A stretch of DNA of 40,016 nt from Parvibaculum sp. (GTDB taxonomy: Bacteria; Pseudomonadota; Alphaproteobacteria; Parvibaculales; Parvibaculaceae), in the NCBI RefSeq assembly GCF_002684405.1, contig NZ_NYVD01000002.1:1-40016 (forward strand). The letters run 5' to 3'. A program made the position numbers and the translations under genes. Below the pieces are notes generated by a model. It had not been told where the DNA came from. It saw only the letters and a list, made by a program, of their open reading frames with translations, and made no database searches. Shown piece by piece: positions 1 through 40,016 of this stretch (its first letter is position 1; each line of letters begins with the position of its first letter).

Positions 1-283
1 CCGTATGGCCGGGTGTGCCGCCCCGGATTCTGCCGGCCTGGAGGCGCGACATGGCGTGGACATGGCTGACGGCGGCGCGCTGCGCTTCCTTGCTGACTTT
101 TTTCGCTTTCGCTTCGCCGCCGAACATGCCCTGCCGGTTGTCATAGACGAAGGCGATGAAGCAGAGGGCTGCGAGCGTACCCACCGAGATGCCCGCGCCC
201 TGGTTCTGCAAGAGGATCAGTACGGTAAGGGCCGCGCCGCCAATGGCGAGAACGCCTGCCGTGAACATTCGCAACATACGCAT
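1..283 (-). CDS. Small membrane protein, 3' end beyond window
   Basis: Reading the minus strand from an ATG at 283 gives an open frame of 94 codons that runs off the left edge, so the C-terminus is not seen. A good ribosome binding site (GGGAGGTGG) lies just upstream of the ATG. Residues about 7-26 and 33-47 are hydrophobic and look like two membrane segments joined by a short polar turn (QNQG). The visible tail is basic and polar (KAKKVSKEAQR). I do not recognise a family. The gene is divergent from the flavin reductase at 393, with about 110 bases between them. The plus-strand frame over the same bases is a less convincing alternative because it has no comparable ribosome binding site and no membrane pattern. 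Confidence 0.6.
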   Translation of the reverse strand, partial: MRMLRMFTAGVLAIGGAALTVLILLQNQGAGISVGTLAALCFIAFVYDNRQGMFGGEAKAKKVSKEAQRAAVSHVHAMSRLQAGRIRGGTPGHT

Positions 284-392
284 GGTGCCACCTCCCATTT
301 CGTCCTGCCGCATGGCGCATGGGCGCCCGATTGAGGCATTATAACCGCTCATATGGCGATATAGCGACGAGATTGATAGCGAGCGAGGCGAG

Positions 393-995
393 ATGTTCTA
401 CGATGCGGAAAAGAACGAACACGGGCTGAAGCACGACCCGTTCAAGGCGCTGGTGGTGCCGCGGCCGATCGGCTGGATTTCGACGCTGGACAAGGAGGGT
501 GTCGCCAATCTCGCGCCCTACAGCTTCTTCAATGGCGTGGCGACCGATCCGCATATCGTGATGTTCGCAAGCGGCCTCCGCAAGGACAGCCAGCGAAATG
601 CGGAGGAGACGGGCGAATTCGTCTGCAATTTTTCCGGCTGGGCGCAGCGCGAGGCGATGAACGCCTCATCCGCCTCGGTGGCGTCGGAGGTCGATGAGTT
701 CGAGCTGGCCGGGCTCGAGAAGCTGCCTTCGCAACTGGTGAAGCCACCCCGCGTGAAAGGCGCTCCCGCGCATTTCGAATGCGTCTATCTCGATACGATC
801 CGCCTGAAGGACCGGCATGGGGAAAAGCACCCGCTCTTCGAAGTAGTACTGGGACAGGTGATCGGCATTCATGTCGACGACCGTTTCATCGCTGACGGCA
901 TGGTCGATTCAGCCGCCATGAAACCGCTGTCGCGCCTCGGCTATATGGACTATGCGGTGGTGGAGGAGGTCTTCCGGATGGATCGGCCGAAATAG
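393..995 (+). CDS. Flavin reductase family protein (FMN-binding split barrel)
   Basis: This 200-residue protein matches the flavin reductase-like domain proteins that bind FMN and either reduce free flavin with NAD(P)H or act as small flavoprotein oxidoreductases in the cytoplasm. The signature is the N-terminal stretch around residues 18-55, with PRPIGWIST, NLAPYSFFN and DPHIVMFA, which forms the flavin-binding part of the split barrel. The length is normal for single-domain members. GAGGCGAG lies directly before the ATG. The HAD phosphatase gene follows with essentially no gap, so the two are probably co-transcribed. The physiological partner cannot be told from the sequence. The window also encodes an LLM flavin-dependent oxidoreductase far downstream, but a link is speculation. 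Confidence 0.85.
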   Translation: MFYDAEKNEHGLKHDPFKALVVPRPIGWISTLDKEGVANLAPYSFFNGVATDPHIVMFASGLRKDSQRNAEETGEFVCNFSGWAQREAMNASSASVASEVDEFELAGLEKLPSQLVKPPRVKGAPAHFECVYLDTIRLKDRHGEKHPLFEVVLGQVIGIHVDDRFIADGMVDSAAMKPLSRLGYMDYAVVEEVFRMDRPK

Positions 996-1004
996 GTGGG
1001 GGCG

Positions 1005-1724
1005 ATGGGGAAGACGGTGGAGATCAAGGGGCTGCTGTTCGACAAGGACGGCACGTTGTTCGATTTTCATCGAAGCTGGACGTCGGTCTTCGGCGACGCC
1101 GCGAACCGGCTTGCCCATGGCGATGAGGCTCTTGCTCAGCATTTGATGGTGGCGGGCGGATATGACATTCCCTCAGGCCGGATTGCCGCGGGCAGTATTT
1201 TCGCCGCAGGCGATACGCGGGATCTCGCTGAGGCCTGGCGTTCTCATTTGACCGCCTGGGAGAACGACGATCTCGTTTCCTGGCTCGATGTGCTCTTTGC
1301 AGAGATGGGACCGGATGCGTCGGTGCCCGTGACCGACCTGGCCACTTTCTTCGCGGAGCTGAAGGCGAGAGGACTCATCCTCGGCGTTGCGACGAATGAC
1401 AGCTATGCGTCTGCCATGGCGGCGGTGGAGCGTTTCGACTTCGGGCCGCATCTTTCTTTTTGTTGCGGATATGACAGCGGACACGGATCGAAGCCCGGGC
1501 CGGGGATGGTGCAGGCCTTTTGCCGGGAAACCGGGCTGGAGGCGCCATCCGTCGCCGTTATCGGCGACAACACGCATGACCTTGAAATGGCGCGCGCGGC
1601 GGGCGCCGGGCTTGCCATCGGCGTGCTGACGGGCACAAGCGGGCGCGACGACCTCATGCCGTTTGCCGACATGGTGATCGACAGCATCGCGCTCTTGCCG
1701 GAAATACTCGACCGTGGCGCCTAG
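1005..1724 (+). CDS. HAD-superfamily phosphatase (Gph-like)
   Basis: This 239-residue haloacid-dehalogenase-type hydrolase probably removes phosphate from a small metabolite. All four HAD motifs are visible: FDKDGT at residues 12-17 (Asp13 nucleophile, Asp15 acid/base), the Thr of VATND (motif II), the Lys of GHGSKPGP (motif III) and GDNTHD (motif IV, metal binding). The helical cap between motifs I and II resembles phosphoglycolate-phosphatase-like members, but the substrate is unknown. I chose the ATG at 1005, which has the G-rich ribosome binding site GGTGGGGG before it. A GTG at 996 directly abuts the upstream stop and would add three residues. The stop overlaps the convergent stop of the next gene in a shared CTAG. 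Confidence 0.85.
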   Translation: MGKTVEIKGLLFDKDGTLFDFHRSWTSVFGDAANRLAHGDEALAQHLMVAGGYDIPSGRIAAGSIFAAGDTRDLAEAWRSHLTAWENDDLVSWLDVLFAEMGPDASVPVTDLATFFAELKARGLILGVATNDSYASAMAAVERFDFGPHLSFCCGYDSGHGSKPGPGMVQAFCRETGLEAPSVAVIGDNTHDLEMARAAGAGLAIGVLTGTSGRDDLMPFADMVIDSIALLPEILDRGA

Positions 1725-3145
1725 CGCCGCCAGCTCATCGGCTTGATGTCGAATGCGAGGCTGATGCGCTGCGTGTCACCCTTGAAGGGCAGCGTGCGGT
1801 GGAAGAGGTAGGACGGGAAGAAGAAGGCATTACCCGCCTGCGGCTCGAAGGTCACCGTTTCCAAGTCGAAAGCCGGCGTGAAGTCCGGCGGCGGCGCGCC
1901 GAACTCGATCCAGCCTTCCCTCGTTTCCTTGTTGGCGTCGTCGTTTACGACTGGCGGCAGCGCAACGTAATAGACACCGCTCATCCAGCCGCCGACATGA
2001 ATATGAGAGTGCTGGTGGCCGCTTTCAGACAGAAGCGTGCCCCACATGTCGATCTGGTAGCTTTCAGGCACCTGACCGAAAAAGGGGTGTCCCGTCTCGC
2101 GGCGGATCGACGCGAAATGCGCATCGACGGCCTTGCGCAGCATCTTTTCGAAAGCGACGAAAGGTTCGCGAGGATGGTCCAGTAGCAGACCGGTCTGGCC
2201 GCCGCCGCGTGTGGCTTTGCCGGCGGGCTCCCAAACGGTGGTCGGGTCTTCGCGCAGGGCTTCTGCAAGTGCTGCGTTGAAATCCTCCATCGAGGCGTAG
2301 CCTTGCGGCACGTCCAGTGCGGCGCGAGAGACCACACGGCCGATCTCGGCACGATAGCCTGCGGGAAGCTGGCCCAGCTCCTGCGCGCGGACAAAGGGCA
2401 GCCATGCGGCGGCACGTCGTTCCGGCCCGTAGCTTCCAAGCGCTTCCTCGAAGATGTCTGCGGCTTCCTTCCAGCGGCCGAGTTTCATCAGTGCCATGCC
2501 CCGGCTCACAAGCGGTAGCACATCTTTCGGGCTCAGCTCATGGCAACGCTTGTAGGCTTCTTCCGCCGCCTCGTAGTTCTCGCGCTTCTGCTCGGCATTA
2601 CCGAGATTGCCATAGGCGGCGGCATTCTTCGGATCCTGTTCGACGGCGGCCTGAAAATGCGGGATCGCTTCATCGACCCGTCCCTGCCGCAGTACCACCA
2701 TGCCCAGCATGTTGTAGAGCTGTGCGGAAGGATCGAGTTGCAGCGCTGCGCTGAAGGCCGCTTCCGCTTCGGCGAATTTTCCGGCTCGCTGCAGGAGCTG
2801 GCCGAAGGTCACGATGACCCGGGCTTCGCCTGGAAAGCTGCGCACCGCATTGGCGTAATGCGTCAGCGCATCGCCCCAGCGGTTCGTCTGTTGCAGGAAG
2901 CGTCCGTAATTGAGCCAGGGCGTTACCTCATGAGGCCTCAGCTCGATGCATTTGCGCAATTCCTTCTCGGCGATGTCGAATTTGCCCATGGGCAGCAACG
3001 CACTGGCGCGCAGGGCGTGAAGGTCCGGATCGTCAGGGTTCGAGGCGATACGCGCCCGTGCCTTTTCATCGGCCTCCGCGAATTTGCGGGCCTGAAGCAG
3101 TTCCTGGATTTCCTGGGTCGGGGACGGGCCAAAGGGATTCGACAA
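1721..3145 (-). CDS. TPR protein with C-terminal 2OG-Fe(II) oxygenase domain
   Basis: The protein has 474 residues. Residues about 10-240 form a run of tetratricopeptide repeats (for example AAYGNLGNAEQKRENYEAAE), a protein-binding solenoid. Residues about 300-474 look like the putative 2-oxoglutarate/Fe(II) oxygenase family 5 domain. That part has a His-rich stretch at 377-383 (HQHSHIH) followed by SGVYYVALP, a distal His449 in SYLFHRTLPF, and Arg460 in QRISLAFDI, which fit two iron ligands and the 2-oxoglutarate-binding Arg. It probably hydroxylates a protein or small molecule; the target is unknown. The start is a TTG at 3145, and no ATG is available nearby. It lies 13 bases after the CitE-like gene, so it is probably the last gene of that operon. 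Confidence 0.8.
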   Translation of the reverse strand: MSNPFGPSPTQEIQELLQARKFAEADEKARARIASNPDDPDLHALRASALLPMGKFDIAEKELRKCIELRPHEVTPWLNYGRFLQQTNRWGDALTHYANAVRSFPGEARVIVTFGQLLQRAGKFAEAEAAFSAALQLDPSAQLYNMLGMVVLRQGRVDEAIPHFQAAVEQDPKNAAAYGNLGNAEQKRENYEAAEEAYKRCHELSPKDVLPLVSRGMALMKLGRWKEAADIFEEALGSYGPERRAAAWLPFVRAQELGQLPAGYRAEIGRVVSRAALDVPQGYASMEDFNAALAEALREDPTTVWEPAGKATRGGGQTGLLLDHPREPFVAFEKMLRKAVDAHFASIRRETGHPFFGQVPESYQIDMWGTLLSESGHQHSHIHVGGWMSGVYYVALPPVVNDDANKETREGWIEFGAPPPDFTPAFDLETVTFEPQAGNAFFFPSYLFHRTLPFKGDTQRISLAFDIKPMSWRR

Positions 3146-3158
3146 GGGGTGTTCCGTT

Positions 3159-4031
3159 CTAGGTGGATGATTGCGAAGCGCGCTCGACGAGGCGGCGCGC
3201 CTGTTTCAGATGGGGCATGTCGAGCATCACGCCGTCAAGCGAGACGACGCCGACATCGCCTGCGTCCTCGAATGCCTTGATGACGGCATGGGCATGGGCG
3301 AGGTCTTCCCCGCTCGGCGTGAAGACGCGGTTGATGATGGGCACCTGCGCCGGGTGGATCGCCATCTTGCCGGTAAAACCGTCCCGCGCGGCGGCGCGGG
3401 CATCGGTTTCAAGGCCAGCTTCGTCGCGGAAGTCGGCATAGATGCTGTCCACGGGATCGACGCCTGCGGCGACCGCGCCGAGCAGCGTCAGTGTGCGGGC
3501 CAGGCGATAGGGGCCGGTATAGAGGCCGTCATCGTCCTTGTTGGAGCGGGCGCCGAGATCGGCGGCGAGGTCTTCCGCCCCCCAGGTCATCATGGAGAGG
3601 CGGGGCGATGCGCCCTGATAGGTACCGAGGGTGAAAAGCGAGGCGGCGGTTTCCGTCGCCACACAGCAGAGCTTGGTCGATCCGGCGGCGATACCGGCTT
3701 CCTGCTCATGCTCGGTAAGGGCGAAGGCGACCGTCTTGATACAGTCGCCGGACTTCGTCTTCGGGACCATGATGCCGTCGGGTTTGGCTTTCACCACGGC
3801 GGCAAGGTCGTCTTCCCAGAAGGGCGTATCGAGCGCGTTCATGCGCACGAAGAGTTTCGGGCCGGTGCGGTCGGCGCCGGCGAGATAATCGGCGGTGATG
3901 CCGCGCGCGGTTTCCTTGTTGGAGAGCGCAACGGAATCCTCCATGTCGAGGATCAGCACATCCGCGCCGCTCAGATGCGCTTTTGCGAGTTTCTTCTCGC
4001 TGTCGCCGGGGACGAAAAGCCAGGACCGCAT
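3159..4031 (-). CDS. CitE-like CoA-ester lyase (HpcH/HpaI aldolase family)
   Basis: This 290-residue protein belongs to the family of citrate lyase beta chain-like and malyl-CoA lyase-like enzymes, which cleave or form C-C bonds of 3-hydroxyacyl-CoA thioesters using a divalent metal. Visible motifs are LFVPGDSEKKLAKA at the N-terminus, DVLILDMEDSV (metal/substrate acid), MVPKTKS, CVATETAASLF with the metal-binding Glu, MTWGAEDLAADLGA and AIHPAQV near the C-terminus. There is no partner citrate lyase alpha or gamma gene, so it is a stand-alone CoA-ester lyase rather than citrate lyase. The MaoC gene lies three bases upstream and an acyl-CoA dehydrogenase is divergent beyond it. This trio resembles the mycobacterial citE-MaoC-fadE19 locus linked to branched-chain acyl-CoA breakdown. 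Confidence 0.85.
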   Translation of the reverse strand: MRSWLFVPGDSEKKLAKAHLSGADVLILDMEDSVALSNKETARGITADYLAGADRTGPKLFVRMNALDTPFWEDDLAAVVKAKPDGIMVPKTKSGDCIKTVAFALTEHEQEAGIAAGSTKLCCVATETAASLFTLGTYQGASPRLSMMTWGAEDLAADLGARSNKDDDGLYTGPYRLARTLTLLGAVAAGVDPVDSIYADFRDEAGLETDARAAARDGFTGKMAIHPAQVPIINRVFTPSGEDLAHAHAVIKAFEDAGDVGVVSLDGVMLDMPHLKQARRLVERASQSST

Positions 4032-4034
4032 CGC

Positions 4035-4496
4035 TTACTCGCTTTCCGTCTTCGCATGCATGAAGGCCTGCCGCGTACAGGAGGCCACTTCCTCGCCATG
4101 TTGATTATAGGCCTTGTGCTCGAAGGTCACGATGCCCGCTTTCGGCCGCGATTTGGAGCGGCGCTTGCCCATGACTTTCGTTTCGATGCGCAGCGTATCG
4201 CCGTGAAAGACCGGCTTGGGGAAGACCACGTCGGTCATCCCCAGATTGGCGATGGTCGTCATATGGGTCGTCTCATGCACCGAAATGCCGATCATCATGC
4301 CCAGCGTCAGCAGGCTGTTCACCAGCGGCTTGCCGAACTCCGTCTCGCGGGCGGCATAATCATGGTCGATATGGAGCGCGGCCGGGTTCATGGTCATGGT
4401 CGAGAAGAAGGTATTGTCCGCCTCCGTCACCGTGCGGGTGATGGCGTGCTTGAAGAGCTGGCCTTCCTCGAATTCCTCGAAATAGAGTCCCGGCAT
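4035..4496 (-). CDS. MaoC-family hotdog dehydratase
   Basis: This is a 153-residue single-hotdog protein of the MaoC family, whose members add or remove water at 2-enoyl-CoA or 3-hydroxyacyl-CoA thioesters. The hydratase region reads [19 protein letters not shown], followed by [15 protein letters not shown] where many (R)-hydratases have a His-Gly. The conserved [15 protein letters not shown] and [18 protein letters not shown] stretches match the MaoC subgroup encoded next to CitE-like lyases. The ATG at 4496 has GAGGACGAA directly upstream. Its stop is three bases before the lyase start, so they are surely co-transcribed. It is divergent from the acyl-CoA dehydrogenase, suggesting shared use in one degradation pathway (dehydrogenation, hydration, cleavage). 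The substrate is unknown. Confidence 0.87.
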
Positions 4497-4596
4497 TTCG
4501 TCCTCGGTTGTGTTGTCTTATGTGGCTACCTTATAGCCTCCAAGAGGGACACGAAAAAAGGGATGGCCCGGAAGAAGGCCGAAAGGGAGGAAGCCC

Positions 4597-5766
4597 ATGG
4601 ATTTCACCTTCTCACCCGAACAGGAGGCGATTCGCGATGCTGTAGGGCGGATTTGCGCGCGTTACGACGATGCCTATTGGCTGGCGCATGATCGAGATGG
4701 CGGTTTTCCGGAGGATTTCGTGACCGAAATCGCAGCCGGCGGCTGGCTCGGCATTGCCATGCCGGAGCATCTGGGTGGCGCGGGGCAGGGCGTGACCGAG
4801 GCTGCCATCATCGCCCAGACCATTGCCGAATCCGGCGCCTGCCTGTCGGGAGCGTCGGCCATCCACATCAATCTTTTCGGGCCCATGCCGCTCGTCGTCT
4901 TCGGGACCGACGAGCAGAAGGAGCGCAATCTGCCGCCGCTCATCCGGGGCGAGGACCGCTGCTGCTTCGGCGTGACAGAGCCCGATGCCGGGCTCAACAC
5001 GACTTCCATCAGCACCAAGGCCGAGCGCGACGGCGATCACTATGTGGTGCATGGGCGGAAGATGTGGACCTCGACGGCGCAGACCGCGAACAAGATTTTG
5101 CTGCTGGCGCGCACCACGCCCAAGGAGCAATGCGCCAAACCGACTGCCGGACTGTCGCTCTTCTATACCGATCTCGACCGGGGCGGGGCGACGGAGGTGC
5201 GCGAGATCGAGAAGATGGGCCGCAAGGCGGTCGATTCCAACGCCGTCTTCTTTGATGGGCTTCGCGTGCCGGCGAGCGATCTGATCGGCGAGGAGGGGAA
5301 GGGGTTTCAATATCTGCTTCACGGGCTCAATCCGGAGCGCGTGCTGATCGGCGCGGAAGCTGTGGGCGTGGGGCGCGCCGCGCTTCGCAAGGCCACGGAC
5401 TATGCGCGCGACCGGGTAGTTTTCGGTCGGCCCATCGGCCAGAACCAGGCGATCCAGCATCCGTTGGCCGCCTGCTGGGCGGAGCTGGAGGCGGCCAATC
5501 TGATGGTCTTCAAGGCGGCCTCGCTCTACGATTCCGGTGCCTCCTGCGGCGCGGAGGCCAATGCGGGGAAATATCTGGCGGCGGAAGCAGGCTTCAAGGC
5601 CTGCGAAACGGCCATCATGACCCATGGCGGCATGGGCTATGCCAAGGAATTTCATGTCGAGCGCTATATGCGCGAGGTGATGATCGCCCGCATCGCGCCG
5701 GTGAGCCGGGAGTTGATCCTCAGCCATATCGCGGAGAGAGTGCTGGACCTCCCCAAGAGCTATTGA
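4597..5766 (+). CDS. Acyl-CoA dehydrogenase
   Basis: This 389-residue cytoplasmic FAD enzyme oxidises an acyl-CoA to the 2,3-enoyl-CoA and passes electrons to ETF. Recognisable features are CFGVTEPDAGLNTTSIST (signature 1), the VHGRKMWTSTA strand, DRVVFGRPIGQNQAIQH in the C-terminal helical domain, and THGGMGYAKEFHVERYMR (signature 2). The length and domain order are normal. AAAGGGAGGAAG precedes the ATG. It is divergent from the MaoC/CitE-like operon, with 100 bases between, and is followed by a HIT gene after eight bases. The neighbours suggest a short or branched acyl-CoA substrate, as for mycobacterial FadE19, but that is inference from gene order. Confidence 0.92.
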   Translation: MDFTFSPEQEAIRDAVGRICARYDDAYWLAHDRDGGFPEDFVTEIAAGGWLGIAMPEHLGGAGQGVTEAAIIAQTIAESGACLSGASAIHINLFGPMPLVVFGTDEQKERNLPPLIRGEDRCCFGVTEPDAGLNTTSISTKAERDGDHYVVHGRKMWTSTAQTANKILLLARTTPKEQCAKPTAGLSLFYTDLDRGGATEVREIEKMGRKAVDSNAVFFDGLRVPASDLIGEEGKGFQYLLHGLNPERVLIGAEAVGVGRAALRKATDYARDRVVFGRPIGQNQAIQHPLAACWAELEAANLMVFKAASLYDSGASCGAEANAGKYLAAEAGFKACETAIMTHGGMGYAKEFHVERYMREVMIARIAPVSRELILSHIAERVLDLPKSY

Positions 5767-5774
5767 GGCCAATC

Positions 5775-6182
5775 ATGCCCTTTACCCTCCATGAACGCCT
5801 CGCCGCCGACACGTTGCCGGTGGTCGATCTCGACCTTTGTCGTGTGTTGCTGATGAAGGACCGGCGTTATCCATGGCTCATTCTCGTGCCGAGGCGGGAG
5901 GGGCTCCGGGATTTCGATGAGGTGCGGCCTGAGGACAAGCACGCCTTCTATGAGGAAATCGAAAGGGTGAGCGAAATTCTCCGGGAGGAAACGGCGGCGG
6001 AGAAAATGAACGTGGCCGCGCTGGGCAATATGGTGCCGCAGCTTCACGTCCATATCATTGCCCGTTTCGCGCACGATGCGGCCTGGCCGGGGCCGGTCTG
6101 GGGTGTGGGGGAGGCGGAACCCTATGGACCGGGTGAGGCCGAGGCGCTGCTCGGGCGGTTGAGGGAGAGGCTGGGCAATTAG
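5775..6182 (+). CDS. HIT family protein
   Basis: This 135-residue histidine-triad protein is a nucleotide hydrolase or transferase that would act on AMP- or ADP-linked compounds through a His-AMP intermediate. The triad reads HVHII at residues about 94-98, preceded by the usual NMVPQL, and is one residue shorter than the classic HxHxHxx pattern because the last His is replaced (HVHIIAR). The N-terminal part contains the typical LLMKDRRYPWLILVPRR strand pair. The ATG at 5775 follows GAGG at suitable spacing. A TTG at 5763 overlapping the upstream TGA is possible but less likely. It probably shares the acyl-CoA dehydrogenase transcript. The substrate is not evident. Confidence 0.85.
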   Translation: MPFTLHERLAADTLPVVDLDLCRVLLMKDRRYPWLILVPRREGLRDFDEVRPEDKHAFYEEIERVSEILREETAAEKMNVAALGNMVPQLHVHIIARFAHDAAWPGPVWGVGEAEPYGPGEAEALLGRLRERLGN

Positions 6183-6318
6183 CCGCCGGATGGCCCGGTG
6201 GAGAGGCTATTTCCGCATCCGCCCTCTCATGGTTAACCTTTGATTTATTTCTTCGGGCGAGGGTTGTTCGAAAGCGGGACAGGTGAGTCGTCCTGCATGA
6301 GCCGGATAGACCTACGCC

Positions 6319-6663
6319 ATGCTTACAGCCCAGATCACAGGCCCGACCGGAGCCACCAAGCTGGGGATCGCCTCGATCCTCACGCGGCTTCGTATCGAGC
6401 TCGTACCCGCCTCCATGCAGGCCCGGCTTTATCTCGTCGCCGATGAGCCGGACGAGCAGGCGGCGGTGATCCGTCAGCTGCGCTCGTCGCCTGCGAGCCG
6501 CCATGCGCTGGTGCTTGCCGTTGCCGACAATGCCTCGCCCGCCCATGTGCGCGAGGCGCTGGCTGCGGGGGCGGACGATTATCTCGTCTGGCCCTTCGAT
6601 CCGGAGCTTCTGCTCTTCAAGCTGGAGCAGGCCAGCGCCCGGGGACGCCTCAAAGCCGGCTGA
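6319..6663 (+). CDS. Stand-alone pseudo-receiver domain protein
   Basis: This is a 114-residue protein resembling a response-regulator receiver domain with no output domain. The C-terminal half is characteristic: ALVLAVADNAS (strand 4), VREALAAGADDYLVWPF (helix 4 and strand 5) and a final helix. Key phosphorelay residues look lost. The Lys expected in the DYLxKPF motif is Trp91, the Thr/Ser after strand 4 is Ala, and the N-terminal acidic pair is not visible. It is therefore probably not phosphorylated in the usual way and may bind a partner constitutively. The start at 6319 has only a weak ribosome binding site. It is convergent with the MFS gene and has no kinase gene nearby. Confidence 0.6.
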   Translation: MLTAQITGPTGATKLGIASILTRLRIELVPASMQARLYLVADEPDEQAAVIRQLRSSPASRHALVLAVADNASPAHVREALAAGADDYLVWPFDPELLLFKLEQASARGRLKAG

Positions 6664-6706
6664 GAAAACGAGTCCGCTTCGCGCTCCAACTCATTGAAAC
6701 CATACT

Positions 6707-8125
6707 CTATTTCTCATGTTCCTTACTCCATGCCTCAAGATAGTCGAGGCTCTTGAGATAAGGCTTCAGCGCGAGGAAGCCGGCCGTCGTGGCCAGCGTC
6801 AGGATGACGGCGGGCGCCCAGACCAGCGAATAGCGCAGCATCATCTCGTCGCCGAAGACGAAGTCCGTCACCACTGCGATGGAAGTGGGACCGAGGCCGA
6901 GGCCGATCAGGTTCACGACGAAGATCAGGGCCGCCGAAGCGAACCCGCGCAGCTGGTTCGGCATCAGCTCCTGCAGGGCGGAGGGCCCGGCGCCGGTGGA
7001 GAAGGTGGCAAAGAAGGTCGAGGGGCAGAGCAGGACGAGCGCCCAATGGGGGTCGTTCATCAGCGGATAGCCGAGCGTGAAGGGCATGGCGGCAAGGCCG
7101 GTGGCCGCACAGACCAGCATCCGGCCGTTGCGTATGCCTTTTGCCGTCAGCTTGTCGGCGAGCCAGCCCCCCGCCACGACGCCCGAGGTGCCGAAGATGA
7201 CGATGATCCAGCCATACCACCGACCGGCGTCGACATAGCTCCAGTCATAGGTGCGGACGAAGAAGCTGGGGATCCAGGCGGCGACGCCATAGGCCATCAT
7301 GGCGCATAGCGCGTAGCACAGGCTGAGGGGCAGAAGGGTCTTCCAGTTGTCCTTGAAATATCCCAGAACCTCGCCAAGCGGCACATCGACCTGCTTTTCC
7401 ACGCCGTCCGCGCCGATCTCCTTGCGCATATGGCCGCGTCGCACCGGCTCTTTCAGGCTGAGCGTCCAGAGCGCAATCAGGATGCCCGGCAGGCCTACCA
7501 CGAGGAAGACGACCTGCCAGGCGAAGACGTCACCGACGAGGGGAAGGGTGAGATTGCCGCCATTGGAGACGAGGCCGATCACCTCCGCGCCGATGACGAG
7601 CGCCAGGCCTGCGCCGATATAGACGCCCATGCCGTAGACGCCGAGCGCGAAGCCCAGCCGCTTGGGCGGGAAATAGTCGGCGATCATGGAATAGGCCGAC
7701 GGCGTCAGCGCCGCTTCGCCCACGCCAACGCCCATGCGAAATATGAAGAGTTGCCAGTAAGCCTTTGCCAGACCACAAAAAGCGGTCATCAGGCTCCACA
7801 CGAAAACACCGGCGGAAATGATGCGGACGCGGTGGCTGCGGTCGACCATGCGGCCGATGGGCAGCCCCATCAGCGTGTAGAAAATAGCGAAGGCCAGGCC
7901 CTGCAGCAGGCTCATCTGGGTGTCGGAGATGGCCAGATCGCGCTTCATCGGGCCGACCAGCAGGCTCAATATCTGCCGGTCGATGAAGGAGAAGGTATAG
8001 GCGAGCACCAGCACGCCGACCACGTACCATGCGTAAAGCCGGTTGGGATAAGGCAGCCCGATCCGGTCCTTATGGGGATGATGAAGCTCTTCTTCGACCT
8101 CGGCGGCGATTTCTGTCTCAGCCAT
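6707..8125 (-). CDS. MFS transporter (spinster-like)
   Basis: This 472-residue inner-membrane protein of the major facilitator superfamily has about twelve hydrophobic segments. The N-terminus is soluble and acidic, followed by the first membrane span at about residues 32-52 (AWYVVGVLVLAYTFSFIDRQ), the SFIDRQ feature of spinster-type and related carriers. The loop between spans 2 and 3 carries GLPIGRMVDRSHRVR, the MFS loop motif. A cytoplasmic loop after span 6 (LSLKEPVRRGHMRK) separates the halves. The ATG follows GGGAGGAATTGGGGA. Neighbours give no clue to the cargo. Members of this group in alphaproteobacteria are often annotated as transporters of hydrophobic organic acids or lipids, but no substrate can be claimed. 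Confidence 0.88.
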   Translation of the reverse strand: MAETEIAAEVEEELHHPHKDRIGLPYPNRLYAWYVVGVLVLAYTFSFIDRQILSLLVGPMKRDLAISDTQMSLLQGLAFAIFYTLMGLPIGRMVDRSHRVRIISAGVFVWSLMTAFCGLAKAYWQLFIFRMGVGVGEAALTPSAYSMIADYFPPKRLGFALGVYGMGVYIGAGLALVIGAEVIGLVSNGGNLTLPLVGDVFAWQVVFLVVGLPGILIALWTLSLKEPVRRGHMRKEIGADGVEKQVDVPLGEVLGYFKDNWKTLLPLSLCYALCAMMAYGVAAWIPSFFVRTYDWSYVDAGRWYGWIIVIFGTSGVVAGGWLADKLTAKGIRNGRMLVCAATGLAAMPFTLGYPLMNDPHWALVLLCPSTFFATFSTGAGPSALQELMPNQLRGFASAALIFVVNLIGLGLGPTSIAVVTDFVFGDEMMLRYSLVWAPAVILTLATTAGFLALKPYLKSLDYLEAWSKEHEK

Positions 8126-8286
8126 TCCCCAATTCCTCCCTCTTGCAGAATGTCTGCACGATTCCTCCGTGCTTGGCGGGCAGCTTATCCGATCTCCGTA
8201 TAACCGTTCTCAAAAACCATCATTTTCCGCAAGATGGAATGGCATGGGGCTTGCTCCTGTCTTTTCAGAATTGGAAAGGAAGTCCC

Positions 8287-9243
8287 ATGTCGCTCGTAGC
8301 CGCGCTCACCGCGCGTCCCGACATATCCGCCGCCCTGCAGCAGGCAAGCCGGAAGACCGGCGCAGATTTCGACTATCTGCTGCAGACGGCCATGCGCGAG
8401 TCGAGCCTCGATTGTTCCGCGAAATCAGGGACTTCGAGCGCGACGGGGCTTTTTCAGTTTACCGAGCAGAGCTGGCTTTCGACGCTCAAGAATTACGGTG
8501 GAGAGCTTGGGCTGGGCAATGAGGCGGCCAAGATCACCCAGGGCGCGGACGGCAAATACTGCGTGGCAAATGCTGCCGATCGGTCGGAAATTCTTTCCCT
8601 GCGCAAGGACCCGGAAGTGTCCGCGCTGATGGCCGGAGCCTATACGCAGGAAAGCGCGAACATTCTGCAGTCGCGTCTGGGGCGCGAGCCGTCGGGCGGC
8701 GAACTCTATATCGCGCATTTCCTCGGGGCGGGCGGGGCGTCGAAGCTGATCTCGACCGCCGAGGACGATCCGACGATGCCCGCGGACATGCTCTTCCCGG
8801 CGGCGGCGAAGGCGAACAAGTCGATTTTCTACGAGGCTTCCGGTCGTGCGCGCACGGCGAACGAAGTCTATCAGAAGCTCATCAGCAAACATGCGGATGC
8901 CGGCACGGGTGGCGGTGCGGCAAGCATGGCGGCGGCCATTCCTTTCGACGTAAAGGGTGGTACGGGAATGGCCGCCAGCCATGCGGATAGAGAGGCTTCG
9001 CCGGGGAGGCGGTACGTACCGTCTTCCGGGCAAGCCCGTCTCTTCAGGCCCGACAACATGCCGGGGAGCGGGGCGCTGAAGCTCAGCCCCGCCGTGGTGC
9101 AGATCCTCGCCTCGCTGGATCCGTTGCCGGAAGGCGACAAGGCGGCGAAGGACAAGGACGAACCGAGGGAGCAGCACGGCGCCATTGGTACCTGGCAGGA
9201 CCTTGCCCGGCCATCTTATGAGGCGTTCAAAGCCACCGCCTGA
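8287..9243 (+). CDS. Transglycosylase SLT-domain protein without signal peptide
   Basis: This 318-residue protein has a lysozyme-like transglycosylase domain in residues about 10-180, followed by a low-complexity Ala/Gly-rich tail. The catalytic region reads AMRESSLDCSAKSGTS with Glu38 as the likely acid, then TGLFQFTEQSWLSTL, the SLT goose-lysozyme pattern, and IAHFLGAGGASKLI later. The enzyme class cleaves the MurNAc-GlcNAc bond of peptidoglycan. The N-terminus (MSLVAALTARPDIS) has no Sec or lipoprotein signal, which is unusual for a wall enzyme. I chose the ATG at 8287 because GGAAAGGAAG lies upstream and an in-frame extension to 8029 would run through the divergent MFS gene. Flagellum-associated transglycosylases also lack signals, but no flagellar gene is nearby. 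Confidence 0.8.
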   Translation: MSLVAALTARPDISAALQQASRKTGADFDYLLQTAMRESSLDCSAKSGTSSATGLFQFTEQSWLSTLKNYGGELGLGNEAAKITQGADGKYCVANAADRSEILSLRKDPEVSALMAGAYTQESANILQSRLGREPSGGELYIAHFLGAGGASKLISTAEDDPTMPADMLFPAAAKANKSIFYEASGRARTANEVYQKLISKHADAGTGGGAASMAAAIPFDVKGGTGMAASHADREASPGRRYVPSSGQARLFRPDNMPGSGALKLSPAVVQILASLDPLPEGDKAAKDKDEPREQHGAIGTWQDLARPSYEAFKATA

Positions 9244-9280
9244 GCGGCCTAGCCTATCGCGCCGGCCTTTGTCGGTCGGG

Positions 9281-9862
9281 TCAGCTTTGCTCGACGATAG
9301 CGCGGACCGCTTTCACGATGTCCTTGTCGAGTTCGCGCCGCGATACGGCGATCCGGCCTTCGACGCCCCTGAAAAGCGACAAGCCCTCGAACAGGCTCAT
9401 CAGGATGACGGCGCAGCGCTTAAGCTGTGCCGGTTTCGCCTGGGGATATTCCGAGGCGACGATACTCTCCACATAGGATTGGTAACGCGCGTAATAGCGG
9501 GCAAGGACAGCGTTGGCCTTGTCGTCGCGCGCGGCGAGTGCCCAGAGTTCGAAGAACATCCGGCAGTTGCTTGCGGAAAGCTGATCTTCGAGCACGAAGG
9601 CGACCATGGCCTCGATCCCTTCGCGTTTCGGGCGGGTTTCGAAAACCTCGATCGAGCGTGTGAGCGAGCGGTCGAAAATCGCCTCCAACAGAGCGTCGGG
9701 CCCGTCGAAATAGTACTGAACATGCGAGAGGCGCAAGCCGAGCCGGTCGGCAACACCGCGCATGGACAGGCCTCCATACCCCGCCTCGACCAGTATTTCC
9801 TCGGCTGCATCGAGAATTTCTTCGATGCGTCGCTGGCCCTTGGCGCCGGTCCTTCTCGCCAT
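9281..9862 (-). CDS. TetR-family repressor of the adjacent GMC cassette
   Basis: This is a 193-residue TetR/AcrR-type regulator. Residues about 10-57 form the DNA-binding part: RIEEILDAAEEILVEAGYGG, then the helix-turn-helix LSMRGVADRLGLRLSHVQYYF. The rest is a helical ligand-binding domain typical in length. GCGAGGGAAG precedes the ATG. It is divergent from the five-gene run starting at 9974, and two copies of the palindrome TGGTC-N4-GACCA lie in the 111 bases between them. I infer that it represses that operon and possibly itself until a small ligand, perhaps the oxidoreductase substrate, binds. The regulator-operator pairing is an inference from layout, not shown directly. Confidence 0.88.
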   Translation of the reverse strand: MARRTGAKGQRRIEEILDAAEEILVEAGYGGLSMRGVADRLGLRLSHVQYYFDGPDALLEAIFDRSLTRSIEVFETRPKREGIEAMVAFVLEDQLSASNCRMFFELWALAARDDKANAVLARYYARYQSYVESIVASEYPQAKPAQLKRCAVILMSLFEGLSLFRGVEGRIAVSRRELDKDIVKAVRAIVEQS

Positions 9863-9916
9863 CTTCCCTCGCTGTCTCCGGTCATTCGCGGATATGCCGC
9901 CCTTTTATCCCAAAAA

Positions 9917-9930
9917 TGGTCTCTTGACCA
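9917..9930. promoter_or_regulatory. Operator copy 1, TGGTC-N4-GACCA
   Basis: A perfect 5-bp inverted repeat (TGGTC, spacer TCTT, GACCA) sits in the divergent space between the TetR gene and the Tat-signal gene. An identical repeat with a different spacer lies 27 bases downstream. The size, symmetry and position fit a TetR-type operator. Confidence 0.75.
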
Positions 9931-9943
9931 AAAAATATAAAAA

Positions 9944-9957
9944 TGGTCACATGACCA
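9944..9957. promoter_or_regulatory. Operator copy 2, TGGTC-N4-GACCA
   Basis: This is the second copy of the inverted repeat, with spacer ACAT. The two copies are separated by an A/T-only stretch containing TATAAA at 9936-9941, unusual in this GC-rich sequence and likely to overlap the divergent promoters. This copy ends about 16 bases before the start codon at 9974, so binding here would block transcription or early elongation of the operon. Confidence 0.75.
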
Positions 9958-9973
9958 AAAATGAGGATGGCAA

Positions 9974-10555
9974 ATGCAGCGACATACAGGTCTTTCAAGG
10001 CGGGGTTTTCTGAAAGCCGGGGGCGCGACCGCGGCAGGCGTGGCGGTGCTGGGGCTTGCCGGCGTAGCGGTGCCTGGCGGTGAGCACTATGGCGAGATCG
10101 TGGGCGATGAGCGGCCGGGCGTTTTGACGGAAAAGGAGTTCGCCGTTCTCATCCTTGCAGTGGACGGCCTGATCGGCCAAGCGGGGGATCTGCCTTCAAC
10201 ACGCGAGACCCGGACCGCCGCGCGGATCGATAGAGAGCTCTCTCTGGTCGGCGGACAACTTCTCGAGGATATGAAGGCGTCGCTCCTTTATCTCGAATAC
10301 CGGCCGCTTCTGGGCGGTGGCCTCACGCGGTTCACGAAGATGGCGCCGGGCGAGCGGCTTGGTCTTCTGACGGAGTTGCAGCATTCCGGGGATGTTCTCG
10401 AGCGGAGCATCTATGCGGGCATCCGTTTTATGGCTGTCTTCTTCTTCTACACCGACCCTCGGGCATGGGCGCATATGGGCTATGGCGGTCCTCTTGTCTC
10501 GCCGAAGTTTTTCCCGGGCGGCAACCGGATCGAAAATCTTGGAGCGCCGGCATGA
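9974..10555 (+). CDS. Tat-exported small subunit (gluconate 2-dehydrogenase subunit 3-like)
   Basis: The protein has 193 residues. The N-terminus carries a twin-arginine signal, SRRGFLKAGG, followed by a hydrophobic Ala/Gly-rich stretch (about residues 15-33), so it should be exported folded. The mature part, with LTEKEFAVLILAVD near its start, resembles the small third subunit of membrane-bound GMC dehydrogenases such as gluconate 2-dehydrogenase, which helps carry the flavin subunit across the membrane. GAGGATGG precedes the ATG. Its TGA overlaps the ATG of the GMC gene (ATGA), which suggests translational coupling and a tight complex. It is the first gene of the cassette controlled by the divergent TetR regulator. 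Confidence 0.75.
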   Translation: MQRHTGLSRRGFLKAGGATAAGVAVLGLAGVAVPGGEHYGEIVGDERPGVLTEKEFAVLILAVDGLIGQAGDLPSTRETRTAARIDRELSLVGGQLLEDMKASLLYLEYRPLLGGGLTRFTKMAPGERLGLLTELQHSGDVLERSIYAGIRFMAVFFFYTDPRAWAHMGYGGPLVSPKFFPGGNRIENLGAPA

Positions 10556-12099
10556 TCGTAGAGGGACGGGACGCAAAGGGGGCACTCCGCGAGACGGTGG
10601 ATGTCGTCATCATCGGATCGGGCTGTGGCGGCGCCACCGCGGCGAAACATCTCGCGGAGGCGGGGCTTTCGGTCGTCATACTGGAGCAGGGCGGCTATTT
10701 CACGGCGGGTCGCGGCGATCTCGATCAGCTTTCCGACAATATGCTGGCCCGCATTGACGGCGGGCGTGGCCTCGGGACGAGCGTGAACGGCGAAATTGCC
10801 TTGATGTATGGAAACTGCGTCGGCGGCGCGAGCGTGCATTACTGGGCCGATAGCTGGCGGCTGCCGGAAGACCGCAATGCGCTCTACCAGTCGCGCGGCG
10901 TCAGTGGGCATGAAGTCGAGGTGCTGGCACCGATCTTCGAGGAGATCGAGCGCGACCACAATGTGCACAATGCCGCTCCGCACTATCGCAACCGGATGAA
11001 CGAGTTCTTCATCGAGGGGGCAACGAAGCTTGGCTGGCATGTGGAAGATGTGCCGCAGGCGCGGCGGGGCTGCGTTGCAAGCGGACACTGCTATCAGGGC
11101 TGTTCTTACGACGCAAAACAGAGCCAGCTCGTCACCTATGTCCCCGCGGCGCTGAAAGCCGGGGCGCGGCTTTATGCCGATTGCCGTGTCATCGCGATTG
11201 AGCGCGATATGAAGACGGGTCGGGCGAGCGGCGTGCGGGCCGTTTTTGTCGACAGTGCGAGTGGACAGCCGACGGATGCGACACTGGAGGTGAAGGCACG
11301 GGCGGTGGTGCTTGCGGCAGGCGGTTACGGATCGCCCGCCGTCTGGCTCCAGACGGGGCTTCCCAATGGTTCAGGGCAGGCGGGAAAAAACCTCTTCACC
11401 AATCCCAATCCCTATCTCTATGCGCTTTACGACGAGCCGGTCTATATGTGGCAGAATATTCCCGCCGCTGTCGGCACGTCCGATTTCCGCCTTGCCCGCT
11501 ATGAGGATGGCGTTTATCGCGAAGGCGGTTATCTGCTGCATCCCAATCAACTCCAGCCGGAATTCCTGGCGGCAACATTGCCCGGGTTCGGCAATTCACA
11601 TGCGTCGCTTATGGCCGAACTGCCGCAGATAGGCGGCGCGGTGAGCTGGATCGACGATGAGCATGGCGGCGAAGTGCGTCTGAACGCCGACGGCTTGCCG
11701 GAATATCACTACAAGCTTCGCGGCGACGACATTCTGAAGCTGCGCGATGCGATGAAGAAGCAGGCAATGCTGCTTTTTGCCTCCGGCGCGCGGGAGGTTC
11801 TGGTGCCCGATATTCGCGGGACCAGGCTCAGGGGCACGGACGAGATCGGGCTGCTCGACGAAATCGATGTGGAGAACGGTGCGATCCTGTTCGGGGCGCC
11901 GCATCCCGCTGGTGCGTTGCGTATGGGAGACGATCCTGCGACCTCGGTTGTTGCGAGTACGCATGAGGCACATGAAGTGCCGGGGCTGTATGTGGCCGAT
12001 CCGAGCGTCTTTCCGCTACCGCCCAGCGTGGACCCGTCGCTGACCATCATGGCGTTCTCCGTTGTCGCCGCGCGCCATATCCAGAACGCGTTGCTCTAG
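10552..12099 (+). CDS. GMC-family FAD oxidoreductase, catalytic subunit
   Basis: This 515-residue flavoprotein would oxidise an alcohol or sterol-type substrate. The FAD-binding Rossmann motif is VVIIGSGCGGATAAKHL (about residues 19-35), followed by VVILEQGG and GNCVGGASVHYWAD. A Cys-rich segment, GCVASGHCYQGCSYDAKQS, matches GMC enzymes of the dehydrogenase branch. The C-terminal signature has APHPAGALRMGDDP with the usual His, then YVADPSVFPLPPSVDPSLTI. It has no signal peptide of its own, so it is probably exported with its Tat-signal partner encoded just upstream. The usual cytochrome c subunit of such complexes is not encoded here. Instead two small membrane proteins follow nine bases downstream. 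The natural substrate is unknown. Confidence 0.88.
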   Translation: MIVEGRDAKGALRETVDVVIIGSGCGGATAAKHLAEAGLSVVILEQGGYFTAGRGDLDQLSDNMLARIDGGRGLGTSVNGEIALMYGNCVGGASVHYWADSWRLPEDRNALYQSRGVSGHEVEVLAPIFEEIERDHNVHNAAPHYRNRMNEFFIEGATKLGWHVEDVPQARRGCVASGHCYQGCSYDAKQSQLVTYVPAALKAGARLYADCRVIAIERDMKTGRASGVRAVFVDSASGQPTDATLEVKARAVVLAAGGYGSPAVWLQTGLPNGSGQAGKNLFTNPNPYLYALYDEPVYMWQNIPAAVGTSDFRLARYEDGVYREGGYLLHPNQLQPEFLAATLPGFGNSHASLMAELPQIGGAVSWIDDEHGGEVRLNADGLPEYHYKLRGDDILKLRDAMKKQAMLLFASGAREVLVPDIRGTRLRGTDEIGLLDEIDVENGAILFGAPHPAGALRMGDDPATSVVASTHEAHEVPGLYVADPSVFPLPPSVDPSLTIMAFSVVAARHIQNALL

Positions 12100-12108
12100 G
12101 GGGTTTCC

Positions 12109-12495
12109 ATGATCCTTGTTCCTTTTCTTCTCTGGCGTTTCTTCTTTCTTGTTCTTGCCGTGAATTACGGCATGACGGTGCAGACCATTCTGGCAGGCGA
12201 GTTCGATCACACGGGCCTGCCCGCAGCGATGACGACCATGGAAGCCGTGGCCAATGGCGTCGAGGCTTTCGGCTGGTTGCTGGTGTTCGTGCTTTCGTGG
12301 ACCGGCAGACGGCAGGGCGCGGCGCGGATTGCGGTGTTCCTGGCGGGACTTCTCTTCTTCGACGTCGTCACGACATTCATCCTGCCGATGCCTTTGCCGC
12401 CCTATTTCCTTGCCTGGGGGACGGTGCTTGTCGGCGTCGAGCTGCTGGGCGCACGAGCGCTTTACCGGGAGGTGCAGCATGAATCGGTCGCATAA
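12109..12495 (+). CDS. Four-span membrane protein, paralog A of a tandem pair
   Basis: This 128-residue protein is largely hydrophobic with about four membrane spans (around residues 4-24, 43-62, 69-90 and 98-118). I do not recognise a family. It aligns along most of its length with the next protein: shared TGLP near residue 36, an ANG...GW pattern in span 2, LSWT after it, FLAG in span 3, then D-x-x-TT, LP-x-MP and PP. This shows the two genes arose by duplication. It starts nine bases after the GMC gene, inside the same operon. By analogy with three-subunit GMC dehydrogenases it may anchor the complex or pass electrons to quinone, but no heme ligand pattern is evident. Confidence 0.7.
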   Translation: MILVPFLLWRFFFLVLAVNYGMTVQTILAGEFDHTGLPAAMTTMEAVANGVEAFGWLLVFVLSWTGRRQGAARIAVFLAGLLFFDVVTTFILPMPLPPYFLAWGTVLVGVELLGARALYREVQHESVA

Positions 12496-12868
12496 CTCCG
12501 AATGGGGACTGCCTCTGTTCTTTGCACTGATCGGTTTCATCTTCTGGGCAAATGTACCGGGTCTCCATGCCGGTCTCTTCGCGCGAACCGGATTGCCTGA
12601 CGCTGTCATCCCTCTGCACATGATTGCCAATGGGGCCCAGGGGACGGGTTGGTTTCTCGTGGCTTGGCTGAGCTGGACCTGCCGCTGGCGTATGGCGGCG
12701 TGGCTTGCCTATTTCCTCGCCGGTATGTGGTGCTGGGACATGATGACTACGGCCTATCTGCCGCATATGCCCGTTCCACCCCTTCAATGGTGCTGGGGGC
12801 CGGCAAGCGTCGTGCTGATGGTGGCCGCGGCGAACCGTCTTTGGCGCCGCCCTTCCATTGCATTCTGA
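12479..12868 (+). CDS. Four-span membrane protein, paralog B of a tandem pair
   Basis: This 129-residue membrane protein is homologous to the preceding one. The common core is TGLP (residues about 38-41), IANG with GW six residues on, LSWTC, YFLAGMWCWD, MTTAYLP and MPVPP. Trp is enriched in the spans compared with paralog A. The ATG at 12479 lies within the end of the upstream gene (17-base overlap) and is preceded by CGGGAGGTGCAGC, an excellent ribosome binding site. The longer frame from 12254 overlaps paralog A too far to be real. The pair may form a heterodimer in the membrane. The conserved Asp after span 3 is a candidate functional residue. Confidence 0.7.
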   Translation: MNRSHNSEWGLPLFFALIGFIFWANVPGLHAGLFARTGLPDAVIPLHMIANGAQGTGWFLVAWLSWTCRWRMAAWLAYFLAGMWCWDMMTTAYLPHMPVPPLQWCWGPASVVLMVAAANRLWRRPSIAF

Positions 12869-12893
12869 TCCACCTCTACAACCAGGTATTCCA

Positions 12894-13985
12894 GTGACCA
12901 ATGAAACTGTGCTCATTGCCGGCGGTTATGGCGTTGTCGGCTCGCAAATCGCCAGGCTTCTGAGAAAGCGTTATCCGGAAATCGAGATATTGCTGGGCGG
13001 GCGATCGCCGGGGCAGGGCAAAGAGCTTGCCGAAGAGCTGGGCCGCGCGGCGGCCGTGCGGCTGGATCTTTCCCGCCCCAATCCGTTGGCCGGGCTCGAA
13101 AGGCAGCCCACCATCGTGCTCGGGGCGGTCAACGACATCGATGACAATCTGATGCTCGACGCGATCAGCGCGCATATTCCCTATATCGACATCACGCGCT
13201 GGACCGAACGTATGCGGGGATCGATTTTGCGGGCGGCGATGGAAGATACTTCCGGGGCGCCGGTCGTTTTCGCCTCCTCCTGGATGGCCGCGACGATCGG
13301 CATATTGGTGCGTGAGATGGCAGCCGGTTTCCGGCAGGTCGACCGGATCGAAGTCGGCATCCTCTATGCGGCGAAGGATAAGTCCGGTCCTAATTCGGTT
13401 GAATATATGGACAGGATGGCGCTTCCCTTCGAGGTTCGTGAAGAAGGGCGGGCGGTGATGGCATATCCCTTTCGCAAGGGGATAAAGACAGACTTTCCGG
13501 GAGTGGGGCGCTTTCCGCTCTATCGCTTCGATACGCCGGACCAGATGACGCTCCCCTCCATCACAGGGGCGAGAAGCGTGTCGGCGCGTATCGGTTTCGA
13601 CGACCGAACTTCGGGCCCGTTTCTGAGTTTTCTTGTGCGCTCCGGCTTGTGGGGGCTCATCAGTGGCGAGCGGTTCCGCAAGTTGCGGCATGGGCTGATG
13701 TACAATCCCGGAGAAGGCGGGGCGCATCGGGTTCGTATCGATATCGAAGGTGAGGGCGCGCACGGACCGGCGCGGGAGAGCTGGATCGTCACGGATTCGC
13801 AGGGCCAGACCCATTTGACCGCGACAGGAGCCATGATCCAGCTCGACCGGCTGCTCCGTCAGGGGACACACCAAGCCGGGATTCAGGTCGCGGAAACGGT
13901 TACCGACGCTGAGACGGCGAGGCGGATCATGAATGAGGAGGGTATCTCCGTCGACCGCCTCGCGCAGATGGAGGACGCGGCCTAA
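12894..13985 (+). CDS. Saccharopine-dehydrogenase-like NAD(P)-binding protein
   Basis: This 363-residue protein begins with a Rossmann nucleotide-binding fold, TVLIAGGYGVVGSQIARLL (residues about 5-23), followed by EILLGGRSP, where the Arg may contact NADP. The architecture matches saccharopine-dehydrogenase-like proteins, a broad group including lipid-linked trans-acting enoyl reductases. It is unlikely to make lysine, because no lysine pathway gene is near. The GTG at 12894 gives the natural start just before the nucleotide-binding strand; a TTG at 12858 would overlap paralog B. It is the last gene of the GMC cassette and may act on the oxidised product in the cytoplasm. Its stop overlaps that of the convergent CoA-transferase gene by four bases. 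Confidence 0.75.
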   Translation: MTNETVLIAGGYGVVGSQIARLLRKRYPEIEILLGGRSPGQGKELAEELGRAAAVRLDLSRPNPLAGLERQPTIVLGAVNDIDDNLMLDAISAHIPYIDITRWTERMRGSILRAAMEDTSGAPVVFASSWMAATIGILVREMAAGFRQVDRIEVGILYAAKDKSGPNSVEYMDRMALPFEVREEGRAVMAYPFRKGIKTDFPGVGRFPLYRFDTPDQMTLPSITGARSVSARIGFDDRTSGPFLSFLVRSGLWGLISGERFRKLRHGLMYNPGEGGAHRVRIDIEGEGAHGPARESWIVTDSQGQTHLTATGAMIQLDRLLRQGTHQAGIQVAETVTDAETARRIMNEEGISVDRLAQMEDAA

Positions 13986-15181
13986 CCGATCGCCCCGGCT
14001 TTTCTCAAGCTCTCGATTTCCTCATCGCTGAAGCCCGAGGCCTTCAAGGTGTCGATGGTGTGCTCGCCGAGCGCGGGCGCGGGGCCTTTAGGGCCGTCAT
14101 CGGCGCCAGGAAAGCGGATGGGCGAGGCGGGCGACAGATAGGTGCCCTCTCCGCCGCCTTCTTCGGGCACTTCCACATAGGCGCCGGCGGCCTTGGCCTG
14201 CGGATCGGCAAAGACATCGGCGGGGCGCAGAAGCGGGGCCCAGATCATGTCCTCGGCGTCCAGCTTCTCGCGCCAATAGTCCAGATCGTGCTGGATGAAG
14301 GCCGCGTCCAGGATATCCACAAGGTCGGCTGCATTGGCGCGGCGGTTCTTCGGATTGTCGAAGCGGGAATCGGTTTCGAGTTCGGGCCGGCCGATCACCT
14401 TGCAGATCGCGGTCCAGTCGGTCGAGCCCTGACGCGGGACGATCACGATCCAGGTGTCCCTGGTCTTGAAGAAATTGCTGATGGGCTGGACGGCCTCATG
14501 GCGCGTCTTGGTGGAGCCGAGCTTGCCGTAGCGCAATTGAACGGCGGTGTCGGATCCGGCGGCATAGATGCCGGCGCGTAGAAGCGAGGCTTCCACCAGG
14601 CGGCCCTTGCCGGTGGTCTGGCGTTCGAAGACGGCGGCGAGGATGCCGCCGACCGTGGCCATGCTGGTGGTGTGGTCGCCGATGCCGGTCCGCAGCGATA
14701 CGGGTTCGCCGCCCTTGACGGTCTGCAGCCAGCCGACGCCGGACCGGGCATAAAAGGCGGCGATGTCGAAGCCGGGGCGGTCCCGGTCAGGGCCTTCCAG
14801 CCCGTAGCCGGTGACGCTGGCATAGACGAGGCGCGGATTGATCTCCTTCAGGGAGTCATAGTCCAGCCCTGCGCGCTCCAGCCCGCCGGGCCGCACATTG
14901 GTGATGAAGACGTCGGCATCCTCGACCAGCCGTTTCACTGCCGCCACACCCTCGGGCGTCGCGGTATTGATGGCGAGCCCCTTCTTGCCACGATTGTCGA
15001 GATCGAAGATGGGGCTGCCCTTCAGATGGTCCGCGCCGACATTCGCCATGGTATAGCGCATCGGGCAGCCGTTCAGCGGTTCGATCTTGATGACGTCCGC
15101 TCCCCAGTCGGCAAGGATCCCGCCCGCGCCCGGCGCAGCGATATAGGTTGCCATTTCGATGACTTTAAGACCTTCCAGCAT
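13982..15181 (-). CDS. CaiB/BaiF family (type III) CoA transferase
   Basis: This 399-residue protein moves CoA between a CoA thioester and a free acid through an aspartyl-CoA thioester intermediate. The N-terminal region has LEGLKVIEMATYIAAPGAGG and LADWGADVIKIEP, typical of the family. FDLDNRGKKGLAIN and DVFITNVRPGGLERAGLDYDSL follow, and GPDRDRPGFDIAAFYARSG contains the probable catalytic Asp. The interlocked-dimer proteins of this family are usually 380-430 residues, so the length is normal. GGGGAACCCTG precedes the ATG. It is convergent with the preceding cassette and has no co-directional neighbour within it. The acid it activates is unknown; acyl-CoA genes are common in the window. Confidence 0.9.
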   Translation of the reverse strand: MLEGLKVIEMATYIAAPGAGGILADWGADVIKIEPLNGCPMRYTMANVGADHLKGSPIFDLDNRGKKGLAINTATPEGVAAVKRLVEDADVFITNVRPGGLERAGLDYDSLKEINPRLVYASVTGYGLEGPDRDRPGFDIAAFYARSGVGWLQTVKGGEPVSLRTGIGDHTTSMATVGGILAAVFERQTTGKGRLVEASLLRAGIYAAGSDTAVQLRYGKLGSTKTRHEAVQPISNFFKTRDTWIVIVPRQGSTDWTAICKVIGRPELETDSRFDNPKNRRANAADLVDILDAAFIQHDLDYWREKLDAEDMIWAPLLRPADVFADPQAKAAGAYVEVPEEGGGEGTYLSPASPIRFPGADDGPKGPAPALGEHTIDTLKASGFSDEEIESLRKAGAIG

Positions 15182-15457
15182 CAGGGTTCCCCGTCCGTTT
15201 TCTTGTGTTTCCGGTTGCGGCGATCATCCATGAAAAGCGGGGGGAGTCAAAAGCGCGGTTTTGCCGCCGTCTGACCCGGAAACGGGCGGCCGGACCAGGC
15301 AAATCCGGACGCCTGAAGGTCCGGCGAATATCCAGGTCCGGCGGCGATCATCGTAAACCGGTCCTTAATTATCTTCCCTTAATTTGATCAAGCAGATACA
15401 GGCGGGTGAGGTGGGATTTGCCCGTTGCTTCTTGAAAATCGGGTTCAAGGCGGGGCA
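15182..15457. repeat. Intergenic region with clustered CCGGAC/GTCCGG motifs
   Basis: This 276-base divergent space separates the CoA-transferase and DUF2336 genes. Between 15289 and 15342 it holds GCCGGACC (15289-15296), CCGGAC (15305-15310), GGTCCGGC (15318-15325) and GGTCCGGC again (15335-15342). The first and third form an 8-bp inverted repeat, and the second pairs with the start of the third in an alternative 6-bp stem. This may be a multi-site operator or an RNA structure. I saw no gene and no convincing promoter boxes in the remaining A/T-richer part near 15360-15390. Confidence 0.45.
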
Positions 15458-16603
15458 ATGCGTAGGAAACTCAGCATACAGGATGTGCAGCGTCTGATGG
15501 CGCATCCCTCCGGCACGGCGCGTGCCGAGGTGGCCGAAAAGGTGGCGCAGCAGTTCGAGAATGTCGATCTGTCGCCGCGCGAGCGCGAACTGGCGCGCGA
15601 GGTGCTCGGCTATCTGGTGCATGACGTGGCGATCATTGTCCGTGAAGCGCTGTCCGACAGCCTGAAAGACATGCCCGGCGCCCCGCGCGGCATCGTGCTG
15701 GAGCTGGCGCGCGATCTCGACGAAGTCGCCATCCCCGTTCTGAGAAATTCGCCGGTCCTCTCCGATGAGGATCTGGTCGGGCTCGTCACCTATGGCAGTC
15801 CTGCCAAGCAATGCGCCATTGCCAGCCGCCCGTCAGTCAATTCGTCGGTTTCGGAAGCCATCGTTTCGCAGGGCGACCGTAGTGCGGTGCTGACGCTGGT
15901 CGCCAATGAAGGCGCCATCATCGATGAAGCCGCCGCCGGGATGCTGGCCGAGCGATATCCGGACGACCGCGAGATCGTGGAGCCGGTCGTCACGCGCAGA
16001 GACGTGCCGCCGCTGCTGATCGAGAAACTCATCTCGCAGGTCTCCGAAAGCCTGCGGGACTATCTGGTCAACAATCATTCCCTCGACACCCGTACAGCCG
16101 GGATACTGGAAGCGCAGGCGCGTGAGCGCAGCACGGCGGAGGCCGTCACGCGCATGAGCGACGCAGATATGCGCCGGCTTGTGGACCAGCTTGCCGAAAA
16201 CCAGCGGCTGACGGGAAGCCTCATTCTGCGTCTTGGCTGCCAGGGCGAGATGCGTTTCGTGGAAGCCTCCATGGCACGGCTCACCGATGTGCCCGAGGTT
16301 CGGATCTGGCGCCTGATCCACGATGTGGGGGCGTTGGGCTTTCGCGCGGTCTATGCCCGCGCCGGGATGCCCGAAGCGCTCTATCCTGCCTTTCGGGTGA
16401 TGCTGGATGCGTTCCATCGCGAAAAGGCGGCCTCGGCTTTCGATCTGGCCCGGTATCAGGCCACGGTTGTGAAGGGGCTTCTTTCCAGCTACGACACGCT
16501 GCAGGGCGGAGATTTCGAAGCGCTTATGGACCAGCTTGGTCGCCTCAGCGGTACCGGGCTGAACACGACGGAACCGCTCAGGGCCTCGGCAGGGGCTGCC
16601 TGA
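15458..16603 (+). CDS. DUF2336 domain protein
   Basis: This 381-residue protein is rich in alpha helices and matches the alphaproteobacterial DUF2336 family, whose members are HEAT-like repeat proteins of mostly unknown function. Characteristic stretches are SIQDVQRLMAHPSGTARAEV at the start, EVLGYLVHDVAIIVREALSDSL, DLDEVAIPVLRNSPVLSDEDL and the later SQVSESLRDYLVNNHSLD. I see no membrane segment and no catalytic motif. The ATG at 15458 is preceded by AAGGCGGGG. The gene is divergent from the CoA transferase and followed after about 110 bases by the thiolase. Its upstream region carries the CCGGAC repeats described separately. A regulatory or scaffold role is plausible but not shown. Confidence 0.78.
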   Translation: MRRKLSIQDVQRLMAHPSGTARAEVAEKVAQQFENVDLSPRERELAREVLGYLVHDVAIIVREALSDSLKDMPGAPRGIVLELARDLDEVAIPVLRNSPVLSDEDLVGLVTYGSPAKQCAIASRPSVNSSVSEAIVSQGDRSAVLTLVANEGAIIDEAAAGMLAERYPDDREIVEPVVTRRDVPPLLIEKLISQVSESLRDYLVNNHSLDTRTAGILEAQARERSTAEAVTRMSDADMRRLVDQLAENQRLTGSLILRLGCQGEMRFVEASMARLTDVPEVRIWRLIHDVGALGFRAVYARAGMPEALYPAFRVMLDAFHREKAASAFDLARYQATVVKGLLSSYDTLQGGDFEALMDQLGRLSGTGLNTTEPLRASAGAA

Positions 16604-16717
16604 CGCCGCCCTTTACGGGCCGGCAGGGGGCGATGTAGAGGCAAGTTCAAGCTGAGCGGCTCATCAAAAGCTGCTAGTTTGCCGCCTCCATCGATTCAAG
16701 CCCCCGGAGAGACGGCC

Positions 16718-17932
16718 ATGACCCATCAGATTCAGGAAGCCTTCATTTGTGACGGAGCCCGCACACCGGTCGGCCGGTATGGCGGATCGCTTGCGCCCGT
16801 GCGGGCGGACGATCTGGGGGCGGTCCCTCTGATGGCGCTGATGGAGCGTAACCCTTCGGTCAATTGGGAACGGGTCGACGATGTGATCTTTGGCTGCGCC
16901 AACCAGGCCGGCGAGGACAATCGCAATGTCGCGCGCATGTCGACGCTGCTGGCCGGGCTGCCGGACGCGGTGCCGGGCGCCACGGTGAACCGGCTTTGCG
17001 GTTCCGGCATGGACGCTATCGGTACGGCAGGCCGGGCGATCAAATCCGGTGAAGCCGAGTTCGTCATCGCGGGCGGCGTGGAAAGCATGTCGCGCGCGCC
17101 TTTCGTGATGGGCAAGGCGACCAGCGCCTATGACCGCAATGCCGAAATCTACGACACGACGATTGGCTGGCGTTTCGTCAATCCGCTGATGAAAAGCCAG
17201 TATGGCGTCGACAGCATGCCGGAAACGGCCGAGAACGTGGCCGAGGATTTCCAGATTTCGCGCGAAGACCAGGACGCTTTCGCCTGGCGCAGCCAGCAGA
17301 AGGCGGGCATCGCGTTGAAGAACGGGCGTCTGGCCGAAGAGATCGTTCCCGTCACCATCTCCACCCGCAAGGGAGAGACGGTGATCGACACGGACGAACA
17401 TCCCCGGCCCGAGACGACGCTGGAAGCGCTCGGGAAACTCCGCGCGCCGTTCCGCGAGGGCGGGTCGGTCACGGCGGGCAATGCATCGGGTGTGAATGAT
17501 GGCGCCTGCGCGATGATCATTGCCTCCGGCGACGCGGTGGAGGCTCACGGGCTGACGCCGCGCGCGCGGATCGTTGCCATGGCGACGGCCGGCGTGCCGC
17601 CGCGTATCATGGGCATCGGTCCGGCGCCGGCCACGCGCAAGGTGCTGGAAAAGACCGGGCTGACGCTTGCCGATATGGATGTGATCGAACTCAACGAAGC
17701 CTTTGCGAGCCAGGGTCTTGCGGTGATGCGGGATCTCGGGCTGCCTGACGATGCGGAGCATGTGAACCCGAATGGCGGCGCCATCGCGCTGGGTCATCCG
17801 CTTGGCATGAGCGGTGCGCGGCTGGTGCTGACCGCCACGCATGAGCTTCACAAGCGCGATGGACGTTTCGCCCTTTGCACCATGTGCATCGGTGTGGGGC
17901 AGGGCATCGCGATGATCATCGAGAAGGTCTGA
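16718..17932 (+). CDS. Acetyl-CoA acyltransferase (thiolase, PcaF-like)
   Basis: This 404-residue thiolase cleaves 3-oxoacyl-CoA with CoA to give acetyl-CoA and a shortened acyl-CoA, or runs in reverse. The nucleophile is Cys94 in [14 protein letters not shown]. His360 lies in [17 protein letters not shown] and the second catalytic Cys390 in [10 protein letters not shown]. The sequence start, [17 protein letters not shown], resembles 3-oxoadipyl-CoA thiolases (PcaF/PaaJ type), but no other beta-ketoadipate pathway gene is in the window, so fatty-acid or aromatic use cannot be decided. The ATG at 16718 is preceded by CCCGGAGAGACGG. It is convergent with the EAL-type gene, with ten bases between stops. 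Confidence 0.92.
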
Positions 17933-17942
17933 TCGGCCAGGC

Positions 17943-19571
17943 TCAAAGTCCGAGCGCACGTTCCAGAAACGACCGCTTCTGCGTCTTGCGACGCTGCCGT
18001 TTGCGCGGCGGCGCGGGACGGCGGGGATTGCCTTGCGTGTTCTTTGCGCGGCGTGTGACGGGCGTCTTGCCTCGCGCGGTTTTGGTGCCGGAGCGGGCGG
18101 GGCGTTTGCCTGCCGGGCGCCTGCGGCGTTTCGGGCGCGGCATGCGGCGGACAAGCTCCCGGCCCGGGAAGAGGCAGACGCGGTCGATGCGCCACGCCAT
18201 CATGCGGATTTCCTCGCCCGGCAGCTCGAAATCGAGGGCGGTGTAGTCGAGGATCAGCTCGTCGCCAGTTTCCTGGACAGCTTCTTCGATAGCGGAAGAT
18301 TGTTCGGCGATGTGAACCGGTTCATCCGTGGCGTCCAAAACGGGGGGCGCTTCGACGACCGTCAGGAAAACCTGGGCTTCTTCCCGTTCGTCGTGCTGAT
18401 CTTCCTCGTGGGGTTGCACGAATTCGTCTTCGTCTTCGAATTCTTCCTCAAGTTCTTCATCGGGGGCCAGTTCGAACGCGCCGGAAATCATTTCCGGTTC
18501 GTCGTATCCGGCGAGGCTCATCACTTCGTCGCGGATGGCTGCGAGCGCTTCCCGGTCGTCATCGACGGGGGGGATGTTCTCCGTCGCGTCGATGTCCTCC
18601 AACTCGTCTGCCGGTTCCAGCTCGTCGCATTCGCGGAGTTCGATCGTCGCCGGATCGAAAAGGCTTTCTTCCTGCGCGGGCGTCGCGGCGGGCAGTTCTG
18701 CCTCTTGCGTTTCCTCCTCGACCGTCTGCCGGAAGGCGCTTTCGCCCAGCGGCTCCAGCAGCAGAATTTCGTCTTCCTCCGATGCGGCGGGGGCAGCGTA
18801 ATGCCAGCCGACAAGCTCTTCCGGTTTCATGGGGCGGCAGATATAGGTGCCCTGCGCGGCGGTGAAACCGAGTTCGCGCAGCGCGGTGAGTGTCGTTTCG
18901 TTTTCCACGCCCACGGCGGTCGCATCCATGCCGCGCCCGGAGGCGAGCGTCACGCGCTTGCCGACGAAGCCGATGCCGGATTTCTTCACCCGCTTGGCGA
19001 ACTGGATGATGGAGGCGCCGCCGATCTTCACTTCGTTGAAACAGTCGGGCGTCAAAAGCTCGTCGGGGACGATGACCGCGCCGCCCCCGTCGAGTGCCGT
19101 GCGGAACCCCATGCGTTTCAATTCGCGAATGGTGCGGGTTGCGGTATCGGGCGAGCGGGCGATGGCGCCTTCGGGAATTTCGATGGTGAGGCAGGACGGA
19201 TCGAGGTCATGGGCGGCCATGATGCCGTCCAGCGCGCCGGCCAGCCCCGCATCGTTCACATCGGAGGCTGAAAGGTTGATGGAGATCGGCCAGTCCTGAC
19301 CTTTCTCCTGCCAGAAGACCAGCGTTTCGGCTGCGCGCGCTGCGACATAGCGTGTGAGTTCACCTGCGCGTTCGCGCCTTTCAAAGAAGGAGAGGAAGAG
19401 GCCGGGCGGCAGCAACCCGTATTCCGGATGGGTCCATCTCACATAGGCTTCAACGCCCAATATCGTACCGTCAACCAGCGAAATTCGCGGCTGAAACACC
19501 AGAAAGAGGTGCCGGGCTTCGAAGGCGAGATCGATGTCCCGGTTGGTCAGACGAAACGAACTGCTGTACAT
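17943..19571 (-). CDS. Degenerate EAL-domain protein with acidic linker and basic tail
   Basis: The protein has 542 residues. Residues about 15-250 form an EAL (c-di-GMP phosphodiesterase) fold: FQPRISLVDGTILGVEAYVRW, INLSASDV, AQGTYICRPM. The catalytic set is broken. EAL reads EAY (41-43), the metal-binding DDFGTG is LDGGGA (160-165), KID is KIG, and AEGVE is AVGVE. It should not hydrolyse c-di-GMP but might still bind it or a partner. Residues about 260-455 are very acidic, for example DEELEEEFEDEDEF. Residues 475-535 are Arg/Lys/Pro-rich, like histone H1 or AlgP-type tails, and probably bind nucleic acid. I chose the ATG at 19571. A TTG at 19715 would add 48 poorly conserved-looking residues. 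No close operon partner is present. Confidence 0.75.
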   Translation of the reverse strand: MYSSSFRLTNRDIDLAFEARHLFLVFQPRISLVDGTILGVEAYVRWTHPEYGLLPPGLFLSFFERRERAGELTRYVAARAAETLVFWQEKGQDWPISINLSASDVNDAGLAGALDGIMAAHDLDPSCLTIEIPEGAIARSPDTATRTIRELKRMGFRTALDGGGAVIVPDELLTPDCFNEVKIGGASIIQFAKRVKKSGIGFVGKRVTLASGRGMDATAVGVENETTLTALRELGFTAAQGTYICRPMKPEELVGWHYAAPAASEEDEILLLEPLGESAFRQTVEEETQEAELPAATPAQEESLFDPATIELRECDELEPADELEDIDATENIPPVDDDREALAAIRDEVMSLAGYDEPEMISGAFELAPDEELEEEFEDEDEFVQPHEEDQHDEREEAQVFLTVVEAPPVLDATDEPVHIAEQSSAIEEAVQETGDELILDYTALDFELPGEEIRMMAWRIDRVCLFPGRELVRRMPRPKRRRRPAGKRPARSGTKTARGKTPVTRRAKNTQGNPRRPAPPRKRQRRKTQKRSFLERALGL

Positions 19572-19767
19572 CTTGAACCGATTGCTGACGGCGTTTCCTG
19601 AAGGCGTTTGGGCACAAAACCCCGCGAGACTCGTTCCCGCATAGGGAACAGTTTCCGCGCAAGGAGGTTTCGGCTCACTTAATCCGTCCCATCCAAGCAG
19701 GATCAGCGTCGCCAAAGCGTTAATAAGAATGTCCGGATTTTAACCGGGCGGCTGGAGGGAGTGAGAC

Positions 19768-20598
19768 ATGGCTGAACGGCAAGCGACGGGGAATGATGCG
19801 CTCATTCCCTCATCCACAATCCTGCTGCTGCGCGATGGCGCGGAGGGGCTCGAAGTCTTCATGGTGGTGCGTCATCACCAGATCGATTTTGCTTCGGGCG
19901 CACTCGTGTTTCCCGGCGGCAAGGTGGACAAGGCGGATAGCGCGCAGAATGTACGTTCCCGTGTGGACGGGGCCGAGGGGATCGACGATACGCTGCTGGC
20001 GCTTCGGGTGGCGGCTATTCGCGAGGCGTTCGAGGAAGCGGGCGTGCTGCTGGCGCGCAACGCGCAGACCGGCAATGTGGTGGATGCCGCGCGGCTTTCC
20101 GCGCTGGAACCCTATCGCGATGCGCTCAACAAGGGCGAGCTTGGCATTGCCGAATTCCTGGAGCGGGAGAACCTGCGCGTTGCCGCGGACATGCTGACCC
20201 CCTTCGCGCACTGGATCACGCCCAGCATGATGCCGAAGCGTTTCGACACGCATTTCTATCTGGCCGAAGCGCCTGCCGATCATCTGGCGGTCCATGACGG
20301 CTCGGAGTCCGTGGACAGCGTCTGGATCCGTCCGCAGGCTGCGCTCGAAGAGGCGGAAGCGGGCAAGCGCACGGTCATTTTTCCGACGCGTATGAATGTC
20401 GAGAAAGTGGGGCGGAGCGCCAATGTCGCCCATGCCATCGAAGAGGCGCGCAAAGCGCCCATCGTGACGGTGGAGCCGAAAGTGACGAAGAACGAAGCGG
20501 GCGAGCCCATTCTCCGCATTCCGGCCGAGGCGGGCTATTGCGTGACGGACGAACCGCTGGACGCGGTCGCCAATGTCGCCAAGCCGAAAGCGAAGTAA
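19768..20598 (+). CDS. Nudix hydrolase with split Nudix box (NUDT19-like)
   Basis: This 276-residue Nudix protein hydrolyses a nucleoside diphosphate linked to another group. The Nudix box is recognisable but interrupted: ALVFPGGKVDKAD at residues about 44-56, then an insertion of roughly 22 residues, then VAAIREAFEEAGVLLA with the metal-binding REAFEEAG. Such an insertion is known in the RP2p/NUDT19 group, which includes CoA diphosphatases, so a CoA or acyl-CoA substrate is a reasonable guess in this acyl-CoA-rich window. GGAGGGAGTGAG precedes the ATG. A membrane-protein gene follows after five bases, so they are likely co-transcribed. The substrate is unproven. Confidence 0.82.
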   Translation: MAERQATGNDALIPSSTILLLRDGAEGLEVFMVVRHHQIDFASGALVFPGGKVDKADSAQNVRSRVDGAEGIDDTLLALRVAAIREAFEEAGVLLARNAQTGNVVDAARLSALEPYRDALNKGELGIAEFLERENLRVAADMLTPFAHWITPSMMPKRFDTHFYLAEAPADHLAVHDGSESVDSVWIRPQAALEEAEAGKRTVIFPTRMNVEKVGRSANVAHAIEEARKAPIVTVEPKVTKNEAGEPILRIPAEAGYCVTDEPLDAVANVAKPKAK

Positions 20599-20603
20599 GT
20601 CCC

Positions 20604-21239
20604 ATGACGAATACGCTGTTCGAACTGTTTCTCATGCTGACGGCGCTTGTCGGTGCGGTGCGGCTTTTTACGCTCAGGGACAGGCCGGGCCTCGACTTTG
20701 CCTGTGCCGCCTTGCTGATCGTGGTGCCGGCGGCGTTTTTCGGGGCTATCCGGTATGGCGGCTATCCGACGCATCTCGTCGTGCTGGCCAATGAGACCAT
20801 TTCGGTCATGGCCATGATCCTGGGGCCGAGCTGGACCATCGCCGCCATCGTCATTCTGCTGCGCGGTCAGCCCGGCAGGCTGGCGCTTGGCGTGCTCTGG
20901 CTGTTGCCCGCGATCATCGTGCCGCTGGCCGTGGCGGAGGCAACCGCGCCGGTCGGCGACATCTATGCGCAGATGGCGAGCCTCGTCATGCTTGTGCTGA
21001 TGCTGGCGGCGGGCATTGTGATCGCCATTCGCGGCAGCGTGGCGGCGGGGGCCGGATTCGTTATCGGCGCGGCGGGCTATGCGGGCTCGGCGCTGGCGAG
21101 CATGGGGTTCTATGGCCTGCCGGCCTCGACCTCCATGGATGTCTTCCATGCGGGGCTTGCCGTCTGGGCGGCAGGGCTTGCCTATGGCGTGCTGGCAACC
21201 GACGCCATCAAGCGGCGTGAGGAAGCGCCGTTGCTCTAG
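20604..21239 (+). CDS. Polytopic membrane protein of unknown function
   Basis: This 211-residue protein has about seven hydrophobic spans, beginning with FELFLMLTALVGAVRLFTL and ending with GLAVWAAGLAYGVLA before a short charged tail (KRREEAPLL). It contains no motif that I can assign. Small polar positions within the spans include RYGGYPTHLVVLANE (residues about 50-64). The ATG at 20604 sits five bases after the Nudix stop with only a weak ribosome binding site, which suggests coupled translation. It is convergent with nadK, with twelve bases between stops. Function unknown. Confidence 0.72.
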   Translation: MTNTLFELFLMLTALVGAVRLFTLRDRPGLDFACAALLIVVPAAFFGAIRYGGYPTHLVVLANETISVMAMILGPSWTIAAIVILLRGQPGRLALGVLWLLPAIIVPLAVAEATAPVGDIYAQMASLVMLVLMLAAGIVIAIRGSVAAGAGFVIGAAGYAGSALASMGFYGLPASTSMDVFHAGLAVWAAGLAYGVLATDAIKRREEAPLL

Positions 21240-21251
21240 GCGGGCAAGCGC

Positions 21252-22019
21252 CTAGTAGAGGAACTGCTCGCCGAGGATGCGTTCATCCAGGCTGTGGTCG
21301 CTGTCGAACATCATCAGCAGGTCTACCGACTGGTCTTCCTTCACATCGACCTCCGCGACCTCGCGGAACTCGGTGTGGTCGGCGACGGCGGAGACGGGAC
21401 GCTTTTTCGGTTCGAGGATTTCGAACTTCACCTCCGCGCGATGAGAGAGCAGCGCCCCGCGCCAGCGGCGCGGGCGGAAGGCGCTGATGGGCGTGAGCGC
21501 GAGAAGTTGCGCGTCGATGGGGATGATCGGCCCCTGTACGGACAGGTTATAGGCGGTGCTGCCCGCGGGCGTCGCCACCAGCACGCCGTCGCAGATCAAC
21601 TCCTGCATCCGGACCTTGCCGTCGATGGTGATGCGGATTTTGGCGGCCTGGCGGGTTTCGCGCAGCAGGGAGACTTCGTTGATCGCAAGCGCTTCATGCG
21701 TCTCGCCATTGGCAAGCCGGGTTTTCATCCGCAGGGGATGCAGGCACGAGATCTCGGCGGCTTCGAGGCGCGCGATCAGATCGTTGTCCCTGTATTCGTT
21801 CATCAGAAAGCCGACCGAGCCGCGGTTCATGCCATAGATGGGGATGCCGCGATGGATGCTCTGATGCAGGGTCTGAAGCATCAGACCGTCGCCGCCCAAG
21901 GCGACGATGACGTCGGCATGGTCGGGGTCCGCGTCGCCATAGCGCTCCCGCAGCTTTTCCAGCCCTTCCTGAGCTTCGGGCATGTCCGTCGCCACAAAGG
22001 CAATCTTCTCGAATTTCAT
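21252..22019 (-). CDS. nadK: NAD kinase
   Basis: This 255-residue enzyme phosphorylates NAD to NADP in the cytoplasm. The family motifs are clear: [14 protein letters not shown] (GGDG at about residues 42-45, with the catalytic Asp), [24 protein letters not shown] (NE/D region) and [14 protein letters not shown] with the TPxGSTAY loop. The C-terminal strands ([18 protein letters not shown]) complete the beta-sandwich. The length is that of the short alphaproteobacterial NadK form. AAAGGA lies about ten bases before the ATG. It is divergent from cutA with 63 bases between. No odd features. Confidence 0.95.
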
Positions 22020-22082
22020 CGGCTTGCGGTTCCTTTAGGGGAAGCAGGCATATTAGCCTCGGCGGAGAAGGGAGATAAGCAC

Positions 22083-22427
22083 ATGATCGAAAAGACCGAA
22101 ACCGGATCGGGGCTGGTTTTCATCTATACCACGCTGCCGGATACAGGCACGGCGGACAGGATCGGCCGGCAACTGGTCGAAAGCAGGCTTGCAGCCTGCG
22201 TGAATATCTATCCCGAAATCCGTTCGATCTTCGAGTGGGAAGGGAAGGTGGAGAGCGAAAGCGAAGTGGTCGCCTTCATCAAGACGCGGGTGGAGCTGGC
22301 CGACAGGGTGATGGAAGAGACCCGGAAACTTCATCCCTATGACGTGCCTGCGCTGCTGGTGCTGCCGATCGAGGGCGGGAACGAGGATTATATCGGCTGG
22401 GCGAAGGAACAGGCGAGGGGCGGTTAG
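22083..22427 (+). CDS. cutA: CutA-type divalent-cation tolerance protein
   Basis: This 114-residue protein is the trimeric CutA1 signal-like protein, related in fold to PII and tied to copper or divalent metal tolerance in some bacteria. Hallmarks are VFIYTTLPDTGTADRIGRQL, ESRLAACVNIYPEIRSIFEW, IKTRVELADRVMEE and LHPYDVPALLVLPIEGGNEDYIGW. The ATG at 22083 is preceded by AGAAGGGAGATAA. The reading frame happens to stay open far upstream, across nadK in antisense, but that extension is not coding. The stop is ten bases from the convergent moaA stop. The exact role of CutA is unsettled in the family, so no substrate is claimed. Confidence 0.94.
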   Translation: MIEKTETGSGLVFIYTTLPDTGTADRIGRQLVESRLAACVNIYPEIRSIFEWEGKVESESEVVAFIKTRVELADRVMEETRKLHPYDVPALLVLPIEGGNEDYIGWAKEQARGG

Positions 22428-22436
22428 CCTTTCTTC

Positions 22437-23471
22437 CTACCCGCCGGTCAGCGACATGTGGCGCGAGACGGCCGGTCGCTCGTGTTCACGGTCGATGATG
22501 AAGTCGTGCCCCTTCGGCTTGCGGGTGATGGCTTCGTCGATGGCGCGGTCGAGCAATTCGTCGCCTTCGCTGGCGCGGAGCGGTGCGCGCAGGTCGGCGG
22601 CATCCTCCTGGCCGAGGCACATATAAAGCGTGCCGGTGCAGGTGAGACGCACGCGGTTGCAGCTTTCACAGAAGTTATGCGTGAGCGGCGTGATGAAGCC
22701 GAGCTTGCCGCCGGTTTCCTCCACGCGCACATAGCGCGCCGGGCCGCCGGTGCGTTCGGGCAGATCGGTCAGCGTCCAGCGCTCCGACAGGCTTTCGCGC
22801 ACCCGGCTCAGCGGCAGGTAACGGTCGGTGCGGTCTTCGTCGATCTCGCCCAGCGGCATGGTCTCGATGAGGGTAAGGTCGTGGCCTTCGCCATGCGCCC
22901 AGTCGATGAGGGCGGGGATTTCGGTATCGTTCACGCCCTTGAGCGCCACGCTGTTGATCTTCACCTGAAGCCCGGCGCGTTTCGCGACTTCGATGCCTTC
23001 CAGCACCTGGGGCAGGCGGCCCCAGCGGGTGATCTGCTGGAACAGATCCTCCTGCAGCGTGTCGAGCGAGACGTTTACACGGCGAACGCCTGCGGCGTAG
23101 AGGTCTTCGGCGAAGCGGGCGAGCTGGCTGCCATTGCTGGTGAGAGTCAGTTCGTCGAGCGCGCCTGTCTCCAGATGGCGGCCAAGGCTTTTGACCAGCG
23201 TCATCACATCGCGGCGGACCAGCGGCTCGCCGCCCGTCAGGCGCAGCTTCCTCACGCCCTTGCGGATGAAGGCGGAACAGACGCGATCCAGCTCCTCCAG
23301 CGTGAGGAGCTCCTTTTTCGGCAGGAACGTCATGTGTTCCGCCATGCAATAGGTGCAGCGGAAGTCGCAGCGATCCGTCACCGAGACGCGCAGATAGGTC
23401 ACCGCGCGGCCGAACGGGTCGATCATGTCGGTGGTCTGCGGGGGCGTGTTGATGTCAGGTTCCATGTCCAT
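22437..23471 (-). CDS. moaA: GTP 3',8-cyclase MoaA (molybdenum cofactor synthesis)
   Basis: This 344-residue radical-SAM enzyme carries out the first step of molybdopterin synthesis, converting GTP to the 3',8-cyclo product used by MoaC. The N-terminal cluster motif is CDFRCTYC (Cys35, Cys39, Cys42). [14 protein letters not shown] follows. The C-terminal second cluster has [14 protein letters not shown], and the protein ends with the conserved Gly-Gly dipeptide. The start is the ATG at 23471, with another ATG two codons later; neither has a strong ribosome binding site. It stands alone, without moaC or other moa genes. Two adjacent inverted repeats lie just upstream. A molybdenum-enzyme gene sits about 5 kb away (28275). 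Confidence 0.95.
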
Positions 23472-23486
23472 GACCGGAATATAGCA

Positions 23487-23528
23487 ATCGGTCAGCCGAT
23501 TTTCGCCCCTGTAAGGTACAGGGTTTTA
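23487..23528. promoter_or_regulatory. Two adjacent inverted repeats upstream of moaA
   Basis: AATCGG-TCAG-CCGATT (23487-23502) and CCCTGTA-AGG-TACAGGG (23508-23524), followed by TTTT, lie in the 113-base divergent space between moaA and the DUF2628 gene. In the moaA transcript both could form hairpins within the leader. They could instead be protein-binding palindromes. On the plus strand the second resembles a terminator, but no plus-strand gene ends there. Confidence 0.45.
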
Positions 23529-23584
23529 GCGGTTTCTAAGGAAAATGTTGGTTTTCTGGGGCCGGACAAGCGGGGAGTGGCGAT

Positions 23585-24214
23585 ATGGCCGGCTGGCCCA
23601 AGGAACTCGATCTGGCGGAAGGGGATCTCGTGGCCTATGTCGGCCCGAATGCCGACACCTACCTCGATTACTTCCGGAAATGCCGCGTGGCAGGCAAGTT
23701 CAAGATGGGGTTCGTCTGGGGCGCATTTGCCACCACGCCCGTCTGGCTCGCCTACCGCAAGCTCTGGCTGTGGATGCTTGTGATCTTCATCGTCGGTATC
23801 GGTGTGCCGAAGCTCCTGCCGACGGGCGCTTCGGGCGTCGCGACGGGCATCGGTGTCGCCATGGCCATGCTCGGCCAGTCGCTCGTGGTCAAAGGGGCCT
23901 GGAAGGCGGCGCAGGAAGCCGACGAAGAAGGGCTTCAGGGGGAAGGGCGTCGCGCCTTTCTCCGGCGCAAGGGCGGTACGTCGCCGGTCGCCGCCATCAT
24001 CGCGTCCGTTTTGACGGCGCTGGTGGTGGTGGTTGCCATTATCGGCCGTCTGGAGGACGCCAGCTCGTCCATAACCGCGCCCGCAAGCCACCCCGCAAGC
24101 CAAAAGGCGCCGGCGGCCACGCAGGGCGGCGATGATCCCTTCGACAATATCTACAAGCCGCAATCGGAAAAGAAGAGCGCGCCGCCCGACTGGCTGCGGC
24201 ATTCGGTCGAGTAG
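23585..24214 (+). CDS. DUF2628-type membrane protein
   Basis: The protein has 209 residues. Residues about 28-60 contain [34 protein letters not shown], whose GAF-x6-WLAYRK-W pattern is typical of DUF2628 membrane proteins. Two or three membrane spans follow (about 57-77, 80-98), and a further single span lies at about residues 138-157 ([20 protein letters not shown]). The C-terminal tail is polar and Pro/Ala/Ser-rich with [15 protein letters not shown], and is probably extracytoplasmic or flexible. GCGGGGAGTGG precedes the ATG. It is divergent from moaA and followed by glpK after 61 bases. Function unknown. Confidence 0.72.
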
Positions 24215-24275
24215 GGCTTTTGTACGCGCGCGACTGCGGCTAGCCTCTGCCTCAACAAAAACGAGGGAGGCACGC

Positions 24276-25781
24276 ATGGCGGCGGAAGAGGCCCGGTATA
24301 TCCTTGCCATCGATCAGGGGACGACGAGCACGAGAGCGCTCCTGTTCGACAGGTCCGGCTCGCCCATGCGGGTGCGGCAGCGCGAGCTTACCCAGCATTT
24401 TCCGCAGGATGGCTGGGTGGAGCATGACGCCGAGGAAATCTGGACGGCGACGCTCAATGTTTGCCGGGGATTGCTGACGGGCGGCACCACGGTTGCGAAT
24501 ATCGCGGCCATCGGCATCACCAATCAGCGCGAGACGACGGTGCTCTGGGACCGGGAGAGCGGGGAGCCGCTTCACCACGCCATCGTCTGGCAGGACCGGC
24601 GCACCGCCGGAATCTGCAGCGGGCTCAAGGCGGAAGGTAAGGAGCCCGCCGTTCAGGAAAAGACCGGGCTGCTGCTCGATCCCTATTTTTCGGGCACCAA
24701 GCTCGCCTGGCTTCTGGACAATGTGCCGGGCGCGCGCCCGCGCGCGGAAGCGGGCGAGCTTTGCTTCGGCACGATCGACAGCTGGCTTATCTACAAGCTG
24801 ACGGGCGGCAAGCGCCACGTGACAGATGCGACCAACGCCTCTCGCACCATGCTCTTCAATATCGATACCCAGGACTGGGACGACGACATTCTCGGCTGGT
24901 TCGACATTCCGCGCAGCGTGCTGCCGGAAGTGAAGGATTGCTGCGACGATTTCGGTGTGACGGCGATGGAGCTCTTCGGGGCGGAAATTCCGATCGCGGG
25001 CGTGGCGGGCGACCAGCAGGCGGCGACGGTCGGTCAGGCCTGTTTCGAGCCGGGGCTGATGAAGTCGACCTATGGCACGGGCTGCTTCGCGCTGGTGAAT
25101 ACAGGGAGCAAGCGCGTGCAGAGCCAGAACCGTCTGCTCAGCACGGTCGCCTATCGCATCGGCGGCAAGACGACCTATGCGCTGGAGGGGTCGATCTTCA
25201 TGGCGGGGGCCATCGTGCAATGGCTGCGCGACGAGATGGGATTGATCTCTTCTTCCGAAGAAAGCGAGGCCATGGCGCGGGACGCGAACCCGATGAGCCA
25301 TGTGATCCTCGTGCCCGCTTTTACGGGCCTCGGCGCGCCCTATTGGGAGCCGGAGGCGCGGGCGGCGTTGTTCGGCATGGTGCGCGATACGGGCGCGCCG
25401 GAAATCGTGCGGGCGGCGCTTGAAAGCGTGTCGTTCCAGACGCGCGATCTGATGGATGCGATGGGTGAGGATATGCGCGAGGCCGGGCTTACCGCGCCCA
25501 AGGCGCTGCGTGTCGATGGCGGCATGGTGATGAACGACTGGTTCGTGCAGAACATGACCGACATTCTGGGCCGTCCGGTCGAACGCCCGGAAGTGACGGA
25601 GACGACCGCGCTGGGCGCGGCCTATCTGGCCGGCATTCAGGCGGGCTTCTACGGTGGGCCGAAGGATGTGGCCGAGCACTGGCGATGCGAAAAGGCCTTC
25701 GCCCCGCAAATGGCGGAAGAGGAGCGCAACGAGCGCTACGGACGCTGGCAGGGGGCGGTAAAGCGGGTGCTCGGAGCCTAG
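24276..25781 (+). CDS. glpK: Glycerol kinase
   Basis: This 501-residue FGGY-family kinase phosphorylates glycerol to sn-glycerol 3-phosphate with ATP in the cytoplasm. The N-terminal phosphate loop is [36 protein letters not shown] and VWQDRRTA follow, and [13 protein letters not shown] marks the family signature. The second ATP-binding part has [15 protein letters not shown] and [14 protein letters not shown]. The length is normal. The ATG at 24276 follows GAGGGAGGCACGC. No glpF, glpD or glpR gene is next to it, so it is a solitary copy here, and its regulation cannot be read from the sequence. Confidence 0.96.
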
Positions 25782-25881
25782 GATCAGGGCCTCCGGCTCT
25801 CCATGACGCTTAGCCCCGTCTGCGCTATATTGGCCTTCAATCAAAAGCCATATCGGCAAAAGCATATCCGGGAGAACGTTC

Positions 25882-27297
25882 ATGCCTGCCGCGACTAAGG
25901 AATTGATCGCCAAGCTGAAATCAGCGCTGGGCGAGGGCAGTGTGCTCGAGGGCGAGGCCGCGCATGAAAAGGCGCAAGGGGCTTGGAGCCATCTGGGCAG
26001 CCCGCGCGCCGTACTCCGCCCCGCCAGCACCGAAGAGGTGTCGAAGGCGCTCGCCCTTTGCCATCAGGCGGGCGTCGGCGTGGTTCCATGGGGCGGCAAG
26101 ACCGGCCTTGTGGAAGGCGCGGCCTGCGAGGGCATGATCGCGCTCTCCGTGGACCGGATGAACCGGATCGAGGAAATCGACGAGACGGGCGGGACGGCGA
26201 CGGTCGAGGCCGGTGCGATCCTGCAGGCGCTTTGCGAGGCGGTGGAGGCCAAGGGATATTTCTTTCCGCTCGATCTGGGCGCGCGTGGTTCGGCGACCAT
26301 CGGCGGCAACATCTCGACCAATGCGGGCGGCAACCGCGTGCTGCGCTACGGCATGATGCGCGACATGGTGCTGGGCGTGGAAGCGGTGTTGGCGGACGGC
26401 ACGGTGGTTTCCTCGCTCAACAAGCTCATCAAGAACAATGCGGGCTACGATCTGAAGCAGCTCTTCATCGGCTCGGAGGGGACGCTGGGTGTCGTGACGC
26501 GCGCCGTGCTTCGGCTGCGTCCGAAACCCGTGTCGCAGGACACGGCTTTTGTCGCGATCGAGGATTTCGACAATCTGCCGAAGCTCCTGCGCCATATGGA
26601 GCGCGCGCTGGGCGGTACGCTCTCGGCCTATGAGGTGATGTGGGAGGATTTCTACAAGCTCGTCACCAGCGAGCCGGCCAAGGGCCGCCCGCCCATTCCC
26701 CATGGCCATCCCTATTATGTGCTGATCGAATCCATGGGCGGCAATCAGGAAGAGGACAGCGCGCGCTTCGAGGCGGCGCTTACGGAAGCGCTGGAGCAGG
26801 AGATCGCGTCCGACGCGGTGATTGCCAAGAATCAGGCTGAACGCGACGGGATGTGGGCGCTGCGCGACGACGTGGCCCAAGTCGTGAACACTTATCCGAT
26901 GTTCACCTTCGATGTGAGCCTGCGCATCGCCGATATGGAAAGTTACATTGCGGAAATCCGCGAGGCTTTCGTGGCGAAATGGCCGGATTATTCGCTGATG
27001 GTGTTCGGTCATCTGGGAGACGGCAATCTGCACGTCATTCCGGGCCGCTTCCCCGACGCGTCGCCGGAGACGCGCCGCGCGGTGGAAGAGATCGTCTATG
27101 GCGCTCTCCAGAAGCGGCAGGGCTCGGTGTCGGCGGAGCACGGGATCGGTCTCGAAAAGCGGCCCTATCTCGGTTGGTCGCGCGCGCCGGAGGAAGTCGC
27201 GCTGATGCGGACGCTGAAGCAGGCGCTGGACCCGAAGGACATCCTCAATCCCGGCAAGGTGCTGGAGCCGGTACCGCATGCCCAGGCTGCCGAATAA
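25882..27297 (+). CDS. FAD-linked oxidase, GlcD / D-2-hydroxyacid dehydrogenase type
   Basis: This 471-residue flavoprotein of the vanillyl-alcohol oxidase fold oxidises a D-2-hydroxyacid to the oxoacid. The N-terminal FAD part includes VPWGGKTGLVEGA (pyrophosphate loop), LGARGSATIGGNISTNAGG and LKQLFIGSEGTLGVVT. The C-terminal cap carries VFGHLGDGNLHVIPG and SAEHGIGLEKRPYLG, whose His residues match the divalent-metal site of D-2-hydroxyglutarate and D-lactate dehydrogenases. GlcD subunits, D-lactate and D-2-hydroxyglutarate dehydrogenases all fit; no glcE or glcF genes are adjacent, which favours a stand-alone enzyme. GGGAGAACG precedes the ATG. Glycerol kinase lies upstream with a 100-base gap, so a shared transcript is uncertain. 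Confidence 0.88.
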   Translation: MPAATKELIAKLKSALGEGSVLEGEAAHEKAQGAWSHLGSPRAVLRPASTEEVSKALALCHQAGVGVVPWGGKTGLVEGAACEGMIALSVDRMNRIEEIDETGGTATVEAGAILQALCEAVEAKGYFFPLDLGARGSATIGGNISTNAGGNRVLRYGMMRDMVLGVEAVLADGTVVSSLNKLIKNNAGYDLKQLFIGSEGTLGVVTRAVLRLRPKPVSQDTAFVAIEDFDNLPKLLRHMERALGGTLSAYEVMWEDFYKLVTSEPAKGRPPIPHGHPYYVLIESMGGNQEEDSARFEAALTEALEQEIASDAVIAKNQAERDGMWALRDDVAQVVNTYPMFTFDVSLRIADMESYIAEIREAFVAKWPDYSLMVFGHLGDGNLHVIPGRFPDASPETRRAVEEIVYGALQKRQGSVSAEHGIGLEKRPYLGWSRAPEEVALMRTLKQALDPKDILNPGKVLEPVPHAQAAE

Positions 27298-27344
27298 GGC
27301 GGATTTCCGCTCCCGGCTTGGCTGAGGCCTGAGGGCGTGTCACA

Positions 27345-27372
27345 CTGACCGGAAACGCTATTCCGGTACAAT
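27345..27372 (+). promoter_or_regulatory. Putative sigma-70 promoter overlapped by a palindrome
   Basis: CTGACC (27345-27350), 16 bases, then TACAAT (27367-27372) resembles a sigma-70 promoter for the class II aldolase gene at 27394. The inverted repeat ACCGGAA-N6-TTCCGGT (27348-27367) fills the spacer and touches both boxes, as expected for a repressor operator. If the transcript starts further upstream it could instead be a leader hairpin. Confidence 0.5.
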
Positions 27373-27393
27373 GACATTCGTGGAGGTGCCCCC

Positions 27394-28170
27394 ATGTCCG
27401 TTGCAGAAGATTTCAGCGGCCTATCGATGCGCGATCAGGTGTCGCAGGAGGAGTGGGAGGTTCGCGTCAATCTTGCGGCGACCTACCGGCTCGTAGCGCA
27501 TTATGGCTGGAGCGACCTGATCTATACGCATATCTCTGCGCGTGTGCCGGGGCCGGAACACCACTTCCTGATCAACCCCTATGGCATGACCTTCGACGAG
27601 ATCACGGCATCGAGCCTGGTGAAGATCGATCTCGACGGCAATATCGTGCAGGAAACGGATTACATGGTGAACCCGGCGGGCTTCACCATTCACTCCGCGG
27701 TGCATTCCACCGGCAATGACGCCAATTGCGTGATCCATACGCATTCCGACGACGGCGTGGCCGTGTCCGCGCAGGCGGAGGGCCTTCTGCCATTGAGCCA
27801 GACCGCGATGATCGTGCTCGGCGATCTTGCCTATCATGACTATGAAGGCATCGCTCTGGAACTCGACGAGCGCGAAAGGCTGATCCGCGATCTCGATGAC
27901 AAGCACTGCATGATCCTGCGCAATCACGGTCTGCTGACGGTCGGCGCGAGCTGCGCGGATGCGTTCCTTCGGCTTTTCTTCCTGGAACGTGCCTGCTCCA
28001 TCCAGGTGCGGGCGTTGTCCGGTGGGCGGGCTCTGACCATGCCCCATGACGGCGTGCCGGAGAAGACGGCGGATCAGGGGCAGTTCCACAAGCGGCACGG
28101 CATCGGCAAGCTGGCCTGGCCTGCGCTTCTGCGCACGCTCGACAGGGTCGATCCGTCCTATCGCGACTGA
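27394..28170 (+). CDS. Class II aldolase/adducin family protein
   Basis: This 258-residue protein belongs to the zinc-dependent class II aldolase group that includes fuculose-phosphate aldolase, with adducin-like relatives. Visible metal ligands are His in VIHTHSDDGVAVSAQ (the HxH pair) and in CMILRNHGLLTVG. The N-terminus, VRVNLAATYRLVAHYGWSDLIYTHISARVPG, matches the bacterial adducin-like subgroup often found near oxidoreductases; LINPYGMTFDEITASSLVKI follows. The reaction is probably a retro-aldol or related step on a small substrate, but members of this subgroup are mostly uncharacterised. TGGAGGTGCC precedes the ATG. A palindrome overlaps the putative promoter and a terminator-like hairpin follows, so it looks like a single-gene unit. 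Confidence 0.86.
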   Translation: MSVAEDFSGLSMRDQVSQEEWEVRVNLAATYRLVAHYGWSDLIYTHISARVPGPEHHFLINPYGMTFDEITASSLVKIDLDGNIVQETDYMVNPAGFTIHSAVHSTGNDANCVIHTHSDDGVAVSAQAEGLLPLSQTAMIVLGDLAYHDYEGIALELDERERLIRDLDDKHCMILRNHGLLTVGASCADAFLRLFFLERACSIQVRALSGGRALTMPHDGVPEKTADQGQFHKRHGIGKLAWPALLRTLDRVDPSYRD

Positions 28171-28210
28171 GCGGCGGTCGCCGTCCGGTCCATCCATATA
28201 TTTGTCACTT

Positions 28211-28244
28211 GAGATGCGGCGCGGCGCCGCGTCTCCTTTCCGTT
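28211..28244 (+). terminator. Terminator-like hairpin after the class II aldolase gene
   Basis: The arms GAGATGCGGCG (28211-28221) and CGCCGCGTCTC (28225-28235) pair over 11 positions with one G-T wobble and a 3-base loop, followed by CTTTCCGTTT. It sits 40 bases after the stop at 28170. The U-run is imperfect, so termination may be partial. Confidence 0.6.
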
Positions 28245-28274
28245 TAAATGCGTCTTCGTTCGAGAGGGTTTCCC

Positions 28275-30617
28275 ATGGTCAAGTTCGGTGTCGGGCAGTC
28301 GGTACAGCGTGTCGAGGATGAGCGGCTGGTTACGGGCCATGGCCGCTATACGGGCGACATATCGCTGGAGGGGCAGGCCTATGCCTTTATGGTCCGCTCG
28401 CCTTATGCCCATGCGAAGATCGGCAATATCGATACCGAGGACGCAAAGGCCGCGCCCGGCGTGATTGCTATCTATACCGGAGAGGATGCGAAGGCGGCGG
28501 GCCTCGGGATCATCGGCAGCCCGGCAGCCGACATGATCAAGAACCGCGACGGTTCGGATATCTACAAGACCACGCGCCATCTCATCGCGCAGGAGCGTGT
28601 GCGCTATGTGGGCGACACGGTGGCGGTGGTCGTGGCCGAGACCGCGGATCAGGCGCGCGACGCAGCCGAACTCATTATGGTCGATTACGACGACCTGCCG
28701 GTGATCGCCGACACGGAAGGGGCGACCGATCCGTCTTCGCCCGTCATCTGGGAAGAGAATGGCAGCAACATCGCCTATGACTGGGATCTGGGCGACGAGG
28801 ACGCCGTGAAGGCCGGTTTCGACAAGGCGCATCACGTGACCAAGCTGCGTCTCGTCAACAACCGTATCGTCGTCAATGCGATGGAGCCGCGCGCGGCGCT
28901 GGGCGAATACGATGCTTCGCGCGATCACTACACGCTCTATACGGGCTGTCAGGGCGTGCACGGGCTTCGCAATTTCATTGCCGGCTATTCGCTGGGTATC
29001 GAGCCGACGCAGCTTCGGGTCGTCAGTGACGATGTCGGCGGCGGTTTCGGCATGAAGACTTTCAACTATGCCGAATATCCGCTGGTGCTGTTCGCGGCCA
29101 AGCAGCTTGGCCGTCCGGTGAAATGGGTGGCGGACCGCTCCGACAGCTTCATCACCGATACGCAAGGACGCGATCATGTGACGGAAGCAGAGGTCGCACT
29201 CGATGCCGATGGCAAGATCCTCGGGCTTCGGGTTGAGACCATCGCCAATCTCGGCGCCTATCAGGGGCAGTTCGGTCCGTTCATCCCGACGCTTGCGCCG
29301 CGCGGCATGCATGTGGGCGTCTATATGGTGCCCGCGCTCTATAACCGCGTCCGCGCCGTCTATACCAACACAACGCCGGTCGATGCCTATCGTGGGGCGG
29401 GGCGGCCGGAAGCCTCCTATGTGATCGAGCGGCTGATGGAAAAGGCTGCGAAGGAATTTGGCGTGACGCCCGCGGAACTGCGCCGCCGTAATTTCGTGCC
29501 GTCCGACATGATGCCGATCGATCAGAAGCCGGTGCTGCCTTTCGACTCCGGCGATTTCGACCGCAACCTGACGGATGCGCTGGCGCATTCCGATTATGAC
29601 GGCTTCGAAGCGCGCCGCGCAAAGGCGGCCAGCGAAGGCAAGCTGCGAGGCATCGGCATCAGCTATTATGTCGAGCGCACGGCGGCGGGCATGTCCGATT
29701 ATGCCCGTATCGCCGTCGACCCCGAGCAGGGCACGGTTCATGTCTGGACGGGGCAGCAGACCAACGGGCAGGGACACGAGACCGTCTGGACGCAGCTCAT
29801 CTGCCAGCGTCTGGGACTCGATTCGGAGAAGGTGAAAATCCATCTCGGCGACAGCGACATCCTGCCGGGCGGCGCGGGCACGGGCGGGTCCAAGGCCGTT
29901 TATATGGTCTCGGGCGCCATCTCCAGCGCGTCCGACGACCTCATCGACAAAGGCCGGGAAATCGCGGCGAACGAGCTTGAAGCCGCCAAGGCGGATATCG
30001 AGTATCGCGGCGAATATGGAGAGCCGGTTTTCGCCGTTTCGGGCACGGACAAGTCGATCGACCTGTTCGATGTCGCGCGCAAGGCGAGCACGCAGGCCGA
30101 TCTCGGCGAGCTTTCGGGCGATGGCGAGTACAGCCAGAAGGAAAACACTTTCCCGAACGGCGCGCATATCTGCGAAGTGGAAATCGACGCGGATACGGGC
30201 CGCTATCACATCGTCAAATTCACGGCGGTGGACGATTTCGGCCAGATCCTGAACCCGCTCATCGTAGCGGGGCAGGTGCATGGCGGTATCGCGCAGGGCC
30301 TCGGCCAGGCGATGGGCGAACTCGCCAAATATGACGAGAACGGCCAGCTCATGACCGGCTCCTTCATGGATTACTGGATGCCGCGCGCCGACGATATGCC
30401 GAGCTTCGACATCAGCTGGAACGAGATCCCCTCGCGCTCCAATGCGCTGGGCGTGAAGGGCGCGGGCGAGGCGGGGACGGTCGGTGCGCCGGCCGCCTTC
30501 ATCAATGCGGTCATCGATGCGCTGAAGCCTTACGGGGTGGAGGAAATCGACATGCCGGTGACGCCGCTGAAGCTCTGGGAAATCATCCAGGCTGGTGGCG
30601 CGAAGGCGGCGGAGTAA
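28275..30617 (+). CDS. CoxL-like molybdopterin-binding subunit (form II), orphan
   Basis: This 780-residue protein is the large, molybdenum-cofactor-binding subunit type of the xanthine dehydrogenase/CO dehydrogenase family. It begins VGQSVQRVEDERLVTGHGRYTGDI, typical of CoxL-like chains. The active-site loop reads VDAYRGAGRPEASY, the AYRGAGR form II motif, not the AYXCSFR of true CO dehydrogenases, so CO oxidation is unlikely. GVKGAGEAGTVGAP near the C-terminus carries the conserved catalytic Glu. The usual FAD and [2Fe-2S] subunit genes are absent on both sides, which is odd. The partners may be encoded elsewhere. The start is at 28275 in a weak ribosome-binding context; a more upstream start at 28248 is possible. 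moaA nearby supplies the cofactor pathway but is not linked. Confidence 0.9.
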   Translation: MVKFGVGQSVQRVEDERLVTGHGRYTGDISLEGQAYAFMVRSPYAHAKIGNIDTEDAKAAPGVIAIYTGEDAKAAGLGIIGSPAADMIKNRDGSDIYKTTRHLIAQERVRYVGDTVAVVVAETADQARDAAELIMVDYDDLPVIADTEGATDPSSPVIWEENGSNIAYDWDLGDEDAVKAGFDKAHHVTKLRLVNNRIVVNAMEPRAALGEYDASRDHYTLYTGCQGVHGLRNFIAGYSLGIEPTQLRVVSDDVGGGFGMKTFNYAEYPLVLFAAKQLGRPVKWVADRSDSFITDTQGRDHVTEAEVALDADGKILGLRVETIANLGAYQGQFGPFIPTLAPRGMHVGVYMVPALYNRVRAVYTNTTPVDAYRGAGRPEASYVIERLMEKAAKEFGVTPAELRRRNFVPSDMMPIDQKPVLPFDSGDFDRNLTDALAHSDYDGFEARRAKAASEGKLRGIGISYYVERTAAGMSDYARIAVDPEQGTVHVWTGQQTNGQGHETVWTQLICQRLGLDSEKVKIHLGDSDILPGGAGTGGSKAVYMVSGAISSASDDLIDKGREIAANELEAAKADIEYRGEYGEPVFAVSGTDKSIDLFDVARKASTQADLGELSGDGEYSQKENTFPNGAHICEVEIDADTGRYHIVKFTAVDDFGQILNPLIVAGQVHGGIAQGLGQAMGELAKYDENGQLMTGSFMDYWMPRADDMPSFDISWNEIPSRSNALGVKGAGEAGTVGAPAAFINAVIDALKPYGVEEIDMPVTPLKLWEIIQAGGAKAAE

Positions 30618-30673
30618 CCCCGCGGCCTGCCGCTAACTTGCTGCAGTGCACATACAAAAATGTCAGCGAAATG

Positions 30674-30713
30674 GGCTTGACCTAATTGACAAATTGTCAA
30701 TTTAGGCCAAGCC
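30674..30713. promoter_or_regulatory. 40-bp near-palindrome upstream of TetR gene (likely operator)
   Basis: The inner part is TTGAC-AAATT-GTCAA (30686-30700). The flanks GGCTTGACCTAA (30674-30685) and TTAGGCCAAGCC (30702-30713) are inverted repeats at 11 of 12 positions. The element ends eight bases before the TetR start codon and contains TTGACC and TTGACA, possible -35 boxes. Size and place suggest an autoregulatory TetR operator, perhaps binding two dimers. Confidence 0.8.
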
Positions 30714-30721
30714 TGTTCTTT

Positions 30722-31396
30722 ATGACGCATGGGGAAACGACATCAGGCGTCGGCGAAGACATCGCAGAAGCGATGCATGCCGACAAGGTAAACGAAGACA
30801 GCAAGCCGGTGACGGCTGCGGTTCGCCGCAAGCAGGAGAGCCGCCGCAAATTGCTGGCGGCGGCGCGCAAGCTTTTCGTCGAGCGCGGCTATCACGAGAC
30901 ACGGCCGCAGGATATTTCCAAGGCCGCCGGTGTCGGGCACGGCACGTTCTATCTTCATTTCGAGGACAAGCTGGATTGCTTTCTCGCCTTCACGGAGGAG
31001 GCGGCGGGGGAGCTTGAACTCTTCCTCGAGAAGCATCTGGCCGAGGCGCATACCCTGGAAGAGGGGGTGCGGGAAATCCTCAAGGCGATCTTCGAATATT
31101 CGGAAGCCAACCCGGCTGTGCTGGGCGCGGCGCTTACCGATATCGCCGTTCTTTCCACGGGCGATATGGGGCGCAAGATGCCGGCGGACCGTTGGGCGGA
31201 CAGCTGGGCCGCGGTGATCGACCGCTGGAAGGAGGCGGGCGAGGTTGCCGCCGATATCGACAGCAAGTTTGCCGGTTATCTCATTCTCGGCGCCGTGAAA
31301 CATGGCGGCGCCTATGCGTACCGAAAAAAGATGCCCTATGACCGCGTCATCGATCAGACGACCAAAGTTGTCGTGCGTGCGCTGGAGGCGCGCTAG
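30722..31396 (+). CDS. TetR-family regulator (autoregulated, adjacent to diiron/LLM genes)
   Basis: This is a 224-residue regulator. After a polar N-terminal extension, residues about 33-85 hold the DNA-binding domain: RKQESRRKLLAAARKLFVER, then GYHETRPQDISKAAGVGHGTFYLHF, a standard TetR helix-turn-helix ending in the FYxHF signature. The remainder is the helical effector-binding domain. The start at 30722 has no clear ribosome binding site. A later ATG at 30773 would trim the extension. The 40-bp palindrome lies directly upstream. The ferritin-like gene starts 45 bases after the stop and the LLM gene follows, so the regulator probably heads and controls this transcript and responds to a substrate of those enzymes. 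The link is inferred from order and spacing. Confidence 0.87.
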   Translation: MTHGETTSGVGEDIAEAMHADKVNEDSKPVTAAVRRKQESRRKLLAAARKLFVERGYHETRPQDISKAAGVGHGTFYLHFEDKLDCFLAFTEEAAGELELFLEKHLAEAHTLEEGVREILKAIFEYSEANPAVLGAALTDIAVLSTGDMGRKMPADRWADSWAAVIDRWKEAGEVAADIDSKFAGYLILGAVKHGGAYAYRKKMPYDRVIDQTTKVVVRALEAR

Positions 31397-31441
31397 GGCC
31401 GTCGAAAAGAAAAAAGAATTGCCACAGGGAGGAACCGGAGG

Positions 31442-32476
31442 ATGGCAAAGCTTGTATACAGCCGCGATGAAGTGATGGCGTCGCATGAGGCGGCCAAGCC
31501 GCATGAGGCGGCCGGCTACCTGCTGCATGGCGGCATCGCCGCCGATGGGAGCTATCTCTCGCCGCGCACGCTCAATCGCTGGCCGGCGGTTCACGCCTGG
31601 CAGGAACAGTTGACGAAGAACGGGTGGCCGCTCATCGATGCGAGCGTGCAGCTTCTGAAGCGCGGCAATTATCCGAGCATCGAGCAGCAGCGCCTTCTCC
31701 TGAAGAACGGATATGGGGAGAGCCTGTGGAACTCGCTCACCATCACCGGCATCATCGAGGCGCGCGGGCGGGCGCTTTGCGACCTGCAGGCGCCGGACTT
31801 CCAGCAGATCATCGAAGACGACATCTCGCAGACCTGCACCGGCCATCTGCACAAGGGGCTGCTCTATGCGCATGGCGCGGATGAGGGCGGCGATCCGGAT
31901 CATCCGGAATTCGGTGCGCATGATGCGATGTGGTTTGCCGCGCGCGATCTTCTTTTCGGGGCGGGTGCCTATCCGGTTCCGGAGGTGCCTGAAAGCATCG
32001 GACGGCCGGATCAGGGGCGGCTTATGCCGCAGCTTCCCGAAGGTTTCGAGCAGCTCATCCTTCTGCTGATGAATGTGCTGATGATCGAGGTGCGGGCGGA
32101 AAGCTTCTTCAGCTTCTGCTGCGAGATCATGCGCGATCCGACCCTCTTTACCGACCGCCGCGCCGATGCGGAGATGGCAGCCGAGATGGTGGAGCGTATC
32201 CGGATCGACGAAGCAATCCATGTCGGCTATCTGCAGACGGCGATTTCCGAGATGCGCAGCTTCACCTTCAAGGCCGTCGATGGCGGCACGGTGAAGGGCA
32301 AGGATCTCATCGATCCGATCTGGGAGGGGATGGTTGAATGGCACGCCGTGACCCAGGCCGATTTTTCCAGGCAGCAGTCGCATGATGCGATCAAGGCGCG
32401 GCTGGAAACGACGCCGGAGGGTAAGCGGCTCTTTACGCAATTCGAGGCGCTAGAGCACAAGGCGCACGCGGCCTGA
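31442..32476 (+). CDS. Ferritin-like (putative diiron) protein, function unknown
   Basis: This is a 344-residue, mainly helical protein. I do not recognise a named family with certainty, but four helices carry acidic and His residues in ferritin-like spacing: Glu106 in ITGIIEARGRALC, Glu125 with His135 in IIEDDISQTCTGHLHKG, Glu216/Glu220 in IEVRAESFFSF, and Glu257-x-x-His260 in RIDEAIHVGYL. This suggests a carboxylate-bridged diiron centre as in oxygenases or N-oxygenases. There is no signal peptide or membrane span. GGGAGGAACCGGAGG precedes the ATG. The neighbours are a TetR regulator upstream and an LLM flavin enzyme 38 bases downstream. It may be a monooxygenase using flavin-linked electrons, but this is inference. 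Confidence 0.68.
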   Translation: MAKLVYSRDEVMASHEAAKPHEAAGYLLHGGIAADGSYLSPRTLNRWPAVHAWQEQLTKNGWPLIDASVQLLKRGNYPSIEQQRLLLKNGYGESLWNSLTITGIIEARGRALCDLQAPDFQQIIEDDISQTCTGHLHKGLLYAHGADEGGDPDHPEFGAHDAMWFAARDLLFGAGAYPVPEVPESIGRPDQGRLMPQLPEGFEQLILLLMNVLMIEVRAESFFSFCCEIMRDPTLFTDRRADAEMAAEMVERIRIDEAIHVGYLQTAISEMRSFTFKAVDGGTVKGKDLIDPIWEGMVEWHAVTQADFSRQQSHDAIKARLETTPEGKRLFTQFEALEHKAHAA

Positions 32477-32514
32477 GCGGCATATAAAAGTCAGAACAGG
32501 GGGAGGAGGGATCC

Positions 32515-33780
32515 ATGAAATTCGGGATCTTCTACGAACACCAGTTGCCGCGCCCCTGGGCGCAAGGCGATGAGCAGCGGCTCATTCAGGAAGCGCTGGA
32601 TCAGGTGGAGCTCGCCGACAGGCTCGGTATCGACTACGCGTGGGAAGTGGAGCATCACTTCCTGGAGGAGTATTCGCATTCCTCAGCGCCGGAAGTGTTT
32701 CTCGCGGCCTGCTCGCAGCGCACCAAGAACATTCGCCTCGGCCACGGCATTGTGCTGATGCCGCCGAAATATAATCACCCTGCGCGTGTGGCGGAGCGGA
32801 TCGGCATGCTCGATCTCGTTTCCAACGGGCGCGTGGAGTGGGGCACGGGCGAAAGCTCTTCCATCATGGAACTGGGCGGGTTCGGGATCGATCCGTCGGA
32901 GAAGCGCGATATGTGGCGCGAGGGCGTGGAGCAATGCGCCAACATGATGGCGATGGATCCCTATCCCGGTTTCGACGGCAAGTATTTTTCCATGCCCTGC
33001 CGGAACGTGGTGCCGAAGCCTGCGCAGCGGCCGCATCCGCCGATCTGGGTGGCATGTTCCAACCGCGAGACGATCAAGCTTGCGGCGCGGCTGGGCATCG
33101 GGGCGCTCACCTTTGCCTTCGTCGATACCGAGGAAGCGAAGAAATGGGTCGACGACTATTACCGTATCTTCAAGGAAGAATGCGTGCCGATCGGCCATAC
33201 GGTAAACCCCAACATCGCCATGGTGACGGGCTTTTCCGTGCATGAGGATGAGGAAGAGGCCAAGCGCCGCGGCATGGACGGGTTCCGTTTCTTCAGCTAT
33301 GGGCTCGGTCATCATTACATCTTCGGCGAACACAAGCCTGGCCGGACCGACATCTGGGCGAATTTCGAAGCGGCGCGGGACCAGATCCCGGAAGAGGGCG
33401 CCAATCGTGGCATCGGCACGCCGGAGCAGGTCCGCGAGCATCTGAAAGGGTTCCGCGATGCGGGGGTCGACCAGGTGATCTTCATCCAGCAGGGCGGCAA
33501 GAACCGGCACCAGCATATCTGCGAGGCGATGGAACTCTTCGCCGAGAAGGTGATGCCGGAATTCAAGGCCGAGGAAGAAGAGCGCGAACGCCGCAAGATG
33601 GAAGAGCTCGCGCCCTATATCGAAGCAGCCATGCAGCGAAAGAAAGCGATGAAACCGCTTTCCGATGAGGAAATCCCGGCCTATCTCGCGCTGGGGCGGC
33701 AGATCACCGAGAATGATGAAAAGGCCAACGCCGCGCAGGCGGCAGGGGCCAAGGGCGCATCGGTGCGAAGCGGAGATTGA
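32515..33780 (+). CDS. LLM class flavin-dependent oxidoreductase (luciferase-like)
   Basis: This 421-residue member of the bacterial luciferase-like monooxygenase superfamily uses reduced FMN or F420-type flavin. The TIM-barrel start is MKFGIFYEHQLPRPW; ELADRLGIDYAWEVEHHFLEEYSHSS has the conserved His pair, and LGHGIVLMPPKYNHPARVAERIGMLD and GRVEWGTGESSS follow. PHPPIWVACSNRETIKLAARLG and DAGVDQVIFIQQGG lie in the later barrel. The tail from about residue 350 is long, charged and helical (EEEERERRKMEELAPYIEAA). GGGGGAGGAGGG precedes the ATG. It follows the ferritin-like gene in one transcript. The flavin supplier may be the reductase encoded at 393, but that is only a guess. Confidence 0.88.
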   Translation: MKFGIFYEHQLPRPWAQGDEQRLIQEALDQVELADRLGIDYAWEVEHHFLEEYSHSSAPEVFLAACSQRTKNIRLGHGIVLMPPKYNHPARVAERIGMLDLVSNGRVEWGTGESSSIMELGGFGIDPSEKRDMWREGVEQCANMMAMDPYPGFDGKYFSMPCRNVVPKPAQRPHPPIWVACSNRETIKLAARLGIGALTFAFVDTEEAKKWVDDYYRIFKEECVPIGHTVNPNIAMVTGFSVHEDEEEAKRRGMDGFRFFSYGLGHHYIFGEHKPGRTDIWANFEAARDQIPEEGANRGIGTPEQVREHLKGFRDAGVDQVIFIQQGGKNRHQHICEAMELFAEKVMPEFKAEEEERERRKMEELAPYIEAAMQRKKAMKPLSDEEIPAYLALGRQITENDEKANAAQAAGAKGASVRSGD

Positions 33781-33886
33781 TCTGGCGTAAATTGCCGAAT
33801 GTTCATCTCATGGCACATTGCACAATACGCTGCATCAGCCAACATTAGAGAAGACCCCGCGTCGATCATCAGAAGGAGGAGCCCCG

Positions 33887-34318
33887 ATGAAATATTTCGT
33901 TGTCCCGGCAACCGCTGCATTTTTGTTTGCCGTCGGCGCCAGCCTGTCCGCCCCTGTTCAGGCTTCGGCATCGCGCGTGGAAACCGGCGCGCAACTCGTG
34001 CAGTCCTGCAAATCCTTTTTGAAGGGCGATGCGAATGTCGACGATGTCGTCGGGTCAGCATCCTGCAAGAGCTATGCGGTGGGACTGGTCAGTGCCGTCA
34101 ATAACGGCCGCGAGCCCGGCGCGCCGTTCGAAGTCCATCGCCTCGGCCCCAAAGAAGACGAGACCGTCTGTTTCGAACCGCCCAAATTGATCCGTTTCGA
34201 CGAGTTCGCGAAGGTGGCCGTCGATTATGCCAAGAGCCATCCGGATCTTCTGGACAAGCCCGCGCTTGAACTTTCCGCCCGCGCGCTGGCATCGAAATAT
34301 CCTTGTCCCAAGGATTGA
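33887..34318 (+). CDS. Secreted Rap1a/Tai-family-like protein
   Basis: The protein has 143 residues. The N-terminus MKYFVVPATAAFLFAVGASLS is a clear signal peptide, with cleavage probably after VQASA, so it acts in the periplasm or outside. The mature part has four Cys (SCKSFLKGD, ASCKSYAVG, TVCFEPPK, KYPCPKD) and the SCKSF...CKSYAVGLVSAV pattern of the Rap1a/Tai family, whose name comes from immunity proteins against secreted amidase effectors. Many family members are not linked to toxins, and none is visible here. AGAAGGAGGAGC precedes the ATG at 33887. It lies about 106 bases after the LLM gene and probably has its own promoter. Confidence 0.72.
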   Translation: MKYFVVPATAAFLFAVGASLSAPVQASASRVETGAQLVQSCKSFLKGDANVDDVVGSASCKSYAVGLVSAVNNGREPGAPFEVHRLGPKEDETVCFEPPKLIRFDEFAKVAVDYAKSHPDLLDKPALELSARALASKYPCPKD

Positions 34319-34472
34319 TGGATTCCGCGTTAACGCCGGTGAGAGGGTTTCGACAGGGATGTAGTCGTCTTTCGGCGAGACCATGCTCAACGTAGAATAG
34401 ATGCAGGGTGACGCTTGGGCCGGTCCGGCAAGCGGAGGCCGCATTGTCTTATGGCGGGTGAAGGTGAGCGGA

Positions 34473-36497
34473 ATGTTGCGCGAGAAGAAGCGGAAGGAGG
34501 GTGAGGTCGAAACGGCGTTACCTCTTCTTCCTCCTCTTTTCACAGTTCTTGTGGATGCCCGCGCGGCAAGCCATGCGGAGATCACGGCGACGCTCCGCGC
34601 GCTCGACGATCAGATTTACCGCAATATCGAAGTTTGTCTTCTGACTCAGGAGGGTTTGCGGATCGATCCCGCATGGGACGCGCTGTGCCGGGCGTTGCGC
34701 GGCATCAGCTACATGACCGCCTCGGAACAATCGACCGGCGGCAGGCGGAACTGGCGGGGAGATTTTGCGTGTCTCATTGCGCCAGGCAGCAAAATCGGGG
34801 CCTCCTGTTTCGCACGCCTTGTCTCAGCCTTGAGAAATACGCTCGATCTCGACACCGCGTGCCGAATTCGCGTCCAGGATGAAACGGTCCTCGATGTGAT
34901 CGGTCGCGAGCGTCTGGAAGACGAGCCGTTTTTGGAAGCGCTTTTCAGGCCTCGCGGCAGCATCGATCTTGTTGTTCGGCCGACACAAACGATCGCATCC
35001 TGGATGGATCCTGAAGGGACGACCCGGCAAGAGGCGCTTTCCACAAGTCCATCGCGGTTGATGAGGATGTTTCGGCGCCTGAGAAGGTCCGACCCGGTCA
35101 CGTCTGAGAAATCCGACGGGGACAACGAGGACGCGAAGCAATGGATACTGCGATCCGGTCTCTTTGACGGAGACTGGTATCTTCAGGCCAATGCCGATGT
35201 CAAAGAGGCCAGCATGGACCCGCTCTATCACTACCTGACGTTCGGATGGAAGGAGAAGCGTTCGCCCACTCGCTGGTTTTCTCCGTCCTTTCCCACTCTT
35301 TTCGGGATCGATACCGCCGGCAAGAAAAGCCCTTTGTCTTTCATTTCGCAATTGCCCGCCGCCGAGCGCGACGATTTGCTCGATCGAATGAATGTGGTTG
35401 CCCGGCGCGTGGTCGGCACACCCCCATTCAAGCCGGGCGTTAGTGTGCTAGGCCATTTTAGTTCGGTAATAGGGCTTGGGCAGTCGGCTCGAAACCTGAT
35501 CTATGCAGCGGATGCAAGCCGGCTCCCGGTTTCCGCGTACAATGTGCCGTCGGGCGCGAATACCCCGACCGATACCGAGTTTCACACGAAGTGCGCCCGT
35601 GCGGTCGACCGGCGTGCGGCCATACACGTATTCGACGCAATCACTTTCATGCGTCTTACCCACCATGTCCGATCAGGGCGGACGGACATCCTGTATCCGT
35701 TTTGGGAGCTTTCAAGACTTCCCGCCGGTGCCGAAGCCTTTGCCGATACCTATGACGAGATTTGGGCACCTTCCACTTTCGTTGCGGAGGCATTTGCCTC
35801 GGGGTGCAACCGGCCTGTGCATGTGGTTCCGCAGCCGGTACGCATTCCCGCGACGACGTGGGATGAGCGCGATGGGCCATTGCGATTTCTAGCTCTGCTG
35901 GATTTCGACTCCTTCGCGACACGCAAAAACCCCGAAGGTGCCGTCGCGGCTTACCTCCGTGCGTTTCCCGACCCTGCGGAAGATGTCCGGCTATGCGTCA
36001 AGGTTCGCGGAACCAGTGATCGGGGGAGCCGGCCCTTACTCCTCGAAGCTGCGCGGCGCGACCATCGGATCGAGGTCATCGACCGTACCCTGAGCAGGTC
36101 TGAAATGGACAGCCTCGTCATGTCTTGTGATGCGATTGTTTCGTTGCATCGATCGGAAGGTTTCGGTTTCGCTGCTGCCGAGGCGATGGCTGCCGCGAAA
36201 CCGGTCATTTCGACGGACTATTCGGCAACCACGGATTTCGTTACGCCGGAAACCGGCTATCCGGTCGCCTATGAGATCAAACCGCTGGCGCCGGAAAGTT
36301 ACGTCGACTGGAAAGGGCAGGTCTGGGCCGAACCGGATATCGACGACGCGGCGCGGGCGATGCGCGAAATCGCAAATGACTGGGAGACGGCGAAAGCAAA
36401 GGGCGCGCGCGGACGCCAGCTGATGATCGACCGCTTCTCCCCCGAAGCGGTGGGACGGCAAATGCGCATGATGCTGCTTGAAAGGGACCTGCTCTGA
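34473..36497 (+). CDS. Large glycosyltransferase, degenerate N-terminal domain plus GT4-type domain
   Basis: The protein has 674 residues. The N-terminal part (PPLFTVLVDARAASHAEITATL, DQIYRNIEVCLL) resembles a degraded GT2 glycosyltransferase strand pattern. Around residues 225-275 lies WILRSGLFDGDWYLQANADV...DPLYHYLTFGWKEKRSPTRWF, a segment common in large surface-polysaccharide glycosyltransferases. The C-terminal GT-B part has LHRSEGFGFAAAEAMAAAKP with the EX7E motif of GT4 enzymes, which bind a nucleotide sugar. It probably adds sugars to a surface polysaccharide. I chose the ATG at 34473 because AAGGTGAG lies before it; an ATG at 34401 would add 24 residues without a ribosome binding site. 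Codon choice looks less GC-biased than its neighbours, which hints at transfer. Confidence 0.8.
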   Translation: MLREKKRKEGEVETALPLLPPLFTVLVDARAASHAEITATLRALDDQIYRNIEVCLLTQEGLRIDPAWDALCRALRGISYMTASEQSTGGRRNWRGDFACLIAPGSKIGASCFARLVSALRNTLDLDTACRIRVQDETVLDVIGRERLEDEPFLEALFRPRGSIDLVVRPTQTIASWMDPEGTTRQEALSTSPSRLMRMFRRLRRSDPVTSEKSDGDNEDAKQWILRSGLFDGDWYLQANADVKEASMDPLYHYLTFGWKEKRSPTRWFSPSFPTLFGIDTAGKKSPLSFISQLPAAERDDLLDRMNVVARRVVGTPPFKPGVSVLGHFSSVIGLGQSARNLIYAADASRLPVSAYNVPSGANTPTDTEFHTKCARAVDRRAAIHVFDAITFMRLTHHVRSGRTDILYPFWELSRLPAGAEAFADTYDEIWAPSTFVAEAFASGCNRPVHVVPQPVRIPATTWDERDGPLRFLALLDFDSFATRKNPEGAVAAYLRAFPDPAEDVRLCVKVRGTSDRGSRPLLLEAARRDHRIEVIDRTLSRSEMDSLVMSCDAIVSLHRSEGFGFAAAEAMAAAKPVISTDYSATTDFVTPETGYPVAYEIKPLAPESYVDWKGQVWAEPDIDDAARAMREIANDWETAKAKGARGRQLMIDRFSPEAVGRQMRMMLLERDLL

Positions 36498-36516
36498 CGA
36501 GACGCGGAAGGTAGGC

Positions 36517-36592
<76 letters not shown>

Positions 36593-36603
36593 AATGTGCG
36601 CGC

Positions 36604-36632
36604 AAGATAGTGGCGGCCGGTAGGCCGGGCAA
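36604..36632 (-). promoter_or_regulatory. Sigma-70-type promoter of tRNA-Thr
   Basis: On the minus strand TTGCCC (36632-36627), exactly 17 bases, then TATCTT (36609-36604) lie just before the tRNA 5' end at 36592. Spacing and position are ideal for a stable-RNA promoter. Confidence 0.7.
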
Positions 36633-36650
36633 GGCGCGAATTGCGTCCCC

Positions 36651-37514
36651 CTAGAGTGTGCGGCGGAAAAGTTCGTAAAGCGCGACGGCGGCGGCGTTGG
36701 AGACGTTGAGGCTGCGCATGTCGCCCGAGGCGGGAAGTTTCGCCAGCAGGTCGCAATGCTCCCGGGTGAGGCGTCTGAGGCCTGCGCCCTCCGCGCCGAG
36801 CACGAGGCCGACCCGTTCGCCGAGATCGAGGGCGGGGAGGGTGGCGTCGGCGTCGCCGTCGAGGCCGACCAGTTCGAAGCCCAGCTCCTGCAGCTCCTCC
36901 ATCGCCCGGGCGAGATTGGGCACACGGGCGATCTTCACCTTTTCCAGCGCGCCGGACGCGGCCTTGGCGAGTACACCGCCCAGCGGCGGAGAATGGCGGG
37001 CCGTGGTGACGAGGGCGGTGGCGCCGAAAACGGCAGCAGAGCGAAGGATGGCCCCGAAATTATGCGGATCGGTCACCTGATCGAGAATCACCGCGCATCG
37101 TGCGTCTTCGCAGGCATCGGGAAGATCGTAATCGGGCAGGGGGCTCGCATGGAGGGCTATTCCCTGATGAACCGCCCCGGGGGGCAGCAGGGAGGCGATT
37201 TCCTCGCCCGAGGCCGGCTCGGGCGTCAGCGGCAGGGCGGCGCGGCCCTGGCGGTGCAGCTCGGCGCTGGCGTTTTTCGTCAGGAGCAGGCGTTTCGGCG
37301 TCCGGGCCGGATTTTCCAGCGCGGCCAGAACGGCATGGAAGCCATAGAGCCAGTTTTCCTCCTGGGAGGGGCCTTGAGACCCACCTCTCTGGCGCCTTTT
37401 CGGGGGCGCGGGGCGGTCCGGGCGATGATCGCGGGAGGGAGAATCGCCCTCGCGCGGCCTCCGGGAGGTCGAATCGTGCCGATTTTGCTTCGGGGATTGC
37501 TTGCGCCTGCTCAT
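36651..37514 (-). CDS. rlmB: TrmH/SpoU-family 23S rRNA 2'-O-methyltransferase (RlmB-like)
   Basis: The protein has 287 residues. An Arg/Pro-rich basic N-terminal extension (about residues 1-50) precedes a substrate-binding domain starting LYGFHAVLAALENPARTPKRL. The C-terminal SPOUT knotted domain shows all three motifs: NFGAILRSAAVFG, VGLVLGAEGAGL and SLNVSNAAAVALYELF. These enzymes methylate a ribose in 23S rRNA (Gm2251 in E. coli RlmB) with S-adenosylmethionine; the exact site here is inferred. I chose the ATG at 37514, with one at 37562 as an alternative adding 16 residues. The basic extension is an alphaproteobacterial feature and may bind RNA. It is divergent from the tRNA-tuf operon. 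Confidence 0.88.
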   Translation of the reverse strand: MSRRKQSPKQNRHDSTSRRPREGDSPSRDHRPDRPAPPKRRQRGGSQGPSQEENWLYGFHAVLAALENPARTPKRLLLTKNASAELHRQGRAALPLTPEPASGEEIASLLPPGAVHQGIALHASPLPDYDLPDACEDARCAVILDQVTDPHNFGAILRSAAVFGATALVTTARHSPPLGGVLAKAASGALEKVKIARVPNLARAMEELQELGFELVGLDGDADATLPALDLGERVGLVLGAEGAGLRRLTREHCDLLAKLPASGDMRSLNVSNAAAVALYELFRRTL

Positions 37515-37672
37515 AGGCGCGCTTATATTGCGCCACTCAGGCTCATGCAATCGCCTCTGCATCAGTGCCTTCGGTTGGCTGAAAAGCTGGACAGAAGACG
37601 CTGCGGGGGCGTTTCAGCATTTGCCAAGCGGGATAACTCAACGGTCAAGCCAGCTTTTCTGCGGGATTTCTG

Positions 37673-37701
37673 TTGACACAGGCCCGGCAAAGCTCAATAA
37701 A
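37673..37701 (+). promoter_or_regulatory. Sigma-70-type promoter for the tRNA-tuf operon
   Basis: A perfect TTGACA at 37673-37678, 17 bases, then AATAAA at 37696-37701 sit about 95 bases before tRNA-Tyr. It probably drives tRNA-Tyr, tRNA-Gly and tuf together. A GC-rich discriminator (GCCGCCCGGG) follows, as in growth-rate-controlled stable-RNA promoters. Confidence 0.72.
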
Positions 37702-37795
37702 GCCGCCCGGGCGCAAGCTGGCGGTGCTCGAAAGAAACGCGCGAACTCATTGGGAATTCAAGAGAATTAGCATCGGACATATCTCGTCGGAGAAC

Positions 37796-37880
37796 GGAGG
37801 GGTGCCCGAGTGGCTAAAGGGGGCGGACTGTAAATCCGCTGGCTATGCCTACGTTGGTTCGAATCCAACCCCCTCCACCA
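37796..37880 (+). tRNA. tRNA-Tyr (GTA anticodon)
   Basis: This 85-base tRNA has a long variable arm. The acceptor GGAGGGG pairs with CCCCTCC and CCA is encoded. The anticodon region GGACTGTAAATCC gives GTA, and the T arm has GGTTCGAATCC. It is the first gene of the tRNA-tuf transcript. Confidence 0.96.
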
Positions 37881-38005
37881 CCGACGATATATAGATGTGG
37901 CGCGGCTCGCGCGCCGGCTCTGAGGGTAGAGCGCCGTGACAGGCAGACCCCGAAGCGCCTCAAGCGGGACAGGAGCGGCCTTGTAAAAGGGCATCAGGAA
38001 TTCGG

Positions 38006-38079
38006 GCGGGTGTAGCTCAATGGTAGAGCAGAAGCCTTCCAAGCTTACGACGAGGGTTCGATTCCCTTCACCCGCTCCA
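38006..38079 (+). tRNA. tRNA-Gly (TCC anticodon)
   Basis: In this 74-base tRNA the acceptor GCGGGTG pairs with CACCCGC, and the CCA is encoded. The anticodon loop reads CTTCCAA, giving TCC, and the T arm has GGTTCGATTCC. It lies between tRNA-Tyr and tuf in the same direction. The conserved order tRNA-Tyr, tRNA-Gly, tuf, tRNA-Trp, secE, nusG is common in Proteobacteria. Confidence 0.96.
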
Positions 38080-38132
38080 GAGTTTTCGGCGCCTATGTCG
38101 TGGCGGCGAAGAAAAGTGGAAGAGTTCGACGG

Positions 38133-38147
38133 GCCGGGTCTCCCGGC
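38133..38147 (+). other. GC hairpin in the tuf leader
   Basis: GCCGGG-TCT-CCCGGC is a perfect 6-bp stem with a 3-base loop, 41 bases before the tuf start codon. No U-run follows, so it is not a classic terminator. It may mark an RNA processing or stability site between tRNA-Gly and tuf. Confidence 0.5.
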
Positions 38148-38187
38148 GGCTATGGACTGATCGATCAACTGAAGGTGACGTGAGCCG

Positions 38188-39378
<1,191 letters not shown>

Positions 39379-39388
39379 TCTTGAAATC

Positions 39389-39416
39389 AGCCCTTCGCGG
39401 GGTACCGCGGAGGGCT
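39389..39416 (+). terminator. Hairpin after tuf
   Basis: AGCCCT-T-CGCGG-GGTA-CCGCG-G-AGGGCT is an 11-bp stem with one internal T-G pair and a 4-base loop, starting ten bases after the tuf stop. There is no U-run, so it may be a partial terminator or RNA 3'-end processing signal before tRNA-Trp. Confidence 0.5.
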
Positions 39417-39476
39417 TCGGCGTCTCGAATGGTTCTGGACCGGCTTTAGAGGGTTCAGGTGCTGCAGGGCGCGCCT

Positions 39477-39552
39477 AGGAGTGTAGCTCAACTGGTAGAG
39501 CACCGGTCTCCAAAACCGGGGGTTGGGGGTTCGAGCCCCTCCACTCCTGCCA
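39477..39552 (+). tRNA. tRNA-Trp (CCA anticodon)
   Basis: In this 76-base tRNA AGGAGTG pairs with CACTCCT, the discriminator is G, and the 3' CCA is encoded. The anticodon loop CTCCAAA gives CCA, and the T arm has GGTTCGAGCCC. It sits between tuf and secE, the usual place in Proteobacteria. Confidence 0.97.
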
Positions 39553-39658
39553 GCGCCGGCAGTCGGGTGGCGGGGTCAGGAGACCCGGTCGGTCCCGGCA
39601 GATGGACAGGATGGTCGGCGTAATCCGGCCAGGCGCGCAATAGAGGATTTAGGCAGGA

Positions 39659-39859
39659 ATGGCGAAGACCAATCCGCTCCAGTTTTTGCAGCAGGTTCGT
39701 TCGGAGGTCACGAAAGTGACCTGGCCGACGCGCCGGGAGACCGTGATCACGACCGTCATGGTGTTCATTATGGTGGCGTTTGCGACGGTTTTCTTCTTTC
39801 TCGCCGATCAGGTGCTGAGCATGGGCGTATCTTTCGTGCTCGGGCTTGGCGGCAGTTGA
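39659..39859 (+). CDS. secE: Preprotein translocase subunit SecE
   Basis: This 66-residue inner-membrane protein clamps the SecY channel for protein export. The amphipathic region FLQQVRSEVTKVTWPTRRET includes the conserved KVTWP motif, and one membrane span follows at about residues 29-52 (TVMVFIMVAFATVFFFLADQ). The short single-span form is typical of alphaproteobacteria; E. coli SecE has three spans. AGGCAGGA precedes the ATG. nusG follows after 15 bases in the same transcript. Confidence 0.96.
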   Translation: MAKTNPLQFLQQVRSEVTKVTWPTRRETVITTVMVFIMVAFATVFFFLADQVLSMGVSFVLGLGGS

Positions 39860-39874
39860 GGCAATAGGGGCCCC

Positions 39875-40016
39875 ATGGCCAAACGCTGGTACATCGTTCA
39901 CGCCTACTCGAACTTCGAGAAGAAGGTGGCCGAGGCGCTCCGCGAGCAGGCGGAGCAGCACGGGCTTGCCGATGAGTTCGAGGAGATTCTCGTGCCGACC
40001 GAAGAGGTCGTCGAGT
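39875..40016 (+). CDS. nusG: Transcription antitermination factor NusG, 5' part
   Basis: The first 47 residues are present and the rest lies beyond the right edge. KRWYIVHAYSNFEKKVAEAL is the start of the NusG N-terminal (NGN) domain that binds RNA polymerase across the DNA channel and affects pausing and Rho-dependent termination. EEILVPTEEVVE continues the same domain. Position after secE supports the call. The ATG at 39875 is preceded by AATAGGGGCCCC, a moderate ribosome binding site. rplK would be expected next. Confidence 0.95.
   Translation, partial: MAKRWYIVHAYSNFEKKVAEALREQAEQHGLADEFEEILVPTEEVVE

Follow-up and report, generated by a model that had tools for sequence, protein, structure and literature searches.

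The window, the whole 40,016-nucleotide stretch of DNA that was analysed, carries a cassette that, judged from its sequence, appears to encode a probable alcohol-oxidising enzyme of the periplasm, reached by export, and two small paired membrane proteins without a match to any known family. Its features are as follows.

9281–9862, minus strand: divergent TetR/BetI-type repressor gene; TetR_N (E 2e-8) and TetR_C_6 (BetI-type, E 9e-10), both above the Pfam cutoff
9917–9930, unstranded: operator-like palindrome 1, TGGTC-TCTT-GACCA, of the pattern GGTC-N4-GACC
9944–9957, unstranded: operator-like palindrome 2, TGGTC-ACAT-GACCA, 27 bp from palindrome 1
9974–10555, plus strand: Tat-signal small (hitch-hiker-type) subunit; TAT_signal match and cassette homologues
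10552–12099, plus strand: GMC flavoprotein catalytic subunit; Pfam and alignment with fructose/glucose dehydrogenase catalytic subunits
12109–12495, plus strand: memA, a 4-helix membrane protein with Glu45 and Asp85; AlphaFold2 model and alignments
12479–12868, plus strand: memB, a paralogue carrying His where memA has Glu45; alignments, and fusion to memA at locus L019
12894–13985, plus strand: SDH, a saccharopine-dehydrogenase-like NAD(P) reductase with a GTG start; Pfam (sub-threshold in the window) and homologues
10075–12841, unstranded: segment missing from the sister genome G019, in which the flanking blastn blocks abut

This gene set agrees with a first-pass annotation of the DNA: the divergent TetR gene, two palindromes, Tat small subunit, GMC protein, two homologous membrane proteins and SDH-like protein are all present, and the small-subunit gene (ending at 10555) shares an ATGA overlap with the GMC gene (starting at 10552). 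Its reading of the enzyme as a Tat/GMC dehydrogenase, accompanied by a TetR gene and sites that resemble operators, is likewise supported. Its description of the palindromes as twin and identical is nearly right, in that the arms are identical and the cores differ (TCTT versus ACAT). The window contains four matches to the pattern GGTCNNNTGACC, spread over three places of which the third is at 39574, against an expected 0.27, and 0/100 shuffles reached four. With A/T flanks, GGTCNNNTGACC occurs at three places in the 3.42-Mb genome, two of them in the cassette, and a reversed-pattern control occurs once per strand; the third genomic site (C114:34798) was rejected as regulatory because it lies inside a 387-codon open frame, a putative gene. 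Conservation of the operator among relatives is partial. GGTC-N4-GACC sites are present also at L011, L012 and L094; a perfect operator is absent at L013, L019 and L014, the last of which has two one-mismatch sites, and this absence counts against the overall explanation developed below.

Assignment of the catalytic subunit to the GMC family is based on its Pfam matches (GMC_oxred_N 2e-27; GMC_oxred_C 1e-17). Residues Cys174, Cys180 and Cys184 (C-x5-C-x3-C) are conserved in 36/36 distinct GMCs aligned and coincide with the Fe-S region of the solved FDH/FAD-GDH chains; the sequence thus has the three cysteines of the FAD-GDH/FDH/gluconate dehydrogenase type, which we take to be [3Fe-4S] ligands. 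The active site of the GMC superfamily consists of a His and Asn/His pair. This usual pair is not found here: His451 is kept and the second active-site residue is Asp494 in all five cassette GMCs, where Asn occupies the position in 30/31 distinct distant GMCs.

The small subunit displays a TAT_signal match of 22.9 bits (cutoff 22.7) and was assigned to the gluconate_2-dh3 family, although the window copy itself scores below threshold (E 0.015, 16.1 bits; cutoff 23.4). Scores for other small subunits are 22.8 at L013, just below the cutoff, and 23.6 and 35.5 at L014 and L066, both above it; the L012 protein gave no Gluconate_2-dh3 match at E 0.01. Three aligned cassette homologues are 45–60% identical, and a profile built from the cassette small subunits reaches L066 and matches the gene upstream of GMC in 10/11 distant GMC loci. 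A Gluconate_2-dh3 search of the window's own genome was empty because the window copy lies below threshold. Against the PDB, a sequence search was fruitless and a profile search returned only signal-peptide-type and chance matches, and a Foldseek fold search was empty, its query being a low-confidence model (pLDDT 66.7). The roles considered here for the 3Fe-4S cluster and the hitch-hiker subunit follow PMC9727119.

The memA and memB genes overlap by 17 nt and their products are 41% identical (E 2e-17), with a profile–profile probability of 99.7% that served as the positive control for the hhalign comparisons. The memA model (pLDDT 90.6) has helices at residues 4–28, 39–64, 68–90 and 100–127. 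Asp85, Thr88 and Thr89 are invariant polar residues of a predicted membrane helix, one position is Glu in memA (Glu45) and a conserved His in memB, the TGLP and LPMPxPP loops are conserved, and neither His nor Cys is invariant in the pair. Pfam and NCBIfam gave no match. At E<=10 Pfam returned four families of DUF type, each for a single member, and no transporter family, which also counts against the overall explanation. The candidates MauE, DoxX, SMR and FrdC/FrdD were rejected as relatives at the sensitivity used (hhalign, Pfam), the hhalign probabilities being 0.5% for MauE, 0.2% for DoxX (7 sequences), 0.1% each for FrdC and FrdD and, highest of all, a non-significant 5.1% over 31 columns for SMR (2 sequences). 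The best Foldseek match of memA in the PDB had an E-value of 1.0. The paper searches made for this gene combination gave nothing on the subject, and the undescribed status of the pair rests on those searches and on Pfam/NCBIfam.

Pair genes were found, with the window's own genome counted, in 3/98 relatives, 2/385 genomes of the class and 0/72,556 plasmid records. In all six distinct loci they stand beside a periplasmic-type dehydrogenase, and in five of these it is a GMC, as the first-pass annotation had anticipated, rather than mostly away from GMC genes. All five GMC cassettes, which come from three families, keep the order small–GMC–memA–memB; memA identity is 44–61%. At the sixth locus, L019, the pair is a single fused 261-aa protein followed by SDH, beside genes of the methylamine dehydrogenase (TTQ) type (Me-amine-dh_L 6e-51, Me-amine-dh_H 1e-49, MauE 9e-15) that include two CxxCH genes, candidate cytochromes on the strength of that motif and of a Pfam match below threshold.

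The first-pass annotation had correctly seen that the cassette has no CxxCH-bearing frame, and had placed the membrane pair in the position of the missing cytochrome. In the rest of the 40-kb window there are three CxxCH frames of at least 90 codons, none cytochrome-like by inspection, so that the CxxCH scan revealed no multihaem cytochrome c subunit in cassette or window. However, 10 of 11 distant GMC loci have a small subunit with the GMC, and in none of the 11 does the neighbourhood show the membrane pair or a credible cytochrome. A missing cytochrome is therefore common among related GMC loci and was rejected as a distinguishing feature, and the proposed substitution is not supported; it is further undercut by the fused pair adjoining a TTQ set with two CxxCH genes. 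Since the pair accompanies a dehydrogenase in 6/6 loci, among them one with a TTQ enzyme that has CxxCH genes of its own, it would seem to be a membrane partner dedicated to periplasmic dehydrogenases and not simply a cytochrome stand-in.

The reductase end of the cassette has a separate history. In the window, the NADP-binding domain of SDH (Sacchrp_dh_NADP) is below threshold (E 0.0055, 17.5 bits; cutoff 25.1); the homologue at L013 scores 32.4 bits, above the cutoff, and the family assignment was accepted, with a distant homologue in G033 (L118) giving no match at E 0.01. In the sister genome G019, blastn blocks corresponding to window positions 8223–10074 and 12842–14046 abut: most of the small-subunit gene, all of GMC and memA and nearly all of memB have been lost, leaving remnants, and TetR (94% identical), both operators and SDH are retained. 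Despite the loss of the four upstream genes, SDH is intact, free of stops and 91% identical, with a dN/dS of 0.28. This block deletion ties the pair to GMC and not to SDH, a grouping that likewise counts against the overall explanation.

TetR relatives also adjoin SDH elsewhere, and the unit stands alone in other members of the family: in G030 TetR and SDH occur without the other cassette genes. SDH is present in 6/6 pair-bearing genomes, linked in four and unlinked in two. In G029 and G033 the TetR–SDH unit lies apart from the other cassette genes and has paired sites of 11 bp with a 3-bp spacer; common control can therefore only be presumed there, and the lack of linkage is a further point against the overall explanation. 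On Streptomycetaceae plasmids, a TetR gene and a GGTC-N4-GACC site lie beside SDH in all eight stretches examined, which were taken from 13 such records among 39 matches listed and form four groups at >=96% DNA identity. As in the window, the site is upstream (SDH 36–37.5% and adjoining TetR 36–38% identical to the window proteins); unlike the window, none of the eight stretches has a match to GMC, the small subunit or the membrane pair. The TetR gene, its operator and SDH thus form an older unit, separate from the dehydrogenase genes, which the first-pass annotation overlooked.

The explanation of the whole that we put forward, tentatively and from sequence comparison, is that two units share one TetR regulon, the older TetR–operator–SDH unit and an accessory small–GMC–memA–memB unit, with the pair handing product to SDH. 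A ligand of the putative repressor would free the operators, and the small subunit would carry the FAD/[3Fe-4S] GMC dehydrogenase out via Tat. The enzyme would oxidise an alcohol in the periplasm; FAD would give up the electrons to the Fe-S cluster, and this in turn to an acceptor for which the cassette has no gene. The pair, as a putative heterodimer of 2 × 4 TM helices, would serve the dehydrogenase at the membrane, most likely as the route by which the carbonyl product (or the substrate) crosses to SDH in the cytosol.

Of the two putative roles, we prefer this transfer of product to SDH; the other, quinone reduction, is the idea of the first-pass annotation, in which the pair would be a haem-free anchor taking electrons from the GMC Fe-S cluster to quinone in the manner of FrdC/FrdD. 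GMC and TTQ enzymes are both electron donors, the pair is kept and lost together with its dehydrogenase, and the memB His/memA Glu position and invariant Asp85 would suit such an anchor, as would a weak positive-inside pattern of memA (a reader's judgement) that places the two conserved loops in the periplasm. However, the TTQ locus has its own CxxCH genes (motif and sub-threshold Pfam only), distant GMC loci show neither cytochrome nor pair, and invariant His or Cys and any FrdC/FrdD similarity are lacking, making this role rather unlikely. The small size, conserved loops and two unrelated partners of the pair would also suit an assembly or docking factor, holding the exported dehydrogenase at the membrane and moving neither electrons nor product; yet the invariant residues of the predicted membrane helix exceed the needs of a dock, and all 13 distant GMC loci scanned are without the pair, so that we regard it as improbable. 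The rarity of the pair would fit an ordinary GMC dehydrogenase operon with lineage-specific genes that have no role in it, but the conserved gene order and the fused form beside another dehydrogenase render this very doubtful.

Whether for product, as in the hand-over to SDH that we prefer, or for electrons, memA and memB may possibly be the first of a new family of membrane modules, haem-free heterodimers by which periplasmic dehydrogenases of different kinds (FAD/Fe-S GMC, TTQ amine) are plugged into the inner membrane. With a family that has no Pfam or NCBIfam match and is tied to two chemically unrelated enzymes, and a natural deletion in G019 that separates the pair from regulator and reductase, the system opens a direct route to how GMC dehydrogenases without an adjoining cytochrome gene shed electrons and product.

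Among known systems, the FAD-dependent glucose/fructose dehydrogenases (catalytic subunit, Tat hitch-hiker and triheme cytochrome c), as described in PMC9727119, share with the cassette a GMC with an aligned Cys triad and a separate Tat small subunit. They differ in having the triheme subunit, for which the cassette has no gene, and an active-site Asn where the window GMC has Asp; moreover, the small subunit of the window lacks a Cys that could form the inter-subunit disulfide described in that paper. Gammaproteobacterial loci such as that on Alteromonas macleodii plasmid pKD02 resemble the window in having the small-subunit gene directly upstream of GMC, the Cys triad and no credible cytochrome nearby. 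Their GMCs are about 28–36% identical to that of the window, there is neither a membrane pair nor an SDH match, and the pKD02 locus has in addition an aldehyde dehydrogenase and different regulators. FrdC and FrdD of fumarate reductase, which are haem-free, have three helices each (four in memA/memB), show no sequence similarity to the pair and serve a cytoplasmic and not a periplasmic enzyme; by analogy only, each system sets two small, paired, haem-free membrane proteins beside a flavin/Fe-S enzyme.

The cassette in the window comprises six genes and two operator-like palindromes, all found where the first-pass annotation had placed them, and its description of the cassette stands:

9281–9862, minus strand, TetR regulator
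9917–9930 and 9944–9957, palindromes
9974–10555, Tat-signal small subunit
10552–12099, GMC flavoprotein (GMC)
12109–12495, membrane protein memA
12479–12868, membrane protein memB
12894–13985, saccharopine-dehydrogenase-like NAD(P) reductase (SDH)

The palindromes had been called identical twins; the arms (TGGTC...GACCA) are indeed shared, but the cores differ. The motif GGTCNNNTGACC gave 4 matches at 3 places in the window (0.27 expected), and the A/T-flanked form occurs at 3 places in the 3.42-Mb genome, 2 of these in the cassette. The two membrane proteins, described earlier as homologous, are paralogues (41% identity, E 2e-17). AlphaFold2 predicted four helices for memA (pLDDT 90.6). Across 12 aligned pair sequences G30, W56, G80, D85, T88, T89, L92, M94 and L118 are invariant, and no His or Cys is. 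No relative of the pair was found in Pfam, NCBIfam or Foldseek; profile comparison found no kinship with DoxX, MauE, SMR, FrdC or FrdD.

A scan of genome contigs with the membrane alignment yielded 28 matches to the pattern and 4 loci. Whole-genome searches found the pair in 3/98 relatives, 2/385 class genomes and 1/5 genomes of one further order, counts that include the own genome or the query source, and none was found on plasmids. With duplicates removed, six distinct pair loci remain:

the window
L011, Rhodobiaceae bacterium UBA4490 (also G033)
L012, Tepidicaulis marinus (also G029)
L013, Kordiimonadaceae MAG
L014, Sphingopyxis MAG
L019, genome G239

The association of the pair with a GMC and a small subunit held at five of these six, in the order small subunit–GMC–memA–memB with TetR nearby (the other GMCs 63–77% identical to that of the window), and failed at L019, where a methylamine-dehydrogenase-type (TTQ) set stands instead. 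SDH lies downstream of these four genes in the window, L013 and L014, and is present in 6/6 pair-bearing genomes. A TonB receptor adjoins the cassette or pair in L013, L014 and L019; no comparably large frame was seen beside the cassette in the window or L011, and L012 shows just one, antisense to its genes. The L013 receptor is in two adjacent frames, plug and barrel (L013:3357–5528), either because the gene is split or through misassembly. In L014 (226–11128) the whole cassette and receptor are flanked by genes for a T4SS coupling protein and a T2SSE/TrbB-type ATPase, and the cassette is apparently cargo of a conjugative element.

At L019 memA and memB form a single protein of 261 aa; SDH comes next, and TetR is divergent. 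This fusion suggests that the separate proteins form a heterodimer. One second-helix position is Glu in memA (5/5) and His in memB (5/5); the L019 protein has Arg there in its first half and His in its second. The methylamine-dehydrogenase-type set, next to the fused pair, SDH, TetR and a TonB receptor (L019:5165–11017), comprises, after SDH, Me-amine-dh_H, MauE, an AhpC/TSA-type protein (MauD-like, by position), Me-amine-dh_L and two proteins with one CxxCH each, putative cytochromes by that motif. One of the two matches nothing in Pfam, and the other matches Cytochrom_C552 below threshold (E 0.0047). L019 shows the membrane module in the company of a second type of dehydrogenase. Because the pair stands there beside the TTQ set, in a genome lacking a close GMC (best match E 4.6e-8, in an assembly 92% complete), its partner, a periplasmic-type dehydrogenase in 6/6 loci, is not always a GMC.

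The same locus in the sister genome G019 (L094) retains TetR (94%), SDH (91%) and both palindromes, one with a different core. Window 10075–12841 is missing; about 33 codons of the small subunit and the memB tail are left, and these remnants point to loss in G019. Searches of that genome turned up no close relative of the GMC or of memA, and weak GMC matches only. Its SDH and TetR are free of stops, with dN/dS of 0.28 and 0.30; two flanking genes gave 0.05 and a third 0.25. TetR and SDH also occur without the other cassette genes in G030, and unlinked to the cassette in G029 and G033, with two GGTC-N3-GACC sites in each genome. On Streptomycetaceae plasmids (8 stretches of 13 such records among 39 matches listed, forming four groups at at least 96% DNA identity) TetR adjoins SDH in 8/8, with one GGTC-N4-GACC site immediately upstream of SDH in each. 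No perfect site was found in L013, L014 or L019; L014 has two one-mismatch sites. Given the loss in G019 and these solitary TetR–SDH units, TetR–operator–SDH appears to be the older unit, with the dehydrogenase block as an accessory.

Window 8284–15181 is a variable slot, in which same-genus genomes carry nothing, TetR–SDH alone or unrelated genes (by eye from translations, a glutathione-transferase-like protein, a P-type ATPase or an acyltransferase). The flanking CoA-transferase is present in 25 genomes other than the own; among 13 same-genus regions, TetR–SDH occupies the slot in G019 only, the CoA-transferase directly adjoins the 8284–9243 gene in four, different genes intervene in six, and in two the stretch does not include the 8284–9243 gene. 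Across window 8284–13985, dS against G019 is 0.12 (TetR), 0.17 (SDH) and 0.21 (8284–9243 gene), values between a third and slightly more than half of those for the flanking CoA-transferase (0.36) and thiolase (0.37), as though recombination had swapped this stretch.

The central argument of the first-pass annotation, that the pair takes the place of a missing cytochrome, did not survive comparison with 11 distant GMC loci (wide regions from 9 of 29 non-own phylum genomes matching the GMC at 1e-40, one class relative and one Alteromonas plasmid), which likewise show no credible cytochrome nearby and also lack the pair. In 10/11 the small-subunit profile matches a frame lying immediately 5' of the GMC; the annotated order on the Alteromonas plasmid is small subunit, GMC, aldehyde dehydrogenase. 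CxxCH frames of at least 100 codons within 5 kb of the GMC occur in 2/11, one short and upstream, the other antisense within the GMC; neither appears, in our judgement, to be a cytochrome. The membrane profile matched none of the 11, nor two further plasmid GMC loci.

Tentatively, and at somewhat less than even chances, the pair would pass product or substrate across the membrane. GMC and TTQ amine dehydrogenases both produce carbonyls, so that such a hand-over would serve two carbonyl-making partners; a heterodimer with a membrane Asp fits, as does SDH in every pair-bearing genome, although in G019 the pair disappeared along with the GMC while SDH stayed. Electron transfer to quinone would suit both enzymes too, but appears unlikely, given the CxxCH genes of L019, the distant GMC loci that manage without the pair and its lack of an invariant redox ligand. 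A docking role is more doubtful still, and a pair with no role at all improbable.

In 5/5 cassette GMCs the usual active-site Asn is replaced by Asp494 (window 12031–12033); this position is Asn in 30/31 distinct distant GMCs, the exception aligning Pro, and Asp494 is a clade mark of the cassette enzymes. Cys174, Cys180 and Cys184 (C-x5-C-x3-C) are conserved in 36/36 distinct GMCs (45 rows, 9 duplicates) and align with cysteines of the solved fructose and glucose dehydrogenases, whose equivalents we take to be the 3Fe-4S ligands. In glucose dehydrogenase, a 3Fe-4S cluster is the first to accept electrons from FAD; its small subunit is exported as a Tat hitch-hiker, and a third subunit carries three haems (PMC9727119, PMC5979317).
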